This document shows, piece by piece, positions 1 through 64,000 of a stretch of DNA of 64,000 nt. Each line of letters begins with the position of its first letter. The stretch's first letter is position 1. Location of the stretch: assembly GCA_020073185.1 (NCBI GenBank), contig JAIQFT010000008.1, forward strand, positions 62,001 through 126,000. The letters are read 5' to 3'. Made by a program: the position numbers and the translations under genes. The notes under the pieces were generated by a model. That model was not told where the DNA came from. It saw only the letters and a program-made list of their open reading frames with translations, and ran no database searches. Source of the DNA: Terriglobia bacterium. Lineage in GTDB: Bacteria; Acidobacteriota; Terriglobia; Terriglobales; Acidobacteriaceae.

Positions 1-1226
1 CAGCGCATCTTGGGATCAAAGATAACGACGTCGGCGTGTGCTCCGGGGGCGAGGGTGCCGCGGCCGCGCAGGTTCATGATGCGTGCCGGATTGGCGGAGA
101 GCAGTTCGATGAGGCGCCGCAGAGGAATATTTTTCTCGCGATGCAGGCGCGTGATGGTCAATGCCAGCGCGGTTTCCAGCCCGATGATGCCAAAGGGAGC
201 GCGGTCGAACTCGACCTGCTTTTCATGCTCGGCGTGGGGGGCGTGGTCGGTGGCGATGGCGTCCATGGTGCCGTCCGCCAGGGCGGCGAGCAGAGCCTCG
301 CGGTCGGCGGCGGAGCGCAGCGGCGGGTTCATCTTGTAATTGGGGTCGTACTCACCGACGTTCTCATCGAGCAGCGTGAAATGGTGCGGCGTGACCTCGC
401 AGGTGACGTGGACGCGGTCGCGCTTGCCGCGGCGCACGGCTTTGAGGGCAGCGGCGGTGGAGAGATGCGCGACGTGCAGATGTCCCTGGGTGGCGCGCGC
501 CAGCTCGATATCTCGCTCCACGATACGTGATTCGGCTTCGACGGGCATGCCGCGCAGGCCGAGCCGGAAGGCCGTGGGGCCGTCGTTCATGCTGGCGCCC
601 GCAGTCATGCGCGTGTCCTCGGCGTGTTGAATGATCGGGATCTTAAGGCGCGCGCCCAGGCTCAGCGCCTCGCGCATGAGCTTGTCGTCGAGGATGGGAC
701 GGCCATCGTCGGAGAAAGCGACGGCGCCGGCGCGCTGCAGAGCGTAGAAGTCGGAGAGTTGTTCGCCGTTGCTGCCGATGGTGGCGGCGGCGATGGGGAA
801 AACGTTGACCACCGCGCCGCGCGCCGCCTGCTGCATCCAGGCGACGGTCTCGACCGAATCGTTGACCGGCGAGGTGTTGGGCATCGGGCAGACGGAGGTA
901 AATCCGCCCGCGGCGGCGGCGGCGGCGCCGCTGGCGATGGATTCCTTGTGCGACTGGCCGGGTTCGCGCAGGTGAACGTGGAGGTCAATGAAACCGGGCG
1001 CGACGATGAGGCCGCGGGCATCGAGCGTCTCGGCGGCGTGGCCGATGAGCTCGGAGCGCGGGGCGAGTTCGGCGACGCTGCCATCGCGGAGAAGGAGGTC
1101 AAGTTCGGCGTCGGTGTTGGTCGCCGGGTCAATAATGCGTCCGCCGCGGATGAGCAGGGAGTTGGGCAGAGCCTTCTCGCCTGGTGAGGGTTCGCGGCGT
1201 GCCGCGGGTTGTGAGTTCTTGGCCAT
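1..1226 (-). CDS. pyrC: Dihydroorotase, 3' end beyond the left edge
   Basis: Dihydroorotase closes carbamoyl-aspartate to dihydroorotate, the third step of pyrimidine synthesis, in the cytoplasm. The visible 408 codons show the amidohydrolase metal motif HVH (residues 83 and 85, in DLHVHLREP), the family signature GLETAL, and a closing amidohydrolase segment ending ADVVIFDP, so only about 15-25 residues are missing past base 1. The ATG at 1226 is the first start in this frame. It lies 212 bases downstream of pyrB on the same strand, so it is probably the third gene of a pyrR-pyrB-pyrC operon. The assignment to the class I, PyrC-like dihydroorotase/allantoinase family is firm; pyrC rather than an allantoinase is chosen from the pyr context. 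Confidence 0.93.
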   Translation of the reverse strand, partial: MAKNSQPAARREPSPGEKALPNSLLIRGGRIIDPATNTDAELDLLLRDGSVAELAPRSELIGHAAETLDARGLIVAPGFIDLHVHLREPGQSHKESIASGAAAAAAGGFTSVCPMPNTSPVNDSVETVAWMQQAARGAVVNVFPIAAATIGSNGEQLSDFYALQRAGAVAFSDDGRPILDDKLMREALSLGARLKIPIIQHAEDTRMTAGASMNDGPTAFRLGLRGMPVEAESRIVERDIELARATQGHLHVAHLSTAAALKAVRRGKRDRVHVTCEVTPHHFTLLDENVGEYDPNYKMNPPLRSAADREALLAALADGTMDAIATDHAPHAEHEKQVEFDRAPFGIIGLETALALTITRLHREKNIPLRRLIELLSANPARIMNLRGRGTLAPGAHADVVIFDPKMR

Positions 1227-1438
1227 CAGTGCGGAGGTTTCACGTTTCGCGTTTCAAGTTTTGCATTGTTCTGCTGTCATCGGCGGCGATTCGCGAACGA
1301 GCAGAGGTCCTTCGACTCGGACGCGCAAAAGCGGCGCGTTCTCGTTCAGGATGACATCCATCAAAATTGCATGCCAATAACGTCCTTCTAAACTCCGAAC
1401 TCCGAATCCCGGACTCCGAAAACCGGGAACCGAAAACC
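1227..1438. repeat. pyrB-pyrC spacer with stem-loop and word-like repeat
   Basis: This spacer holds two repeat types and no gene. At 1295-1347 an interrupted stem is formed by gaacgag and ctcgttc around a ccttcgactcgg segment, followed by aggatgaca, a combination often seen in acidobacterial intergenic repeats. At 1385-1440 short words built on aactccgaa/ccggactccgaa repeat imperfectly. The stem could act on operon mRNA, but no T-run follows it on the minus strand, so I do not call a terminator. Confidence 0.5.
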
Positions 1439-2386
1439 TCATACCCTGATCTCCAGCGCCCTTGCCAAGATCGCCATGCGCACAGGGACGCCGTTGGCCA
1501 CCTGCTGCAGCACCACCGACTGCCGGGCATCGGCGAGTTCGCCGGTCAGTTCCATGCCGCGAATGATGGGACCAGGGTGCATGAGGATGGCGTCTCTCTT
1601 GGCGAATTTGAGGCGCTCCGGCGTCACTTGATATTGCGCGATGTACTGTTCCACGCCGATCTGCCTTCCTGCCAGACGTTCCTTCTGAATGCGCAAAACC
1701 ATGACCACGTCGGCGCCGCGGAGGGCCTCACCGACATTGCGCGTTACCTGCACGCCGGGCGCAAGCGTGGCGGCGGAGTCGGGCGCGAGTTCGGGTGGAC
1801 CGCAAAGCATGACTTTGGCGCCGAAGCGGCTGAGCAGGTAGACCTCGGAACGCGCGACGCGGCTGTGGTAGATGTCGCCGACGATGGCCACGCGCAGCCC
1901 GTGCAAAGTTTTCTTGTGTTGCAGGATGGTGAAAGCGTCGAGCAGCGCCTGCGAGGGGTGCTCGTGCATGCCGTCGCCGGCATTGATGACCGGAACGTCC
2001 ACATGGCGGGCGAGCATGTGCGGCGCGCCCGAAGACGGATGGCGAATGATCATGACCTGCGCTCCGAGGGCGCGGATGGTCAGGCCGGTGTCCACCAGGG
2101 ACTCGCCTTTTTCGACACTGGACGCGGTGGGATGCACGATGGTGGTGGTTGCGCCCAGGACCTTGGCGGCGAATTCGAAGGAAATCCGGGTGCGCGTAGA
2201 AGCCTCGTAAAAGAGCAGGGCGACGCGTTTTTCCTTGAACAGGGGACGGGGGCGGGCACGCTGAAAACGCTTCGCCAGCCGCAGAATGGCGGTGATGTCG
2301 TCGGTTTCGAGCTGTTCAATGCCCAGCAGGGAGGCGTGCGCCAGCTTGCGTCGCGCTGCCGCCGGAGCTTCGGTCTTGGCGATCAG
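1439..2386 (-). CDS. pyrB: Aspartate carbamoyltransferase catalytic chain
   Basis: Condenses carbamoyl phosphate with aspartate in the second pyrimidine step. The reading frame shows the carbamoyl-phosphate motif STRTR (residues 63-67 from the proposed start), an SVEKGES loop and HPGP near the C-terminus; 315 residues matches the usual length of about 310. Between the upstream in-frame stop and codon 84 there is no ATG, GTG or TTG. Homology to the N-terminal helix begins near residue 20, so the likeliest start is a CTG at 2386 that overlaps the pyrR stop as CTGA, in the manner of an ATGA coupling. ATT at codon 23 is a poorer alternative. The function is secure; the start codon is inferred. 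Confidence 0.93.
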   Translation of the reverse strand: MIAKTEAPAAARRKLAHASLLGIEQLETDDITAILRLAKRFQRARPRPLFKEKRVALLFYEASTRTRISFEFAAKVLGATTTIVHPTASSVEKGESLVDTGLTIRALGAQVMIIRHPSSGAPHMLARHVDVPVINAGDGMHEHPSQALLDAFTILQHKKTLHGLRVAIVGDIYHSRVARSEVYLLSRFGAKVMLCGPPELAPDSAATLAPGVQVTRNVGEALRGADVVMVLRIQKERLAGRQIGVEQYIAQYQVTPERLKFAKRDAILMHPGPIIRGMELTGELADARQSVVLQQVANGVPVRMAILARALEIRV

Positions 2387-2955
2387 GTTTCCTTCTCCAC
2401 CAGCAGCACTTTCTCGATGCCGTCGGTTTCCTGGAGTTTGACCTCGATAATTTCGTTGCGCGTAGTCTGCACGGTGCGGCCGACGAAGCCGGCTTCGATG
2501 GGCAGCTCGCGATGGCCGCGGTCAATCAGTGCGAGCAATTGCACGCGAGCGGGACGGCCGTGATCCATCAGCGCGTCGAGCGCGGCGCGCGTGGTGCGTC
2601 CGGTATAGAGCACGTCGTCGCAGAGGACGATATACATGCCGGTGACCGGGCAGCCAATCTCCGCTTTCTGCACCACCGGCTTGGACCCAACGGTGGACAG
2701 GTCGTCACGGTAGAGCGAGATGTCGAGCGTGCCCACGGGAACGGCCATGCCTTCGATGCGTTGAATGAGTTTGGCCAGGCGCTGCGCGATGGGAACGCCG
2801 CGGCGCCTGATCCCGACTAATGCAAGGTCCTTGATGCCGTTATTTTTCTCGATGATTTCGTGTGCCAACCGCACCAGCGTGCGCTCGATTTCGGAGGCGG
2901 ACATGAGTTGTGCCTTCAGGCGCAGCTTGGGGGTTGACGCGGGAGTGGAACTCAT
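2383..2955 (-). CDS. pyrR: Bifunctional pyr regulator / uracil phosphoribosyltransferase
   Basis: PyrR-family protein of 190 residues from the ATG at 2955. It has the PRPP-binding signature LCDDVLYTGRTTRAAL and the conserved YRDDL segment. In Bacillus PyrR binds pyr mRNA to control attenuation and has weak UPRTase activity; here it is the first gene of pyrR-pyrB-pyrC. An upstream ATG at 3000 would add 15 residues encoded by the intergenic aattggc/gattagc repeat, so I reject it. The stop overlaps the putative CTG start of pyrB. I did not find a clear PyrR binding loop upstream, so attenuation here is not shown. Confidence 0.92.
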   Translation of the reverse strand: MSSTPASTPKLRLKAQLMSASEIERTLVRLAHEIIEKNNGIKDLALVGIRRRGVPIAQRLAKLIQRIEGMAVPVGTLDISLYRDDLSTVGSKPVVQKAEIGCPVTGMYIVLCDDVLYTGRTTRAALDALMDHGRPARVQLLALIDRGHRELPIEAGFVGRTVQTTRNEIIEVKLQETDGIEKVLLVEKET

Positions 2956-2969
2956 GGCGGGCAAATCAT

Positions 2970-3130
2970 AAAGAAGCAATTGGCGATTAGCAATTGGCAA
3001 TTAGCGATTAGCGCCGAGCGGGAGGGTGGTTTTCGGTTTTCAGTTGTCGGCGATCGGTCCCCGGACGGAACTCCGTAGTCCGGAGTCGGGTGTCCGGACC
3101 TGGACCGCACAGACTACCGACTACCGAGAA
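2970..3130. repeat. Word-like intergenic repeats upstream of pyrR
   Basis: Two tandem-like degenerate blocks: 2975-3014 is built from aattggcgatt/agcaattggc words, and 3027-3128 from ttttcggttttcag, ccggagtc and gactaccgacta words. They have no coding potential and belong to a style of repeat that recurs in many gaps of this window (see findings). Confidence 0.5.
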
Positions 3131-3151
3131 ACACCGCCTCCGCTGGCAGGC

Positions 3152-3835
3152 CTAGCTTTGTCGATCATGCGGACTCTTGCCCAGCAGCCAGGCTCCGACG
3201 GCACCGCCCAGGCTGGAGAGCGCAAGGAATGCAGCCAGAAAAAACACCAGCACGATGGTGATCAACAGCGCCATGCCAGCGGGGGTCACCAACTGCTGCA
3301 GGGCCTGTTGCGCGCGGGGGTCGGCGTTGCGGGCGGCGGCCTGCTGGATGACCTGCTGCAACAACTGCCGCACGCGCCCGCTGCCGCGGCTGGCAAGCAA
3401 TTCCAGGGCCAAAATGATGGCAAAAACGCCGAAACCGAGGAGTCCCGTAACCGCTCCGATGCGCGCACCCAGGCCGGGGGTGAGGGTCGCCCGGGGAACG
3501 CGGCGGCGGTACGCGACGACCCCTAGGATGCCGCCGGCAACCAGCCACAACAGGAAGCCGGCGAAGGGGATGACCCATGCTATGGCGACGAAAAACCCAG
3601 CGACGGCGGCAGCGGGCACGGCCTGGGACCAGTCCAGCCCGGCCGGAGCGGCCGCGGGAGCGCCCTCCAGCGCGACCGGTTCGGCGGGAGGCTGGACCTC
3701 GGACGGGGTTCCCGGCGGCATGGGCTGAGTGGCCGGTTCGTCGTTCATGACCCGGATTTGAGGGGCGCCGCAATGCTTGCAGAAGGCCGTTCCGTCCTCT
3801 ACCGCGGCGCCGCACTGATGGCAAGGATGTTCCAT
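3152..3835 (-). CDS. Zinc-ribbon multi-pass membrane protein, function unknown
   Basis: 227 residues. The N-terminus is a double CxxC zinc ribbon (CHQC at 5-8, CKHC at 19-22), followed by a Pro/Ala-rich linker (about 35-70) and then four hydrophobic segments: roughly 75-95, 97-110, 128-147 and 190-220. A polar, Gln/Ala-rich helix containing RQLLQQVIQQAA lies before the last membrane segment. Similar zinc-ribbon plus DUF4190-like proteins occur in Acidobacteria, but no function is established. It lies upstream of the pyr operon on the same strand, separated by about 200 bases of repeats, so it is probably an independent unit. Confidence 0.75.
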   Translation of the reverse strand: MEHPCHQCGAAVEDGTAFCKHCGAPQIRVMNDEPATQPMPPGTPSEVQPPAEPVALEGAPAAAPAGLDWSQAVPAAAVAGFFVAIAWVIPFAGFLLWLVAGGILGVVAYRRRVPRATLTPGLGARIGAVTGLLGFGVFAIILALELLASRGSGRVRQLLQQVIQQAAARNADPRAQQALQQLVTPAGMALLITIVLVFFLAAFLALSSLGGAVGAWLLGKSPHDRQS

Positions 3836-3946
3836 GGGTCGAGTTTCAACCTAACAGGTGGATGTGATAAGAGGCAAGAACAGGAGGCCTTAGGGCGAGC
3901 TGCGCGGAGGCCGGTCCCTCCCCCAAGATTGCGGTTACGGCCCAAC

Positions 3947-3974
3947 TTGGCGCGTGCTTGCCCGCGGCTATGAT
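3947..3974 (+). promoter_or_regulatory. Possible sigma-70 promoter upstream of PIN-TRAM gene
   Basis: TTGGCG at 3947-3952 and TATGAT at 3969-3974 are separated by 16 bases and followed by an AT-rich stretch. This is the only promoter-like pair I see in the 250-base divergent gap before the gene at 4088. It is a motif match only. Confidence 0.35.
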
Positions 3975-4087
3975 GATATAAATTATTCATTCATAATCGG
4001 TAAGCCCCGGGTGCAACGGGGTTCCCCTTCCCTGTGAGCTCGTGACGGTAGGGCATCTGGCTGGAAAATTGGCCAGGGGAGGTCCCT

Positions 4088-5206
4088 ATGGATATAGTCT
4101 TTATACGACTTATTTTTGTTCTGACAATCGCGGCGGTCTGCGACCTGCTGCAGCCGTTCGGACTCAGTTCACGGGCCGACGCCGTGGTGGGGGCCGCCAT
4201 CGGGCTGGCCATCGTTCTCTTCGAGATGCGCCTGCGGGAGATCAGCCTGAAGCGGCTGATCGGATCGGCCATCGGAAGCGTGCTCGGCATCTTCGGCGCC
4301 TACCTGTTCAGCCTGGTGATTCGCAATTCTCTCAAGCCGGGCCCCACGCAGAGCTTCCTGCAACTGATGGTCATCCTGCTGATGGCGTATGTCGGGCTGA
4401 TCGTGGGAGCGAACAAAGGCGACCTGCTGAACTTGTCGGCGCTGGGCGGCATCTTCGGCGGGGAAAAGCAGGCCAAGAAGAGCCACAAAATCCTGGATAC
4501 CAGCGTCATTATAGACGGGCGGATTGCCGACATCGCGGAAACCGGCTTTCTGGACGGCGTACTAGTGATCCCGCAGTTTGTGCTGCGCGAACTGCAACTG
4601 GTGGCCGACAGCGCCGACTCGCTGAAGCGCAATCGCGGCCGCCGCGGGCTGGACATCCTGCAACGCATTCAGAAGATCGCCACGCTGCAGGTGCAGATCG
4701 TGGAAAACGACTTTCCCGCCATCCGCGAAGTGGACATGAAGCTGATCGAGCTGGCCAAGTTTCTGGAGGGCAAGATCGTCACCAACGACTTCAACCTCAA
4801 TAAAGTGGCACAACTGCAGGGCGTGGAAGTGCTCAACATCAATGAGCTGGCGAACTCGCTGAAGCCGATTGTGCTGCCCGGCGAGACGATGCGCGTGTTT
4901 ATTCTCAAGGAGGGCAAGGAGTACAACCAGGGGGTAGCGTATCTGGACGACGGAACCATGGTCGTGGTGGACAATGCGCGCAAGATGATTGGCAAGACGA
5001 TCGACATCGCGGTGACCTCGGTGCTGCAGACCACGGCGGGGAAGATGATCTTCGGGAAGTTCGACGAGCGTGCTGTGATGCGTCCCGAGCCGCCGCGCGG
5101 CGCCAACGTCCGTCCCGGGCAGCCGCAACCCAGCGCCCCGTCGCCGACGGTTGCTCCTCCGGGCGCGCCGGCGGTGGCATCGGAAAGACCAGCGGAACCG
5201 GTGTAG
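4088..5206 (+). CDS. YacL-type membrane PIN-TRAM domain protein
   Basis: 372 residues with the YacL layout. Four hydrophobic segments occupy about residues 1-120, a PIN nuclease domain starts at DTSVIIDGRIADI (about 137) and includes a second acidic cluster at EVDMKLIELAK and TNDFNL, and a TRAM RNA-binding domain follows (about 270-335). The C-terminus is a Pro/Ala-rich low-complexity tail. PIN acidic residues usually bind Mg2+ for RNA cleavage; TRAM domains bind RNA. In Bacillus, yacL lies next to ispD-ispF, and here ispD-ispF are about 3.6 kb downstream, a loosely conserved neighbourhood. Start ATG at 4088 follows gggagg with good spacing. Confidence 0.88.
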   Translation: MDIVFIRLIFVLTIAAVCDLLQPFGLSSRADAVVGAAIGLAIVLFEMRLREISLKRLIGSAIGSVLGIFGAYLFSLVIRNSLKPGPTQSFLQLMVILLMAYVGLIVGANKGDLLNLSALGGIFGGEKQAKKSHKILDTSVIIDGRIADIAETGFLDGVLVIPQFVLRELQLVADSADSLKRNRGRRGLDILQRIQKIATLQVQIVENDFPAIREVDMKLIELAKFLEGKIVTNDFNLNKVAQLQGVEVLNINELANSLKPIVLPGETMRVFILKEGKEYNQGVAYLDDGTMVVVDNARKMIGKTIDIAVTSVLQTTAGKMIFGKFDERAVMRPEPPRGANVRPGQPQPSAPSPTVAPPGAPAVASERPAEPV

Positions 5207-5377
5207 GGAGATTCGGATTGGGAGTCTGAAGGATCACCGCATTTCCGCTCTGACGACCAAACGTGCCCCAGGTTGTACGCGGCGCCTCAGATCAGCAGGC
5301 CGTCATTTCTACTCGCCAACGCAGCACGAAGTGGGACACCGAGTGTGCTGGCCGGACCGAGAAATGCGGTTGGGAAC

Positions 5378-5743
5378 TCAGCCTCGATTCCTCCACACCA
5401 CCTCTCTCTGATTCTTGATCCGCAGGGCTCCACCATCGGAGGGGTCAAAAAAGAAAACGAATTCGTGGGCTCCATCAGCATCCACGGAATGGACAGTGTA
5501 GACGGTCTGCTTGCCGTCCTGTCGGACATCAATGCTCAAGATCGGTTGAATCGTGGGTGAAGCGTCTTGGCCGACTCCGAAGAGGACGTAGTCCTTCTCG
5601 AATTTCAGATAGCGGCCTTGGTAGGCGGGAACGTCGGTCGTCCACACGCCGAGCAATTCCTGGGGCGGGGATTTGATCCCCCGATTGCAGGCCAGGCAAC
5701 TCACCAGTAGAACTACAATGAGGGCAACTCTTCTCCGTGACAT
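5378..5743 (-). CDS. Small lipoprotein, function unknown
   Basis: 121 residues from the ATG at 5743, preceded by a GGGAGCG ribosome site. The N-terminus MSRRRVALIVVLLVSCLAC reads as a signal peptide with a lipobox-like LVSC/CLAC region. The mature part is mostly beta-like and has no recognised motif. An alternative start at 5779 would overlap the upstream HD-GYP gene. It is the last gene of a minus-strand set pseudopilin, HD-GYP, lipoprotein, with a 19-base gap to the gene before it, so it may be membrane-associated with that signalling module. Confidence 0.6.
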   Translation of the reverse strand: MSRRRVALIVVLLVSCLACNRGIKSPPQELLGVWTTDVPAYQGRYLKFEKDYVLFGVGQDASPTIQPILSIDVRQDGKQTVYTVHSVDADGAHEFVFFFDPSDGGALRIKNQREVVWRNRG

Positions 5744-5762
5744 CGCGCGCTCCCGCGTGCAT

Positions 5763-7892
5763 TCATGACCGCTGCTCAATCATTTCGGATGGCTCCGGCA
5801 TACCGGATAACTCAGGGTCTTCCGCGCACAAGCGATGGAAAACCTCGATCACGCGGGGATCGAACTGCGTCCCGGAACCGCCTTCGATGATTTCAATCAC
5901 CTTGGCCCGCGGCAACCCGCGGCGATAGGGACGGTTGGAAATCAACGCATCATAACAATCAGCCACGGCGAAAATGCGGGCGTGGAGGCTGATCTGCTCT
6001 CCCGCCAAGCCCTCCGGGTACCCGCTGCCATCGAACCATTCGTGATGCTGGGCCACGATCGGCAGAGCTTCCCGAAGGCCGGGAACAGGTTCGAGAATTC
6101 GCACGCCGATGCGGACGTGATCGCGCATGGTCTGCATTTCTTTTTGGTCGAGCTTTCCGGGCTTATCGAGGATTTCCGGTGGCGTGCCTATTTTGCCGAT
6201 GTCGTGCAGCAACCCTCCGCGGTGCATGATCTGCAGTTCCTTCGGCGAAACCCCCATCGCCCTTGCAATCTTCCCCGCGAGGTGGGTCACGCGCTCGGAG
6301 TGCCCGGCAGTCCAAGCCGATTTCGCATCAATGGCACGCGCCAGCGCGCTCAAGGCTCCCCAGTGAAGTTGTTCCAAAGCCTCCATCAGTTGGATGTTGG
6401 ACAACGCGACCGCAAGCTGGTCGGCAACCTGCCGGGTCTGCTCGAGGTCTTCCTTGGCTCCTGCGAGGACGTGCGTATGCGCGCAGATCAGTGCCCCGAA
6501 AGCCCTCCCATCCACGTGGACGGGCAGGATCAGAAACGCCGTCATGCCCTCGCCTGCCAGGGGCGCCAGGAACTCGGGGACGAGCTCACCGGGGGCAACG
6601 AGCCAAGACGTGTGATTGCGCTGAAGCTGCGCCAAATCCTGGCCGGAGAAACTCGTCTCCACGCGCCGGCAGGGGAGGCTCCGGCTCGGAATCGTAAGGC
6701 TCAAGCTGGGAAGATTCTCGAGGTGCGGATCGCTCAACAACGCCACGGCGAAGCAGCCATGGGGCAGCAGATCGGGCATATGCTGCAAAACGGCGGCGAT
6801 GATTCCTTCCCGATTCAGGGAAGCCAGGATCGCCTGATCGATATCGTGGACCGTGCGGAGCGCATGAAACTGCCGGCCCAGGCGAGAGGACATGGCGTTG
6901 AAGGAACGCGCCAGGTTTTCGAACTCGTCACCGCTGCGCACGTCCACTCTGGCTTCAAAATGCTGCGCGCCGATTTGCTCGGTTCCTTCGGCCAGCTTTT
7001 CGAGGGGCACAAGGATACGGCGGATTTGGATCGAGCTGAGCAGGATAACCGCCAAAACTGCCAGTAGAACCACAAATGGGAATGTGGCTTGGAAATGCCG
7101 CATGGGGGCGAGGTTCTCGTCGCGCCTCTGGCTGAAGACAATGGTCCAATCCGGTGCCAGGAAATGAGCCTTGAGAAACAGCTTCCAGTAGGCTGAATCA
7201 TAGCGAATTCCACCGCTGTTCCAACTGAACAGGCGATTCGTATCGCCCGGCTTCCGCTCCAAGCTGCCGACAGCCTTCTGCAGCGCGGCGTTTTCCTCAC
7301 AGGAAAGCGCTTTGCCCGAAGTGTACACGCACAAGTTCACCCCAAAGGCCAACTTCTCCGGATCCCAGAGATAGCCCGGGTTGATCTCGGCCATCAGCGT
7401 TCCTGCTTGTGGCTGGGCGGGATCAATGAGGCGAATCATGCTGACGCAGCTAGCGGCGCGTCCGATGCAGGAGTCCACAACCAGCAGAGACTTGCCCGCC
7501 AGCAGGTGCTTCCGCTGCTCGGGGCTGAAGGCAGGTAAACGCAACGCTTTGCCGAGGGCTACGTTCTGCATTTCCCCCAGCGCGCCGAAGCTGGCAGCAT
7601 TCGTGAAGCGAGCCTTGAAAGTTTCTCCCAGCCCGGGTGAACGTCCCTGGGCGAGGTGCAAAGCCACGATCTTCATCTCGCCTTCCAGGCTTCCCAACCG
7701 TTCGTACTCTCCCATTCCCTCCGCTTTACTCGCCCGCTGCAGTTGGCTACGGCTCTGTTCAGCGAGCTGCTGTGAAACCGATTGGAGAGAAATGAAGGTC
7801 AAGGCAAGAATCGGTAGCAGGGCACAACAGACAAAGAGAATAAAAATTCGTCGCGCCACTTTGCTGCGCAGAAACGTGAAGTCCACCCTCAT
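5763..7892 (-). CDS. Membrane HAMP-GAF-HD-GYP cyclic-di-GMP phosphodiesterase
   Basis: 709 residues. A membrane segment at about 15-35 and a second at about 270-290 bound an extracytoplasmic sensor region. A HAMP linker (about 290-345), a GAF-like domain (about 370-500) and an HD-GYP domain (about 520-690) follow. Catalytic features are intact: HD at 563-564 (LLHDIGKIGTP), HH at 616-617 and the GYP signature in DGSGYPEGL. HD-GYP enzymes hydrolyse cyclic di-GMP to pGpG or GMP. The gene starts 5 bases after the pseudopilin stop, suggesting that pilus-like function and c-di-GMP turnover are co-expressed. Start is the ATG at 7892. Confidence 0.9.
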   Translation of the reverse strand: MRVDFTFLRSKVARRIFILFVCCALLPILALTFISLQSVSQQLAEQSRSQLQRASKAEGMGEYERLGSLEGEMKIVALHLAQGRSPGLGETFKARFTNAASFGALGEMQNVALGKALRLPAFSPEQRKHLLAGKSLLVVDSCIGRAASCVSMIRLIDPAQPQAGTLMAEINPGYLWDPEKLAFGVNLCVYTSGKALSCEENAALQKAVGSLERKPGDTNRLFSWNSGGIRYDSAYWKLFLKAHFLAPDWTIVFSQRRDENLAPMRHFQATFPFVVLLAVLAVILLSSIQIRRILVPLEKLAEGTEQIGAQHFEARVDVRSGDEFENLARSFNAMSSRLGRQFHALRTVHDIDQAILASLNREGIIAAVLQHMPDLLPHGCFAVALLSDPHLENLPSLSLTIPSRSLPCRRVETSFSGQDLAQLQRNHTSWLVAPGELVPEFLAPLAGEGMTAFLILPVHVDGRAFGALICAHTHVLAGAKEDLEQTRQVADQLAVALSNIQLMEALEQLHWGALSALARAIDAKSAWTAGHSERVTHLAGKIARAMGVSPKELQIMHRGGLLHDIGKIGTPPEILDKPGKLDQKEMQTMRDHVRIGVRILEPVPGLREALPIVAQHHEWFDGSGYPEGLAGEQISLHARIFAVADCYDALISNRPYRRGLPRAKVIEIIEGGSGTQFDPRVIEVFHRLCAEDPELSGMPEPSEMIEQRS

Positions 7893-7897
7893 CGCGC

Positions 7898-8404
7898 CTA
7901 GAAGTCCTTGCCGAGCCCAACGTATCCACCATCATTGGCCCAGATGATGTCGTCCTGGCTCTGTTTTGCCGTGAGCGGACTTACGCTCGCACCGTCTTTT
8001 CCCTTGCTGTAAAGGTCGAAGAAGCTGTTGATGGGAACCAGAAAACGGTCCTTGCGCATCTTTCCCTTGGCTTTGACGTCCTGAAGATTGAGGTATTGGT
8101 AGGGAGTACCCCAGGGATCGCGATGGGCCCCGTATCCGACCTCGTCCAGCGTATTGGGATAAGTGCCGCTGGTGAGTTGGAACGCCTGCACCTGACTTCC
8201 GATCGTACGGATGTCTCCGACGGCGCGTGCGACTTTAGCTCGATCCACGGCGGCCATCATGTTTGGAATGGCAATCGCGCACAGGGTGAGGATGACTGCC
8301 ACAGTCACGAGTAGCTCCACCAGCGTGAATCCGCGGGATTTCCCGTGGCCCTGACGCGACGCACTCGCAAAGGAACGCAATGCGCTGTCCCCAGCACGGT
8401 GCAT
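7898..8404 (-). CDS. Type II secretion / type IV pilus pseudopilin
   Basis: 168 residues from the ATG at 8404. A class III prepilin leader ends in G before FTLVELLVTVAVILT, with the conserved Glu at mature position 5. The C-terminal half (DPWGTPYQYLN, FFDLYSKGKDG) has the calcium-loop pattern of GspG-type major pseudopilins. A purine-rich GGGGGAGG lies almost on the ATG, so a TTG eight codons further in is a possible alternative start. The open frame extends to 8680, but that stretch is unlike a pilin. It is the first gene of a three-gene unit with the HD-GYP phosphodiesterase; no secretion ATPase or secretin is nearby. Confidence 0.85.
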   Translation of the reverse strand: MHRAGDSALRSFASASRQGHGKSRGFTLVELLVTVAVILTLCAIAIPNMMAAVDRAKVARAVGDIRTIGSQVQAFQLTSGTYPNTLDEVGYGAHRDPWGTPYQYLNLQDVKAKGKMRKDRFLVPINSFFDLYSKGKDGASVSPLTAKQSQDDIIWANDGGYVGLGKDF

Positions 8405-8784
8405 ACCTCCCCCGCAGACTAGACGATCAGAAGCAGACCCGTCGCGGCGCGCCACAACCGGCGGCAGCAGTTGGCGGTTCCGCGTTGCGTCCATGAAGTG
8501 CCACACGCCAGGATGATGGCAGAGCCGATTTCCATCCTTGTGTGATATTGAGCACATTGTTACTTCTGTAATTCCCAACCTGGGCGACTGCTGCACGGCT
8601 GGCCGCTTACGGGAAAGACTTGCATCGAGTTTGCCGAAGAAAAGTTGGCGGTGTTGCGCCGATTTGCCGTAAGTACGCAAAGACGAGGCGCAACGTGTTA
8701 GCGCTTCCGCTGGTATCGGCGGGAACCGATCTTGGCAACATGGATGGATGAGTCCGCCGCGGCTGTATATACTTGTTGCCCCTT

Positions 8785-9507
8785 ATGAACGTGATTGTCA
8801 TTATTCCGGCGGCGGGACTGGGGACACGCATGGCGGCGGCCAGCGGCGCGCGCGTGGTTCCGGCAGCGTCCAAGCAGTTCACCGAACTCGACGGCGTGCC
8901 GATCCTGGTGCACACGCTGCGCAAGTTTGTCGCCGTGCTCCAGGTGAGCGAAATCTACCTTGCGCTGCGTCCCTCCGAAGCCGCCGGATACCAACCGCGG
9001 CTGGCGCAGGAGAAGCTGGGCAAGCCGGTGCGCGTGGTGGAAGGCGGCGAGCATCGGCAGCAGTCGGTGGCGCACGCGCTGGCGGCGCTGAAGGCCGCGC
9101 CCGACGACGTGATCTTGGTGCACGACGCGGTGCGCCCGTTGGTGGATCCGGAAATCATCCACAACGTGATCGAGGCAGCCGTGCGCCACGGCGCCGCCAT
9201 CGCCGGCGTGCCGGCGGTGGACACCATCAAGCAAGTCGAACGGACCGCCGAGGGAGCGGTGATCCGTGCCACCATCCCGCGGGCGCAGATTGTCATGGCG
9301 CAGACGCCGCAGGCCTTCCGCTACGACGTGCTGAAAAAGGCGTTCGCCGAAGCCGAGGCCGACGGCTTCACCGGCACCGATGAGGCTTCCCTGGTGGAAC
9401 GCTCCGGACATGAGGTGTTCGTGGTGATGGGCTCGCCGCGCAATATCAAGATCACCACGCCGGGAGACTTGGAGCTGGCAGAGTTCTATGTAAAACACAG
9501 CTCTTAG
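8785..9507 (+). CDS. ispD: 2-C-methyl-D-erythritol 4-phosphate cytidylyltransferase
   Basis: IspD joins CTP to methylerythritol 4-phosphate in the non-mevalonate isoprenoid pathway. The N-terminal nucleotide motif IPAAGLGTRM, the DAVRPLVDP segment and the APRGxK-like end NIKITTPGDLELAE are all present. The ATG at 8785 gives 240 residues; a TTG at 8773 adds four residues and is less likely. It is followed by ispF after a 71-base palindromic gap, the usual ispD-ispF pairing. Confidence 0.95.
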   Translation: MNVIVIIPAAGLGTRMAAASGARVVPAASKQFTELDGVPILVHTLRKFVAVLQVSEIYLALRPSEAAGYQPRLAQEKLGKPVRVVEGGEHRQQSVAHALAALKAAPDDVILVHDAVRPLVDPEIIHNVIEAAVRHGAAIAGVPAVDTIKQVERTAEGAVIRATIPRAQIVMAQTPQAFRYDVLKKAFAEAEADGFTGTDEASLVERSGHEVFVVMGSPRNIKITTPGDLELAEFYVKHSS

Positions 9508-9508
9508 C

Positions 9509-9577
9509 CGTTAGCTCTTAGCTTTTAGCTAACGACTGGTCCGGCTAAGAGCTAACGGCTAAAAGCTAAAAGCTACT
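9509..9577. repeat. Imperfect palindrome between ispD and ispF
   Basis: About 70 bases built from agctcttagc, gttagct and cttttagc words. The left half (to about 9540) and the right half (from about 9545) are near reverse complements, so the ispD-ispF mRNA could fold into a long stem ending just before the ispF start. There is no T-run on the plus strand. Confidence 0.6.
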
Positions 9578-9578
9578 T

Positions 9579-10157
9579 ATGAGAATTGGATACGGGTGGG
9601 ATTCGCACGAGTTCAAGAGCGGCATACCGCTGAAAATCGGCGGCGTGACGATCGCGCATCCGCAGGGGCTCACCGGTCATTCCGACGGCGACGTCCTGCT
9701 GCACGCGTTGACCGACGCGTTGCTGGGGGCGATTGCTGCCGGTGATATCGGCACCTACTTCCCACCGTCGGACGCGCGCTGGCAGGGTGCGGACTCCGCC
9801 GTCTTCGTGCAGACGGCGATGGAACACGTGAGGCGCGCCGGGTACGCGGTAGCGAACGTGGATTCCACGCTGGTCCTGCAGGAGCCGAAGATCGGACCGC
9901 ACGCGGCGCTGATCCAGCGGCGAGTGGCGGAGTTGTTGGGCATTGAGGCGGGCTCGGTCGGGGTGAAGGCCAAGACGCCGGAAGGCATGGGAACCGATAA
10001 CGCGGCCATTGCCCACGTGATCGTGTTGTTGACCAAGGAAGCGGGGAAACGCCGGCGAACAGCCAGGGCGATGGAAGAGGTGCCGCAGCCGGTAGTGGAT
10101 GCGGTGGCGGAGAGTTTGCTGGAGAGTTTGGAGCCGCAGAAGCGGGGGAAGGAGTAG
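9579..10157 (+). CDS. ispF: 2-C-methyl-D-erythritol 2,4-cyclodiphosphate synthase
   Basis: IspF cyclises CDP-methylerythritol 2-phosphate. Metal ligands are present in GWDSHEF (D8, H10) and GHSDGDVLLHA, and the substrate segment KTPEGMG is intact. At 192 residues it is longer than the usual 155-160 because of a basic/acidic C-terminal tail after the catalytic core. The ATG at 9579 follows the palindrome directly and has no clear Shine-Dalgarno sequence. Confidence 0.95.
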   Translation: MRIGYGWDSHEFKSGIPLKIGGVTIAHPQGLTGHSDGDVLLHALTDALLGAIAAGDIGTYFPPSDARWQGADSAVFVQTAMEHVRRAGYAVANVDSTLVLQEPKIGPHAALIQRRVAELLGIEAGSVGVKAKTPEGMGTDNAAIAHVIVLLTKEAGKRRRTARAMEEVPQPVVDAVAESLLESLEPQKRGKE

Positions 10158-10214
10158 CCGACCAGGCCGTGCCTTCCGCGGCAATTCCGGCAGGAGCGGC
10201 TTGGATCGACGCTT

Positions 10215-13200
10215 CTACTGGCTGCTGGGGATGGGCTTTTTCTTGCCCCTGACCTGCTCCAGAAACAGCCGCACCAGCATGCCGTCGAACTGCGTGCCGC
10301 TGCAGCGTTCCAGCTCCGCGATGGCTTCGCTCTGCGACATGCGGTGTGCGAACGGGCGATCGCTCATCATGGTGAGGTAGCCATCCACGACAAACAACAT
10401 GCGCGAGCCGAGCGGAATTTGCTCGCCGCGCAATCCGTCGGGATAGCCGGCGCCGTCGAAGCGCTCGTGATGGTGCTTGATGATGTCCTGCAGGCGCTCG
10501 CTGTCCGGGATGCAGGACACGATCTCCGCCCCGACCAGCGGGTGCATTTTCACCAGGTAAAACTCGTCTTCGGTGAGCGGGGCGGACTTGCAGAGAATTT
10601 TTTCCGGCAGAATGAGCTTGCCGAGATCGTGAACGCGGGCGGCGTAGACCACATCCTGCAGTTCACTCTCGTTCATGCCGAGCTCGCGCCCCAATACCTC
10701 GACCTCGCGCGCCACCGCTTCCCCCAGCCCGCTGGCGTGCACCTCGCGCCCTTCGGAGGCGCGGCTGAGGGCGTACAGCGCCTCCATCAGGGACTCGCGG
10801 CTGTTGGAGGCGGCGCACATGTTCTTGAGCGTGGCCGTCAGTTCCTGGACCGATTCAGGACCGGTGTGCTCGCGCTGGAGGAAGCCCTCGATGTAGGCGG
10901 TGAGCAGTTGCCGCTGCGCCACCGCGCCGCCCGCGTTGATGAATTCCTCGGCAATTGAGACGCAATTCCCGCCCGCGCGTTTGGAAACGTACATGCCCGC
11001 GTCGGCGATGCGCAGCACTTCTTCGGCGGTCGCGCCGTGCGCGGGAAAGGTTCCCACGCCGAAGCTGCCGGTGATCTGGCGCTCGTTGAGCATGGGATCG
11101 GTGACCAGCCAGAGCCGTAGACGTTCCGACAGAATCTGCGCCTGCTCGACGCCGGTTTCCGGCATGAGGATGACAAACTCGTCTCCGCCGTAGCGCGCCA
11201 CCACGTTCGATTGACGGCATTTTTGCTCCAGCAGCCGCCCGACCCGCGCCAGCACCAAATCGCCTTCCAGGTGGCCGTTGGTGTCGTTGACCGCCTTGAA
11301 CTTGTCGAGGTCGATGAGCACGACGGAGAAGGAGCGTCCGGACCGCGACGCGCGCTTCCATTCTGTCTGCAGGTTCTCCAGAAAGAAGCGGCGAGTCTTG
11401 ATTCCGGTCAGGCCATCGGTGATCGACTGCTGCTGCAGCTTCTGAAAGACAAACGCGTTGTGCAGCGCGGTGGCCAGCAGGTCGGCCAGGGTGCGCAGGA
11501 TGAGGACTTCCTGCCCGGCGAAGGCCTTTTCGCGGCGGCTCTCCACGTTGAGCACGCCCAGCAGGCTCTCGCCATAGGTCAGCGGCAGGCAGAGCACGGA
11601 GCGCGCATCGGGCAGGATGGAGGCCAGCTTGGAATCGCCGTCCTGCACCAGCACCATCTCGTTGCTGCGGGCGCAGCGGGCCAACAGGCCGGAACCTAAC
11701 GGGACGCGCTTGCCGACGCCGGAAACGGTGGCGCCAGCCTCGGCCTTGATTTCAATCTCCTTGGTCACATAATCGAGCATGCCGATGCCGATGTGATCGA
11801 AATCGAAGTTTTGCTGAATTTCAGCGACGATCTCGGCCAGCATCTGCGCTGCGTCCTGGCTGGAAATGGCCATCTTGGAGACGTTATTGAGGAAGGCAAG
11901 ATAGCGCGAGCGGCGCTGCTGTTCCTTGAACAGACGCGCATTTTCGATGGCCACCGCGACCTGCCCAGCGGCGGTTTGCAGCAGCTCCAGGTCGCGCGAC
12001 TCGTACACGAGCTCGCGGTCGAAGTTCATCGCCGCCAGCACGCCCACGGCGCGGTTGTTGATGTGGATGGGCACGGCGCAGTAGCTTTTGGCCGGGACTT
12101 CGGGCACGAAAGTCAGCCCTAGGCGCGCCCGCACATTCTCCATGTCGGAGCGGACCAGCAGCGGCTGGCCGCTGCGGATCACGTATTCGGTCAGCGCGTT
12201 GGCGGTCTTGCGCCGGCGCTTCGGCCGGATCTCCCCGCGCACACATTCGAACTCGAAACTCAGTTCGTCATCTTCCAGGAACGCGACGTAAAAGGTCTCG
12301 GTATCGAACAGCAGCCCCAGCTCCTTGCGAATGGAGCGCAGCACTTCATCGGGATCGAGGCGGGAGCTGATCACCTTGCCCATCTCGGTCAGCAGTTCGT
12401 ATTCCCGGGTGCGCCGCTTGGCTTCGTGCATGACGACATAGTTCTCCAGCGTCATGCCGATCTGCATGGCCACCCCGAGCAGCATCCGCACCTGCGATGT
12501 GCCTGGCACCTTGCGCTCATGATGCGGCAGAATGACAACGCCGAAGTTGTGGTCGCGGGTCTGCAGGCTGACCGAGGTGACGCTGTCCACGCGGTAGCGC
12601 TCCAGCAGGGCCTTACAGCGCTCGAAACGCCGCGGCGCCCCTGCCGGCAGCGGTTCGCTCATCTGCGCCACGTTGTGGAAAGTAGCCAGCCCGCCACGGC
12701 GGAAGGCAATGTCGCTCAGGTACTCGCCGCTGCCCTCACGCTCCAGTTCCTGAACGAACTCCGGCTCGAAACCGCGCGACACCGACGGCAGCACAACGCG
12801 CCAGCGCTCGGCGATGTAGATGGCGGCGCGCTCCGCCCGGCACAGGCGCGTCAGCCGGTCCAGCAACTTGACCAGCGCGGGGGCGGCTTCGGCGGGGCTG
12901 AGCAGGCTGCTGACATCCACATCCAGGGTGGAGAAAACCAGCGAGTTTTCCTGCACCTGCCGGCGCTCGTGCTCGAACAGCACGAGGATCATGGCCACGC
13001 CCACCAGCATCTGCGGCATGGTTTCGACGAAGTGTCCGACGCGCCCGAAGGCCATGTCGAAAAACGTGTGGAACTGGCGTGCCAGCAGCAGCGGCGTCCA
13101 CACCACCAGCGCAGCCGCCACCAGGCGGAAGCCCACCGAATCGCGCTGCCGGCCGATGCGATAGAAACGCGCGGCCGAAATCAGCAGCACGATAGCGATG

Positions 13201-13598
13201 GCGACTTCCAATTCCAGGTGCGGCCGCGCCCTGGCGGTAAACCGACCGCCATTGATATGAGCCAGGAAGTTGTAGATCGTAAGCGCCACCGCACCCAAGG
13301 CCAGCGCCGCATCGGACCAGTGCGGCCGGTAGTTTTCCCGCACCAGCCGCGTGGACACGAAGATCGCCGCCGCCACCACGCAGAACAACAGCTTGGAGGC
13401 GAAATAGGCGACCTGGGTTTCCGCCCCGAAGAAGGTCCAGGCCAGGAAGGCGTACTGCAGGCAGTAGGCGCCCCAGGCGATCTGCCAGGCGCGGAAGTAG
13501 GGTTCCTGCACCTGCCGGTAGAGATAGCTGAAAACCAGGAAAAACAGCAGGGCGAAGATGCCGGGGATGATGACGATCCCGATAAAGACATTCTCCAT
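10215..13598 (-). CDS. Membrane sensor with three GAFs, GGDEF and HD-GYP
   Basis: 1,127 residues. Six to seven hydrophobic segments (about 1-225) precede three GAF domains (about 235-385, 415-560 and 580-730), a GGDEF domain (about 740-895) and an HD-GYP domain (about 930-1,115). The cyclase signature GGDEF is exact, but the usual inhibitory RxxD five residues before it reads RQSN, so feedback inhibition by c-di-GMP is probably absent. The HD-GYP domain keeps HD (VHDLGK), HHH and GAGYP. It may therefore both make and break cyclic di-GMP, gated by GAF sensing. It is transcribed alone; no ribosome site stands out. Confidence 0.88.
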   Translation of the reverse strand: MENVFIGIVIIPGIFALLFFLVFSYLYRQVQEPYFRAWQIAWGAYCLQYAFLAWTFFGAETQVAYFASKLLFCVVAAAIFVSTRLVRENYRPHWSDAALALGAVALTIYNFLAHINGGRFTARARPHLELEVAIAIVLLISAARFYRIGRQRDSVGFRLVAAALVVWTPLLLARQFHTFFDMAFGRVGHFVETMPQMLVGVAMILVLFEHERRQVQENSLVFSTLDVDVSSLLSPAEAAPALVKLLDRLTRLCRAERAAIYIAERWRVVLPSVSRGFEPEFVQELEREGSGEYLSDIAFRRGGLATFHNVAQMSEPLPAGAPRRFERCKALLERYRVDSVTSVSLQTRDHNFGVVILPHHERKVPGTSQVRMLLGVAMQIGMTLENYVVMHEAKRRTREYELLTEMGKVISSRLDPDEVLRSIRKELGLLFDTETFYVAFLEDDELSFEFECVRGEIRPKRRRKTANALTEYVIRSGQPLLVRSDMENVRARLGLTFVPEVPAKSYCAVPIHINNRAVGVLAAMNFDRELVYESRDLELLQTAAGQVAVAIENARLFKEQQRRSRYLAFLNNVSKMAISSQDAAQMLAEIVAEIQQNFDFDHIGIGMLDYVTKEIEIKAEAGATVSGVGKRVPLGSGLLARCARSNEMVLVQDGDSKLASILPDARSVLCLPLTYGESLLGVLNVESRREKAFAGQEVLILRTLADLLATALHNAFVFQKLQQQSITDGLTGIKTRRFFLENLQTEWKRASRSGRSFSVVLIDLDKFKAVNDTNGHLEGDLVLARVGRLLEQKCRQSNVVARYGGDEFVILMPETGVEQAQILSERLRLWLVTDPMLNERQITGSFGVGTFPAHGATAEEVLRIADAGMYVSKRAGGNCVSIAEEFINAGGAVAQRQLLTAYIEGFLQREHTGPESVQELTATLKNMCAASNSRESLMEALYALSRASEGREVHASGLGEAVAREVEVLGRELGMNESELQDVVYAARVHDLGKLILPEKILCKSAPLTEDEFYLVKMHPLVGAEIVSCIPDSERLQDIIKHHHERFDGAGYPDGLRGEQIPLGSRMLFVVDGYLTMMSDRPFAHRMSQSEAIAELERCSGTQFDGMLVRLFLEQVRGKKKPIPSSQ

Positions 13599-13884
13599 TC
13601 GCAGCTCTGCTGTTCCGCTGGTTCCGGGTTAACGGTTAAGGGCCTGCATTAACGAAGACGCGCGCAACTTATCACCCAGGACTGGCTTGGGATATTCCTG
13701 GGACACGACACGACCGGGCGCACCTTGAACTTTGGGGGGAGCGACGGTGTTGAACCGGTCAATGTTGGCGTGAATATATGTGAGTTGCTGTGCAGCGTCA
13801 ATCAGTCATGTCATTACCAAAGCATATCTGATCACTGCCTTAGGGACCAAAACGGGCTGGCGGCACTCGCCCGGCCGATCATCA
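13599..13884. other. Gap with no recognisable gene
   Basis: 286 bases between the 3' end of glnS and the 5' end of the GGDEF/HD-GYP gene, both on the minus strand. It should hold the promoter of the latter, but I see no convincing -35/-10 pair. No repeat, RNA gene or ORF is supported. Confidence 0.4.
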
Positions 13885-15612
13885 CTACAAAGCGGCTTGG
13901 CGCTCGATCTTAGCCCAGGTGTTCTTCAGGGCGACGGTGCGGTTGAAGACCGGTTTTCCCGAAACCGAATCGGGATCAACGCAAAAATATCCCAGGCGCT
14001 CGAACTGGCAGCGGCTGCCGGGAACGGCATCGGCCAGCGACGGCTCCAGTTTCGCGTGGCTCACGATCTCCAGCGACTTGGGATTCAGGTTGGAGGTGAA
14101 ATCCTTGCCCGCTTCGACCTGGCTGGGATCCTCTTTGCTAAACAGCGTGTCGTAAAGCCGCACTTCGGCGTCCACTGCATGATCCGCCGAAACCCAGTGA
14201 ATGGTGGACTTCACTTTGCGATTGGCCGAGGCGCTGCCGCTGCGCGTTTCCGGATCGTAGGTAACGTGCACTTCCACCACCTCGCCGGTTTTCTCGTCCT
14301 TCACAACATTGGTGCACTTGACGATGTAGGCATAGCGCAGGCGGACTTCGCGTCCCGGCGACAAGCGGAAATACTTGGGCGGCGGCACCTCGCGGAAGTC
14401 GTCCTGCTCAATGTACAGCTCGCGCGAGAACGGTACCTTGCGCTTGCCCGCGCTGGGATCCTCGGGATTGTTGATGGCTTCCAGTTCTTCGGTCTGACCT
14501 TCGGGGTAATTGTCAATTACCACCTTGAGCGGACGCAGCACGGCCATAACCCGCGGCGCGCGCTTGTTCAGGTCTTCGCGGACGAAGTGCTCCAGCATGG
14601 CCAGGTCAACAATGCCGTTGGTGCGCGACACGCCTACTGCCGTAACAAAATTGCGGATCGCCTCCGGGGTGTAGCCGCGGCGACGGATGCCACAGATGGT
14701 GGGCATGCGGGGATCGTCCCAGCCGCGCACGTGGCCTTCGTTGACCAACTGCAGTAGCTTGCGCTTGCTGAGCAAGGTGTAGGTCAGGTTGAGGCGGTCG
14801 AACTCGATCTGCTGCGAGGGAAAGATGCCGAGCTGTTCGATGTACCAGCGATAGAGCGGCTGGTGGTCGGCAAACTCCAGCGTGCACATGGAGTGCGTGA
14901 CTTTTTCCAGGGAATCGGACTGGCCGTGGGCGTAGTCGTACATCGGGTAGATACACCACTTGTCGCCCGTCCGGTGATGCGAGGCGTGCAGGATGCGGTA
15001 CATGACCGGATCGCGCATGTTCATGTTGGGCGAGGTCATGTCGATCTTGGCGCGCAGCACGCGCGAGCCGTCGGGAAACTCGCCTTTCTCCATGCGCGTG
15101 AACAGGTCGAGATTTTCTTCCACCGGGCGATTGCGATACGGGCTCTCGCGGCCGGACTCGGTGAGGGTGCCGCGGTATTCGCGGGTTTCGTCCGCCGTCA
15201 GGTCGTCAACGTACGCCTTGCCGTCCTTGATCAGCTTGATCGCCCACTCGTAGAGCTGGTCGAAATAATCGGAGGCGTAGTAGAGGCCGTCCCACTCGAA
15301 GCCCAGCCAGCGGACGTCCGCCATGATCGAGTCCACGTACTCCTGCTCTTCTTTTTCCGGATTGGTGTCGTCGAAGCGCAGGTTGGTGCGGCCTCCGAAC
15401 TCGTCCGCCAGGCCGAAGTCGAGGCAGATGGCCTTGGCGTGCCCGATGTGCAGGTAGCCGTTGGGCTCGGGAGGAAAGCGCGTCTGGACGACCGCGTCGC
15501 CGTACTTCTTCGTCTTGAGGTCCTCGATGATGATGTCGCGGATGAAATTGGAGGGCGCAGCGGCGGGCGCGGTCACGGCAGCAGCCTCGGCCTCCGGTCC
15601 TGACGGGCTCAT
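13885..15612 (-). CDS. glnS: Glutamine--tRNA ligase
   Basis: 575 residues. It has the class I HIGH motif (LHIGHAKA, about residue 54), a KMSKS-like LLSKRKL and the GlnRS C-terminal anticodon-binding beta barrels. GlnRS charges tRNA-Gln directly. The ATG at 15612 is preceded by GGGAGA and lies only 15 bases after the stop of the restriction endonuclease gene on the same strand, so glnS is probably partly transcribed with the restriction-modification unit. Its own G+C is like the core genes. gltX lies about 3.1 kb upstream in the same orientation; the intervening DNA looks inserted. Confidence 0.95.
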
Positions 15613-15627
15613 AATCTCCCTACTCGT

Positions 15628-16518
15628 CTATGAAGGTGGCGTTGTTGGTGTGACATCTGTCACCGGATGAGCAAAGTTGAAGAGTGTAGCGTCGGAAATC
15701 TTTGCCTCTAGCAGCGAAACAATCTCCTCGAGTTCGACTTTTGCTTCAGCTCTCTGCCCGAGCGATTTCGCAACTCCTGCAGCGCTTGTACTGTATCGGT
15801 GGGCCAGCTCAAGCCTCCATAGCCCACGCTCAGTGGCCGAAAAGCTGTAGGCATGAAAGTGCATGGAATCGCCGAGTCGAGCATCTGTTACCTCATCGAA
15901 TACAAACGTATTTCTCATGTATTCCATGAAAGGGTCTTGCAGCACCAGCACCAATTTCTTGTTGATGTCCTCGAAGGTGACGACCTTATTGTGTAGTTGG
16001 ATCAGAATGGTTTTAGCATTCATCATCCAGTTCATGCCGAATGTCTTCTTGGATTCGGCATCTTTCCTAGCAGCAGGAAGCCCATTTTCCAGCAGGAATC
16101 GCTGGCGCTCAGGCCACACTGTTCCGGTTGTATCTAGAGTTTGTAATTCAACTCCTACGAAATCTCGTACCTTGCCCTTGTTGGCCGAAACGACAAAATA
16201 ATCGACGCTGCCCCCCGGAATTCCCACCTCTGAGACGATATGTAGTTCGTTGCCCGGCTCATGAAGTGTCAGCAGGTGAAGGCAATCGGTGAAAAGTTGC
16301 TGTCGTTCAAGTAATCGGTGTGGGCAGATGATAATGGGGAGTGATTTGCGACTGTACGATACAGAGCAGCTGCCAATCAGAATATTCGGCTGACTCTTTC
16401 TTCCTTTCAAGCAAAGGCGTTCCAGAAATGGGCACCATCTGTTGTCGACGACTTCTTGCCACTTAACGGGCTCTTTGGAAGAAGTGGAGACGCCAAACAA
16501 TTCCAGCAGCTTGCTCAT
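15628..16518 (-). CDS. NotI-family type II restriction endonuclease
   Basis: 296 residues. The N-terminal half carries four spaced cysteines (WCPF, RLCLK, GSCSV, IICP) as in NotI, whose structure has an iron held by four cysteines. The nuclease core shows a PD-(D/E)XK-like pattern with Asp in GGSVDYFVV and an acidic strand VGVELQTLD. The start ATG at 16518 overlaps the methyltransferase stop as ATGA. G+C is low, about 40% in one counted 60-base line against about 63% in glnS, which suggests recent acquisition. The recognition sequence cannot be read from the protein. Alternative ATGs lie five codons upstream. Confidence 0.8.
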   Translation of the reverse strand: MSKLLELFGVSTSSKEPVKWQEVVDNRWCPFLERLCLKGRKSQPNILIGSCSVSYSRKSLPIIICPHRLLERQQLFTDCLHLLTLHEPGNELHIVSEVGIPGGSVDYFVVSANKGKVRDFVGVELQTLDTTGTVWPERQRFLLENGLPAARKDAESKKTFGMNWMMNAKTILIQLHNKVVTFEDINKKLVLVLQDPFMEYMRNTFVFDEVTDARLGDSMHFHAYSFSATERGLWRLELAHRYSTSAAGVAKSLGQRAEAKVELEEIVSLLEAKISDATLFNFAHPVTDVTPTTPPS

Positions 16519-17618
16519 AGCAAGGGGGCACACCTTTCTGTGGCCGTCCTGATGTACTCATCCGAGATCTCGATGCCGACAGACTTCCTGTTGAGCTGCT
16601 GTGCGACCACCATGGTTGTCCCCGTCCCACAAAATGGGTCTAAAACAACACCTCCTTCAGGACACGTGGCTGCAATTGGGATCCTGCACAAATCTTGCGG
16701 ATAAGGCGCGAAATGTATACCCCGCTTTTGCGTATCCTCTGGGAGGATGTCCCAAACGTCGCTAGGTTTAGCTCCATTTGGGTCGTACCTAAGGAAATAG
16801 TACCCGCGTTGTTGGAGTTCGCGAGCTCGTCCTGAAACAGTGTCAGAATCCGAGTGTGTGGCGCGCTGTTGTCCCCGAATGATCATTCTGAAGTCCGAAA
16901 GTTTCCCTTCCCTTACCTCATTCAGGATGTCCTCCAGCGCGGCATATGCGGCTCTTCGCTCCGCCTCAGTCAATACAGTCGAAAGCTCGATCTGTCGTCT
17001 GTAGCGCACGCCGCTCACTCCAGTAGCAGAAATCACTGCACCGTTCACCACTTTGGCTGTCCCCGGCACTTTCCGAATAGCATCGACGTCATAGAAATAG
17101 CCATAGGCATTCTTCACAAAATGGAAAACATGCTCATGTACATTGCGTAGTTTGTCTTTGCTATTATCGGGGCCGCCTTTCACCTTGTTCCAGATTACTT
17201 CGTTACGAAGAAGCCATCCCTGCTGTTCCGTCATCGTGAACGCAACCCGCCAGGGGAGTCCCAATAACCTTTTTTCTTGGTAAGCGTCCCCAATATTCAG
17301 CCATAAAGAACCAGTCGGTTTTAATACTCGGCGAACTTCCGAGAAAACTGCCAGTAGCTTGCAAACATATTCACTATAAGTCGCCTCGAGGCCAATGCCC
17401 TCCACTGCATACTGCCTCTGCCCCCAATAGGGGGGGGAGGTCATGCACATGTCAATCGACTGGTCGGGCCATTCCTCCAGTACGGTTCGACTATCCCCGC
17501 AGAAGAACAGCGGGACAACAGAATCGTTGGCAAGATATTCCTTCAGGTCCTCTCGGGTTAGCCCTACTGCCGGTATATTCACTTGACCCGTCCCGTCGTT
17601 CGATCTCGCAGAAACCAA
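16515..17618 (-). CDS. DNA methyltransferase (N4-C/N6-A, beta class)
   Basis: 367 residues from a TTG at 17618. The catalytic motif TSPPYW is near residue 60 and the AdoMet motif DPFCGTGTT near the C-terminus, the beta-class order. SPPY is typical of N4-cytosine enzymes, but N6-adenine cannot be excluded. It is coupled by an ATGA overlap to the NotI-like nuclease, so it is the protective methylase of a type II system. The central region (about 190-270) is probably the target-recognition domain. Low G+C (about 48% in one counted line). Upstream lies the gltX-tail/REP locus, which must contain its promoter. Confidence 0.87.
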   Translation of the reverse strand: MVSARSNDGTGQVNIPAVGLTREDLKEYLANDSVVPLFFCGDSRTVLEEWPDQSIDMCMTSPPYWGQRQYAVEGIGLEATYSEYVCKLLAVFSEVRRVLKPTGSLWLNIGDAYQEKRLLGLPWRVAFTMTEQQGWLLRNEVIWNKVKGGPDNSKDKLRNVHEHVFHFVKNAYGYFYDVDAIRKVPGTAKVVNGAVISATGVSGVRYRRQIELSTVLTEAERRAAYAALEDILNEVREGKLSDFRMIIRGQQRATHSDSDTVSGRARELQQRGYYFLRYDPNGAKPSDVWDILPEDTQKRGIHFAPYPQDLCRIPIAATCPEGGVVLDPFCGTGTTMVVAQQLNRKSVGIEISDEYIRTATERCAPLL

Positions 17619-17632
17619 TTACAAATTCTATT

Positions 17633-17727
17633 CTACCCCTCAATCGCCTGCTCAATCCTCTGAAGCGTCTTCTGTTTCCCCAGCACTTCCAGCGTCTCAA
17701 ACAGCGGCGGGGCGTTCTTGCGGCCGC
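17633..17727 (-). pseudogene. Extra copy 1 of the gltX 3' end
   Basis: Read on the minus strand, this stretch encodes [17 protein letters not shown] followed by QKTLQRIEQAIEG and a stop. The first 17 residues are identical to the C-terminus of GltX (18725-20245); the final residues differ but keep frame and end. There is no gene body upstream: the homology stops at 17727, where a REP hairpin begins. It is one of two detached gltX tails in this locus. Confidence 0.8.
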
Positions 17728-17728
17728 G

Positions 17729-17937
17729 GTCCCAGCGGGACGGCTGATAATAGCCCGGCGTTTCAACGCCGGGAGCAGTTCGGCAACAGACTCAAGTCCC
17801 GTAGGGACGGCTGAAAATCGCAGGTCGGAAAATTGGGCCGACATTTCAACCGTGCCTACGGCACTTACTCTATCTGCTCTCCTTACCCGCCACTGAAGTG
17901 GCGGGCTATTGTCACCGGTCCCTCCGGGACGAATTTC
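17729..17937. repeat. REP block pair A-B without transposase gene
   Basis: Block A has three hairpins: gtcccagcgggac (17729-17741), cccggcg/cgccggg (17754-17773) and gtcccgtagggac (17796-17808), the last followed by ggctgaaa. Block B has gtgcctacggcac (17852-17864), cccgccactgaagtggcggg (17886-17905) and gtccctccgggac (17918-17930). Between them are only about 26 bases. The same two blocks flank the RAYT gene at 18167-18613, so this unit looks like the same element without its transposase. Confidence 0.85.
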
Positions 17938-17976
17938 CTGCTGAAAGTTCCAAATTACAACTCAAGCTTCCAATTC

Positions 17977-18078
17977 CTATTGAACCCCCTCAATTGCGTG
18001 CACGACTCGCTCCAATACCTTCTCTTTTCCCAGCACTTCCAGGGTCTCAAACAGCGGCGGGGCGTTCTTGCGGCCGCA
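17977..18078 (-). pseudogene. Extra copy 2 of the gltX 3' end
   Basis: On the minus strand this encodes [19 protein letters not shown] and then [14 protein letters not shown] with a stop, the same length as the native GltX end, which reads [14 protein letters not shown] after GKE. The frame and stop are preserved although about half of the last residues differ. Block A of the second REP unit abuts it at 18079. Confidence 0.82.
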
Positions 18079-18166
18079 GTCCCAGCGGGACGGTTGACAA
18101 TAGCCCGGCGTTCTAACGCCGGGAACACTCCGCCCAGAAGAACCAGTCCCGTAGGGACGGCTGAGA
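18079..18166. repeat. REP block A downstream of the RAYT gene
   Basis: Hairpins gtcccagcgggac (18079-18091), cccggcg/cgccggg (18104-18123) and gtcccgtagggac (18146-18158) reproduce block A of the unit at 17729. The block ends at ggctga, one or two bases from the RAYT stop codon. Confidence 0.85.
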
Positions 18167-18613
18167 TTATCCCCAGATGTATCGCGGATCATAGTCAATG
18201 CGGTGCTCTCTCAACAAGGCGAGGAACTCCTCTTCGAAGCTGCGCTTTTGATGATGCTCGGGCTGCTTGCGAACGTATTCGAGGGTTCTGTCCAAAGTGG
18301 AGACGCTCACCGTGAACGCGCCGTATCCGTCCTGCCAATGGAACTCGGGCCCAGGATGCTCGTTGATCCATTTCGATGAGCCGCCTTTCAACAACTGAAC
18401 GGCCTTGGCAATAGCGATTGTAGCGGGCAGCGAGAGCAACACGTGGACGTGATCGTCCGTGCCGCCGACCGCAAGTGCCTTCATCTGATTTTCGCGGGCA
18501 ATGCCGCCGAGATAGGCCCAGAGCTTTGGTCGCAGATCGTCGCCAATGCATTTCCGGCGGTCCCTGGTTGAAAAGACATAATGCACAAGGCTGGAGACGT
18601 ACGTGTGCGCCAT
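18167..18613 (-). CDS. REP-associated tyrosine transposase (RAYT)
   Basis: 148 residues of the Y1/HUH transposase family related to IS200/IS605 TnpA. The metal-binding HUH motif is HVH at 55-57 ([11 protein letters not shown]) and the catalytic Tyr is Y113 in [10 protein letters not shown], a RAYT signature. RAYTs bind and cleave REP hairpins and are thought to spread them. Here the gene sits exactly between REP blocks A (18079-18166) and B (18631-18717), as expected. The ATG at 18613 gives the full family N-terminus. It appears intact. Confidence 0.92.
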
Positions 18614-18630
18614 CTGCGACTCCGGAGTGA

Positions 18631-18720
18631 TTTCAGCCGTGCCTACGGCACTAGCTCTATTGGTTCACCTAACCCGCCACTGAAGTGGCGGGCTACTGTA
18701 ACCGGTCCCTCCGGGACCAA
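18631..18720. repeat. REP block B upstream of the RAYT gene
   Basis: Starts with tttcagcc and contains hairpins gtgcctacggcac (18639-18651), cccgccactgaagtggcggg (18673-18692) and gtccctccgggac (18705-18717), matching block B at 17852-17930. It ends 7 bases from the native gltX stop, so it also occupies the position of a gltX terminator. Confidence 0.85.
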
Positions 18721-18724
18721 TTTT

Positions 18725-20245
18725 CTACTGAACCTTCTCGATTGCCTGGTCGATTCTCGCCACCGTCGTCTCTTTCCCCAGCACTTCCAGGGTCTCGAAC
18801 AGCGGCGGGGCGTTCTTGCGCCCGCAGACGGCGACCCGGATCGGCTGGAACATCTGCCCGGCTTTGAGTTTGAGTTCCTGGGCGGCGGCGCGGAGGGCGG
18901 CGTCGAGGGTGTCGTGTTTGAAGTCGGCGGCGGGCATGTTGGCCAGCACCTTGCGCGCTTTCGTCAGCGCCTTGATCGCCATCGTCGCATCGCCCTTTTG
19001 CGGGATCAACTCCGCAGGATCGTACGGCGGCAGTTGGTCCACGAAGAAGAAGTCGGCGACGGCGAGAACATCTCTCAGCAGCTTGATGCGCTCGCGGACC
19101 AGCGGCGTGATGCGCTGGATGTATTCTGGCGAAACGTCGAAGCCCGCCTCACGCACCACGGGCAGCAGGCGCTTGCATAGGTCTTCGACAGGTAAGGCGC
19201 GGATGTGCTCGGCGTTGAGCCAGAGGGCTTTCGCGTCGAACATGTCCTCGGGGGACGGTAAGCCCCCACCCTGTCCCGCCCTCTCAACTGGGCTCGGGGC
19301 AGGCTCCCCGGGGCGGGACAAGGGTGGGGCAACCAATTCTTTGAAATTCACTACCGCGTTGGCGCGATTGATGCCCTCCAGCGAAAACAGCTCAATCAAC
19401 TCTTGTCGCGTCAGGAACTCGCGGTCCTGTTTTGGCGACCAGCCCAGCAGGCACAGGAAATTGACGAACGCCTCCGGCAAGAATCCCGCGTCGCGATAGG
19501 TGGTCACGCTTACTACCGGGCCGTGCTTGCGCTTGGAGAGCTTGGTGCCGTCGGGCGCCATCAGCAAAGGCAGGTGCGCGAACTGCGGCAGCGCGGCGCC
19601 GGCGGCTTCGAAGATCAGGATGTGTTTGAAGGTGTTGGTGAGGTGGTCCTGGCCGCGGATGACGTGGCTGATGCGCAGGTCGGCGTCGTCGGCGCAGGAG
19701 GCCATGTGATAGGTCGGCATGCCGTCGGAGCGCAAGAGCGCGAAGTCCTCGATGTCGGCGGTGGACTTGGCCTGCTCGCCATAGACGGCGTCGTTGAAGC
19801 GGATGGTGCGCTGCGGCTCGCGCGGCACGCGGAAACGCAGCGCAAACGGCTCGCCAGCAGCGGCCATCTGATCGCTCTGCTCTCGTGACATCTCGCGAGC
19901 GCTGGGATGATACAGAAACAGTCCTCGGTCCACTGAGTCTGCGTGAGGCGGCGAGAAGTCGCGATACGCCATGCCCTTGGCGAAGATCGCCTCCGCCATC
20001 TGCTTGTGCAGCGCCAGCCGCTCCGACTGCCGGTATTGCTCGTCCCAGGGAAGATCGAGCCAGCGCAGGCCCTCGAAAATGGAGGTGAGCGAGGCTTCGG
20101 TGTTGCGCTCCACGTCGGTGTCGTCCACGCGCAGGATCATGGCGCCGCCGTTGTGGCGGGCGTAGAGCCAGTTGAAGATGAAGGTGCGCGCGCTGCCGAC
20201 GTGCAGAAAACCCGTGGGCGACGGCGCGAAGCGGACTCGCAGCAT
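18725..20245 (-). CDS. gltX: Glutamate--tRNA ligase with in-frame repeat insertion
   Basis: 506 residues of class I Glu[18 protein letters not shown] carries the HIGH-type motif and KLSKRKHG the KMSKS-type motif; the C-terminal helical anticodon-binding domain ends in TLEVLGKE. Between NAVVNFKE and FDAKALWLN, where other GluRS have only a few residues, there are about 30 extra residues rich in Pro, Gly and Ser encoded by a palindromic repeat (19262-19330). The C-terminal 33 codons are duplicated twice downstream next to REP elements. The ATG at 20245 begins directly at the conserved LRVRFAPSP. Confidence 0.94.
19262..19330. repeat. Palindromic repeat inside gltX
   Basis: Arms gcccccaccctgtcccgccc (19262-19281) and its near reverse complement at 19311-19330 enclose a 29-base loop. 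The same arm words ccccaccctgtc and gacaagggtggggcaacc recur in the intergenic copy at 25788-25823. The length keeps the gltX frame open, adding residues such as [19 protein letters not shown]. Confidence 0.88.
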
Positions 20246-20269
20246 GAATTCTCAGTATAGCAATGGGGG

Positions 20270-20345
20270 TGACGGTAGATGGGAGCTGGTAGCTCGTAGC
20301 TGGGGTCTGGTAGTCCGTAGTCGGCAGGCCGGGCTTTCGCATCCG
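20270..20345. repeat. Word-like repeat upstream of gltX
   Basis: Words gggagctggtagctcgtagctgg and tggtagtccgtagtcgg repeat imperfectly in the 125-base gap between gltX and the aldo-keto reductase gene. It is non-coding, of the same style as other intergenic repeats in the window. Confidence 0.45.
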
Positions 20346-20370
20346 ATGTCAATCCCGAACCAAGGACGAG

Positions 20371-21492
20371 TTAACTGCGAAACAGCGCGCGCCACTGCTC
20401 CAGATCGGCCAACGGATGGGACGCCACAGCCAGGTTTGCCTTGACGTGCTCCGGCCTGCCCATACCCACCAGCGCGGTGACGATCCCCGGAGCGGAGCGG
20501 CCAAACTGGATGGCGTTTTCCGCCGAATTGCTCATGCCCAGGCGCTTGGAAATGAACTCCGGCAGCTCACCGGCGAGTTGTCCCTGGGCGAGGGTGGCGC
20601 TGCCCACCGCCGCGATGCCCATGCGATGCGCGAATTCCAGTGGCGCCACCGCCTCATTTTCGAGCTGCTGGTTACTGGCTGCCCAAGCCTCGGGCATGGC
20701 GAGATTGAACGGCAACTGGATAAAGCGAAAGTGGTGGTCGTCGCCGGCTGCGTCGTAGGCGCACTGCAGGACGGCTTCCAGCGGCATGTAGCCCTTCTGC
20801 CCCGGCGGCACGCGGAATGCATCCCAGGAGGCCACGCCATACCAGCGAATCTTGCCCGCCCTGGCTGCGTCTTCCAGCTCGCCAAAGGCAGCCAGCAGGC
20901 GCTCGACGAACTGCTTGGGCGGAATTTCGCCGAGCTGGGTCTCGGGATTGTGCAGGTAGAAGACGTCGATCGTATCCAGCCCGAGGTTGTGGCGCGAACG
21001 GTCGATCTGGTCGGCAAGGAACTTCGGCGCCATGCAATGCGATCCAGCCGCAATCTCGGCCGGATCCAGGATCCCAGGCTCTAGGTATTCCCGGGTGAAG
21101 TAGGCGCGCGGGTCGGCGGGCATATCGCCGTCGAAGGTCAGGAACCCCGCCTTGGTGCAGACCAGCACCTCGTCACGGCGCAGCGTTCCGTTTCCGATCA
21201 GCTCGGCCAAGGCGGCGCCGATGTTCTTCTCCGAGCGCTGGTGGCGATAGTTGATCGCCGTGTCCACAATGTTGATGCCCGAGCGCAGCGCTTCGGCGAC
21301 GGCGGCGGTGTAGGCGCGGTCGGCGGCGGCATCGGTCTCGCCCAGGTAGGTCCCGAGGCCGATGGAGGAGAGCGAGAGTTCGCCCACATCCTTCACCCAG
21401 TCGGCGCGGCGGAAGTGTCCGGCATCGCGCACCTGTGGAAAACGCCCGGCGTAGCGCGCGGTGCCTTCGGCGGAAGCAAATCCAGAGATCAT
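20371..21492 (-). CDS. Aldo/keto reductase family protein
   Basis: 373 residues with the AKR TIM-barrel. The catalytic Asp is in NIVDTAINYRHQRSEKNIG, where Tyr is in NYRHQ; Lys is in VLVCTKAG and His in FYLHNPET. AKRs reduce carbonyls with NADPH. A C-terminal NADPH-binding stretch (GSATLAQGQL, VGMGRPEHVK) is present. It is longer than the typical 280-330 residues because of an N-terminal 35-residue extension. The substrate is unknown. It lies alone on the minus strand. Confidence 0.85.
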   Translation of the reverse strand: MISGFASAEGTARYAGRFPQVRDAGHFRRADWVKDVGELSLSSIGLGTYLGETDAAADRAYTAAVAEALRSGINIVDTAINYRHQRSEKNIGAALAELIGNGTLRRDEVLVCTKAGFLTFDGDMPADPRAYFTREYLEPGILDPAEIAAGSHCMAPKFLADQIDRSRHNLGLDTIDVFYLHNPETQLGEIPPKQFVERLLAAFGELEDAARAGKIRWYGVASWDAFRVPPGQKGYMPLEAVLQCAYDAAGDDHHFRFIQLPFNLAMPEAWAASNQQLENEAVAPLEFAHRMGIAAVGSATLAQGQLAGELPEFISKRLGMSNSAENAIQFGRSAPGIVTALVGMGRPEHVKANLAVASHPLADLEQWRALFRS

Positions 21493-21630
21493 CGCCGCCT
21501 AGTGTATCAGCGCCTTGGCCGCACCTCCGTTCTTAGGGGCCCTTCGCACAGTTGCACCACATCCGCGGCGGCAACTTCAACCGCATTCTGGCATCTGTCT
21601 GTATAGTGGTGAGAAGCGCAGGAGGAGAGC

Positions 21631-21852
21631 ATGAAAGCATTTCTGTTTGGTTTGGGACTGGGAATCGGCCTAGGCGTGCTGTTTGCGCCGATGAGCGGAG
21701 AGGAAGCCCGCAACAACCTGCAGGAGCGCGCCCAGGACCTGACCAACTCGGCGCGCAAAACCTACGAAAAGGGCCGCGAACGAGTCCAGCGCAGGGTCAG
21801 CAGCATCTGCAGCGAAGGGGGCAGTGCCACGGGCACCGAGGCCGGCGCCTAA
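21631..21852 (+). CDS. YtxH-domain small membrane-anchored protein
   Basis: 73 residues. A single N-terminal hydrophobic segment, FLFGLGLGIGLGVLFAP, is followed by the YtxH signature MSGEEARNNLQERAQDL and a charged helix. YtxH-like proteins are common, small, stress-associated membrane proteins of unknown activity. A strong aggaggag ribosome site precedes the ATG. Confidence 0.85.
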   Translation: MKAFLFGLGLGIGLGVLFAPMSGEEARNNLQERAQDLTNSARKTYEKGRERVQRRVSSICSEGGSATGTEAGA

Positions 21853-22025
21853 CAACGTCTTTGGAGCTGAATCCCACAGATGGCAGCCACCAAGGGCTAC
21901 CTCTGTCTGTTTGCGCCTTCCGTCTCGCGGCGCTTTTCCACCGCGGGAAAAGCCTGCCACCGGGAAAACCTTTGATTTGCAATCGGCAGTGCGTTTGATA
22001 ATGTAGCCCGCAGTAGGGGGAGGAC

Positions 22026-22508
22026 ATGCGCCGCCAACGCGGGTTTTCGCTGATCGAGTTGCTGATTGTGGTGGCCATCATCCTGGCCTTGGCGGCCATG
22101 GCCATCCCCAATCTGCTGCGCTCGAAGATGTCAGCTAACGAGGCCTCGGCGGTTTCGTCGCTGCACGCCATCGCCAATGCCCAGACGACGTACCAGATCA
22201 CCTATCCCGACCTCGGTTACGCCGATCTACTCACCAAGCTGGCCTACCCGCCGCCGGGTCAGCCGATTGACGGCAACCACGCCGGCATCATTGACTGGGT
22301 GCTGGGTTGTGTTTCGCAACCCTGCCCGAAGTCCGGCTACCAGTTCTCCATCGGCAGCACCGTGGGTACGCCGGTCAGCGCCTACGTCGCCGTCGGCACG
22401 CCGCTGCTGGTGGGGCAAACCGGACGGCGGGGATTCTGCAGCAACCAGGCAGCGCAGGTCAGTTATGATCCCAATGGCGGAGCGAGCTGCACGATGCCGC
22501 TACAATGA
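22026..22508 (+). CDS. Type IV pilin-like protein
   Basis: 160 residues. A short six-residue leader MRRQRG precedes FSLIELLIVVAIILALAAMAIPNLL, with Glu at mature position 5, the hallmark of prepilin peptidase processing and methylation. A pair of cysteines near LGCVSQPCPK and another near the C-terminus (CSNQ, SCTMPL) may form pilin disulfide loops. The preceding aggggGAGGac is a good ribosome site. No assembly genes are adjacent; it may be a minor pilin. Confidence 0.85.
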   Translation: MRRQRGFSLIELLIVVAIILALAAMAIPNLLRSKMSANEASAVSSLHAIANAQTTYQITYPDLGYADLLTKLAYPPPGQPIDGNHAGIIDWVLGCVSQPCPKSGYQFSIGSTVGTPVSAYVAVGTPLLVGQTGRRGFCSNQAAQVSYDPNGGASCTMPLQ

Positions 22509-22559
22509 ACCATGCAATTTCCATGCTGGATTGCTGCTAATCAATGAGACAATCGAGAA

Positions 22560-22736
22560 GTGACTTACTACAGAGTTGAATTTCTGCAGACTTCCGACGC
22601 TACCCTTGCGTCAAAACTGTTTCGCACCCCGCAGCAAGGACGGAACTACGCTAAGCGAATCCTGGGATTTGCCGAGGACTGCGACTTGCAGTCGAAGGTC
22701 AATATCGTCCCGGTAAACAGGAAGGCCAAAGCATAG
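22560..22736 (+). CDS. Possible 58-residue protein, unknown
   Basis: A GTG-started frame of 58 codons begins VTYYRVEFLQTSDATLASK and ends NRKAKA. Its codon use looks coding-like (charged and aromatic residues well distributed), and it occupies most of the otherwise empty 22509-22873 gap. The ribosome site is weak (gagaa). No family is recognised. It could equally be a remnant. Confidence 0.4.
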   Translation: MTYYRVEFLQTSDATLASKLFRTPQQGRNYAKRILGFAEDCDLQSKVNIVPVNRKAKA

Positions 22737-22760
22737 TTTTCAAACGGAGGGGGGCCTGCA

Positions 22761-22790
22761 TTGACACTACCGCGACCCGCCCTTTATCCT
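22761..22790 (+). promoter_or_regulatory. Sigma-70-type promoter of yceD-rpmF-plsX
   Basis: A perfect TTGACA (22761-22766) is followed 18 bases later by TATCCT (22785-22790), about 85 bases before the yceD start. It is the best promoter match seen in the window. Confidence 0.6.
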
Positions 22791-22873
22791 TAAGTTTCGC
22801 CCCGGGGAGAATTCTGCCGTGTGTGCCAGGCCGGGTAATTGTCTGACGGCCTTGCGCTTACGTCAGTGCCGAG

Positions 22874-23425
22874 ATGTTCATCAGCCTGCAAGTTCTGGAG
22901 CAGAAAGAGATCAATTTTGGGGAAGAATTCCCCCCCGAAACAATTGACCTCGGTCCACACATGCGCCAGTGCGGGCCTTTACGTTGCACCGGGCGGGCCA
23001 TACTGATCGAGGAACGTCACGGGCACAAGGGAGTGATTCAGGACATCCGCGTGCTGGGCGAGTTGGCGACTTCGGTGGAAAGCGCCTGCGCCCGCTGCCT
23101 GGAGACGGTCACCCGCCCTGTGACCCGGACGTTCGAGCTGCTCTACCGGCCACTGGGCATTGATGCCGGCCGCGAGGAGATCTCGGTGACGCAGGCGGAG
23201 GCGGAGATCGGTTATTACCAAGGAGAGGGCATCGAGCTGAAGGACATTCTGAGCGAGCAGATCCTACTGGCGGTGCCCATGAGGGTGGTGTGCGCCGAGG
23301 ACTGCAGGGGTCTGTGCCCGCTGTGCGGACAAAACCTCAACCAGGGCGCCTGCCAGTGCCCGGAGCCGCTCGCCGAACCGCGCTGGGAGGCCCTGAAAGG
23401 CCTGCGGGAGAAGCTGGAACGCTGA
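22874..23425 (+). CDS. yceD: YceD/DUF177 family protein
   Basis: 183 residues. The C-terminal half has the DUF177 pattern: CARCLE...., then a double zinc-like CAEDCRGLCPLCGQNLN and a further CQC. The family is encoded just before rpmF in most bacteria and has been linked to 23S rRNA and ribosome assembly. Here it is the first gene of yceD-rpmF-plsX. The ATG at 22874 opens the conserved MFISLQVLEQKEI segment. Confidence 0.9.
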   Translation: MFISLQVLEQKEINFGEEFPPETIDLGPHMRQCGPLRCTGRAILIEERHGHKGVIQDIRVLGELATSVESACARCLETVTRPVTRTFELLYRPLGIDAGREEISVTQAEAEIGYYQGEGIELKDILSEQILLAVPMRVVCAEDCRGLCPLCGQNLNQGACQCPEPLAEPRWEALKGLREKLER

Positions 23426-23508
23426 CACAGTGGGGAATTTAGAATTTGAGATTTTTCAGGGTGCTGCGAAGCACGTATCGAAGATCATGAAACGCAAACG
23501 GGAACAGC

Positions 23509-23694
23509 ATGGCAAATCCTAAACGCAGACATTCCAAGGCGCGGACGGCGACCCGGCGCGCACACGATTTCCTGACGGCGCGCTCGCTTTCCGAGTGCCC
23601 GAACTGCCACGAGCAGAAATTGCCTCATCGCGCCTGCCCGAAATGCGGCTACTATAAGGGCCGCGAAGTGCTGGCCATCAAGGAAAAGGAATAG
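23509..23694 (+). CDS. rpmF: Ribosomal protein bL32
   Basis: 61 residues. The N-terminus MANPKRRHSKART is characteristic. A zinc ribbon with CPNC and CPKC shows that this is the zinc-binding (C+) form. It lies 83 bases after yceD and 57 bases before plsX, the standard order. Confidence 0.96.
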   Translation: MANPKRRHSKARTATRRAHDFLTARSLSECPNCHEQKLPHRACPKCGYYKGREVLAIKEKE

Positions 23695-23751
23695 GCCGCC
23701 GGCTTCCGCGCTGCGCTGTTGCCCGAAGCCCTGAAGCCTGAAGCCTGATTC

Positions 23752-24783
23752 ATGCCCACGGTCATAGCCGTCGACGCGATGGGCTCGGATCGCGCCCCCA
23801 AGCCCGAAGTCGAAGGCGCGATCCTGGCCGCGCGTCAACACGACATTCACGTCTTGCTGATCGGGCCGGAAGAAGAGGTCCGCGCCGAACTGCGTCTTCA
23901 TCCTTCCGCGCCCTTCGAGCAGCTCCAAGTCGTGCATGCCAGCGAGGTCATCGGCATGAACGAGAAGGCGGCGCACGCGGTGCGCGCCAAGCGCGATTCC
24001 ACGCTGCGCGTCGGGTTGCGCCTGGTGCGGGACGGCAAGGCCGCCGGCTTCATCACCGCCGGCAACACCGGCGCCGCCATGGCGACCGCGAAGATGGTGC
24101 TGGGCGCGCTGCCGGGTGTGGACCGTCCCGCGCTGGCCGCCGTTTTTCCCACCGCGCAGGGGACCGCCAGCATCATGCTCGACGTCGGCGCCAACGTGGA
24201 TTCCAAGCCGCACAACCTGGAGCAATGGGCGGTGATGGGCGACATCTACGCCCGCGCCATCTTTGGCGTCGAGCGTCCGCGCGTTGGACTGCTCTCCATC
24301 GGGGAGGAAGAGGCCAAGGGCAACGAGCTGACGCGCGCCACGCACCAGTTGCTGAAACAACTGCCGCTGCAGTTTGTCGGCAACGTCGAGGGGCGCGACC
24401 TCTACAACGGCAACGTGGACGTCATCGTTTGCGACGGGTTCATCGGAAACGTCGCACTGAAGGTTTCCGAGGGGCTAGTGGAAACGGTGGGCTACATTTT
24501 GAAGGAAACGCTGCGCGCCACCATCACGCGCCAGGTCGGGTTCCTGCTCTCCCGCCGCGCCTTCGACGAGTTCAAGAAGCGCCTCGACTACTCGGAATAC
24601 GGCGGCGCGCCGTTGCTCGGCCTCAAGGGCGTTTGCATCGTCAGCCACGGCTCCTCGAACGCGCATGCCCTCAAGAACGCCATCCGCACCGCCGCCGAGT
24701 TCGCCAACGCGCACATCAACGCCGCGATCGCGCGCGGGCTGAGCTCGGCGCGCAGCCAAAGCGCAGGCGGCGGCAGTCACTGA
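23752..24783 (+). CDS. plsX: Phosphate acyltransferase PlsX
   Basis: 343 residues. PlsX makes acyl-phosphate from acyl-ACP for phospholipid synthesis. The N-terminal [12 protein letters not shown], the [10 protein letters not shown] loop and the C-terminal [18 protein letters not shown] are family signatures. The preceding gap (23696-23751) includes a small gaagcctgaagcctgatt repeat. Fatty-acid genes usually following plsX are absent here; the next gene is convergent. Confidence 0.95.
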
Positions 24784-24817
24784 CCCGTTCGCGCGATACG
24801 GCAATTCCGAAACTGCT

Positions 24818-25648
24818 TTAGCCGCCACTCTTCGATGCGGCGCGCTGCACCGGCGCCGGCGGCCCGATGCGCCGCACATACTCCTGCATGGTCACGAAGC
24901 GATAGCCGCGCGCCTTCAGCTCCGGAATCAGCGTCTGTAGCGCAACCACCGTGGTCGAGAGTTCGTGGAACGCCAAGATGTGCGCCGCCACGCCTTGCTT
25001 CTCGCGCCGCTCGATCTGCTGCAGCACGAAAGCATTCAGCGAAGGCTTGGGGCAATTTACCGGACGCGCCCCGGCGCAGAGATAGTCGGCAGAGTTAACG
25101 TCGCGCATCGACAGCGGCACATCCGACGAGATGCTGAGCACACGGTAGCCGCGGCCTTCGAGTTGACGATTGAGCGCGTCCCAGGTAATCCAATCGGGCG
25201 GACGCACGAAGACGGCGCGGTGGCCGGTCACGCCCGTGATCAACTCCGACGCTCGGTCCACGTCGGCGACCACGCTGCCCGGCCCGTGCTGCTTCTCGAA
25301 CAGTTTGAACTGCACGTGGCTGAAGGAATGGTCTTCGATCTCGTACCCGCGGCGGAAGAGATCGCGCGCCGCGTCGAGGCAAGTCTTATCGGTGCGAAAC
25401 TCGCGCGGGTCGCCGTAGGCGCCGGGCGTCAGGCGCCATCCCATTACGAAAAATGTGGCTTTGACATGCTCGCGGTCGAGCAGGTCGAGCAGCCCCGGCG
25501 TCGGTTTCTGCCCCGGCTGCGTGTAGCCGTAGAGAATGTAGGGGCGCGGGCCGTCGTCGAAGGTGAGCGCAATCAGCTTCTGGCCGGCCGCGCCGGCCGT
25601 CGCTGCCAAACCCAAGAAAGACAAAAGCAGAACGATACACCGCTTCAT
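24818..25648 (-). CDS. Secreted polysaccharide deacetylase (NodB fold)
   Basis: 276 residues. A signal peptide (MKRCIVLLLSFLGLAATAGAAG) precedes the NodB catalytic motif LTFDDGP and the metal motif DHSFSHVQ. Further motifs are RPPDWI and a C-terminal Leu-His strand, HILAFHEL. The family removes N- or O-acetyl groups from peptidoglycan or sugars, here outside the cytoplasm. It is convergent with plsX, with a 34-base gap. Confidence 0.88.
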   Translation of the reverse strand: MKRCIVLLLSFLGLAATAGAAGQKLIALTFDDGPRPYILYGYTQPGQKPTPGLLDLLDREHVKATFFVMGWRLTPGAYGDPREFRTDKTCLDAARDLFRRGYEIEDHSFSHVQFKLFEKQHGPGSVVADVDRASELITGVTGHRAVFVRPPDWITWDALNRQLEGRGYRVLSISSDVPLSMRDVNSADYLCAGARPVNCPKPSLNAFVLQQIERREKQGVAAHILAFHELSTTVVALQTLIPELKARGYRFVTMQEYVRRIGPPAPVQRAASKSGG

Positions 25649-25785
25649 CGGGGCCTCGAGGTTCGTGAAACTCTGGTTCTGATGTTACTGCGGAATGGTG
25701 GTGGCAGTAAGCACGATCAAGGCCTGACACTCGTTACTCTGGTCGTGCCTCGCCGACGGCACACGGCCAATGGCGAATCCCCACC

Positions 25786-25823
25786 CTGTCGCTCCAAACC
25801 CGGCAGCGACAAGGGTGGGGCAA
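25786..25823. repeat. Palindromic repeat, same family as inside gltX
   Basis: ccccaccctgtcgct and agcgacaagggtgggg are inverted around an 11-base loop in the gap between an amidohydrolase gene and the deacetylase gene. It is the intergenic relative of the in-frame insertion at 19262-19330 in gltX. Confidence 0.8.
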
Positions 25824-25847
25824 CCGCATCTCAACTCAAAACTGAAA

Positions 25848-27167
25848 CTACTTTGAATACTGATCGCGCAGCTCCATCTGCCGATCCCACAGCGGAATTT
25901 CCTGGCCGTTGATGAAGACGTGCTTGACGTCGGTTTTGACGTCCAGCGGATCGCCATTGGCCACCACCACGTTGGCCATCTTGCCGGGGTCGAGCGACCC
26001 GAGTTGATCCGCCAAACCCCAGATTTCGGCGGCGTTGATGGTCAGCGCCTTCATCGCCTCGTCGTAGGGCAGACCGTAGGCAACCGCGTAGCCCGCCGCG
26101 TACGGCAGGTTGCGCACCTGGTGCGAATCGTAGGATGCGAATGCGATCTTCACACCGCGTTTGAACAGCTCGCCCGGCAGCCGGTACACGGCATCGTAAC
26201 GCTCGTTCTCCTTGGGGAAGTCGTAAATCGGGCCGACGATCACCGGCGCCTTGAGCTGCGCAATGTAGTCCAGCAGCGATTGCGAGTGGGTGACGTGGTT
26301 GAGAATGAGTTTCAGGTGAAACTCGTTGGCGAGCGCGACCGCGGTCTGCAGGTCGCTGGGCTCGCTGGCGGCGAGCACGATCGGCTTCTTGCCTTGCAGA
26401 TACGGCAGCAGCGCCTCCAGCTTGAGATCGCGCTTCACCGGCTGGACGCCCTTCTCGCCCTTGCGCTTCTCGTAGTCGGCGAGCTTTTGCTGGTAATCGA
26501 GCGCGTCAAGAAAAGCCTGCCGAAGCTGTGCGGCCATGCCCATGCGCGTGGTGGGATAGGTGCCGTGGCCGGTCTGCCAGTCCATGCGGCGGCGTTGTCT
26601 GCCAGTGAAATTCAGTGGCATGGCGATATCGCGCACCATCAGCATTTCGTCGGCCGACGGTCCCGCGAGCTGGATGAAAGAATCCTGCCCGGGCAGCGTG
26701 TCCTGCGTGCCGGGCGCGACGATGGCGTTGGTGATCCCGTTGACGCGGGTGGTGGGGATGAGGTCGCTCTCCGCGTGGAAAGCGTCGGCGACGTGCATGT
26801 GTGGCATGATCTCGTCGCTCGGTTCCGACAGGTCATTGGTGCTCGGTTCGGCGGAGATTTCCGTCAGGCCGAGCCGCGTCTCGGAATCAATCAGGCCGGG
26901 ATAGACGGTCATGCCCGTGGCGTCAATGACGCGCGCATTCGCCGGAACGTTGGTAGAGGCGGCCGGGCCAACGGCGGTGATCCTACCGTTCTCCATGACC
27001 ACCACGCCGTTCTCGATGACGCCGTGCGTGATGGTCAGCAGCTTGCCGCCCTTGATCGCGACGGCGGCGCTCGTTGCCTTCCTACTCGAAGGTTGCTGGG
27101 CGAGCGCGGACGAGAAACAAAACAGCACAAACGCAAAGGACGCAAAGGGGCGCAAAGGAATTTTCAT
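25848..27167 (-). CDS. Secreted amidohydrolase-like protein with metal ligands lost
   Basis: 439 residues with a signal peptide (MKIPLRPFASFAFVLFCFSSALAQ). The fold follows imidazolonepropionase-like amidohydrolases (IDATGMTVYPGLID, NAAEIWGLADQLGSLDPGKMANVVV). The catalytic HxH after GLID is replaced by SETRL, the strand that should carry the next metal His reads LAASEPSD, and the Asp position near SYDSHQ is uncertain. It starts one base into the stop of the gene below (TAATG overlap), so the two are translated together. It may be a non-catalytic partner. Confidence 0.82.
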   Translation of the reverse strand: MKIPLRPFASFAFVLFCFSSALAQQPSSRKATSAAVAIKGGKLLTITHGVIENGVVVMENGRITAVGPAASTNVPANARVIDATGMTVYPGLIDSETRLGLTEISAEPSTNDLSEPSDEIMPHMHVADAFHAESDLIPTTRVNGITNAIVAPGTQDTLPGQDSFIQLAGPSADEMLMVRDIAMPLNFTGRQRRRMDWQTGHGTYPTTRMGMAAQLRQAFLDALDYQQKLADYEKRKGEKGVQPVKRDLKLEALLPYLQGKKPIVLAASEPSDLQTAVALANEFHLKLILNHVTHSQSLLDYIAQLKAPVIVGPIYDFPKENERYDAVYRLPGELFKRGVKIAFASYDSHQVRNLPYAAGYAVAYGLPYDEAMKALTINAAEIWGLADQLGSLDPGKMANVVVANGDPLDVKTDVKHVFINGQEIPLWDRQMELRDQYSK

Positions 27168-28528
27168 TAGCGCACCTCCGACGATTCCGGATGGTCGCCG
27201 GATTTTGGCGGCGCCGGCAAGCTCTCGGGCGCGCCCGCGAAATGCGTCAGGCCGTAGCCGGGAAGGGTACGATCGAAGAACAGCTCGCCGTCGATGTAAA
27301 CCTTCTCGGGGATACCGTAGCTGGAAAGCGGATAGCCATCCCAGATGACGAGGTCGGCGTCCTTGCCGACGTCAATCGAGCCGACGCGGTCGTCCACACC
27401 GATGATCCATGCCGCGTTCAGGGTAATCATCTGCAGCGCTTCTTCTTCGGTGGCGCCACCGTAGCGCATGGTTTTGGCGGCCTCCTGGTTGAGGCGGCGG
27501 ATCTGGTCGTCGGAATCGCTCTTGATGGCAACGCGCACGCCCTTGCGCATGAGGATTACGGCGTTCCACGGCGTGGCGTCCCAGGCCTCCTGCTTGAAGC
27601 CCCACCAGTCGGCCCAGGTGGCGACGCCGACGTTGTTGGCCGCGATCTTGTCTGCGACCTTGTAGGCCTCCAGCGCGTGATGGAACGCGCGCAGCTTGTA
27701 CCCGAATTCTTTCGCCATCGCCATTTCGGTGAGGAATTCGTCGGCCCGATAACAGTGGATCTGCACGTAGAGCCTGCCTTTGAGCACGTCCACCAGTGCG
27801 TCGAGCTTCAGATCGCGCTTGGGCGGCTTTGCATCCTTGTCGCCCTTCTGCTTCTTCGCCTCGTACTCGTCCCACTGGCGCATGTAGTCCTGCGCGTCAA
27901 TCAGGGCCTGGCGCTGCACGGCGAAGTTTCCCATGCGGGTCGAGGGAAGTTGATGGCGCATGCCGAAGACGCGCTTGGGATTTTCTCCGCTGGCGAACTT
28001 GATGGAGCGCGGCGCGTTGGGGAAGAGCAACTGGTCGCGCCCAAGCCCGTACTTGGTCTTCATGATCACGGCCTGGCCGCCAATCATGTCGGCCGATCCG
28101 TGCAGCAACATGGCCGAGGTCACGCCCGCCGCCAGCGCGCGGTAGATTTCCTTGCTGGTGTACTCGAAAGCGTCCACCATCATCATCTGCGGGACGATGG
28201 GGCTGGTGGCTTCGTTGACGTCGTCGTCCAGCGCCATGTGCGAGTGCGCGTCAATCAGTCCAGGCGTGACGTATTTGCCGCCGGCGTCGATCACCGTGGC
28301 GCCCGCAGGGACGCTGAGGTTGGCGCCGAAGGCGGCGATCTTGCCGTCGTGCACGAGCACGCTGCCCCTGGGAATGCGGCCGTGAGTAGCGGTCAGCAGG
28401 GTGGCATTCTGGATCACGAGATCGCGCGGCGGCGTCTGCGCGGACGCAGCGACAGCGGTCAGCAGTGCGGCCAGCAGGAGAAAAGTCGGAAGGCGCAACA
28501 TCCTCACGCTCCAATTTGAGTTGGGCAA
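27167..28528 (-). CDS. Secreted amidohydrolase, metal ligands intact
   Basis: 453 residues with a signal peptide. It has the full metal set of the amidohydrolase superfamily: HSH in GLIDAHSHM, a His in VQIHCYRADE, HH in FHHALE and Asp in KSDSDDQ. The C-terminal strand VGSIDVGKDADLVIWDG is typical. It is a paralogue of the following gene, to which it is coupled by TAATG. The substrate is not predictable; cyclic amides and peptidase-like activities occur in this group. Confidence 0.87.
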   Translation of the reverse strand: MPNSNWSVRMLRLPTFLLLAALLTAVAASAQTPPRDLVIQNATLLTATHGRIPRGSVLVHDGKIAAFGANLSVPAGATVIDAGGKYVTPGLIDAHSHMALDDDVNEATSPIVPQMMMVDAFEYTSKEIYRALAAGVTSAMLLHGSADMIGGQAVIMKTKYGLGRDQLLFPNAPRSIKFASGENPKRVFGMRHQLPSTRMGNFAVQRQALIDAQDYMRQWDEYEAKKQKGDKDAKPPKRDLKLDALVDVLKGRLYVQIHCYRADEFLTEMAMAKEFGYKLRAFHHALEAYKVADKIAANNVGVATWADWWGFKQEAWDATPWNAVILMRKGVRVAIKSDSDDQIRRLNQEAAKTMRYGGATEEEALQMITLNAAWIIGVDDRVGSIDVGKDADLVIWDGYPLSSYGIPEKVYIDGELFFDRTLPGYGLTHFAGAPESLPAPPKSGDHPESSEVR

Positions 28529-28579
28529 AGCCGCGATTCTAGGCTGCGCGTAAGAGTAGCGTCAAATGAGAGTAGAGAT

Positions 28580-28815
28580 TCCACCACGGAAGCACGGAGA
28601 CAGGGAGAAATTTGGTGATTGGGTAATTTTGTAATTTGGTAATTGAGTAATCTTGTCTTGGGCGTTTTGTCATTCCGAGCGCAGCGAGGAATGTGCTTTT
28701 CTGCGATCAACAACAGATTCCTCCCGTTCGACTCGCTGCGCTCGCTCATGGTCGGAATGGCAAACAGAAATTACCCTACGAAATTACCAATTACCAATTT
28801 GTCTCCGTGGTAGCT
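28580..28815. repeat. Nested palindromic element, about 235 bases
   Basis: Outer arms: ccaccacggaagcacggagac plus aatttggtgattgggtaatttt words (28577-28650) and, inverted, aaattaccaattaccaatttg plus tctccgtggtag (28776-28812). Inner arms: tcattccgagcgcagcgag (28671-28689) and ctcgctgcgctcgctcatggtcggaatg (28732-28759). No ORF of interest lies inside. It looks like a miniature inverted-repeat element or two nested repeats. Confidence 0.65.
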
Positions 28816-28821
28816 TGAGCC

Positions 28822-29271
28822 ATGCGGGCGGTGGTGCAGCGCGTAACGCGTGCGTCAGTGAAGGTCGCGGGCGCAACGGTCGGCGAGATTGGACTCGGAC
28901 TGCTGGTGCTGGTTGGGGTCGCGCAGGACGACACCGAAACCGACGCCGAGTACCTGGCGGACAAAATCGCCGGTCTGCGCATCTTTGAAGACGCTGGCGG
29001 GAGGATGAACCTGGCCGCGGCCGACGTAGGCGGAGCGGTGCTCGCGGTTTCGCAGTTCACGCTGTTCGGCGACGTCCGACGCGGCAAGCGGCCGTCGTTT
29101 GATGCTGCGGCCCGCCCTGAGCAAGCGGTGCGGCTGTATGAATACTTCGTCGGCAAGATTCGCGCGGCGGGGCTGCGGTGCGAGACGGGAAAGTTCCAAG
29201 AGATGATGGAAGTCGGGCTGGTCAATGACGGCCCGGTGACGATCCTGCTCGACTCACGAAAATCCTTCTAG
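28822..29271 (+). CDS. dtd: D-aminoacyl-tRNA deacylase
   Basis: 149 residues. Dtd hydrolyses D-aminoacyl-tRNAs to keep D-amino acids out of proteins. [17 protein letters not shown] and [11 protein letters not shown] are the catalytic and Gly-cisPro-type signatures (here NDGPVT). The start is the ATG at 28822, just downstream of the nested palindrome, with a weak ribosome site. Confidence 0.95.
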
Positions 29272-29440
29272 CATCGGACCGCCACCGCACCGCCGTGGAC
29301 ATGTGTTTCGGCGGGTACTGTGGCTAAAATCCCGCGATGACGTGTCGCAGGTGCTGCCATGATCAGGAACATGAGGTTGATGCAAAACATCAAGGTGCTG
29401 ATGTCGCCCTAGGGCGCAGGCGCTTGTCCTCCTGTTTCGT

Positions 29441-30313
29441 TCACCTGGCGCTGAGCACGGCATCGGCCATAGCCGCTGCTTCCACGGTTTCGCGGACATC
29501 ATGCACGCGCACAATATGCACGCCCTTCAGGATGCAGATCACGGCGGCGGCCAGGCTGCCCACGACGCGCTCCCTGGCAGGCAGCGTGACGCCGGCGCGC
29601 GCTGTCGCGCGTCCGACGAACGATTTTCGCGACGGCCCGGCCGCCAGCGGAAACCCGAGCGCGTGGAATTCTTCAAAGCGCCGGAGCAGCGGAAAATTTT
29701 CTTGCAAGCGCTTGCCGAAACCGAATCCCGGGTCGAGCACCAGTCGCTCGCCCGCGATGCCGGCGCTCAGCGCCTTTTGCACGGACTGCCGCAGCTCACA
29801 GATTACGAGCGCGATCATGTCGTCCACCGGAGGCAGGGAGGCCCATTCGTCGGGCCGTCCGCGGGTGTGCATGAGCACGGCGCCGCAGCTCAGTTGGGCA
29901 AGGGTCGGGGGCATCGAGGGATCCCAGGTGAAGCCGCTGACGTCGTTGACGATCTCGGCGCCGGCCTCGACCGCGGCCCGCGCCACGCCGGACTTCCATG
30001 TGTCAATCGAGATGACCGCATCGGGGCGGCGGCGCTTGAGCTCGCGCACGACAGGCAGCACGCGGCGCGACTCTTCTTCTTCCGAAACCGATTGCGCGCT
30101 GGATCCGGGACGGGTGGACTCGCCGCCGATGTCCACGATGTCGGCGCCGTGATCGAGCAGGCGCATGCCGTGTTCGACGGCGGTGAAAGTGTCGAAGTAG
30201 GCCCCGCCGTCGGAGAAGGAGTCCGGCGTCACGTTGAGTACCCCCATGACCAGGGTGCGTCCGCCGAGCGGCAGCCGGCGCGAGCCGATGTCCCATCCGT
30301 AACGAAGCCGCAT
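29441..30313 (-). CDS. folP: Dihydropteroate synthase
   Basis: 290 residues. FolP condenses pABA with the pterin pyrophosphate in folate synthesis. The TIM-barrel signature MGVLNVTPDSFSDGG, GGESTRPGS and the loop LDPGFGFGK are intact. The ATG at 30313 starts near the conserved core; a TTG at 30352 gives 13 extra residues. It faces dtd convergently and pbp4 divergently. Confidence 0.93.
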   Translation of the reverse strand: MRLRYGWDIGSRRLPLGGRTLVMGVLNVTPDSFSDGGAYFDTFTAVEHGMRLLDHGADIVDIGGESTRPGSSAQSVSEEEESRRVLPVVRELKRRRPDAVISIDTWKSGVARAAVEAGAEIVNDVSGFTWDPSMPPTLAQLSCGAVLMHTRGRPDEWASLPPVDDMIALVICELRQSVQKALSAGIAGERLVLDPGFGFGKRLQENFPLLRRFEEFHALGFPLAAGPSRKSFVGRATARAGVTLPARERVVGSLAAAVICILKGVHIVRVHDVRETVEAAAMADAVLSAR

Positions 30314-30442
30314 GCAGTTGCTGATTAAACAGGCTGCGGGCTGGACACGCAAGAAGTAACCGAATGGGGAAATTCACGCGTCCAGCAGCATTTCTTCGGT
30401 CTTCCGCCGGTCGGCAAATGCTACACTCGACCCGGTATTGCC

Positions 30443-32041
30443 ATGGTTGGTGCTCGCCACGCTGTCGCTCGCCTTTGCATCCTCTTGCTGCTGGTTCAAG
30501 CAGCATTCGCCGCGCCGAAACAGAAGGCGGCGAAGCACGCGCGCGAGTCGAAATCACTCGCCGCCCGGATCGAGAAAATCCTTTCGCAGCCCGACGTAGC
30601 GCGCGCCTTCTGGGGCATCGAGGCGGTCAACCTGGAGACGGGCGAAACGCTGTACACCTTGAACGCCGACAAGCTGTTCACGCCGGCGTCCAATACCAAG
30701 CTGTTCACCACCTCGGCGGCGCTGGCGCTGGTCGGTCCCGACTATCGCTTCCGCACCACGGTTGAAACCACCGGGACGCTGGACCGCTACGGACGCCTGA
30801 GCGGCGACGTGATCATCGTCGGGCGGGGCGATCCCGGCCTTTCCGGCGGCGCGCTCGCCTACAACCCGCGCTCCGACCGCGCCGGCGTGCGCTCGCGCGT
30901 GCTGGAGCAGTTGGCCGACCAACTGGTGCAGCGCGGCGTGAAGTTCGTGGACGGCGACGTGGTCGGCGACGATTCCTACTTCGCTTTCGAGCGTTACGGC
31001 GACGGCTGGTCGCAGGAGGACATGCGCTACGAGTGGGGCGCGCCGGTCTCCGCGCTGACCATCAACGATAACGTCATCTACTTGAGCGTGCTTCCCGGCG
31101 ATCATACGGGCGAGAAGGCGTTCATCAATGTCACGCCGCTGCCCGACTATTACCGGCTCGACAACCGCATCATGACCACGCCGGCGGGCACCGGCCCGCG
31201 CACCGTGACCATCGGACGTGAGCCCGGGTCGAACACGCTGACCCTGTGGGGCAACATGCCGCTGGACGATCCCGGCTTCCACGAGACGCTGGCCATCGAA
31301 GATCCGGCGGAATTCGCCGCGCAATTGTTCCGCTCGCTCCTGGAGCAGCGTGGCATCGTGGTGTACGGACGCACGCGCATCAAGCACCTGGAGCTGGCAA
31401 ACCTTTCCACGTTCAGCGTGACCGCGACCGCATCGGCGGGTGGCGGCGATATTCCGCGCAGTTTCCGGCCCGCCATCACGGGACTGGTGCTGGCCGATTA
31501 CCAGTCGCAGCCGCTGATGAGCGATCTGCGCGTGATCAACAAGGTGAGCCAGAACCTGCACGCCGAGCTGCTGCTGCGCCTGCTGGGCCGCGAGAAGGGC
31601 ACGGCGGGCACGATCCAGGCGGGTTCGGAAGTGGTGCGCGGCTTCCTGTCGCAGGCCGACATCCGCTCCGACGAATACGTGTTTTACGATGGCTCCGGCA
31701 TGTCGCGCCAGAACCTGGTGACGCCGCACGCCATTGTCAAGCTGCTGGTCTACGACCACAAGCAGCCTTGGGGCCGGCAGCTGGAAGACACGCTGCCGGT
31801 GGCGGGCGTGGACGGTTCCCTCGCTGAGCGTTTCAAGGGCGCCGCCGCGCAAGGCCGGATCCACGCCAAAACCGGGTCGTTGCGCAATGTCAACGCGCTT
31901 TCCGGCTACGCGACGGCTCTGAGCGGCGAGCGCATCGCTCTCTCCATCATGGTCAACAACCACAACCTGAGCAGCCGGGTGGCGCTGCAGACGATCGACC
32001 AGATCGCGAACCTGCTGGTGGAAGAAGCGAAGAGGAAGTAG
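30443..32041 (+). CDS. dacB: PBP4-type D-alanyl-D-alanine carboxypeptidase/endopeptidase
   Basis: 532 residues. After a signal peptide (MVGARHAVARLCILLLLVQAAFA) come the class C penicillin-binding motifs: SNTK (SxxK) in TPASNTKLFTT, SGM in YDGSGMSRQN, and KTG in HAKTGSLRNVN. The large insert between SxxK and SxN, containing GDVIIVGRGDPGLSGG, is typical of PBP4/PBP3-like enzymes. It trims or cleaves peptidoglycan peptides in the periplasm. The start ATG at 30443 is the only good one. Confidence 0.93.
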   Translation: MVGARHAVARLCILLLLVQAAFAAPKQKAAKHARESKSLAARIEKILSQPDVARAFWGIEAVNLETGETLYTLNADKLFTPASNTKLFTTSAALALVGPDYRFRTTVETTGTLDRYGRLSGDVIIVGRGDPGLSGGALAYNPRSDRAGVRSRVLEQLADQLVQRGVKFVDGDVVGDDSYFAFERYGDGWSQEDMRYEWGAPVSALTINDNVIYLSVLPGDHTGEKAFINVTPLPDYYRLDNRIMTTPAGTGPRTVTIGREPGSNTLTLWGNMPLDDPGFHETLAIEDPAEFAAQLFRSLLEQRGIVVYGRTRIKHLELANLSTFSVTATASAGGGDIPRSFRPAITGLVLADYQSQPLMSDLRVINKVSQNLHAELLLRLLGREKGTAGTIQAGSEVVRGFLSQADIRSDEYVFYDGSGMSRQNLVTPHAIVKLLVYDHKQPWGRQLEDTLPVAGVDGSLAERFKGAAAQGRIHAKTGSLRNVNALSGYATALSGERIALSIMVNNHNLSSRVALQTIDQIANLLVEEAKRK

Positions 32042-32044
32042 CTG

Positions 32045-32231
32045 GCAGCTCTCAGCTCTCAGCTTTCAGCTTTCAAACCGTAGTTGATCGGGTACCCCGG
32101 CGGCGTGGTGTGCCTGATCTGGGGATGATCTTCGGTCGTGTGCTTGATGTTCATGCCCGTGAGCGTGCATGCCCAATGAGGCAGTAACGCTGTCCTTGGA
32201 GCCTGCAGACTGAAAGCTGAGAGCTGAAGGC
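32045..32231. repeat. Inverted pair of ctcagctttcagc words
   Basis: Left agctctcagctttcagc at about 32051-32070 and right gctgaaagctgagagct at about 32209-32226 are reverse complements around about 140 unrelated bases. They sit between convergent genes. There is no T-run at the tip, so not an obvious terminator. Confidence 0.55.
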
Positions 32232-32235
32232 TTGT

Positions 32236-32607
32236 TCACGTTGTGTAGGTCCGGAAGTTGCGGATTTGGGGTTCGACGAGGTTGGCGGTGTATTCCAGGC
32301 AGGCGTTGCCGACGGTAAGTGAGAGGCGATCGGAAACCACGCGTTCGCCTTCCAGGCAGCGGGTGCACAGGCAGCGATACTCAGCGATGGTGCCGTCGTT
32401 GTGCTCGGCCTTCACCGGCAGGACGTGGCGCACCGAGGCGCGGCACATGGAACAGCGTCCGCCGCCATGCAGTTGATATTGCAATTCGGCGTAGGAGGTC
32501 AGCGCCTTTTGCTGGCGCGCGGTAGGGCCCAGATCCATGCCGTCGGCCAGCGCCTGCAGGTATTCCTGCAGGATGTTGTAGGGCGCCGGCCTATGGTGCT
32601 GCGTCAT
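32236..32607 (-). CDS. Cys-rich zinc-binding-like protein, unknown
   Basis: 123 residues from the ATG at 32607. Two CxxC pairs, CSMC (in GGGRCSMCRASVRH) and CTRC (in YRCLCTRCLEGE), likely bind zinc. The rest is alpha/beta with no family I recognise. A longer frame to 32694 is possible but adds repeat-like residues overlapping the next gene. It follows the DUF3891 gene on the same strand with an 80-base gap. Confidence 0.6.
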   Translation of the reverse strand: MTQHHRPAPYNILQEYLQALADGMDLGPTARQQKALTSYAELQYQLHGGGRCSMCRASVRHVLPVKAEHNDGTIAEYRCLCTRCLEGERVVSDRLSLTVGNACLEYTANLVEPQIRNFRTYTT

Positions 32608-32687
32608 CTCGGGCGCATATTGCACCAAAGAAGGGGCCCGCGCAACCCGCTTCGTGCATGACGCCAGCCGGCGGTCACCGGCGCCGA

Positions 32688-33491
32688 TTACCACAACAGG
32701 AAAGCCAAAGTGGCCGTTCTGGGCGGCGTCGCGGGATAACGGCGCGCTTCCACTCCCAAACTGATCATGGCGTCAGATTCGTTGCCCGAGCGGAACGGCG
32801 ACGGCTGCAAGATGTAGGCGTAATTTTCGCGTCGGATGCTGACTCGGCCAGGCGCGAAGGCCTGTGGGAACTCCACCGCGTCGGTCGCGCCGGAACACAG
32901 GTAGAGCGACAGCAGATCGCAGAACTGCAGGACCAGCAGAAGGTCTGCGAGTTCGGCGGCGCTCCGGCCCGATTGCGCTGGCAGACGGCGTTGCCGCTCC
33001 GTCTCGTGCTGCAGGAACGCGCGCAGGCGGGCCGAATCTTCGGCGCCGTCGACGGCCGCGGCCAGGCGTCCCTCCGCGAGCGCGTAGAAATGTCTTGACA
33101 CGATGTACCCGCCGGCCGGACACACGGCCTCGGAGCGGTCAATGGAACCGGCCCAGGCGCGCAGAAAATCCGGCGGCGCGATTTCCAGAAACGACAGCGG
33201 CTTGCCACGGCTGTCCAGGCGCGGAGCGGCCTCGACGCCCGCCTCGGGAGCGAACATGGCCCAGCCGGAATCGTGCACCTCGATGGCACGCACGATCAGC
33301 GGGTCGACGCGCGGAAATTCGGGCGAAACGAAACTGGCAGCGAGCGCGCCGGCCAGCGCGGCGTGGTCCGATTGCGACACCAGCCAGTACTCCGGCGCCA
33401 GTGTTCTCTGCGCCCGTTCGATCGCCGGCCAGGCGGGCGCGGAACCCTTCGCAGGCGGCGGAGAAGCGGGCACCACGGGGCGGAGGACCAC
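32688..33491 (-). CDS. DUF3891 family protein
   Basis: 267 residues. SQSDHAALAGALAASF and the VRAIEVHDSGWAMF segment match the DUF3891 family, whose function is unknown; its helical, His/Asp-containing core recalls HD-type proteins. The GTG at 33491 lies one base after the stop of the DUF488 gene, so both are on one transcript. No ribosome site is obvious. Confidence 0.72.
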   Translation of the reverse strand: MVLRPVVPASPPPAKGSAPAWPAIERAQRTLAPEYWLVSQSDHAALAGALAASFVSPEFPRVDPLIVRAIEVHDSGWAMFAPEAGVEAAPRLDSRGKPLSFLEIAPPDFLRAWAGSIDRSEAVCPAGGYIVSRHFYALAEGRLAAAVDGAEDSARLRAFLQHETERQRRLPAQSGRSAAELADLLLVLQFCDLLSLYLCSGATDAVEFPQAFAPGRVSIRRENYAYILQPSPFRSGNESDAMISLGVEARRYPATPPRTATLAFLLW

Positions 33492-33492
33492 G

Positions 33493-33921
33493 TTATTTCG
33501 CGCTGCGGCGCAGGCGCACGGCGCCGGAGACGGCCTTTTCCGGACCGGAACTGTGCGGCGGTTTGCGCATGCCGTCCAGCAGTTCCTTGAGCACGACGGC
33601 GTTGTTGTGCTCCTGGTTCTTGGAAGCGAACACCAGCGTCAGCCTCTTACTGCTGCGGGCGAAATCGTAAAGTTGAGCGAGGGCGGGCGCGGCTTCGGGC
33701 TGGCCGAGCTCCTCGAGATATTTTGTGCGGAACCGCGGCCACAGCGCCGGACGCGCGTGGAACCAGCGCCGCAACTCGTTAGATGGCGCCAGGTTGCGCA
33801 GCCAGGCGTCCAGGCACGCGGTTTCTTTTTTCAGGCCGCGCGGCCACAGCCGATCCACCAGGATGCGGGCGCCGTCGCTGGGCGAGGGCTTCTCGTAGGC
33901 GCGCTTGAGGATGACCGGCAT
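33493..33921 (-). CDS. DUF488 family protein (YeaO-like)
   Basis: 142 residues from the ATG at 33921. KRAYEKPSPSDGARILVDRLWPRGL and the C-terminal FASKNQEHNNAVVLKELL are the DUF488 signatures. The biochemical role is unknown. An in-frame upstream extension to 34344 runs antisense through the cytochrome gene and is rejected. It precedes the DUF3891 gene by one base. Confidence 0.82.
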   Translation of the reverse strand: MPVILKRAYEKPSPSDGARILVDRLWPRGLKKETACLDAWLRNLAPSNELRRWFHARPALWPRFRTKYLEELGQPEAAPALAQLYDFARSSKRLTLVFASKNQEHNNAVVLKELLDGMRKPPHSSGPEKAVSGAVRLRRSAK

Positions 33922-33996
33922 GGGTCTCTGGTATTGTAGCTCCGAGGGGATCATCGCTCGGAAGTCAGCTTTCAGCCTCACAGGGCAGATATTTCT

Positions 33997-34353
33997 TTGT
34001 TGAAGCAGGGATTTATTCTTGGGCTCCTGGGCGCGGCGTTGCTGCTGGCGAGCTGCGATACGCAGCTCCGCAAGAGCGACGCGGAGCTGGGGCTGAACCC
34101 GCAGCAGGCGAGCGGGCGGCGCGTATTCGACCGCTACTGCGCCACCTGCCACGAGGCGTACAGCGCGAAGGCGTGGCGCGGGCCGAGCCTGGAGGGCGTA
34201 TTCAAAAAGCAGTTCATGCCCAGCGGCACCCCCGCCAACGACGACCGGGTTCGCGAGGTGATAACTTTGGGGCGGAGCAAGATGCCGGCGTTCGGGCGAG
34301 TGCTCGACCAGCAGCAGTTGGACGACTTGCTGGCCTACCTCCACACGCTTTAA
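33997..34353 (+). CDS. Monohaem c-type cytochrome lipoprotein
   Basis: 118 residues. A lipobox LLASC near residue 20 follows a hydrophobic leader, then the haem site CATCH (about 49-53) and a C-terminal Met ligand candidate in RSKMPAFG. It is a small periplasmic, membrane-anchored electron carrier of the cytochrome c class I type. The start is a TTG at 33997 (a second TTG follows immediately). It diverges from the DUF488/DUF3891 pair. Confidence 0.85.
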   Translation: MLKQGFILGLLGAALLLASCDTQLRKSDAELGLNPQQASGRRVFDRYCATCHEAYSAKAWRGPSLEGVFKKQFMPSGTPANDDRVREVITLGRSKMPAFGRVLDQQQLDDLLAYLHTL

Positions 34354-34542
34354 GTACTAATCTATTAGGTGTTCAACCAAAAGAGTCCTCACCAGTTTCA
34401 CCGCGTCTAATGTAGAATATAGAAGCGAGTGGATTTGAATTGATCTAAGCACGTTCTGCCGAAGCTCTGCTGAAGCACTACCTGCCTTTAGTTTCCGATT
34501 TACTTCACCGCACAATTCAACACAGAAAAGAGCAACACGAAA
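34354..34542. other. Long leader region of the cold-shock gene
   Basis: 189 bases of comparatively A+T-rich DNA between the cytochrome stop and the cspA start. Cold-shock genes often carry long 5' leaders, so this may be untranslated leader, but I find no conserved cold-box and only a weak -10 candidate, tagaat near 34413. Confidence 0.3.
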
Positions 34543-34743
34543 ATGGAACAAGGAACAGTGAAGTGGTTCAACGACGCCAAGGGTTTCGGTTTTATCAGCC
34601 GCCAGAACGGTGAGGACGTATTCGTCCACCACACCGCCATTCAGGCGCAGGGATTCCGCAGCCTCCAGGAAGGCCAGGCGGTCCAATTTGACGTCAAGAA
34701 GGGTCCCAAGGGCTGGCAGGCTGAGAACGTACAGATTCTGTAG
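34543..34743 (+). CDS. cspA: Cold-shock domain protein
   Basis: 66 residues. The RNA-binding motifs KGFGFI (RNP1) and VFVHH (RNP2) lie in an OB fold. CSPs are single-stranded RNA/DNA chaperones. The start follows an A-rich agcaacacgaaa leader and a clear terminator follows the gene. Confidence 0.95.
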
Positions 34744-34766
34744 TTCCGGCGTTCGCCGAATCATTT

Positions 34767-34796
34767 CGGGGTGGCTTCGGCCACCCCGATTTTATT
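34767..34796 (+). terminator. Rho-independent terminator after the cold-shock gene
   Basis: A stem cggggtggc/gccaccccg with a ttcg tetraloop at 34767-34788 is followed by attttatt. It closes the csp transcript before lipA. Confidence 0.85.
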
Positions 34797-34872
34797 GGCT
34801 CGGCACGCGATACAGCACCACAGGCCCTGATCCGCCGCGGTTTGGCGGAGCATCGTACAATGTGAGGTTCCC

Positions 34873-35775
34873 ATGTCCACGACTTTGGTCCAGATCGAAG
34901 TAGCGCGGCGCCGGCCGGGGCCCAAGCCGGAGTGGCTAAAGGCGCGCGCGCCCATTGGGGAGAACTATCACTCGCTGAAAAAGCTGGCGCGCGGGCTGGA
35001 ACTGCACACCGTGTGCGAGTCCGCGCAATGTCCCAACATCGGCGAGTGCTGGAACCATCGCACGGCAACCTTCATGCTGCTGGGCAATCTCTGCACTCGG
35101 CGCTGCGGATTCTGCGCCGTGCCCAAGGGACATCCGCGGCCGATCGATTACGACGAGCCGCGGCGCGTCGCGGAAGCGGTGGCGCGCCTGGAGCTGAAGT
35201 ACGCGGTGGTGACCAGCGTCAACCGCGACGACGACAACCTGGGCGGCGCGCGCGTGTTCGCCATGACCATCGAGGAGATCCGCCGGGTGGCGCCCGACTG
35301 CCGCGTCGAAGTGCTCATCCCCGACTTCCAGGGACACGACGACTGCCTGGAGGTCGTGCTCGCCGCCCGGCCCGACATCCTCAATCACAACACCGAGACG
35401 GTGCCGCGGCTGTACCGCGTGGCGCGATCCGGAGCGCGCTACGAGCGCACCTTGCGCCTGCTGCAGCGCGCGAAAGAAACCGCGCCGCAGACGGTGAGTA
35501 AATCAGGGCTGATGGTCGGACTGGGCGAAACCACCGAAGAACTGCTGCAGGTGTTTCGCGATCTTGCCGAACGAAACGTGGACATTCTCACCGTGGGGCA
35601 GTACCTGCGGCCCTCGCGCGACCACCTGCCGATGGCGCGTCTGGCGCCGCCGGAGGAATTCCGTTTCCTGAAGCAAGAGGCGCTGAAGATGGGATTCCGG
35701 CATGTGGAGAGCGGGCCGCTGGTGCGGTCGTCGTATCACGCGCACGAGCAGGCGGAGTCCACGGGGATCTCGTAA
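34873..35775 (+). CDS. lipA: Lipoyl synthase
   Basis: 300 residues. The auxiliary-cluster motif CESAQCPNIGEC and the radical-SAM motif CTRRCGFC are both present, plus the C-terminal GPLVRSSYHA. LipA inserts sulfurs into octanoyl-lipoyl domains. The ATG at 34873 gives the usual N-terminus. A partner lipB is not in the window. Confidence 0.96.
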   Translation: MSTTLVQIEVARRRPGPKPEWLKARAPIGENYHSLKKLARGLELHTVCESAQCPNIGECWNHRTATFMLLGNLCTRRCGFCAVPKGHPRPIDYDEPRRVAEAVARLELKYAVVTSVNRDDDNLGGARVFAMTIEEIRRVAPDCRVEVLIPDFQGHDDCLEVVLAARPDILNHNTETVPRLYRVARSGARYERTLRLLQRAKETAPQTVSKSGLMVGLGETTEELLQVFRDLAERNVDILTVGQYLRPSRDHLPMARLAPPEEFRFLKQEALKMGFRHVESGPLVRSSYHAHEQAESTGIS

Positions 35776-35843
35776 GCCTTCGCCGCCGTCAGAAAACTCT
35801 GCTAAGATGGCGGAAATCCAAAGTTGGAATTGAATCGAAGCAC

Positions 35844-36785
35844 ATGGGAATCGCGACGCGCACCTTGGTTTCGTCGCACCGACCGAACCTCTTTGCCGAG
35901 GACGCTCACTACAAACTTTTCCAGGATGATGCTTTTGAGTGGCTCGCGGCCGCCCAACCCAATTCCATCCACGCTGTCGTAACCGATCCTCCTTACGGCC
36001 TTGTCGAATACACATCCCGTGAGTTGAACAAGATGAAAAACGGCAAGGGTGGAGTCTGGCGGATCCCACCGTCTTTCGACGGATGCCAGCGGCGTCCCTT
36101 ACCACGGTTCACGGTATTAAAGCAGGGGGACCATCAAGCTCTGAGAAAGTTTTTTACGCGATTGGCATCCTCATTGATGCGGGTTCTGGTGCCGGGCGGA
36201 CACGTGTTTATTGCCACCAACCCCTTGGTTTCATATCTCGTATACGAACCGTTTGTGGCGGCGGGATTCGAAAAACGGGGCGAGATCATTCGCGTCGTAC
36301 ACACCTTGCGCGGCGGAGACCGTCCCAAGAATGCCCACAGCGAATTCCCAGATGTTTCAGTCATGCCGAAGTCATGCTGGGAGCCGTGGGGATTGTTCCG
36401 GAAGCCGTGCCAAGGGCGCGTACAAGATAATCTGCGCAAGTGGAAGACCGGAGGTCTGCGGCGAATTTCGGCGGAAGAACCATTCAAGGACCTCATCTAT
36501 TCGTCCCCTGCTCGAGGAGTTGAGCGTGAAATCGCTCCGCATCCATCTTTGAAGCCGCAGGGTTTTTTGCGCCAGATTGTGCGAGCGGCGTTGCCGATGG
36601 AACAAGGGACGATATTGGACCCGTTCATGGGATCGGGGTCAACCATTGCTGCTGCCGCGGCATGCGGTTATTCCAGCATTGGAATTGAAAGCAACCCCGA
36701 ATACTTTCTGCTCGCCGTCAAGGCCATTCCACTCCTGGCCAAATTTGAGCCCGGCGAGTGTAACGGCAATGGCAAGAAAGCGTGA
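35844..36785 (+). CDS. Site-specific DNA methyltransferase (beta class)
   Basis: 313 residues. Catalytic motif IV reads TDPPYG (about residue 50) and AdoMet motif I reads DPFMGSGST near the C-terminus, the beta-class order. DPPY favours N6-adenine methylation. The insertion around 60-110 is probably target recognition. No restriction enzyme of a known family is adjacent. G+C is lower than in lipA. It is the first gene of a plus-strand island that continues with a small ORF, an NTase-like gene and DUF262. The stop overlaps a GTG of the next small frame. Confidence 0.87.
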   Translation: MGIATRTLVSSHRPNLFAEDAHYKLFQDDAFEWLAAAQPNSIHAVVTDPPYGLVEYTSRELNKMKNGKGGVWRIPPSFDGCQRRPLPRFTVLKQGDHQALRKFFTRLASSLMRVLVPGGHVFIATNPLVSYLVYEPFVAAGFEKRGEIIRVVHTLRGGDRPKNAHSEFPDVSVMPKSCWEPWGLFRKPCQGRVQDNLRKWKTGGLRRISAEEPFKDLIYSSPARGVEREIAPHPSLKPQGFLRQIVRAALPMEQGTILDPFMGSGSTIAAAAACGYSSIGIESNPEYFLLAVKAIPLLAKFEPGECNGNGKKA

Positions 36786-36895
36786 ACGAGAAGATTGGTT
36801 TGATGCAACAGTCAATCTCTCGACACGAAGAGAAAAGACCCCGTGTGTTTGCAGTTGCCTCTACTACAATTAGCGGTTTCCTCGCAACGATGTAG
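36782..36895 (+). CDS. Possible 37-residue coupled peptide
   Basis: A GTG at 36782 overlaps the methyltransferase stop as GTGA and opens 37 codons ending FAVASTTISGFLATM; the stop lies 15 bases before the next gene. Coupling is suggested by the overlap; it may also merely carry ribosomes to the next start. No family is recognised. Confidence 0.35.
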   Translation: MNEKIGLMQQSISRHEEKRPRVFAVASTTISGFLATM

Positions 36896-36910
36896 GGTTG
36901 ATGGAACGGC

Positions 36911-37498
36911 ATGCCGTATCCGACTAAGGATGAGTTCTCGAAGCTGCTTGATTCCAGAGACCATGGCACAATCGTCGAAGAATTCTTGATTGCCGGGCTG
37001 CCGTATGCCTTCAAGGATTCTCCGACTGATTACGATGCGTTGCGTTCGGCTATCGGGTCCGCGTTAGCCCTCGCTGTCGACACGATGACAGCAATCGGCA
37101 GCGGGCGCATTGGGTACAGTTTGAGTCCGGAAAAATATGGAGTTCCATTTTCTACGGAATCTGACCTTGATGTTGCGGTCGTCAGTGCCGAGCTGTTCGA
37201 CACGGCTTGGTTCGAGCTTCTGCGCCTCGGTCGAAAATATTTCAGTCTCGAAAAACAGGTTCAATCTTGGATTGCTGCCCACAGGGAAAACCACATCTTC
37301 TGGGGGTTTATGATTCCTGACCGTCTTCCGGGCGCGGTAAAGCTTTCACCAAATTGGTTTAGAACATTCAAGGGGCTCGCTAGAAATCCGACGCTGGCGG
37401 GTCGACCTGTGAATGGACGATTGTACAGGACGTGGGAGCATGTGAAGATTCAGCAACTCAACAGTTTGAGAAAAGTCCAACAAGCATTGCGTACTTGA
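36911..37498 (+). CDS. Minimal nucleotidyltransferase-like protein
   Basis: 195 residues. A GS followed by a 22-residue spacer and SDLDVAVV (about residues 56-90) is the pattern of the polymerase-beta-type nucleotidyltransferase active site (GS, then D-x-D). The rest contains aromatic-rich helices and no other family I recognise. Typical activities in this fold are transfer of NMP to protein or small molecules, and antitoxin or defence functions. It lies between a DNA methyltransferase and DUF262. G+C is about 53% in one counted line. The start ATG at 36911 has a weak ribosome site. Confidence 0.65.
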   Translation: MPYPTKDEFSKLLDSRDHGTIVEEFLIAGLPYAFKDSPTDYDALRSAIGSALALAVDTMTAIGSGRIGYSLSPEKYGVPFSTESDLDVAVVSAELFDTAWFELLRLGRKYFSLEKQVQSWIAAHRENHIFWGFMIPDRLPGAVKLSPNWFRTFKGLARNPTLAGRPVNGRLYRTWEHVKIQQLNSLRKVQQALRT

Positions 37499-37509
37499 TA
37501 GGAATGACT

Positions 37510-38589
37510 ATGGACTACAACTCCAGCGAGCAGACTATTGGGTGGTTCAAAGACCGCTATCTTGAAGGGAACTTGGAGATAAAGCCACCCTATCAAAGAA
37601 GGCCAGTGTGGGCAGCACGCCAGAAATCGAACCTTGCCGAATCCATTCTGCTGGGTCTTCCTGTGCCCGAAATATACATCCATTCCACTACAAGTGCCGA
37701 AGGTAAGACGCACTACGCAGTGGTCGACGGGCAGCAGCGTATCAGGTCGATTCTTCAGTTTGTGGGAATAGACGAGGAAGACAGCGAAAAGCAATTCAAC
37801 GGATTCGCGCTGGAGGGTCTCGAAGAAGATTCTTTGTGGCGCAATACTACCTTTGAAGACCTTACCCCCAAGCAACGAGAAAAGTTCTACGGCTACAAGC
37901 TTTCCGTACGTTTCTTGTCGGATGCATCCGAAGCTGATGTTAGGGACATGTTCAGACGATTGAACAAGTTTCTCACAAAACTCAGTGACCAGGAGTTGCG
38001 CAATGCTATTTACTCTGGCCCGTTTATCCAACTCTCCAACACGCTTGCTGACGACGATTACTGGGCGGAAAATCGAATCGTGTCCCCCGGGATAATTCGA
38101 CGGATGAAGGACATCGAGTTCATAAGCGAACTCTTGATTGGGTTGATGGACGGCCCACAAGGCGGGAGCGGCCAAATCATTGATGATTATTACCTGCAGA
38201 TGGAAGAGTATGAGGATGAGATTCCTGACCAGAAAACGGTTAAGCGCCTTCACGAGCGCACGCTGACTGCCGTTCAGGTCATTTTCCCGGATATCAAGAA
38301 GACTCGGTGGCGCAATCGGACCGATTTTTATTCCCTTTTCGTAGCACTTGGAGCCATTTTGAGTGGAGGGGCCAAGAAATATAAGCCTGAGGACGTCCGC
38401 AATGTTCTTTTGGAGTTTGCGGAACAAGTCAACGCGAGAATCTCTGACGAAGAGGCCGAGGTTTCGGATGGGGCAGCCGCCTACACCGAGGCCGTGAAAC
38501 GGGGCAGTTCTGATAAGTCACGCCGCGCAATCCGGCATCAGGCACTGTTAGGATTGTTGGCTCCGCTGTTCAGGAAGAAACAGAATTGA
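37510..38589 (+). CDS. DUF262 (GmrSD N-terminal-like) protein
   Basis: 359 residues from the ATG at 37510, with AGGA seven bases before; the ATG at 37504 sits too close to it. The DUF262/ParB-like signature is present: PPYQRRPVWAARQKSNL, PVPEIYIHS and VDGQQRIRSI. DUF262 proteins are related to the GmrSD nuclease, where the motif binds or hydrolyses nucleotide. No C-terminal DUF1524 HNH domain is seen; instead there is a helical C-terminus (about 240-359). It is coupled closely (11-base gap) to the NTase-like gene. G+C is about 50% in one counted line. Confidence 0.82.
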   Translation: MDYNSSEQTIGWFKDRYLEGNLEIKPPYQRRPVWAARQKSNLAESILLGLPVPEIYIHSTTSAEGKTHYAVVDGQQRIRSILQFVGIDEEDSEKQFNGFALEGLEEDSLWRNTTFEDLTPKQREKFYGYKLSVRFLSDASEADVRDMFRRLNKFLTKLSDQELRNAIYSGPFIQLSNTLADDDYWAENRIVSPGIIRRMKDIEFISELLIGLMDGPQGGSGQIIDDYYLQMEEYEDEIPDQKTVKRLHERTLTAVQVIFPDIKKTRWRNRTDFYSLFVALGAILSGGAKKYKPEDVRNVLLEFAEQVNARISDEEAEVSDGAAAYTEAVKRGSSDKSRRAIRHQALLGLLAPLFRKKQN

Positions 38590-38600
38590 GCTGGGTTCCC

Positions 38601-39752
38601 ATGAAAGATTTCTACGTCCGCGACGCCGCGCAGTTCGACAACAAAGTCATCACCACCAGCCTGGTGGTAGCCGCCAAGCAAGTGAAGCCGAAAAAAACCG
38701 GCGAGCCGTACCTGGCGCTCACCCTGGCCGATCGCACCGGGCACATTGACGCCAAGGTGTGGGACAACGTTGCCGAGATCATGGGGACGTTCGAGCAGGA
38801 CGACTTCGTCAAGGTGCGCGGCCTGATCAACAAGTACAACGGCCGCCTGCAATTGACCGTGCACAAGCTGAAGCGGCTGGAGGAGTCGGAGATCGATTAC
38901 TCCGACTATCTGCCCAAAACCACCAAGGACGTGGACGAGTTGTGGCGCACGCTGGGCGAGTTTGTGGCCGGATTCAAGAATCCGCACCTGAAGGCGCTGG
39001 TGGAAAATTTCATGAGCGATCCCGAGATCGCCGCCGCCTACCGCAATGCGCCCGCGGCCAAAACGCTGCATCACGCGTATATCGGCGGGCTGCTCGACCA
39101 CGTGGTGTCGCTGTGCAAGCTGTGCGACCTGGCCTGCCGCAACTACCCGCAGGTTGACCGCGACCTGCTATTGACGGGCGTGTTCCTGCACGACATCGGG
39201 AAGGTGCACGAGCTTTCGTACGCGCGCTCGTTCGCCTACACCACGCGCGGGCAACTGCTGGGGCACATGATTATCGAGCTGGAGATGCTGCAAGCCAAGC
39301 TGCCGGCGGATTTTCCGCCGCAACTCAAGACGCTGCTGGAGCACCTGATCATCAGCCATCACGGGCATTACGAGTTCGGCTCGCCCAAGCTGCCGATGTT
39401 TCCCGAAGCGCTCATGCTGCACTACCTCGACGACCTCGATTCCAAGATGGAGGCCATGCGCGCGCACTTTGAGCGCGAAGCGGAAGTGGACAGCCCGTGG
39501 ACAAGTTACAACCCTTCCCTGGCGCGTCCGCTGCTCGACACCGCGAAGTTCCTGCGTCCGAAGGCGGCGGCCGCTCCGCCGGAACCAGCCGCGGGTGAAA
39601 TGGCGGAACCGGAGGAACCGCCAAAACCGGCGGAGGAGCCGGCGGCGGCGGCGGTGGCGCCATCGTCCGAGACCGTCCCTCTGGAGAGGCAGGTCGAGGC
39701 ACTGCAAAACAAGTTCAAGCCTGCGGGTAACCATAAGGGAGAAGCGAAGTGA
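38601..39752 (+). CDS. yhaM: YhaM-type 3'-5' exoribonuclease (OB-HD)
   Basis: 383 residues. An N-terminal OB fold (about 15-90) precedes an HD domain with HH (LHHAYIGGLLDH) and HD (FLHDIGKVHEL). Bacillus YhaM shortens RNA 3' ends. The C-terminus is an Ala/Pro/Glu-rich tail (about 315-370) not usual for the family. It lies 11 bases after DUF262 on the same strand. Its stop overlaps the BlaI gene start as GTGA. Confidence 0.88.
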   Translation: MKDFYVRDAAQFDNKVITTSLVVAAKQVKPKKTGEPYLALTLADRTGHIDAKVWDNVAEIMGTFEQDDFVKVRGLINKYNGRLQLTVHKLKRLEESEIDYSDYLPKTTKDVDELWRTLGEFVAGFKNPHLKALVENFMSDPEIAAAYRNAPAAKTLHHAYIGGLLDHVVSLCKLCDLACRNYPQVDRDLLLTGVFLHDIGKVHELSYARSFAYTTRGQLLGHMIIELEMLQAKLPADFPPQLKTLLEHLIISHHGHYEFGSPKLPMFPEALMLHYLDDLDSKMEAMRAHFEREAEVDSPWTSYNPSLARPLLDTAKFLRPKAAAAPPEPAAGEMAEPEEPPKPAEEPAAAAVAPSSETVPLERQVEALQNKFKPAGNHKGEAK

Positions 39753-40114
39753 GATCGGGCGCGCCGGCGTCGCTGGAGATGGAGTGCCTCAAGGTGCTCT
39801 GGGTCCAGGCCGAAGCGAGTGTCGCCCAGGTGCGCGCCGGACTGCCGCGCCCGCTGGCCTACACCACGGTGATGACCGTGCTCGACCGCATGTGCGCCAA
39901 GGGATTGGTGCAGCGCCGCAAACGCGGGCGGGCGTGGTCCTATTCCGCCGGGCTCGACCTGGAAACCGCGCGCGCCGAGGCGGTGCGCCGCCTGCTGGCT
40001 AACCTGTTCGAATCCGATAGCCGCGCGCTGGTGAGATATCTGCAGGGTGAGGGGACAGCGCGTCCACGGCGGCGCGCGGCGGCAACCTCGCGCATTGACG
40101 ATGAGCTGCTGTAA
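39749..40114 (+). CDS. BlaI/MecI/CopY-type transcriptional regulator
   Basis: 121 residues. A winged-helix N-terminus, LEMECLKVLWVQAEASVAQVR, with YTTVMTVLDRMCAKGLV is the BlaI recognition-helix region. The C-terminal half is a basic dimer helix. No BlaR1-type sensor is next to it, so the inducing signal is unknown. The GTG start overlaps the yhaM stop, so it is translated with the ribonuclease. Confidence 0.87.
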   Translation: MRSGAPASLEMECLKVLWVQAEASVAQVRAGLPRPLAYTTVMTVLDRMCAKGLVQRRKRGRAWSYSAGLDLETARAEAVRRLLANLFESDSRALVRYLQGEGTARPRRRAAATSRIDDELL

Positions 40115-40214
40115 TTTCGTAAAATTGCCCAATTGCCCAATCCTTTCTTTCCTGCCTAGCACATTGCTATCGGACAGCCATTCTGATAGAAAGCTGCCGA
40201 CGGTGGAGGTACTT

Positions 40215-41012
40215 ATGCGGCGAACATTACTGTTGAGCGTTCTTTCGGTGTGCATGATTTCCGTATTGCTTGCATGCAGCAAAAAGGAACCACAACCAGT
40301 AAGCGGCGAAGGCGGGCCGTCATCAACCTCGACCACGGCCGGCGGCACAGGCACAACTACTGCTAATCCGCCGGGCGCAACGGCTGTGACCGAGTCCAAG
40401 CCGTCTGGCGCAGCGGTTGCGAAAGGGAACGAGGCTAAGCCGCCGACTGCCATGGCTGCCAAGCCAACCGCAAAAGCCACCGAACCTGCCACGAAGCCGG
40501 CCGAGGCAAAGGTAATTCCCGCCGGCCAACATATCGTGGTACGACTTGGTCAATCGGTGGGATCGAAGATCAGCGCGCCGGGGCAGGCCTTTGCAGCGAC
40601 CGTGTCGCAGGCAGTCGAAGTTGGCGGAAAAGTGCTGATTCCGGCGGGCGTGGAAGCGAGCGGAACGGTGGCCGAAGCGGTCCCACTGGGACGCTTCAAG
40701 GGTGGCGCGCGCCTGCGGCTGACGCTGAACTCGGTGACGGTCGGCGGCAACAGCTACAAGGTTGAAGCCGCGGCGGTCAGTCAATCGGCAAAGGGCAAGG
40801 GCAAGCGCACCGCCGTGGCCGTGGGCGGAGGCGCCGGGCTGGGCGCGATCATCGGCGGACTGGCCGGCGGCGGCAAGGGTGCGGCCATCGGCGTGCTAGC
40901 TGGTGCGGGCGCCGGCACCGCGGGCGCTGCCTTCACCGGCAACAAGGACATTGTGCTGCCGGCGGAGACCGCGTTGAGCTTCAAGCTGCTGCAGCCGCTG
41001 GAACTGAAATAA
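40215..41012 (+). CDS. Glycine-zipper lipoprotein, unknown
   Basis: 265 residues from the ATG at 40215. A signal peptide ends in the lipobox LLACSKKE. A Thr/Ala/Pro-rich linker (about 30-110) precedes a beta-like domain (about 115-190), and a glycine zipper [20 protein letters not shown] (about 200-230) may insert in or pack at a membrane. The function is unknown. A longer frame from 40047 is not needed because GGAGGT precedes the ATG. Confidence 0.8.
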
Positions 41013-41017
41013 GACCA

Positions 41018-41106
41018 GGCTTCCGGCTTCAGGCTTCAGAAAAGCGGCCTGGAGTCTGCCTGTTGGATCTGATGACGGAAGCCTTGCGCCTGACGCCTGA
41101 GCCTCC
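41018..41106. repeat. Word-like inverted repeats before the HAD gene
   Basis: caggcttccggcttcaggcttcag on the left and gccttgcgcctgacgcctgag on the right are partial reverse complements. The block lies between a lipoprotein gene and the HAD hydrolase gene. Confidence 0.45.
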
Positions 41107-41108
41107 TT

Positions 41109-41807
41109 ATGTCTGATCTCGACTTCTCCCAGTTTTCCTGGCTCACCTTCGACTGCTACGGCACCCTGATCGATTGGGACCGGGGAATTCTGTCCACGGT
41201 TCGTCCGATCCTGGCCGCGCACGGTCGCGACTTGAGCGACGCCGGAATTCTGGAACTGTTTGCCGCCATCGAGCGCGTCGAGGAAGTCGGCGAATACCGC
41301 ACCTACCGGCAAATCCTGGAATCGGTGATGACGAAGATGGCGGCGCGCCTGGTGTTTCGCATCAGCCGCGACGAGATGCGGTCGCTGCCCGACGCGCTCG
41401 GTGACTGGGCGCCGTTTCCCGACACGGTCGCTGCGCTCTGGCAGTTGAAGGAGCGCTACCAGTTGGCGGTGATCTCCAACACCGATGACGACCTGTTCGC
41501 GCGCACGGCAACGCATCTCGAGGCGCCCTTCGACGCCGTCATCACGGCGCAGCAAGCGCGCAGCTACAAGCCGGCGCTGAACAATTTCCGTCTCGCGCTG
41601 GAACGCCTGGCGGCGCCGCGGGAAAAAGTGCTGCACGTGGCGCAAAGCCTGTATCACGACATCGCGCCCGCCAACGAGCTGGGAATTGCCAGCGTGTGGG
41701 TGAACCGGAGCGAACGCGCGGGAGCCTCGGGCAGCGCGGCGGGTGCGGCCCAACCCGATCTCATCGTGCCGGATATGGCAACGCTGGCGGCGATGGCGAC
41801 GCGCTAA
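41109..41807 (+). CDS. HAD-family hydrolase (haloacid dehalogenase type)
   Basis: 232 residues. Motif I is FDCYGTLIDWDRGI (nucleophile Asp), motif II is VISNTDDD and motif III is YKPALNNF, then a late IAPANELGIA acidic motif. The layout is that of 2-haloacid dehalogenases. The substrate is unknown. The start ATG at 41109 follows the repeat block. Confidence 0.88.
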   Translation: MSDLDFSQFSWLTFDCYGTLIDWDRGILSTVRPILAAHGRDLSDAGILELFAAIERVEEVGEYRTYRQILESVMTKMAARLVFRISRDEMRSLPDALGDWAPFPDTVAALWQLKERYQLAVISNTDDDLFARTATHLEAPFDAVITAQQARSYKPALNNFRLALERLAAPREKVLHVAQSLYHDIAPANELGIASVWVNRSERAGASGSAAGAAQPDLIVPDMATLAAMATR

Positions 41808-41857
41808 GCGCCGGCGGTTATCGAACGCACGGCTCACGGCGTAAAATTGGCCCCGAT

Positions 41858-42022
41858 ATGATCAGCAAGGAACTGCTCGATATCCTCGCCTGCCCAGTGT
41901 GCAAGGCGCCCCTCAGCTTGGGGACCGACACGCTGAAGTGTTCCGCTTGCCGCCGGGTTTACCCGATTCGAGACGGCATCCCGATCTTGCTGGAGGACGA
42001 AGGCCGGATCGAGAACGAGTAA
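41858..42022 (+). CDS. Trm112-like zinc-ribbon protein
   Basis: 54 residues: MISKELLDILACPVCKAPL, a second CSAC and DGIPILLEDEGRI form the Trm112/YcaR-type zinc ribbon. Related proteins act as methyltransferase partners; the bacterial role is unclear. It has its own ATG about 50 bases after the HAD gene. Confidence 0.88.
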   Translation: MISKELLDILACPVCKAPLSLGTDTLKCSACRRVYPIRDGIPILLEDEGRIENE

Positions 42023-42309
42023 TCTGTGTGCCAATCTGTCCGAGTCTGAGCCGCAGTTCCTCAGCTTTTCCCCCAAAGGAAACAACAGTTGCCACGTCTG
42101 GGGCGAGGCGTGAGCCGTCGGGTAGCCTCAGCGGACGAAAATTTACTGCATCAAGTTATTGTCGCTCAGTCACTTAGCATAGAAATGAGGTAGCGCGGCC
42201 GGCAGCGGAACGGTTTGGGCAGGAAATTGCAAGCAACTATTGTGAGAAAGGGGAGTCTAATCTGATAGGCAGGGGTGAGGAACCTGGCCTTCGGGATCGG
42301 AGGTGGTCC
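42023..42309. other. Gap without recognisable features
   Basis: 287 bases between the Trm112-like gene and the 76-residue gene. No ORF, repeat or promoter that I would support is visible, apart from gcatagaaatgaggtag near 42177, which is too weak to call. Confidence 0.35.
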
Positions 42310-42540
42310 ATGATGGCTGAAAAGTTTTCGAATGTTGAATTGGCCGCCTTGCGTAGCGAGTTGCTGCAGAGCGGACTGGATTCCTGGGACGCCGCCCGTG
42401 TGCTGCAAATTTTTCTCGCGGGGCGGGGCTACGGAGTTTCGCCCGAGGCTGCGCTCGACGCGGCCAGCCGCGTGGAAGGCGCCGGTTGCGCCTTGGATGT
42501 GATTCAGAAAGAGTTGGAGGGAATTGCCTTGGTGATGTGA
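42310..42540 (+). CDS. 76-residue helical protein, unknown
   Basis: Starts ATG ATG after a good ggaggt site. Almost entirely amphipathic helix (AEKFSNVELAALRSELLQSG, AARVLQIFLAG). No cysteine or known motif. It is followed by a terminator at 42610, so it is probably a real, single-gene unit. Function unknown. Confidence 0.65.
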   Translation: MMAEKFSNVELAALRSELLQSGLDSWDAARVLQIFLAGRGYGVSPEAALDAASRVEGAGCALDVIQKELEGIALVM

Positions 42541-42867
42541 ATGGCGCGGAAGGTGACGCCGCGCTGCACAATGAACTTCGTCGGAACTCAGACGAAAATA
42601 GAAAGATGAGCCGGGCCAACCAGCCCGGCTTTTCTGTTCTCCGCGCGCGGCGAAAAACTGACAGGGTCCACTTACCTCAACTCCCTCCCGCTTCGCAGCA
42701 ACCGACAACTGCTAACTTACGGACATTGACCCGCATCCCATTCGGGAATAACATCTGCGAACCCGTGGGGCGTTTCCGCAGTGGGGTGGGAATGGCAGTT
42801 GGCGCGGCACTGCCTTTTGTCTCGGGTTCCCAACACCGTCGCAAATCTCAGACTGGAGGAGGAGCCC
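42541..42867. other. Leader and terminator region, 327 bases without gene
   Basis: Contains the terminator at 42610-42633 and otherwise no supported ORF. The last 20 bases carry the ggaggaggag ribosome site of the EXORDIUM-like gene. I see no clear promoter. Confidence 0.4.
42610..42633 (+). terminator. Rho-independent terminator after the 76-residue gene
   Basis: Stem gccgggc/gcccggc (42610-42616 and 42623-42629) with a six-base loop, followed directly by tttt. Confidence 0.8.
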
Positions 42868-43845
42868 ATGATGGCTCGGAGGAAGGGTTTGCCTTGGAAG
42901 GTATTGGTATTTGTTGTGCTCGTGGCCAGCGCTGCCTTGGTTGGCGCGCAACAGACGCGGGATTCGAAAGACCTGGCACCCACCGGCAAGGGGTGGGGCG
43001 AAGCTTCGCAGCAAGCTCCTGATCGCGTGGACCACGCTGGGGTGAATGGCAACGCCGGATTGGCCAGAATCACCTGCCCCAACGGCATCTGTTACCACGG
43101 CGGGCCGGTGATGGGAAGCAGTCCCACCATTTATTACATCTGGTACGGCAACTGGAGCGGGAGCGGAACCAGCCATCCCATCTCGGATAGCGCCATCACA
43201 CAGGGTCTGCTGAATACCCTCCTCGACGGGCTGACGGGCTCGCCGTACGAGCATATCAACACCACCTACAGCATCTCGGGAACCGCGGTTACCGGCAACG
43301 TGACCAATGGCGGGGACGTGTCGGACAACTACTCGCACGGCACGGCGCTGTCGGACGCCGCTATCAAAGCCGTTGTCTCGGCAAAAATCACCAGCGGGGC
43401 ATTGCCGTCGGATAGCAACGGCGTCTACTTCGTGCTGACCTCATCGGATGTCAATGAAACATCCGGCTTCTGCACCCAGTACTGCGGGTGGCACACGCAC
43501 GGCACCATTGCGGGGAAGGACATCAAGCACGCCTTCGTCGGCAATCCGGATCGCTGCCCGTCGGCCTGCGAGTGGCAGACCACCAGCCCGAACAACGACA
43601 GCGGGGCCGACGGCATGGCGAGCATCATCGCGCACGAGCAGGAGGAGGCGATTTCCGATCCCGATCTCAACGCTTGGTACGATCGCCGGGGCGCCGAAAA
43701 TGCCGACAAATGCGCCTGGACCTTCGGCACTACGCACACCGCGTCGAACGGATCGCTGTACAACGTCACGCTGGCAAGCTCCAACTTCCTGATCCAGCGG
43801 AACTGGGTCAATGCCGGCGGCGGATCCTGTGCCATGAGCTACTGA
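42868..43845 (+). CDS. Secreted EXORDIUM/PHI-1-like protein
   Basis: 325 residues. A signal peptide (MMARRKGLPWKVLVFVVLVASAALVGA) precedes a domain that follows the plant EXORDIUM (PHI-1) family: YYIWYGNWS, LTSSDV, a CGxHxH pattern (CGWHTH), a VGN followed by CPSACEW, and PNND-G-DGM. An extra HEQEEA motif (IIAHEQEEAISDPDLNAWY) resembles a gluzincin-type HE site, but metalloprotease activity is not shown. Plant EXO proteins are apoplastic growth-response proteins. The gene is bounded by terminators (42610 and 43867). The start ATG is a good SD match. Confidence 0.8.
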   Translation: MMARRKGLPWKVLVFVVLVASAALVGAQQTRDSKDLAPTGKGWGEASQQAPDRVDHAGVNGNAGLARITCPNGICYHGGPVMGSSPTIYYIWYGNWSGSGTSHPISDSAITQGLLNTLLDGLTGSPYEHINTTYSISGTAVTGNVTNGGDVSDNYSHGTALSDAAIKAVVSAKITSGALPSDSNGVYFVLTSSDVNETSGFCTQYCGWHTHGTIAGKDIKHAFVGNPDRCPSACEWQTTSPNNDSGADGMASIIAHEQEEAISDPDLNAWYDRRGAENADKCAWTFGTTHTASNGSLYNVTLASSNFLIQRNWVNAGGGSCAMSY

Positions 43846-43866
43846 CTGGGAGCGAATTTTCGTAAG

Positions 43867-43900
43867 CGGGCGGCCTGAATAAGCGCCGCCCGTTTTGTTT
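43867..43900 (+). terminator. Rho-independent terminator after the EXO-like gene
   Basis: Stem cgggcggc/gccgcccg (43867-43874 and 43885-43892) with a ten-base loop and a ttttgttt tail. Confidence 0.85.
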
Positions 43901-43933
43901 GTGGGATCATCTTCCCTATCGGAGGAAGCGGTG

Positions 43934-44443
43934 ATGAAGAGAATAATCACGACAGTCCTGCTCGTCCTGGCGCAGGTTTCGATCAGCTCGGCACAACAGA
44001 CCAAGCCGGGTGCGCCGGCGGGCAGTCGCATCCCCACAGCAACGCGGCTGGTGGTTACCTTCCACGACCTGGAGCGACAATTGACGATTGCCCTGCGGAA
44101 GAACGACGCGGCCACGCTGGACCGCTTGCTTGCCGGCGAGTTCGAAGTGTGGACACCGCAGCCGCCCGGCGAGCCGGTCCCACGCGCCGATTGGCTGCAG
44201 CAGCGCCGGTCAGTTGGCGTGCCGGAGGCGTTCAGCATCCGCCAAATGGCGGTGCGGGGGTTAGATGACCACGCCGTGGCCAGCTTCGTTCTGATCGAAG
44301 GCGCCGGCGCACGACAGACTGCTCAATTCGTCGTTGACCTCTGGGCGCGCAGCGGCGGCGAGTGGAAACTGACCGATCGCTATGCTTCCCAGGTGCCACC
44401 CGCGCCATACTCGGGGGAGAGAAAGCCAACAGGCAAAGACTAG
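43934..44443 (+). CDS. Secreted NTF2/DUF4440-like protein
   Basis: 169 residues. A signal peptide (MKRIITTVLLVLAQVSISSAQ) precedes a small alpha+beta domain: LERQLTIALRKNDAATLDRLLAGEFEVWTP and a C-terminal strand WARSGGEWKLTDRY, typical of the NTF2/SnoaL fold. The function is unknown. The GTG at 43931 precedes the ATG by one codon. Confidence 0.75.
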   Translation: MKRIITTVLLVLAQVSISSAQQTKPGAPAGSRIPTATRLVVTFHDLERQLTIALRKNDAATLDRLLAGEFEVWTPQPPGEPVPRADWLQQRRSVGVPEAFSIRQMAVRGLDDHAVASFVLIEGAGARQTAQFVVDLWARSGGEWKLTDRYASQVPPAPYSGERKPTGKD

Positions 44444-44536
44444 AGTGGTCCTGCCTCGCGCTGGCGGGCGTTCCAGCAGTACTATAGCAACTCCGAGCTG
44501 CCGTTTTTGCCGGTGGTAAAGAATCGAGGTCGGAGA

Positions 44537-45526
<990 letters not shown>

Positions 45527-45542
45527 TCTGAACACGCGATTC

Positions 45543-45632
45543 AGCCGCGTAGCGGCGAATGACAGTAGCCCGGCACCCCAGTGCTGGGACCGAACCTTGA
45601 TCAACACGAAGTCCCGCAGGGACGGCTTGAAC
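45543..45632. repeat. REP-type block between galE and the PLP gene
   Basis: Contains the hairpins gccgcgtagcggc, cccggcaccccagtgctggga and gtcccgcagggac followed by ggctt. These resemble block A at 17729 (cccggc...gccggg and gtcccgtagggac with ggct). It is a dispersed REP copy far from the RAYT gene. Confidence 0.7.
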
Positions 45633-47012
45633 TCAGCCCTTGCGCGCTCTGAGCAACGCTGAGTCGAACTCTCCGACCTTCGCCGCTTCCGCTTCCCAAA
45701 ACGCTTGCGACTTCATGCTCTCCAGATACGAATCGGAATACCCAAACTTGCTCCAGGTCTCCTGCTTGTAGCGGAACAGCCGCTCTTTCTGCTGGCGCGG
45801 ACGAACATCGAGAATGTCCGCCGGAGACCCGCCGCGGAGAATCGCGTCAAACGAATCACGCAACGCTGCTTCGGTGGCGAGCGGTTTGCGCTTCTCCAGG
45901 TCGGCGAGAACGGAAGGATAGCGGTCGAAGCCATCGGTCGCGATCGTCACCACGTTGTCCTGCGGGCCCAGCTTGAGGAACTTTGCCAAACGGATCGCGC
46001 CGATGATGTTGCACACGCCCGAAATGCCGAACACGCCCTCGAATGCGTGCAGCGAGCCTTCGCGTAGCCGCAGCAGCTTCTCCACGAACGCTTGCCGCCG
46101 TTGCAGCAACTCCAATCCGACCACGCAGTCATCATCATGGATCAGCATGACGTAATCGGTGGTCAGCACGTTGTGGATGAGCGTGACCATCTTGTCCCCA
46201 ATGCCCTCGATGCGATGCGTTCCGCGCCCGTTGTTAGACAGGGTCGAGCACTCGCGCGGCTCTGGCGCGCAGATCACCGCTTCGGGAAATTGTGCTTTGA
46301 TCTCGTCCCCCGCGGCCAGCGTTCCCGCCGAACCGGGCGCTGCGACGAAGGCTGCGACGCGTCCGTTGCCGTGCGCGCGCGCCGCTTCCACCGCGCTTGC
46401 GCCCGTGACATGACGATGGAAACGGTAATTCGGCAGCAGCTCGAATTGCGCCAGCACCTTGTTACGCGCGTCCTTCTTGTATTCCTCGGTGCGCTCCAGA
46501 ACCAGGATGACGTCGCTCTCCGACCCCGGCGTGAGATCGAGTTTGCCTCCGTATTGCCGGATTCGCTGGTAACGCTCGGCGCTCATCTGCTCCGGCATGA
46601 TGACGATGGCGGGATAACCTTTGAGCTTGGAGATGTACGCCACGCCGATGCCGAAGTTTCCGGTGGAAGGCCCGATGATGGTGTTCTCGCCCTGATGAAT
46701 CTCGCCCGCGAGTTCACCTTCCATCAGCGTCGCGTAGGCAGGCCCGACTTTGTGACTGCCCGAGGGAAACTCGCGTCCCACGAGCACGACGATGTTGGCT
46801 TCCACGCCCGTCAGTTCCTTCGGAAGCACAATGTGGCGGATGGAATTGTCCGGCGCGCGCCAGGTGATGTTGTACAGGTTGATCGGGTCGAGTTCGTTGG
46901 CGCGCGCGGCCAGCGCCCTCTGCCGTATGGATTGCGGCAGCGTTTCCGGATGCAGCATTTCGCTGTACGTGGGACCGAACCCGACTTCCGATTGCAGGCG
47001 AGGAGCTGGCAT
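45633..47012 (-). CDS. PLP-dependent cysteine-synthase-family enzyme
   Basis: 459 residues from the ATG at 47012, which has GGAGAAG at the correct spacing and shares a TGATG with the ssnA stop; an ATG at 47027 is also possible. Fold-type II features: the PLP Lys in GSHKVGPAYAT and the phosphate-binding loop GPSTGNFG. The family relates to cysteine synthase and threonine deaminase-type enzymes. In E. coli the corresponding cluster encodes YgeX (diaminopropionate ammonia-lyase), so a lyase acting on a diamino or ureido acid is plausible but not shown. It is the last gene of the operon. Confidence 0.8.
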   Translation of the reverse strand: MPAPRLQSEVGFGPTYSEMLHPETLPQSIRQRALAARANELDPINLYNITWRAPDNSIRHIVLPKELTGVEANIVVLVGREFPSGSHKVGPAYATLMEGELAGEIHQGENTIIGPSTGNFGIGVAYISKLKGYPAIVIMPEQMSAERYQRIRQYGGKLDLTPGSESDVILVLERTEEYKKDARNKVLAQFELLPNYRFHRHVTGASAVEAARAHGNGRVAAFVAAPGSAGTLAAGDEIKAQFPEAVICAPEPRECSTLSNNGRGTHRIEGIGDKMVTLIHNVLTTDYVMLIHDDDCVVGLELLQRRQAFVEKLLRLREGSLHAFEGVFGISGVCNIIGAIRLAKFLKLGPQDNVVTIATDGFDRYPSVLADLEKRKPLATEAALRDSFDAILRGGSPADILDVRPRQQKERLFRYKQETWSKFGYSDSYLESMKSQAFWEAEAAKVGEFDSALLRARKG

Positions 47013-48340
47013 CAGAATCTTCTCCATAATTCGCGCGCGCACGACGCGGCTTTTTCGGCCACGGCGCGCTCGTCCACGTTGACGAACTCGCGAGTGCGCA
47101 TGACGAAACGTCCGTTGACGATCAGGGAATCCACCGGCGCGTGCGCAATGCCGAACAGCGCGTGGCCGAAGATGTTGTCGCCGGTGAGCGGCGTGGGTGG
47201 AAAATAGTCGTAAAGCGCCAAGTCGGCGCGCGCGCCTTCTTCGATGCGACCGATCTCCATGCCGCAGATTTTCTTCGCAATCGTGCGGTTGTTCAGCAGC
47301 GCCAGCGCGTAGGCCTCGGCGTAGGCGACGCGGGGATCGCCGGCGCGCAGCTTCTGCACGTGGAACGCGGTCTTGAACTCGTCCCACATGCGGGGGCTGT
47401 AACCGTCGGAGCCCAGCCCGACCAGCACGCCGGCCTCGACCATCTCCAGCACGCGCGCGGCACCCACGGCGTTGTTGCAGTTGGACTGCGGATTGTGCAC
47501 GACGTTGATCTTGCGGCGCGCCAGCGCGGCGATGTCGGCGCCGCTGACATGAATACAATGCGCGGCCAGAGCGCGGTCGTCGAGCACGCCCGCGTCGTGC
47601 AGGCGGCGAACCGGCGATTTGCCGTACTTGCGCCGCGCGTCTTCGTTGTCGCTGCGGTCTTCCGAGACGTGCACGTGGAATCCCGTTTGCAGCGAGTCGT
47701 TGGCTTCAACGCAGCGCCGCAGCGTGCGCTCGCTCAAGGTGAACGAGGCATGCAGCCCGAAGCTGGCATTCACCAGCCCGTCCGATTTCCGCGCGCGCTC
47801 AATGAAGCGGATATTTTCGTCGAGACCTTCCTGGGCGTTCTTCGGGCCGTTGCGGTCGGTGGTCTCGTAGCAGAGCACGCCGCGCAATCCGACCTCGCGA
47901 AAGGCGCGCTCGATCACGTCGAGGCTGCCCGAAACTGCCGATGGGCTGGAATGATGGTCCACCAGCGTGCCGACGCCGCAGCGCGCCGAATCCATCACGC
48001 CCACCAGCGCGCCGGAATAAACATCCTGCTCGTTCAGCGCGCGGTCCAGACGCCACCAGAGCCGCTTCAGTATCTCGGGAAAGTTCTTCGGCGGCGTTCC
48101 GGGCAGCGCGATGCCGCGCGCCAGCGTGCTGTAGAGGTGGGTGTGGCAGTTGATGAGCGCGGGCATGAGCAGCCGCCCGCGAGCATCGAAGCGGCTGTTC
48201 TTGTCGGACGGTCCGCGGCCGAGGGCGGCCGCGCCACAGACTTCGCCAATGCTCCCGTCATCGCGCACCTCGACCGAGCCGCAGTCCAGCACGCGGTTGC
48301 GCGAATCGAAAGTGAGGATGCGGGCGTTTTCGATGATCAT
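47012..48340 (-). CDS. ssnA: SsnA-family aminohydrolase
   Basis: 442 residues. A near match to E. coli SsnA: NCHTHLYSTLARG holds the metal HxH, LKRLWWRLDRALNE and LVDHHSSP are clade signatures, and HVHVSEDRSD plus a C-terminal GSDGYSPRMWD give the other metal ligands. These are chlorohydrolase/deaminase-type amidohydrolases. It overlaps arcC by ATGA upstream and the PLP gene by TGATG downstream. The substrate in the purine pathway is not set by sequence. Confidence 0.92.
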   Translation of the reverse strand: MIIENARILTFDSRNRVLDCGSVEVRDDGSIGEVCGAAALGRGPSDKNSRFDARGRLLMPALINCHTHLYSTLARGIALPGTPPKNFPEILKRLWWRLDRALNEQDVYSGALVGVMDSARCGVGTLVDHHSSPSAVSGSLDVIERAFREVGLRGVLCYETTDRNGPKNAQEGLDENIRFIERARKSDGLVNASFGLHASFTLSERTLRRCVEANDSLQTGFHVHVSEDRSDNEDARRKYGKSPVRRLHDAGVLDDRALAAHCIHVSGADIAALARRKINVVHNPQSNCNNAVGAARVLEMVEAGVLVGLGSDGYSPRMWDEFKTAFHVQKLRAGDPRVAYAEAYALALLNNRTIAKKICGMEIGRIEEGARADLALYDYFPPTPLTGDNIFGHALFGIAHAPVDSLIVNGRFVMRTREFVNVDERAVAEKAASCARELWRRF

Positions 48341-49314
48341 GTCGCGTTAAAGGCGAGCGCGCGGTTTCCCCAAGCCGCAACGATGCGCGTTCCGGCGTTG
48401 CCCTCCACTGCTTCGGCAACTTTCTCCGTCGAGGTAATGATGCACTCTTCGCCGCCGTTCTCGATGAAATCAATCGCTGCCTCGATCTTCGGCCCCATCG
48501 AGCCGGCAGGAAATTCACCGGCTTCCAGATAGCGCCGCGCGCACTCGATGGTGATGTTGGAAAGCCATTGCTGCTGCGGCTGGTGATAGGCGATGGCGAC
48601 CTGGTCCACCGAGGTGACGATGATGAGCTTGTGCGCGCGCACCTGCTTGGCGAGCAGGCAGGAGGCAAAATCCTTGTCAATGACGCCTTCCACGCCCACC
48701 AGCTTGGGGCCGTCCCAGGCGACCGGAATGCCTCCACCGCCGCAGGCGATGACCACCACTTCGGCTGCCAGCATCGCGGCGATGGAATCTTTTTCCAGGA
48801 TGTCGAGCGGGCGCGGCGAAGGCACGACGCGCCGCCAGCGTCCCGGCTCGATCTCCTTCATGCGCCAGTGCGGCTTCTCGCGTTTCAGCTTCTCCAGGTC
48901 TTCGCTGGAATAGAAAGACCCAACCGGCTTTGACGGATGCTCGAAATCCGGATCGTTGCGGTCCACCACAACCTGCGTGATCACCGTGGCGCACTCGCGT
49001 CGAACGCCCTCGCGCCTGAACATTTCATCGGCCACGCGCTGGATCATGTAGCCCATGCCGCCCTGCGAGTCCGACACGCAGGTGTCCAGCGGCAGCGGCG
49101 GCACGCGGCGCTCGCCTTCCTCGGAGCGAATCAGTATGTTGCCGATCTGCGGGCCGTTCCCGTGCGTGATGACGATGCGGCGGTCGCTGCGGAACAGCGG
49201 CACCAGGTGTTCCAGCGTTTCCGCGGTGTGCGCGAACTGCTGGGGAATGGTACCGCGCTCACCAGGACGCGTGATGGCATTGCCTCCGAGCGCGATAACG
49301 AGTGTCTCGATCAT
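48337..49314 (-). CDS. arcC: Carbamate kinase
   Basis: 325 residues. THGNGPQIG, SQGGMGYM and ACGGGGIPV are carbamate-kinase signatures. The enzyme makes ATP from carbamoyl phosphate. It corresponds to YqeA in the E. coli cluster. Coupled by ATGA at both ends: start overlaps the ygeW stop, stop overlaps the ssnA start. Confidence 0.94.
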   Translation of the reverse strand: MIETLVIALGGNAITRPGERGTIPQQFAHTAETLEHLVPLFRSDRRIVITHGNGPQIGNILIRSEEGERRVPPLPLDTCVSDSQGGMGYMIQRVADEMFRREGVRRECATVITQVVVDRNDPDFEHPSKPVGSFYSSEDLEKLKREKPHWRMKEIEPGRWRRVVPSPRPLDILEKDSIAAMLAAEVVVIACGGGGIPVAWDGPKLVGVEGVIDKDFASCLLAKQVRAHKLIIVTSVDQVAIAYHQPQQQWLSNITIECARRYLEAGEFPAGSMGPKIEAAIDFIENGGEECIITSTEKVAEAVEGNAGTRIVAAWGNRALAFNAT

Positions 49315-50378
49315 GCGCGTGCGGCCCCGGCCGGCTCCTCTTCATACTCGATTTCCTGCTCCGCCATGGTGAGCGCCATGATCGCCTTGCAGGTGTGCAG
49401 GCGGTTTTCGGCCTCGTCATAGACAACCGACTGCGGCCCATCAATCACTTCGTCGGTGACCTCGTTGCCGCGATCGGCGGGCAATGGGTGCATATAGAGC
49501 GCATCGGGCTTGGCGAGCCGGAGCCGGTTGGCGTCGCAGATCCAGTGCTTGTACTGCGTCGCGATGCGCAGCGATTCCTGCGGATTCTGGCCCATGGTGT
49601 CGAGGCAGCCCCAACTTTTGGGGATGACGACGTCGGCGTGGCGGAAAGCGTCATCCATGCTGTTGACGACTTCGAACCTGGCGCCGCAGCGCTGCGCGTT
49701 GTCGCGCGCCGCTTTCATCGTCTCCGGCATAAGGAAATATACCGGCGGATGGGCGAGCGTGACGTCAATTCCGAAGCGCGGCAACAGCATGATCAGGCCT
49801 TGCGGAACCGACAGCGGCTTGGCGTAGCTGGGCGCGTACGCCCACGAGACCGCGACCTTCAGCCCGCGCAGGCTGCGTCCGCGTTTTTCGCGCATGGTCA
49901 TCAGGTCCGCCAAGGTTTGGCAGGGATGATCGACGTCGCATTGCATGTTGATGACGGGCACGCCTGCCCAGCGCGCGACTTCTCGCATGTAGGCGTTGCC
50001 TTCGCCGGGAATGAGGTCGTGACGGATGGCGATGCCATGGCCGTAGCGCGAGAGAATGATGCCCGTGTCTTTGGGACTTTCGCCGTGCGAGACCTGCATG
50101 ACGTCGGCGGTGAGGAAGTGCGCGTGCCCGCCGAGCTGCGTGATACCGGCTTCAAACGAGTTGCGCGTGCGCGTGGACTTGTCGAAGAACATCAGAAAGA
50201 TGGTCTGATCGGGCAGATAGCGGTGCGGAATGCGGCTCTTGAACTTGCGCTTGAGATCGGAGGAGACGGCAAGCAGGGTCTCGATTTGCGCGTCCGACCA
50301 TTCTTCGGTGGTGATGTAGTCCTTACCCTTGAACAGCGCCTTCTTGAGCAAGCGTGGCTCCCCTGAGTGCCGCAGCAT
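49311..50378 (-). CDS. ygeW: YgeW-type carbamoyltransferase
   Basis: 355 residues. The carbamoyl-phosphate motif STRTR (FFDKSTRTRNSFEAG), HPCQTLAD and the long WAYAPSYAKPLSVPQG segment identify the YgeW clade rather than ATCase or OTCase. It releases carbamoyl phosphate from a ureido substrate or forms one. Its ATG at 50378 lies inside the last 56 bases of ygfK, an overlap longer than the others in the operon. Confidence 0.93.
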   Translation of the reverse strand: MLRHSGEPRLLKKALFKGKDYITTEEWSDAQIETLLAVSSDLKRKFKSRIPHRYLPDQTIFLMFFDKSTRTRNSFEAGITQLGGHAHFLTADVMQVSHGESPKDTGIILSRYGHGIAIRHDLIPGEGNAYMREVARWAGVPVINMQCDVDHPCQTLADLMTMREKRGRSLRGLKVAVSWAYAPSYAKPLSVPQGLIMLLPRFGIDVTLAHPPVYFLMPETMKAARDNAQRCGARFEVVNSMDDAFRHADVVIPKSWGCLDTMGQNPQESLRIATQYKHWICDANRLRLAKPDALYMHPLPADRGNEVTDEVIDGPQSVVYDEAENRLHTCKAIMALTMAEQEIEYEEEPAGAARA

Positions 50379-52542
50379 TCGCGTAATGCGCGCGGCCTGG
50401 ATTGGAAACTGCGTCCATCAAGAACTTGAGCTGGAAATACGCCAGCATGTCCACGGTATGCGGCGCGGCAACCCCCGGTTTCAGCGACCAAGTCACAACC
50501 GTGTGGTCGGTGGTTTTGATTTGCATTTCGGCGCTGCCGTTGTCGAAGCGCGCGTTCACCTGGTCCGGCCCGCAGGTCAGCTTGTATGACTTGCCGGCGA
50601 TCGTGCCGTGGATGGTGGTGCCGGCGGCGCCGAACTCGAGCCAGAAGCCGTTGCGCCCGGCGTATTTTTCGTACGACTCGGCGCTGCCGAAGAAACGCGG
50701 CTTCTCGATCTGCGGGCCGCCGTCTTCGGGGCAGAAGACGTCGCAGTTGCCGCAGTCATTGCAGGCGTCGGCGTAGTTGGCGAGCTGGTGCACGCGCGCG
50801 ACTTTGAAAACGCCGCCGGCAATCGGGCGCGCTTCACCGGTCGGCAGCAGCTCGTAATTGTGGTAGGCGATTTCCGCCGCTTCGTTTTCGTAAACAAAGT
50901 TGGCGTCATTGGGGCAGACGGGCACGCATTTATCGCAACTGATGCAGTCGTAGAGCCAGAGCTTGGAGCCGATCTTGCGTGGCGCCGCCTTGTTTTTCTC
51001 CCAGCGATAGCGCGGGTCGGCGGTAGTGGCGTCCACGATCCCCGGCGTGTTGAGCACGCCCGCGGCCTCGACCAGCGCGCCCTCCAGCACGGTCAACTCG
51101 TCCTGCAGCGCATCGGCGAGCGCGGGCGACGGAATGCGCCCGGACCTGAGTTCGCGCTGCAAGCCGGCACAGGCTTCATGCAACGCCGCGCCGGGGGTTG
51201 CGAGCCAGGCCTTCATCCGCGAGGCGACGATTTCGGTGATCGCGGACGCAGGAAAGCGCTGCGCAAGTGCCGCGACGACGGAGTCGATTGCAGCTTCGCC
51301 CTGTCCGGCATAGCGGACGACGAAGTCGTGAATCCGTGGCGCGCCGAGCTCTCGCATCCTGGCGCCGAGGTTCTCCAGATACTTGGGCAGGCGCGCGTAG
51401 CCTCCCGGACGCAGCAGGTCGGTGCAGGTGGTGACGGGCACGAAGTTCATCGCCACGGCATTGCAGACGTTGTGCTGGTCGAGCCCGGCGGAAAACGAGA
51501 TGGGAAACGCGCCGCCCATGTGCTCGCGAAATTTCTTCACCAGGTTCAGGGTGATCACGTGCAGCGGCGGGCCCGACATGTACATGACTTCGTCGCTGAA
51601 CATGCGCCGATGGTTTTTTACCACCAGCGTGTTGCTAAATTTGACGGCCAGGCGCTTGCCGCGGGAGCGCGCCACGCCGGCCAGGCGCGGCAGCATGGTG
51701 AGTGCGTCGCAGAATTGCAGGTCGTGCTCGAAGGCGTCGGCGGCAACCTGGATATCGCCATAGCCGAGCACGTCATGCAGCAGGTATCGCACCTGCTCGA
51801 AGCCAAGCAGCGTCGGGTTGAGCTTGACGCAGACGTGCACGTCCATCTCGGTGAGCAGGAAGGTGACGATGCCCTCGATCTCGTGCGCCGGGCAGCCGTG
51901 GAAGGTGGAGAGCGTGATGGTATCGCTGACGCGCGTGGGAAAGTCGAGGTCGCGGTATCGCGCCCACGGGCCGGTGAGCGTGGCGCGCAGCTCGTCAATG
52001 ATGGCGCGCGCATCCTTCATGCTCTCGATCCACTGGCGCACGCGCGGCGAGCGGATGCCCTCCAGGCTGTAGCCCACGCTCATGTCGTAAATCGTATCGG
52101 TGAACGGCCCGGCAAATTCGTCGCCCAGCAGCCGCGAGGCTTTCAGAATCTCGATGAACATCATTGCCGCGACGTACTCGCGCAGCGACTGCTCCAGCTT
52201 CAGCTCCTGCGACCACTCGACGTTGTACCCGACGTTGGTGGCGTCAATGCAGGGACGCGGGATCTTGAGCTCGTCCATGATCTGCACCGTCTTGAGCTCG
52301 ATAATGCGCGAGCCGGCAAGCCAGGAGAGAACGATGTTCTGCACGAGTTGGTCGTGCGGCCCGGCGGCGGGACCGACGGGATTGGCGGCGCACCGGCCGT
52401 GGAAGGTGACCGAGGTGTCCACGCCGGCAACGCCGCGATAGAACTTTGCTTTCGGCAGGTCGAAGATTTTCCCCTCGCGCGCATATTCCAGAAAGGCGCG
52501 CGTGAGCTGCAGCGGAAGCGGGATGGGGATCAACTCGGACAT
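50323..52542 (-). CDS. ygfK: YgfK-type iron-sulfur flavoenzyme, shortened
   Basis: 739 residues, against about 1,030 in E. coli YgfK. The N-terminal DHOD-like TIM barrel (about 1-500) keeps FHGRCAANP and CAPE-like patterns, and two 4Fe-4S motifs follow (CISCDKCVPVCP about 540; CGNCDVFCPEDGGPQ about 620). The C-terminal beta region ends soon after; no GxGxxG NAD(P)/FAD domain of the glutamate-synthase small-chain type is seen. It may therefore need another electron partner. The start ATG at 52542 is clear. Confidence 0.88.
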   Translation of the reverse strand: MSELIPIPLPLQLTRAFLEYAREGKIFDLPKAKFYRGVAGVDTSVTFHGRCAANPVGPAAGPHDQLVQNIVLSWLAGSRIIELKTVQIMDELKIPRPCIDATNVGYNVEWSQELKLEQSLREYVAAMMFIEILKASRLLGDEFAGPFTDTIYDMSVGYSLEGIRSPRVRQWIESMKDARAIIDELRATLTGPWARYRDLDFPTRVSDTITLSTFHGCPAHEIEGIVTFLLTEMDVHVCVKLNPTLLGFEQVRYLLHDVLGYGDIQVAADAFEHDLQFCDALTMLPRLAGVARSRGKRLAVKFSNTLVVKNHRRMFSDEVMYMSGPPLHVITLNLVKKFREHMGGAFPISFSAGLDQHNVCNAVAMNFVPVTTCTDLLRPGGYARLPKYLENLGARMRELGAPRIHDFVVRYAGQGEAAIDSVVAALAQRFPASAITEIVASRMKAWLATPGAALHEACAGLQRELRSGRIPSPALADALQDELTVLEGALVEAAGVLNTPGIVDATTADPRYRWEKNKAAPRKIGSKLWLYDCISCDKCVPVCPNDANFVYENEAAEIAYHNYELLPTGEARPIAGGVFKVARVHQLANYADACNDCGNCDVFCPEDGGPQIEKPRFFGSAESYEKYAGRNGFWLEFGAAGTTIHGTIAGKSYKLTCGPDQVNARFDNGSAEMQIKTTDHTVVTWSLKPGVAAPHTVDMLAYFQLKFLMDAVSNPGRAHYANAAALRGATLAQEGAVQG

Positions 52543-52579
52543 TTGCTTCGTCGTTAGTTGCGCATTTTCGGGGCTTGGG

Positions 52580-52655
52580 CCCCTGGCCTACCGCAGCGGC
52601 TAAAGCCGTGCATCGCTTACCGTTTCGGCACGACTAAAGTCGTGCCCTGATACAT
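52580..52655. repeat. REP-like stem pair between ygfK and ygeY
   Basis: gcggctaaagccg (about 52597) and ggcacgactaaagtcgtgcc (about 52626-52645), each a tight hairpin. The same two stems recur beyond the other end of ygeY at 54020-54090. Confidence 0.75.
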
Positions 52656-52672
52656 GCGACTTTGCCGACTTG

Positions 52673-53923
52673 TTACTGGGCCCCGGCTTTGGCCAACTGC
52701 TCGCGCTCCAGCGTGTGCGCGAACACCAGCGGAAACGCGGCGTAGAACTGCGCGGCCTGCACCAGGTGGTCAATGGCGACGCGCTCGGTGACGGCGTGCG
52801 CGTCCACCTCGTTGCCGGGGCCGAAACCGACCGTAGGCACGCCGCAGATTCCCATCGAGCCCACCCCGTTGGTGCTGAACGTCCACTTGTCCACCACGGG
52901 CGCGCGGCCATGGAGCGCGCGGTAGGTTTCCACCGCCGACTGCACCAGCGGATGATCTTCGTCGACCACCCACGTCGGGTAGTACTTCTCCATCGGATAG
53001 ACGAGCCCGGTGTAGCTGGGGACTTCGTAATTCAGGATTTCGATCTCGGCATCGCGCGCGCCGGACAATGCACGCACTTCCGCAACCGCGCTTTCCTTCG
53101 TGTCGCCGGTTGTCAATCGCCGGTCGAGGTGAATCGAACACGATCCCGGCACCGCGCACAGCGACGGCGACAGCGAGCGGATCTGCGTCACCGTGATGGT
53201 GCCCTTGCCGAGAAACTTGTCGTCACGCAGGCGCGTGTTCAGTTGCTCGATTTCGCGCAGCAGCGTGGTCATCTTGTAGATCGGGTTGTCGCCGCGCTCG
53301 GGCGCGCTGGCATGGCAGGAGCGCCCGCGGATGTGGACCTCGATCTCCATGCGCCCGCGCTGGCCGCGATGCACCTGCAGGTTCGTGGGTTCGGTGATCA
53401 GCACGCAGTCGGGCTTGATGCCGTCTTCGCGCAGGATGTAGAGCCACGCCAGGCCGTCGCAATCTTCTTCCTGCACGCTGCCGACACACCACAAGGTGTA
53501 GTCGCCGCCGAGGCCAAGGTCCTTGATCAACTTGGCGCCGTACACCATGCTGGCCATCCCACAGCGCTGGTCGCAGGCGCCGCGCCCGTAAACGTAACCG
53601 TCCTCGACCTTGCCCCGGTACGGGTCCCACTTCCATTCCTTGAGGTCGCCGACGCCGACCGTGTCGGTGTGCGAGTCCATCATGATGATGCGCTTGCCCG
53701 AGCCGATGCGGCCGAGGATGTTGCCCATCTTGTCGATACGGATTTCGTCGAAGCCGGCGTGTTCCATTTCCTGCTTGATGCGCTGGATGACCGAGCCTTC
53801 CTGCGAGCTTTCGGCGGGAATGGCAATCAGGTCGCGCAGGAAGCGGACCATGGACTGTTCGTATTTCTTTGCGCCGTCGGCGATGGCGGCGCGCTGCTGG
53901 CGAAGAGTATCGAGTGGGCTCAT
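52673..53923 (-). CDS. ygeY: YgeY-type M20 peptidase
   Basis: 416 residues. Zinc-ligand segments SHTDTVG and GRGACDQR, and the catalytic VQEEDCDG, are present, and the region KWTFSTNGVGSMG is nearly as in E. coli YgeY. M20 enzymes cleave amide bonds of amino-acid derivatives. It lies between xdhD and ygfK, and both its flanks carry the same REP-like hairpins in the same orientation. Confidence 0.92.
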   Translation of the reverse strand: MSPLDTLRQQRAAIADGAKKYEQSMVRFLRDLIAIPAESSQEGSVIQRIKQEMEHAGFDEIRIDKMGNILGRIGSGKRIIMMDSHTDTVGVGDLKEWKWDPYRGKVEDGYVYGRGACDQRCGMASMVYGAKLIKDLGLGGDYTLWCVGSVQEEDCDGLAWLYILREDGIKPDCVLITEPTNLQVHRGQRGRMEIEVHIRGRSCHASAPERGDNPIYKMTTLLREIEQLNTRLRDDKFLGKGTITVTQIRSLSPSLCAVPGSCSIHLDRRLTTGDTKESAVAEVRALSGARDAEIEILNYEVPSYTGLVYPMEKYYPTWVVDEDHPLVQSAVETYRALHGRAPVVDKWTFSTNGVGSMGICGVPTVGFGPGNEVDAHAVTERVAIDHLVQAAQFYAAFPLVFAHTLEREQLAKAGAQ

Positions 53924-53997
53924 GATGTTGTCTATATCGTGATCTCGTGATCCACGTATCAGGGCACGGCAATAACCGTGTCGATTAGGATTTCCTC

Positions 53998-54096
53998 CTC
54001 CGCAGGGCTTCAGCCCCTGCGATTTCAGCGGCTAAAGCCGCCCCCCATTGCGACCTCATGCGGCACGACTGAAGTCGTGCCCTGCTACACGCTGCC
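53998..54096. repeat. REP-like stems between xdhD and ygeY
   Basis: gcagggcttcagcccctgc (54002-54020), cggctaaagccgcc (about 54031) and ggcacgactgaagtcgtgcc (54061-54080) form three hairpins. They are direct, not inverted, relatives of those at 52580-52655, and end one base before the xdhD stop. Confidence 0.78.
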
Positions 54097-54097
54097 A

Positions 54098-56985
<2,888 letters not shown>

Positions 56986-56989
<4 letters not shown>

Positions 56990-57849
56990 AGCGCGCACCC
57001 CGCTTGCTGGGCGCACTCGCGCAGCGCCCGGCGCGCCAGCACCCGGCTGAGTTCGCGGCGATACTCGGCCGGCGCGCGCTGGTCGGTGATGGGCTGCACT
57101 TCGCGCGCGACCGATTCCGCCGCGCGTTCGATCAGGTCGGCGGTGATCGCCTGGCCGGCCAGCAGCGCTTCCGCCTTCTCCGCCCGCATCGGCGCGGGGG
57201 CAACGGCGCCGAGGGCCATGCGCGCCCATGCGCAGGTGCCGTCTTTCGCAATACCCAGTCCGGCGGCCGCGTTGACAATCGCGATGTCGGTTTCCGTGCG
57301 CCCGAATTTCTGGAACGACCACCCGGCGCGACCTTTGCATTTGGGGACGAAGATCTGCACCAACAGTCCGCCGTTGATGCGCCGCTTCTGCGGCAGGGCG
57401 AAGAACTCGCACAGCGTTATGCGGCGGCGGCCCGTGTCGGTTTGCAATACCACCATGGCGTCCATGGCGAGCAGCGGCGTCGCGGTGTCGGCGGCCGGCG
57501 ACCCGTTGGCGAGATTGCCGCCCACGGTTGCCACGTTGCGAATCTGGATAGACCCGCAGGTTGCGGCGGCGCGGGCGAGAATGCCGCCGGCGATTCCGCG
57601 CACGATCGTAGACTGTTCGAGCGCCGCCATCGTGCACGCGGCGCCGATGTCGCAGCCGTTCGGATCGCGGCGGATGTAGTCGAGGCCGAGATGCGCGACG
57701 CCCACCAGAAAGCGGATGGAGCGGTCGCGCAGCAGGGCCAGATCGGTGCCGCCGGCAACCACCCGGCCCCGGCCCTTGCCGCCGTGCAACAGGCGCACCG
57801 CCTCACGGACGCTGGTCGGCTGATAGAAGGCTTGGATGTGGTCGAACAC
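56986..57849 (-). CDS. ygfM: YgfM-type FAD-binding subunit of the Mo-hydroxylase
   Basis: 287 residues from the GTG at 57849, preceded by GGAG six bases upstream. FAD-pyrophosphate motifs GGTDLAL and TVGGNLANGSPAAD are clear. It passes electrons from the molybdenum hydroxylase. The upstream frame to 57951 lacks a ribosome site. A possible internal promoter lies at 57923-57951. Confidence 0.9.
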
Positions 57850-57922
57850 TGCGTTCTCCAGTCTCCGCGTGAGGGGGACACGGGCGAGAACTGCAAAAAA
57901 TGGCCAGCCAGGACAAATATTT

Positions 57923-57951
57923 AATATATCAAAGCAGCGAAGGGTGGCCAA
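57923..57951 (-). promoter_or_regulatory. Possible internal promoter ahead of ygfM
   Basis: On the minus strand TTGGCC (57951-57946) and TATATT (57928-57923) are 17 bases apart, within the end of the upstream deaminase gene. The AT-rich stretch is unusual in this operon. It is a weak match only. Confidence 0.3.
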
Positions 57952-59311
57952 CGATTCTCGCCGCGATCCGGCGGTGACGCTTCAGGATCGGGCTAAGCGA
58001 AATGCCTTGCAGATTGCCGCCTTCGACCACCACGCGGCCTTCGATCACCAAGGTATTTACGCGTGTCGGAGCACACAGCAGCAGGGCGGAGAGAGCGTCC
58101 TCCGCGCCGCTGTATCCGATGTCGCGCAGGTCGAACAGGGCGATGTCGGCGCGCTTGCCGACCGCCAACCTGCCGATGTCGTCGCGGCCCAGGCAGCTCG
58201 CGCCTTCCACGGTTGCCATGCGCAACGCATCCTGCACACTGACGGCGGAAGCACCGCGCGCCAGGCGGTTCAACAACAACGCTTGGCGCGCCTCGGCGAG
58301 CATGTTGGAGCTGTCGTTGGAGGCGCTGCCGTCCACGCCAAGTCCGACGGGCGATCCGGCGCGCTGCAGCTTCCCGACCGGACAGATTCCGGAGGCCAGG
58401 CGCATGTTTGAGGTCGGGCAGTGCGCCACGCCGACGCGCGCGCGTCCCAGCCGCACACATTCCGCGGAGTTGAAATAGATGCCGTGCGCGACCCAGGTGT
58501 CTTCATTCAGCCACTCGCACTGGCGAAGAAAGTCGAGAGGGCGCTGCCGGAAGCGCTTGCGGCAGTACGCCTCTTCATCGCGCGTCTCGGCCAGATGCGT
58601 GTGCAGCCGGACGCCATGTTGGCGGGCAAGCGCCGCGGTCTGGCGCATCAGTTCAGCATCCACCGTGAACGGCGAGCACGGCGCCAGGGCAACGCGCAGC
58701 ATCGAGCCGGGCCGCGGATCGTGATACTTGCGGATGACGCGTTCGGAATCTTCCAGGATCTCGTCGGTGTTCTGCACCACCGAATCCGGAGGCAAACCGC
58801 CCCGGCTGACTCCCACGTTCATGCTGCCGCGCGTGGCATGAAAGCGGATGCCGATGCGGCGCGCGGCGGCGATCTCGGCGTCAATCAGCTTTTTCTGCCC
58901 GCGCGGGAATAAGTAATGATGATCGCTGGTGGTGGTGCAGCCGCTGAGCATCAGCTCGGCCACGCCGACCAGCGCCGCCGTGTTAACCGCCTCGTCGTCA
59001 ATGCGCGCCCAGCGCGGATAGAGCGCAGTCAGCCAGTCAAACAGCCCGACATTCGCCGCCGCGGTGCAGGCGCGGGTGAGCGTCTGAAAGAGATGGTGGT
59101 GGGTATTGATCAGGCCCGGCACGGCCACGGCGTACGGCGCGCGAATTGTTTTTTCCGCGCGCAGGACGGCCGGAACCCGCGTGCCGATCTCTCTAATCTC
59201 GCCGTTTTCGGCATAGATAAACGCGCTTCGCAGCAACGCGTCGCTTTCCATCGTGACCAGCGTGTGAATGTCGCGGACAAGCAGCGAGTTGGGGGTAGGC
59301 TTCGGGCTCAT
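57929..59311 (-). CDS. 8-oxoguanine deaminase
   Basis: 460 residues. The family signatures are extensive: NTHHHLFQTL (metal HxH), LHTHLAETRDEEAYC, LAPCSPF and GVDGSASNDSSNMLAEARQALLL, as in characterised 8-oxoguanine deaminases. It converts 8-oxoguanine to uric acid and ammonia. The ATG at 59311 overlaps the thrC-like stop as ATGA. It lies at the head of the purine operon, where it would feed urate. Confidence 0.88.
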   Translation of the reverse strand: MSPKPTPNSLLVRDIHTLVTMESDALLRSAFIYAENGEIREIGTRVPAVLRAEKTIRAPYAVAVPGLINTHHHLFQTLTRACTAAANVGLFDWLTALYPRWARIDDEAVNTAALVGVAELMLSGCTTTSDHHYLFPRGQKKLIDAEIAAARRIGIRFHATRGSMNVGVSRGGLPPDSVVQNTDEILEDSERVIRKYHDPRPGSMLRVALAPCSPFTVDAELMRQTAALARQHGVRLHTHLAETRDEEAYCRKRFRQRPLDFLRQCEWLNEDTWVAHGIYFNSAECVRLGRARVGVAHCPTSNMRLASGICPVGKLQRAGSPVGLGVDGSASNDSSNMLAEARQALLLNRLARGASAVSVQDALRMATVEGASCLGRDDIGRLAVGKRADIALFDLRDIGYSGAEDALSALLLCAPTRVNTLVIEGRVVVEGGNLQGISLSPILKRHRRIAARIVGHPSLL

Positions 59312-60579
59312 GGATGGGCGGCGGATTGCGCTGTCGGAATCATCCCCTGGCGCGCGAGGATTTCCTCCAGGCCGCTGCCGTCGGGTAGAACTTCGAACGG
59401 ATTGCCGACCGCCCGCCGCGCAGCCCGGACGTCCTTCAATCCGCTGCCGGTCACGACCGCCAAGGCGCGACCGGTGCGCGGCACCAGGCCTTCCGCCACG
59501 GCGCGCTTGAGTCCGGCAACGGAAGCAGCGGCGGCGGGCTCGGCAAAGACTCCAGTGAGCCGGCCGGTGTAATTCATCGCGTCGAGAATTTCGTCGTCGG
59601 CGACGTTGATCATGGTGCCGCCGGATTCCTCGATTGCCGTCACCGCCTTCTTCCAGTTGCGCGGCACTCCGACGGCGATGCTGTCGGCTATAGTTTTCGC
59701 TTCGATGGGTTCCATCGGCCGGTGCGTGCGGAACGCCGCAGTGACCGGAGCCGCACCCAGCGCCTGCACGCCCAACATGCGCGGCGTGCGCGCGATCAGG
59801 CCAATGGCTTTCAGTTCGCGAAACGCCTTCCACGCGGCGGCGATGGTGCAGCCGTCGCCCACCGACATGGCGATCCAATCCGGCGGCTGCCACTCCAGTT
59901 GCTCGGCAATTTCCAGCCCGACGGTCTTCTTTCCTTCCACCAGGTAGGGATTGATGGCGCAATTGCGGTTATACCAGCCCCAGCGCTCGCACGATTGCTG
60001 GCACAGCTCGAACGCCTGCTCATAGCTGCCGCCGACGCGCAGCACGGTCGCCCCGAAGATCAGGAGCTGGGTGACTTTCGGTTCGGGCGCGCGCCGGGGC
60101 ACGAAGATGGCGCTGCGCAGTCCCATGCTCGCGGCCATGCCCGCCAGCGACGACGCCGCGTTTCCGGTGCTGGCACAGGCGATGATCTTGCGCCGCTTCT
60201 CCGCCGCCTTCACCACGCCGACCGAACTGGCGCGGTCTTTCAGCGAGCCGGTGGGATTACGGCCATCGTCCTTGATGAGCAGTTCGCGCACTCCGATATG
60301 TCGCGCCAGCCGGTCGGCCGCAATCGTCGGCGTCCATCCCACCGCCAGCGACGGAAGCTGCGCTTGGTCGGCGATGGGCAGCAGTTCGCGGTAGCGCCAG
60401 TGGGTAGGATCGGCGCGCGCCGCCAGCTTTTTGCGCGTGAGCACTTTGGCAATGGCGGGGTAGTCGTACTGCACATCGAGGATGCCGGTAATCCCGCACC
60501 GCGGACACGTGTAGCCCACGCGCGTGGAAAATCGCGAGCGGCACAAAACGCAGACCAGTCCGGTGACAAAGTTGGGCAT
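59308..60579 (-). CDS. Threonine-synthase-like PLP enzyme with zinc ribbon
   Basis: 423 residues. An N-terminal zinc ribbon (CVLC at about 10-13, CPRC at about 25-28) precedes a fold-type II PLP domain with Lys in NPTGSLKDRA and the phosphate loop STGNAASS. Threonine synthases with this ribbon exist, so thrC is possible, but the operon context suggests a diaminopropionate/phosphoserine-like lyase. It is the first gene of the ten-gene operon. The ATG at 60579 is the only good start; about 125 bases upstream precede the polyketide synthase stop. Confidence 0.8.
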   Translation of the reverse strand: MPNFVTGLVCVLCRSRFSTRVGYTCPRCGITGILDVQYDYPAIAKVLTRKKLAARADPTHWRYRELLPIADQAQLPSLAVGWTPTIAADRLARHIGVRELLIKDDGRNPTGSLKDRASSVGVVKAAEKRRKIIACASTGNAASSLAGMAASMGLRSAIFVPRRAPEPKVTQLLIFGATVLRVGGSYEQAFELCQQSCERWGWYNRNCAINPYLVEGKKTVGLEIAEQLEWQPPDWIAMSVGDGCTIAAAWKAFRELKAIGLIARTPRMLGVQALGAAPVTAAFRTHRPMEPIEAKTIADSIAVGVPRNWKKAVTAIEESGGTMINVADDEILDAMNYTGRLTGVFAEPAAAASVAGLKRAVAEGLVPRTGRALAVVTGSGLKDVRAARRAVGNPFEVLPDGSGLEEILARQGMIPTAQSAAHP

Positions 60580-60704
60580 GATGCGAAGTCAATATACAGC
60601 GGAATTTGTACCGAGTACCTGGTGTCGAGTGCGGAGCCGTAAATTTTTGTCGCGATTTAGGGGTATTCCTCGGTGTCTCGGTGCTGAAGAATTAGGTGTG
60701 CGAG

Positions 60705-61754
60705 TCACCAGCGCAGCAGCACCACCTCGGAGCAGAAGCCGGGCCCCATTGCCGCCAGCACACTGTAGGTGCCGGGCGCGCCGCGGCGGTGGGCCAGAAA
60801 ATCCTGCAGCACGCACAGCACCGATGCGGACGAAAGGTTTCCCACCTGCCGCAGGCACTCCCACGAAGGATCGAGCGCGCCCTCCGGCAATTCGAGCGCC
60901 TCCTCCACCGCCTCCAGCACTTTGGGGCCACCCGTGTGGATGATCCAGCTTGCTATGTCGCGGCGGCCCAGCCCGTGCTCGGCGAGGAGCGAATCAACGT
61001 CGGAGCGTAAATGCTGCTTCACCACCAAGGGGACGTCCGGCGACAACACGATGCGGAAGCCGTTCTCGGAAATGTCCCAGCCCATAACTTCTTCGGTGCC
61101 GGGATAGAACACCGACCGGGTATCGATGATTTGCGGGCCCGCAAGTCCGGTCTCGGCGCCGGCGATCACCGCCGCCGCGGCGCCATCGCCGAACAAGCCG
61201 GTGGAAACCAGGTTCGCGGCGGACACGTCGTCGCGGCGCCAGGTCAGCGAGCACAGCTCAACGCACAGCACTACTGCGATCTGATCGGGATAGGCCTTCA
61301 CGTAATCGGCGGCGCGCGCAATGCCCCAGGCGCCAGCAACGCATCCCAGCCCGAAGATCGGCGCCCGCTTGAGGTTGGGCGAAAGGCCCATGCGGTTGAT
61401 CAGCAGCGCGTCCAGCGACGGACTGGCGACACCGGTTACGGAGGCGACATACAGCGCGTTGATGTCAGTGGGAGCCAGGCCCAGCGGCGTGATGGCGCGG
61501 CAGATGGCGTTGTGGCCCAGCTCCTGCGCGTGTTCGATCCACAGCGTGTTCGCTTTTCCCCAGGTATCCACCGCGGCATACGCTTCCGTGGGCATGACGA
61601 GATGTCGCCGCTCGACGCCGGAGCGCGCGTGCAGGCGCTGCAGCAACTCGGGGCGCTGCAGGCGCTCGCCCCAATATTCTTTGAGCGCGGCCACGATCGC
61701 CTGCTGGTCATAGACGTATTGCGGAAACGCGGTGCCGGCGCCAGCAATTCTCAT
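60705..61754 (-). CDS. Type III polyketide synthase
   Basis: 349 residues. The chalcone-synthase triad is present: Cys in GLGCVAGA, His in IIHTGGPKV and Asn in GNLSSASVL. Type III PKSs condense malonyl-CoA onto a starter; bacterial ones often make alkylpyrones or resorcinols. It lies upstream of the purine operon on the same strand and 8 bases after a TPR-like gene. No modification gene is adjacent. Confidence 0.9.
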   Translation of the reverse strand: MRIAGAGTAFPQYVYDQQAIVAALKEYWGERLQRPELLQRLHARSGVERRHLVMPTEAYAAVDTWGKANTLWIEHAQELGHNAICRAITPLGLAPTDINALYVASVTGVASPSLDALLINRMGLSPNLKRAPIFGLGCVAGAWGIARAADYVKAYPDQIAVVLCVELCSLTWRRDDVSAANLVSTGLFGDGAAAAVIAGAETGLAGPQIIDTRSVFYPGTEEVMGWDISENGFRIVLSPDVPLVVKQHLRSDVDSLLAEHGLGRRDIASWIIHTGGPKVLEAVEEALELPEGALDPSWECLRQVGNLSSASVLCVLQDFLAHRRGAPGTYSVLAAMGPGFCSEVVLLRW

Positions 61755-61762
61755 TCCACACC

Positions 61763-62608
61763 TTATTCCAGCTTCGCCAGTTCCTTACGATAAAGATGAT
61801 TCTGCGGGAAATTGGTTACCAGGCCTTCCAGCAGGAGACGTGCGCCCACCCGGTCGTGGTCGCGCAGCGCGGCCACGGCGAGCAGCAAACGCGCGTAGGG
61901 CAGAAGATAGTGGCCTTTCTCGGCCGTGACCCGCAAATTTTCAATGCCCAGCGACTTGTCCGTCTGCGCTCCGCCGATGCGCAGGATCCAGCGCACCGGC
62001 GCGGGTTTCAGGCTGAGCAGATAATTTTCCACCCCGACGGCCAGATACGCGTCGTAGCAGGTGGGATTTTCCGCGAGCAGCTTCTCGGCCGCGGCCCGCC
62101 CCTGTTTCAAGAGCTTCAGCGCCTGCGTGTCGCGCTTCTCGATCAGTGCCAGGTAGTCGCCCTCCAGCCCCAACGCCAGGATGTTGGCCAACAGCGCGTT
62201 GGTGTCGCGCGGATTGCGTGCCAGCGCCTGCTGCGCGAGCTGCTTCGCCTTCGACAATTGCGCGTCGAAAGCCTGCTTGACCTGCGGATCCGGCGCCGGC
62301 CGGGAACGGTTCTCGAACTTCTCGTCGTCCACGAACAGCTCGCTTTCCAGAATGTGCAGGCGGTCGAACTCGGAAAACAGGTGGGCGGCGGCATCCGACA
62401 CCGGGCCGAGCGGATCGTCGGGATGCACCTGCCGCCATTGCTCGAACGCGTGGTGGGCCTCGCCGAATTGCAGGTTGTACATATCGCGATAGCCCGCATC
62501 GAGCGCGGTTGTGGGCCGGTTATCGGCGCCAACGCACGCCATTGCGCCCAAGCACAGCAGCACCGTCGCCGCGATTTTTTGACGGAATCCCCCAGCTCTG
62601 ACTGCCAT
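61763..62608 (-). CDS. Secreted TPR-like protein, unknown
   Basis: 281 residues. A signal-like leader (MAVRAGGFRQKIAATVLLCLGAM) is followed by helical repeats: DMYNLQFGEAHHAFEQWRQVHPDDPLG and AKQLAQQALARNPRDTNALL look like TPR units. No catalytic motif. It precedes the type III PKS by 8 bases, so the two may be a unit. Confidence 0.7.
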   Translation of the reverse strand: MAVRAGGFRQKIAATVLLCLGAMACVGADNRPTTALDAGYRDMYNLQFGEAHHAFEQWRQVHPDDPLGPVSDAAAHLFSEFDRLHILESELFVDDEKFENRSRPAPDPQVKQAFDAQLSKAKQLAQQALARNPRDTNALLANILALGLEGDYLALIEKRDTQALKLLKQGRAAAEKLLAENPTCYDAYLAVGVENYLLSLKPAPVRWILRIGGAQTDKSLGIENLRVTAEKGHYLLPYARLLLAVAALRDHDRVGARLLLEGLVTNFPQNHLYRKELAKLE

Positions 62609-62655
62609 TTCCGATATGGGTCCTTGGCAGCCTTTTCCATCCGCGGAACATTGCG

Positions 62656-64000
62656 TCAGAACTGTTTCTGCATGATTCCCACCAGGACGCGGTTGCCGTC
62701 GGACTCCAGGAAGAGCACGTTGTTGGTGTCCGCAATGTAGAAACTAAAGTTGCCGGTGGAGAACGTGCTGGAGTCCGTGGTCAGCGTGACCGAACCGCGC
62801 CCTGACGAACTTACCGAGTAACCGCCGGTGCCACTGGAAAGCTTCGCCGCGCGCGCCAGCACCCCGTTGTCGCTGATATCCACCAAACTGGGGTCGCTGG
62901 GGTTGCCGCCGATGGTGCTGCCGCCGTTCGGAACCGCGTGCCCCACGATGTCCTGCTCGCCTGGGTTGGTGGTGAAGTCGGTTCCGCTGAGGTTCAAACC
63001 GTAGTCGCCCACCAGCGATCCTCCGGCGAACGATGCCGACGGTTGCGGCAGCGCGCGGCCGGCGACGGTGTTCGAGGTGTCAATCTCCACCACGCTGAGC
63101 GCGCCGTTGCTTTGCGGGTACAGCGTGTACAGCAGCGTCGAACCGCCTACCAATAGCGATGCCGTCGCGCGCCCGGTCGTTACATCAACCACGTTGTAGG
63201 TTCCGGAAACCGCGAGGCTGTTCTGCGGATTACCATTGGCGTTGATGTCCATCGTCCCGACCGTCACCGTGCCGGCGCCGTCCAGCGTGATGACGCCGCC
63301 CTCGCCAAACGCGCCGCTGCTGGTCGAACCAAGAAACGCGAACGCGAATCCGCCCTTGAAGCTGGCGTTGCTGAACGGTCCCGCTGGCTGCTTGAACAGG
63401 TCGCCAGAAAGCTGTGTGGCGGCGTCGGTCTCGATGACTTTCACGTGCGTGGCGTCCACGATGTAGTACGCGAGGTTTTGCGTGCCGATACCGCCGGCCA
63501 GAATCATGGTGCCGCGTCCAGAAGAAGAGGAAGGCGTGGCGTAGGTGCCGCTCAGGCTCAAGCCGGTTGACGGAGTTCCGGCGTTGTTAACGTCAAGCAT
63601 GCCGCTGCCGATGACGCCCGCTCCGGTGGAGGTGAGCGCGCCCGCGACGGCCAGCGATCCGGGCTTGTTGCTGGAATTCGCGCCCGAAAGGTTGAACGCA
63701 TAACTGCCGTTGAATCCGGCGGAGGTGAATTGCGACGCGTCTTGAAGGTCCATCGTCCCGCTGGCGCTGGGGACGCCGGAATCGAAGCGGATCACGAACG
63801 CGTGCGCATGGTTGATGACGACGAACTGCCAATTGACTGGGCCACCCGAGGTCACCACGCCGGCGTTGCCACGCCCATCGGTACCGATGTGGTAAGTGCC
63901 GGAACTGATGGACACCGAGGAAACGCCGCCGCTGTTGATGTCTTCCGTGCCGCCCGTGATGTTGCCGTTGCCGTCAAAGGTGATGCTGCCCGCCGCCAGG
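62656..64000 (-). CDS. Beta-repeat extracellular protein, N-terminus beyond the right edge
   Basis: At least 448 residues; the frame is open at base 64000 and the GTG at 63915 is internal. Repeats of about 115 residues follow a pattern of SGTY, GRGT, an LAYYIVD-type strand with HVKVIETD, then a G-rich stretch. Composition is Gly/Ser/Thr-rich with almost no cysteine. This suggests a surface or secreted beta-structured protein. The end QKQF precedes the TPR gene by 47 bases. Confidence 0.75.
   Translation of the reverse strand, partial: LAAGSITFDGNGNITGGTEDINSGGVSSVSISSGTYHIGTDGRGNAGVVTSGGPVNWQFVVINHAHAFVIRFDSGVPSASGTMDLQDASQFTSAGFNGSYAFNLSGANSSNKPGSLAVAGALTSTGAGVIGSGMLDVNNAGTPSTGLSLSGTYATPSSSSGRGTMILAGGIGTQNLAYYIVDATHVKVIETDAATQLSGDLFKQPAGPFSNASFKGGFAFAFLGSTSSGAFGEGGVITLDGAGTVTVGTMDINANGNPQNSLAVSGTYNVVDVTTGRATASLLVGGSTLLYTLYPQSNGALSVVEIDTSNTVAGRALPQPSASFAGGSLVGDYGLNLSGTDFTTNPGEQDIVGHAVPNGGSTIGGNPSDPSLVDISDNGVLARAAKLSSGTGGYSVSSSGRGSVTLTTDSSTFSTGNFSFYIADTNNVLFLESDGNRVLVGIMQKQF

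Follow-up and report, generated by a model that had tools for sequence, protein, structure and literature searches.

The window (the whole 64,000-nucleotide stretch analysed here) is part of a 4.66-Mb draft genome, G000, which is probably that of an acidobacterium. Between lipA (34873-35775; TIGR00510 match, 3.8e-110) and a yhaM-like gene (38601-39752; PRK13480 match, 7.3e-62, below that model's cut-off) it carries an insert of ∼2.8 kb whose gene content is exactly three intact plus-strand genes. The features of this interval are as follows.

35775..38598, no strand: acquired insert in the lipA/yhaM interval, matched by an empty site in G112; low G+C
35844..36785, plus strand: beta-class DNA methyltransferase (PF01555, 1.9e-18; PADLOC MTase_II PDLC03215, 4.6e-121)
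36786..36910, no strand: spacer that holds most of an unsupported 37-codon ORF; site of a restriction enzyme gene in L019 and L022
36911..37498, plus strand: nucleotidyltransferase-like (NTase-like) protein of 195 aa, GSGRIGYS...SDLD, assigned from motif and model; proposed effector
37504..38589, plus strand: DUF262 (GmrSD_N, ParB-like NTPase) protein (PF03235, 3.1e-23); proposed sensor or switch

In G112, a genome of the same genus (locus L082), the lipA-yhaM gap is 158 bp and contains none of the three genes. Similarity between the window and G112 ends at 35774 and picks up again at 38599; the three genes were gained here, or lost in G112, as a single unit. Gain is favoured over loss in the relative because the G+C content of the insert is low (0.522 versus 0.622 for the whole window). 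The original prediction of a low-G+C plus-strand set between lipA and yhaM is thus borne out, both by base composition (52% versus 62% G+C) and by the profile matches of the flanks. The set had been taken to include the 37-codon ORF (36782-36895), which we reject as a component because it lies in the spacer and has no family match in Pfam, NCBIfam, PADLOC and further profile searches; the six frames of the 125-bp spacer likewise hold no recognisable gene remnant. Among ORFs of at least 70 aa at the compared loci, no further conserved neighbour was found other than a restriction endonuclease (REase).

The methyltransferase belongs to the beta class because its DPPY motif precedes the FxGxG motif, and N6-methyladenine is its predicted product from DPPY. 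This class assignment, made originally from the letters alone, is confirmed. The closest relative (72% identical) is paired with an REase, and type II restriction enzymes are the usual partners of the family. In all partner classes of the methyltransferase, conservation of the likely target-recognition stretch is no lower than that of the catalytic parts, which fits a common recognition site for the family. Two members (L019:5512-6660 and L022:5248-6474) carry an extra N-terminal stretch of ∼80 residues with a winged-helix look, HARE-HTH-like by eye and without confirmation from Pfam.

The NTase-like protein has no match above threshold in Pfam, NCBIfam or PADLOC, and its sole profile match is phrog_32008 (2.9e-18); NTP_transf_2 matches two of its relatives below threshold. 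The GS and SDxD motifs are invariant in 17 aligned sequences (invariant residues G63, S64, G68, S70, S84, D85, D87, W100, G132 and W149), and a third acidic residue is not invariant in this alignment. In the AlphaFold model (pLDDT 90.4, pTM 0.85), GS follows the strand 59-62 and DxD lies on the strand 86-91, the places expected for an NTase. The three best matches in the fold search are NTases, below significance. We therefore use the label 'NTase-like' for this candidate member of the Pol-beta nucleotidyltransferase superfamily, since the model is confident but its fold matches are not significant, and regard the assignment, which matches the GS-DxD nucleotidyltransferase-like protein first proposed, as resting on motif and model together.

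Two more specific identities were rejected. A CD-NTase of a CBASS system lacks profile support (no PADLOC match at E up to 1; CdnG fold match not significant), and the 345-position model of Menshen NsnB missed the NTase-like protein and found matches in all 14 control genomes. Collection scans with the single NTase protein gave zero matches, an alignment of five NTases contained no stretch conserved enough for scanning, and Foldseek comparison with viral models returned nothing significant. Relatives of the NTase-like or DUF262 protein were also not found in phage records and viral contigs. A phage origin was rejected on this ground, yet the phrog_32008 match points to a phage protein similar to the NTase.

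The DUF262 protein most likely starts at ATG 37504, 5 bp past the NTase stop and behind TAGGA, rather than at GTG 37432. It carries the motif VDGQQR, in which D-G-Q-Q-R is invariant in 16 sequences, and its C-terminal half is all-helical. As had been noted, DUF1524 is missing: profile searches found no match to it in the DUF262 protein or its neighbours. The protein matches Menshen NsnA at full length (4.2e-44 over 5-348) and PD-T4-2_A (4e-21 over 19-284), and its only significant fold matches are BrxU (3.4e-4) and SspE (9.1e-4). It is also matched by the PADLOC REase_II model PDLC03418 (1e-13), an indication that restriction-enzyme entries already include certain DUF262 proteins.

A scan for DUF262 relatives in one genome per species (84,980 species) yielded 20 loci. 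Once the window itself and L092, which came from a class sample, are counted in, the close group comprises 15 loci. Members of five phyla (Acidobacteriota, Planctomycetota, Actinomycetota, Nitrospirota and Pseudomonadota) have the trio, so the failure to recur together that would have spoken against a set did not occur. Together with the empty site in G112, this joint recurrence across phyla indicates that the grouping is more than chance. The NTase gene lies directly upstream of the DUF262 gene in 13 of the 15 loci; the exceptions are L025, where the NTase is gone and the DUF262 gene is 5'-truncated with its start lost, and L026, where the contig begins at DUF262. With a spacing of -14 to +21 bp (17 pairs with both ends settable), the two genes form an operon-like pair.

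A methyltransferase of the same family adjoins the pair in all 15 loci, against a chance expectation of ∼0.04% per locus. It lies upstream in three (the window, L019 and L022) and downstream in the others, on the same strand in six and on the opposite strand in six. By contrast, the seven distant NTase-DUF262 pairs (L003, L004, L030-L033 and L036) lack this methyltransferase family. One of these loci (L036:4856-10659) stacks a DUF262-HEPN pair, an NTase-DUF262 pair and a different beta-class methyltransferase.

The trees of the two proteins differ. The methyltransferase-linked DUF262 proteins form one clade (99/99, recovered in 98% of bootstrap trees) in a tree that holds 14 of the 15 group members, L092 having been found later and left out. 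Their partner methyltransferases occupy four separate supported places, interleaved with REase-paired enzymes: (i) a group of their own, L018, L020, L023, L025, L028 and L029 (95/94); (ii) the window enzyme with the REase-paired L053 (96/95); (iii) L019, L021 and L022 among enzymes paired with the REase family RE1 (100/99); and (iv) L024, L026, L027 and L034 with two RE1-paired ones (100/100). DUF262 sisters such as L018 and L022 (98/97), or the window and L026/L027 (95/90), have methyltransferases of different clades. The module has thus switched methyltransferase repeatedly. In this clade the pair has an obligate but exchangeable METHYLTRANSFERASE, taken each time from a single family. The dependence is one-sided, since only 3 of the 38 methyltransferase-bearing genomes in the class sample of 399 carry the pair (the window, G542 and a decayed copy in G623).

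Elsewhere (L053-L081 and L042-L045), relatives of the methyltransferase adjoin one of three REase-like families: RE1 (motif GHPDL...EGIEIKTT), RE2 (PDL...ALESKGS) and RE3 (a PADLOC REase_II match, 3e-141). The tested members of RE1 and RE2 have no Pfam match or a weak PADLOC match. RE1 and the methyltransferase alone make up small plasmid restriction-modification (R-M) units in Klebsiella, Gordonia, Rhizobium and Acidiphilium. At the 15 loci with the pair, the REase is intact in four, a fragment in two (L027 and L034) and missing from nine, and it is intact in 19-22 of the 27 loci without the pair; intact REases are thus rarer beside the pair (Fisher p 0.01 to 0.0008, with relatedness ignored). 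The gene order of the window is that of L019 and L022 minus the REase. The insert contains no cognate REase, and an REase of RE1 type, the one type searched for genome-wide, was not found elsewhere in the genome; location elsewhere in the genome is rejected for that type only.

The pair seems to make the REase dispensable. Linkage, exchange and REase loss together indicate a pair that relies on this methyltransferase family, swaps its members and usually occupies the place of the REase. The methyltransferase had been read as part of the set, and this holds as far as linkage is concerned; the family itself serves type II enzymes, whose REase the pair replaces or joins.

These observations bear on two alternative explanations. 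The NTase-DUF262 pair could be an independent module stored next to a type II R-M locus, with a functionally unlinked methyltransferase. Defence genes cluster in general, seven pairs exist without the methyltransferase family and four loci keep a whole R-M system beside the pair. We nevertheless consider such storage quite improbable, given that the same family stands at the boundary of the pair in 15 of 15 loci, that partners are exchanged only within it and that the window insert carries nothing besides the three genes. Alternatively, the DUF262 and NTase-like proteins could form a complex with nuclease activity on unmethylated sites, i.e. ordinary restriction in disguise, as the PDLC03418 match and the loss of most REases beside the pair might imply. 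This is very unlikely: profile and fold searches found a nuclease motif or fold in neither protein, and DUF1524, to which cutting is assigned in GmrSD, BrxU and SspE (PMC10952713), is absent from the window protein.

Outside the methyltransferase-linked clade, DUF262-only relatives have other enzyme partners. HEPN partners are above the Pfam cut-off in L051, L106 and L036, and about nine more partners show an RN-x-I-A-H-type motif only, a motif whose loose form occurs in 10-34% of shuffled sequences. RelA_SpoT synthetase partners are above cut-off in three loci and make a candidate alarmone-synthetase-type effector pair, and protein kinases accompany DUF262 on two plasmids.

L093:1489-3571, L096:1501-3567 and L105:138-2034: DUF262-only gene followed directly by RelA_SpoT (PF04607)
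L046:3998-6140 and L049:3992-6236: DUF262 with a protein kinase (in L049 as annotated), on plasmids of Asticcacaulis and Pseudanabaena

A constant DUF262 protein with changing, often toxic enzyme partners suggests a division of labour in which sensing falls to DUF262 and action to the partner. By analogy with these pairs, DUF262 is most likely the sensor and the NTase-like protein the effector at our locus. The original prediction had named a defence gated by the NTase as one possibility; partner swapping suggests the reverse, with DUF262 as the gate.

The NTase family has a second type of partner, a GT51 (PF00912) transglycosylase encoded upstream of it in five other loci.

L002:5337-6591, L013:8723-10403, L015:4105-5407, L016:7765-9217 and L017:7274-8742: transglycosylase-NTase units

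In L017 the unit is embedded in a type I R-M locus, flanked by its hsdM-like and hsdS-like genes. The unit on an Aliarcobacter plasmid (L002) has genes for DUF4365, phospholipase D-like and TIR-domain proteins as neighbours (L002:6648-12364), probably making up a small defence island.

The transglycosylase pairing is poorly explained by an effector role, and the NTase could instead control its harmful partners in the manner of a type VII toxin-antitoxin system. MntA, the antitoxin of such a system, attaches a nucleotide to HepT. A comparable reading would make DUF262 the harmful protein, quieted by nucleotide attachment from the first-encoded NTase, with the methyltransferase as a second safety or a passenger. 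The NTase gene indeed comes first in every pair, as does the MNT antitoxin, for which the gene-order argument was made previously (PMC3710099) in what is now classed as type VII (PMC11586414). The transglycosylase is also potentially harmful, and the kinase, possibly a modifier too, pairs with DUF262 on plasmids. We regard this reading as unlikely, since the HEPN and RelA-like partners are themselves toxin-type, which makes DUF262 the constant regulator, and since the dependence on the methyltransferase is left unexplained.

The combination has no name in the profile libraries searched, as was first supposed: only components match (NsnA and PD-T4-2_A). Papers that link DUF262, GmrSD or a transglycosylase to an NTase do not describe the set (in mainly open-access literature, so this is not proof of absence). 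The closest known systems combine a DUF262 protein with another enzyme: PD-T4-2 (DUF262 and HEPN) and Menshen (DUF262 and OLD nuclease) (PMC10952713). Both protect against phage (PMC10952713, PMC9519451), PD-T4-2 protecting E. coli against T4 (PMC9519451). Like the NTase-DUF262 pair, PD-T4-2 consists of two genes, one for a DUF262-only protein and one for its enzyme partner, but that partner is HEPN, to which the NTase-like protein has no match, and a methyltransferase is not reported. Menshen (NsnA/NsnB/NsnC) shares the DUF262-only protein NsnA, but its partners are the OLD nuclease NsnC and NsnB, neither of which is present in the insert, where the NTase has no PADLOC match.

Other systems share single parts of the set. 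GmrSD, BrxU and SspE have the DUF262 NTPase domain with DGQQR, but also the DUF1524 nuclease domain that the window protein lacks. Type II R-M systems use the same methyltransferase family (window match PDLC03215) with RE1, RE2 or RE3, whereas the insert has the NTase-DUF262 pair in place of a restriction endonuclease. Type VII HEPN-MNT units also encode a small GS/DxD NTase first of two genes, but their partner is HEPN rather than DUF262, and the window NTase has no Pfam NTase match. As for the link to a methyltransferase, the closest precedent is the HEPN (MAE_28990)-ParB-DNA methylase operons noted in a HEPN survey (PMC3710099), which have the same three-part logic of a methylase, a ParB/DUF262-type protein and a toxin-type enzyme, with HEPN in place of the NTase, and are known from gene neighbourhoods alone. 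In brief, the proposed sensor occurs in known DUF262 systems too, and the combination itself is undescribed in the libraries and papers found.

The best explanation is that the trio is a mobile, methylation-coupled defence unit with an NTase effector, a reading that we hold tentatively, at somewhat less than an even chance. Its linkage and mobility are observed: the three genes form one insert, the pair clade always stands beside one methyltransferase family and the REase is usually missing or broken. Its function would involve three steps: (i) the methyltransferase would mark its site in the host genome, with N6-methyladenine as the probable product, and the early suggestion that methylation could mark self fits the linkage data; (ii) the DUF262 protein, as a ParB/GmrS-type NTP-driven switch, would inspect DNA and change state where the mark is absent; and (iii) it would release or activate its operon partner, and the NTase would attach nucleotides to some component of the cell (perhaps tRNA), so that the invaded cell is arrested and the DNA left uncut. 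The MenT NTase toxins, which extend tRNAs (PMC10435456), are the model for this target.

Besides the transglycosylase pairing, several observations count against this defence reading: the seven distant pairs without the methyltransferase imply that the pair can exist in its absence, four loci keep an intact REase, and the NTase assignment lacks a significant fold match and an invariant third acidic residue. The DUF262 proteins of BrxU, GmrSD and SspE, moreover, respond to modified and not to unmodified DNA. A methylated host site might then arm DUF262, after which DUF262 and the NTase would act on invading DNA or the cell. SspE, a DUF262 protein with a fold match to that of the window, works only with the phosphorothioate mark of its own host (PMC10952713), BrxU and GmrSD read modified DNA and a methyltransferase of one family is obligate. 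We find this Ssp-like logic quite unlikely, because REase loss in most loci better fits a replaced restriction of unmarked DNA.

The defence reading has a more specific form, possible though doubtful, in which the trio would be an R-M system with a non-nuclease restriction half: DUF262 would sense unmethylated DNA and the NTase would shut the cell down, and the pair would plug into many methyltransferases of one specificity, displacing their REases. If the defence reading is true, a DUF262 switch would connect classical DNA self-marking with an abortive effector that is not a nuclease, which would link restriction-modification with toxin-type defence. One rule would then cover DUF262-only systems (Menshen, PD-T4-2 and the HEPN, RelA-like, kinase and NTase pairs), namely a constant DUF262 DNA sensor with interchangeable effectors, and type II methyltransferases regarded as 'orphans' would merit a second look where they neighbour such pairs.

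Follow-up and report, generated by a model that had tools for sequence, protein, structure and literature searches.

Here we present a family of secreted bacterial proteins, related to the plant EXORDIUM and PHI-1 proteins, whose predicted shape and seven invariant residues suggest an unrecognised kind of metal-dependent, protease-like enzyme. The member described here comes from a soil bacterium and is encoded at 42868-43845 of the window, the whole stretch of 64,000 nucleotides that was analysed. New here, among other things, is a profile link, made by sequence comparison, between the Pfam family Phi_1 (PF04674) and a wide range of secreted proteins of bacteria, most of which the PF04674 model does not reach.

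The Phi_1 gene and its product

The features discussed below, all on the plus strand, are as follows.

42868-43845, plus strand: PF04674 Phi_1 (EXORDIUM-like) secreted protein of 325 aa with a predicted metzincin-like fold (Pfam match, AlphaFold model)
42868-42948, plus strand: predicted Sec signal peptide, residues 1-27 (RRK n-region, hydrophobic core, VGA followed by QQ; by reading the sequence)
43492-43494, plus strand: H209 (CGWH), invariant across the broad superfamily (alignments)
43633-43659, plus strand: HEQEEAISD, with H256, E257, E260 and D264, predicted active-site helix (alignments, AlphaFold model)
43696-43713, plus strand: ENADKC, with E277, D280 and C282 (alignments)
43864-43895, plus strand: terminator-like hairpin, then TTTTGTTTG (shuffle z -2.3)
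43934-44443, plus strand: secreted DUF4440 (SnoaL/NTF2-like) protein of 169 aa, conserved neighbour (PF14534, 42.7 bits)

The open reading frame lies at the coordinates given for it, from the ATG at 42868 to the stop at 43843-43845, and encodes 325 aa. An earlier note on this DNA had assigned the product to the EXORDIUM family from a set of short motifs and had staked the assignment on a profile search with PF04674. The quoted motifs are all present, and PF04674 is the sole Pfam match of the protein, at 100.1 bits (E 1.9e-28, residues 75-292) against a curated cut-off of 25 bits. The signal peptide was also borne out, a typical Sec-type signal, MMARRKGLPWKVLVFVVLVASAALVGA followed by QQ, being read at the N-terminus of the translation, as was the HE motif: HEQEEA is present, and none of the 101 aligned bacterial members departs from its H256, E257 or E260. 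A search of NCBIfam with the 325-aa protein returned no family, and in sequence searches neither the protein nor the broad profile described below matched any PDB entry.

The gene is the only PF04674 copy in the source genome. Compared with its nearest homologue, an acidobacterial protein 88% identical (L002), it has a dN/dS of 0.15, indicating strong purifying selection, so the reading frame is a selected gene. Between the signal peptide and the domain, the N-terminal part of the homologue alignment has a conserved PTGKGxG segment, which could be a propeptide or a packing strand.

Seven invariant residues in a broad superfamily

An alignment of 101 close bacterial homologues (A1), every one of which matches PF04674, was used as a profile and retrieved remote relatives in Myxococcota, Rudaea and Acidobacteriota. 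These are mostly longer and apparently secreted; those scanned one by one matched no named family over the domain, and no NCBIfam family covered the domain in the broad set. In a divergent alignment of 48 rows (A2), with a mean column identity of 11%, PF04674 matches 17 rows and leaves the rest unmatched. Exactly seven columns of A2 are invariant, namely H209, H256, E257, E260, D264, E277 and D280, numbered as in the Phi_1 protein, while YYIWYG and similar family hallmarks drift among the remote relatives. Among 32 remote sequences, H209 is present in all and the other six residues in 31; the sole exception (L176), which resembles a broken gene or a chance match, was excluded from A2. Seven fixed polar residues in a domain that otherwise drifts suggest an active site.

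The bacterial members share with the EXORDIUM/PHI-1 family of PF04674 the common domain (residues 75-292), the signal peptide and the CGxH, CPxxC and DGM motifs. They differ in an invariant H-E-x-x-E-x3-D and E-x2-D site that the profile does not fix, in often adjoining a secreted DUF4440 gene, and in belonging to a wider set that PF04674 mostly misses.

A congener (G112) without PF04674 carries a remote HExxE relative, with HELSEARTDP and no DUF4440 partner (L171).

Predicted fold and comparison with metzincins

The AlphaFold model of the Phi_1 protein, built on A1, has a pLDDT of 91.6 and a pTM of 0.91. Foldseek found no PDB match to it at E under 0.001, with metalloproteinases ranking high, and a fold search of BFVD gave no significant match. 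In VIA-align, essentially all rows listed were metzincins or ADAM relatives, inactive ones included; the best Z was 9.1, the best matches aligned about 160 residues at an rmsd of about 3.8, and rank 50 still had a Z of 7.7, compared with the usual 4-5 for models without a relative. As an independent check a second member, 25% identical to the Phi_1 protein (L175), was modelled (pLDDT 87.1). Its top Foldseek match was the adamalysin BaP1 (E 5.3e-4, probability 1.00), and metzincins, among them archaemetzincins, filled all 50 VIA-align rows listed (Z 8.1-9.3). In metzincins the helix bearing the HE motif comes after the sheet. The Phi_1 models are predicted to have this same order of strands and helices, with the HExxE helix after the sheet, and it is in this order and in the best solved-structure matches that they resemble adamalysin/ADAM, archaemetzincin and pappalysin. 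The metzincin fold is here a predicted one, found in two models of about 25% identity with VIA-align Z up to 9.1 and 9.3. The earlier suggestion of a common domain with possible proteolytic activity gains from these models, which match metzincin peptidases, and from the invariance of the HE residues.

The sequence signature, in contrast, departs from that of metzincins, which have HExxHxxGxxH/D where the Phi_1 family has HExxExxxD. Position +4 of the Phi_1 motif is Glu in 101/101 close homologues and in 48/48 rows of the broad set, +7 is Thr or Ser (Gly in metzincins), and +8 is Asp. No Met-turn methionine was found after the motif, the best Met column reaching 56% in the close homologues, where the protein of the window has Val, and 19% in the broad set. 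Compared by hhalign with 25 acidobacterial M43 pappalysin domains, M43 being the one metzincin family compared, the profile showed no similarity (probability 0.1%). Since both the HExxH signature and the Met-turn methionine are absent, the family cannot be called a metzincin by definition; that it works like one is what we infer. A zincin-like domain described as having lost its Met-turn is known in the mini-zincins, or DUF1025 (PF06262; PMC3890501). The Phi_1 family shares this lack with them, but their HExxHxxGxxD is not found in it.

A conserved DUF4440 neighbour

The Phi_1 gene and a secreted DUF4440 gene occur together as a conserved pair. The DUF4440 gene of the window starts 88 bp downstream of the Phi_1 gene. 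Across 91 loci with at least 700 bp of downstream sequence, a close relative of it lies within 2.5 kb in 39: 29/33 in Pseudomonadota, 8/32 in Acidobacteriota, none of 11 in other phyla, and 2 of 15 loci from genome searches, one of which is the window's own. With 11 DUF4440 genes in the 4.66 Mb of the source genome, we estimate that one would lie within 2.5 kb by chance at about 1% of loci. In 34 of the 39 cases the neighbour is on the same strand and within 305 bp downstream. Furthermore, in nine genomes with the pair, the only strong match to this DUF4440 subfamily is the gene adjoining Phi_1 (95-237 bits, versus at most 33 for others), and the congener without PF04674 has no strong match to the subfamily. 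The invariant residues of the secreted subfamily are T, R, F, E, F, D, W, W and R.

The earlier note had given the Phi_1 gene its own terminator. There is indeed a hairpin at 43864-43895, but with a conserved secreted gene beginning so close behind it the Phi_1 gene is less solitary than was implied. A consensus terminator scan did not list the hairpin, probably owing to its longer loop. Because it stands between the two genes of the window, read-through from Phi_1 into DUF4440 is not assured.

Another strong GC-rich hairpin with a T-rich tail lies at 42608-42631, downstream of the preceding gene. A cluster of minus-strand open frames, seen at 24 loci in the neighbourhood scan, was discounted as an apparent shadow of the Phi_1 gene.

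Distribution and ancestry in bacteria

A homologue of EXO in Solibacter (Acidobacteria) was published by Schroeder et al. 2009 (PMC2661892). The bacterial family is far wider: one scan of 84,980 species genomes gave 308 related loci, the best 80 of which fall in Acidobacteriota, Pseudomonadota, Myxococcota, Actinomycetota, Verrucomicrobiota, Elusimicrobiota and Armatimonadota. Given the 2009 report and this spread over many phyla, the gene of the window is an ordinary acidobacterial copy and no surprise. The distribution is patchy, with 13/297 Acidobacteriota genomes positive by the Pfam model and 26/396 by the bacterial profile, 14/296 genomes in the phylum of an actinomycete member and 2/398 in that of a Mizugakiibacter member.

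In a gene tree of bacterial and viral-contig members, the gene falls inside a set of 25 rows, all of them either Acidobacteriota or unlabelled (SH-aLRT 97). Elsewhere in the tree phyla are intermixed, which fits transfer between bacteria; paralogues or mislabelled bins could also cause such mixing. A bin titled Bordetella parapertussis and an Acidobacteriota genome of the same class as the source carry identical Phi_1 proteins (L066 and L084), so the title of the bin is probably a mislabel.

Searches for the family among plasmids found one replicon, of Gemmatirosa, and a search among phages found no match. Eleven IMG/VR contigs catalogued as viral (L098-L108) encode family members, and several of these may be misfiled bacterial DNA; L107 and L108 are very divergent, with no PF04674 match and a C-terminal Ig domain. 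A genome of the same family as the source has four tandem Phi_1 genes (G249:C1:227165-232254; L090, L095-L097), open frames of 325-380 aa.

Relationship to plant EXORDIUM

The earlier note had raised cross-kingdom transfer. Recent import of a plant EXO gene into the bacterium would account for the clear motif similarity to a family, PF04674, that was first described in plants. Set against it are hundreds of bacterial loci in many phyla, the position of the gene within the Acidobacteriota clade (SH-aLRT 97), the conserved bacterial neighbour and a bacterial HE site that the PF04674 profile does not enforce. We regard such an import as exceedingly improbable and reject it on the family distribution and the tree. 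Transfer between bacteria and land plants is plausible. Cotton authors did not find EXO genes in algae (PMC8481617), and our literature search for a bacterial origin of EXO, or for its transfer, found no paper.

As a proxy for whether plant members keep the HE site, point mutants of the Phi_1 protein were scored against PF04674. Alanine cost 5.0-6.6 bits at W92, Y93, C206, C230, C234, W270 and C282, 3.8-4.5 bits at G94, H209 and D248, and 2.6-2.9 bits at E277 and G287, versus only 0.6-2.0 bits at H256, E257, E260, D264 and D280; elsewhere among the positions tried, just Y134 and Y187 were as cheap. Furthermore, D264N raised the score by 3.5 bits, H256S (-0.7 bit) and E257L (+0.2 bit) were neutral, and chimeras with plant-like strings, those given below for EXO and EXO-LIKE proteins, scored equally with HE and SL to within 0.4 bit. 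Because mutants of the HE site cost little, the profile leaves the site unfixed, as would be expected if some or many plant members lack HE; this indirectly favours the statement of the earlier note that the plant proteins lack the motif. To our knowledge EXO and PHI-1 proper are without HE and carry LASLLAATATNPFG, and some EXO-LIKE paralogues have AHELAE.ATNPLVNAWYAG, then E..D.C. If these strings are right, EXO itself would have lost a site that some paralogues in plants retain.

It is conceivable, as a tentative scenario that we hold to be less than evenly probable, that plant EXORDIUM/PHI-1 descend from bacterial secreted metzincin-like metalloenzymes (HExxExxxD...ExxD) gained by early land plants, with the site kept in some paralogues and EXO proper a growth-regulating pseudoenzyme without it. 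EXORDIUM proteins have a role in plant growth, and the literature examined gives no biochemical activity for them (including PMC2661892).

Proposed function

We lean towards the view that the Phi_1 protein is exported, has a metzincin-like fold and acts as a metal-dependent hydrolase, probably on peptide bonds, although we know of no activity for any Phi_1 protein. In such an enzyme H256, E260 and probably D264 or H209 would be the metal ligands, with Glu replacing the second zinc His; E257 would act as general base, and E277 and D280 would either round off the site or bind a second ion. More tentatively, the enzyme may act outside the cell on a soil peptide or protein, and its secreted DUF4440 partner might bind substrate or product, or restrain it. 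A modular secreted enzyme is suited by the fusions of the Phi_1 domain to TIG, chitobiase C-terminal, DUF2341 and laminin-G domains (L074:5971-8445) and to bacterial Ig domains (L081:1635-2855). Against the hydrolase stand the Z of 8-9 for the modelled fold, only just above the level reached by models without a relative, the HExxExxxD motif, the lack of a Met column of at least 60% in the close homologues or at least 20% in the broad set, and the absence of any M43 or PDB sequence match.

The same fold might serve without catalysis, in a secreted binding protein stabilised by calcium or another metal, with the invariant acidic residues binding a structural ion as they would in the catalytically dead ADAM22. 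The Glu at the second zinc His and the predominance of acids among the other invariant residues would suit this, inactive ADAM22 is among the top fold matches, and the plant relatives are apoplastic growth proteins without known activity. We think it rather unlikely, since invariant H209 and H256 beside a Glu at the general-base position would be unusual for a calcium site, and the fixity of seven residues while the fold drifts to 11% identity is the behaviour of a catalytic site. A metal-dependent enzyme of this fold acting on a non-peptide substrate, such as a polysaccharide or small esters, seems to us improbable. It draws on the laminin-G/ConA-like and chitobiase C-terminal fusions, on the plant relatives being cell-wall proteins and on the neighbour being of the SnoaL/NTF2 type, which often binds small molecules; yet where the fold matches are characterised enzymes, they are peptidases, and lectin-like accessory domains occur on secreted peptidases too.

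Significance

The bacterial reading of Phi_1 offers a first hypothesis on the function or ancestry of the plant proteins that can be put to the test. Should the bacterial branch prove to be a metzincin-type metalloenzyme, there would be a concrete active site to mutate and an inhibitor class to try, and one could predict which plant paralogues retain activity and which have become pseudoenzymes. The metzincin-like proteins would also gain a branch in which Glu replaces the second zinc His, one that is found across soil bacteria and that Pfam and NCBIfam mostly lack.
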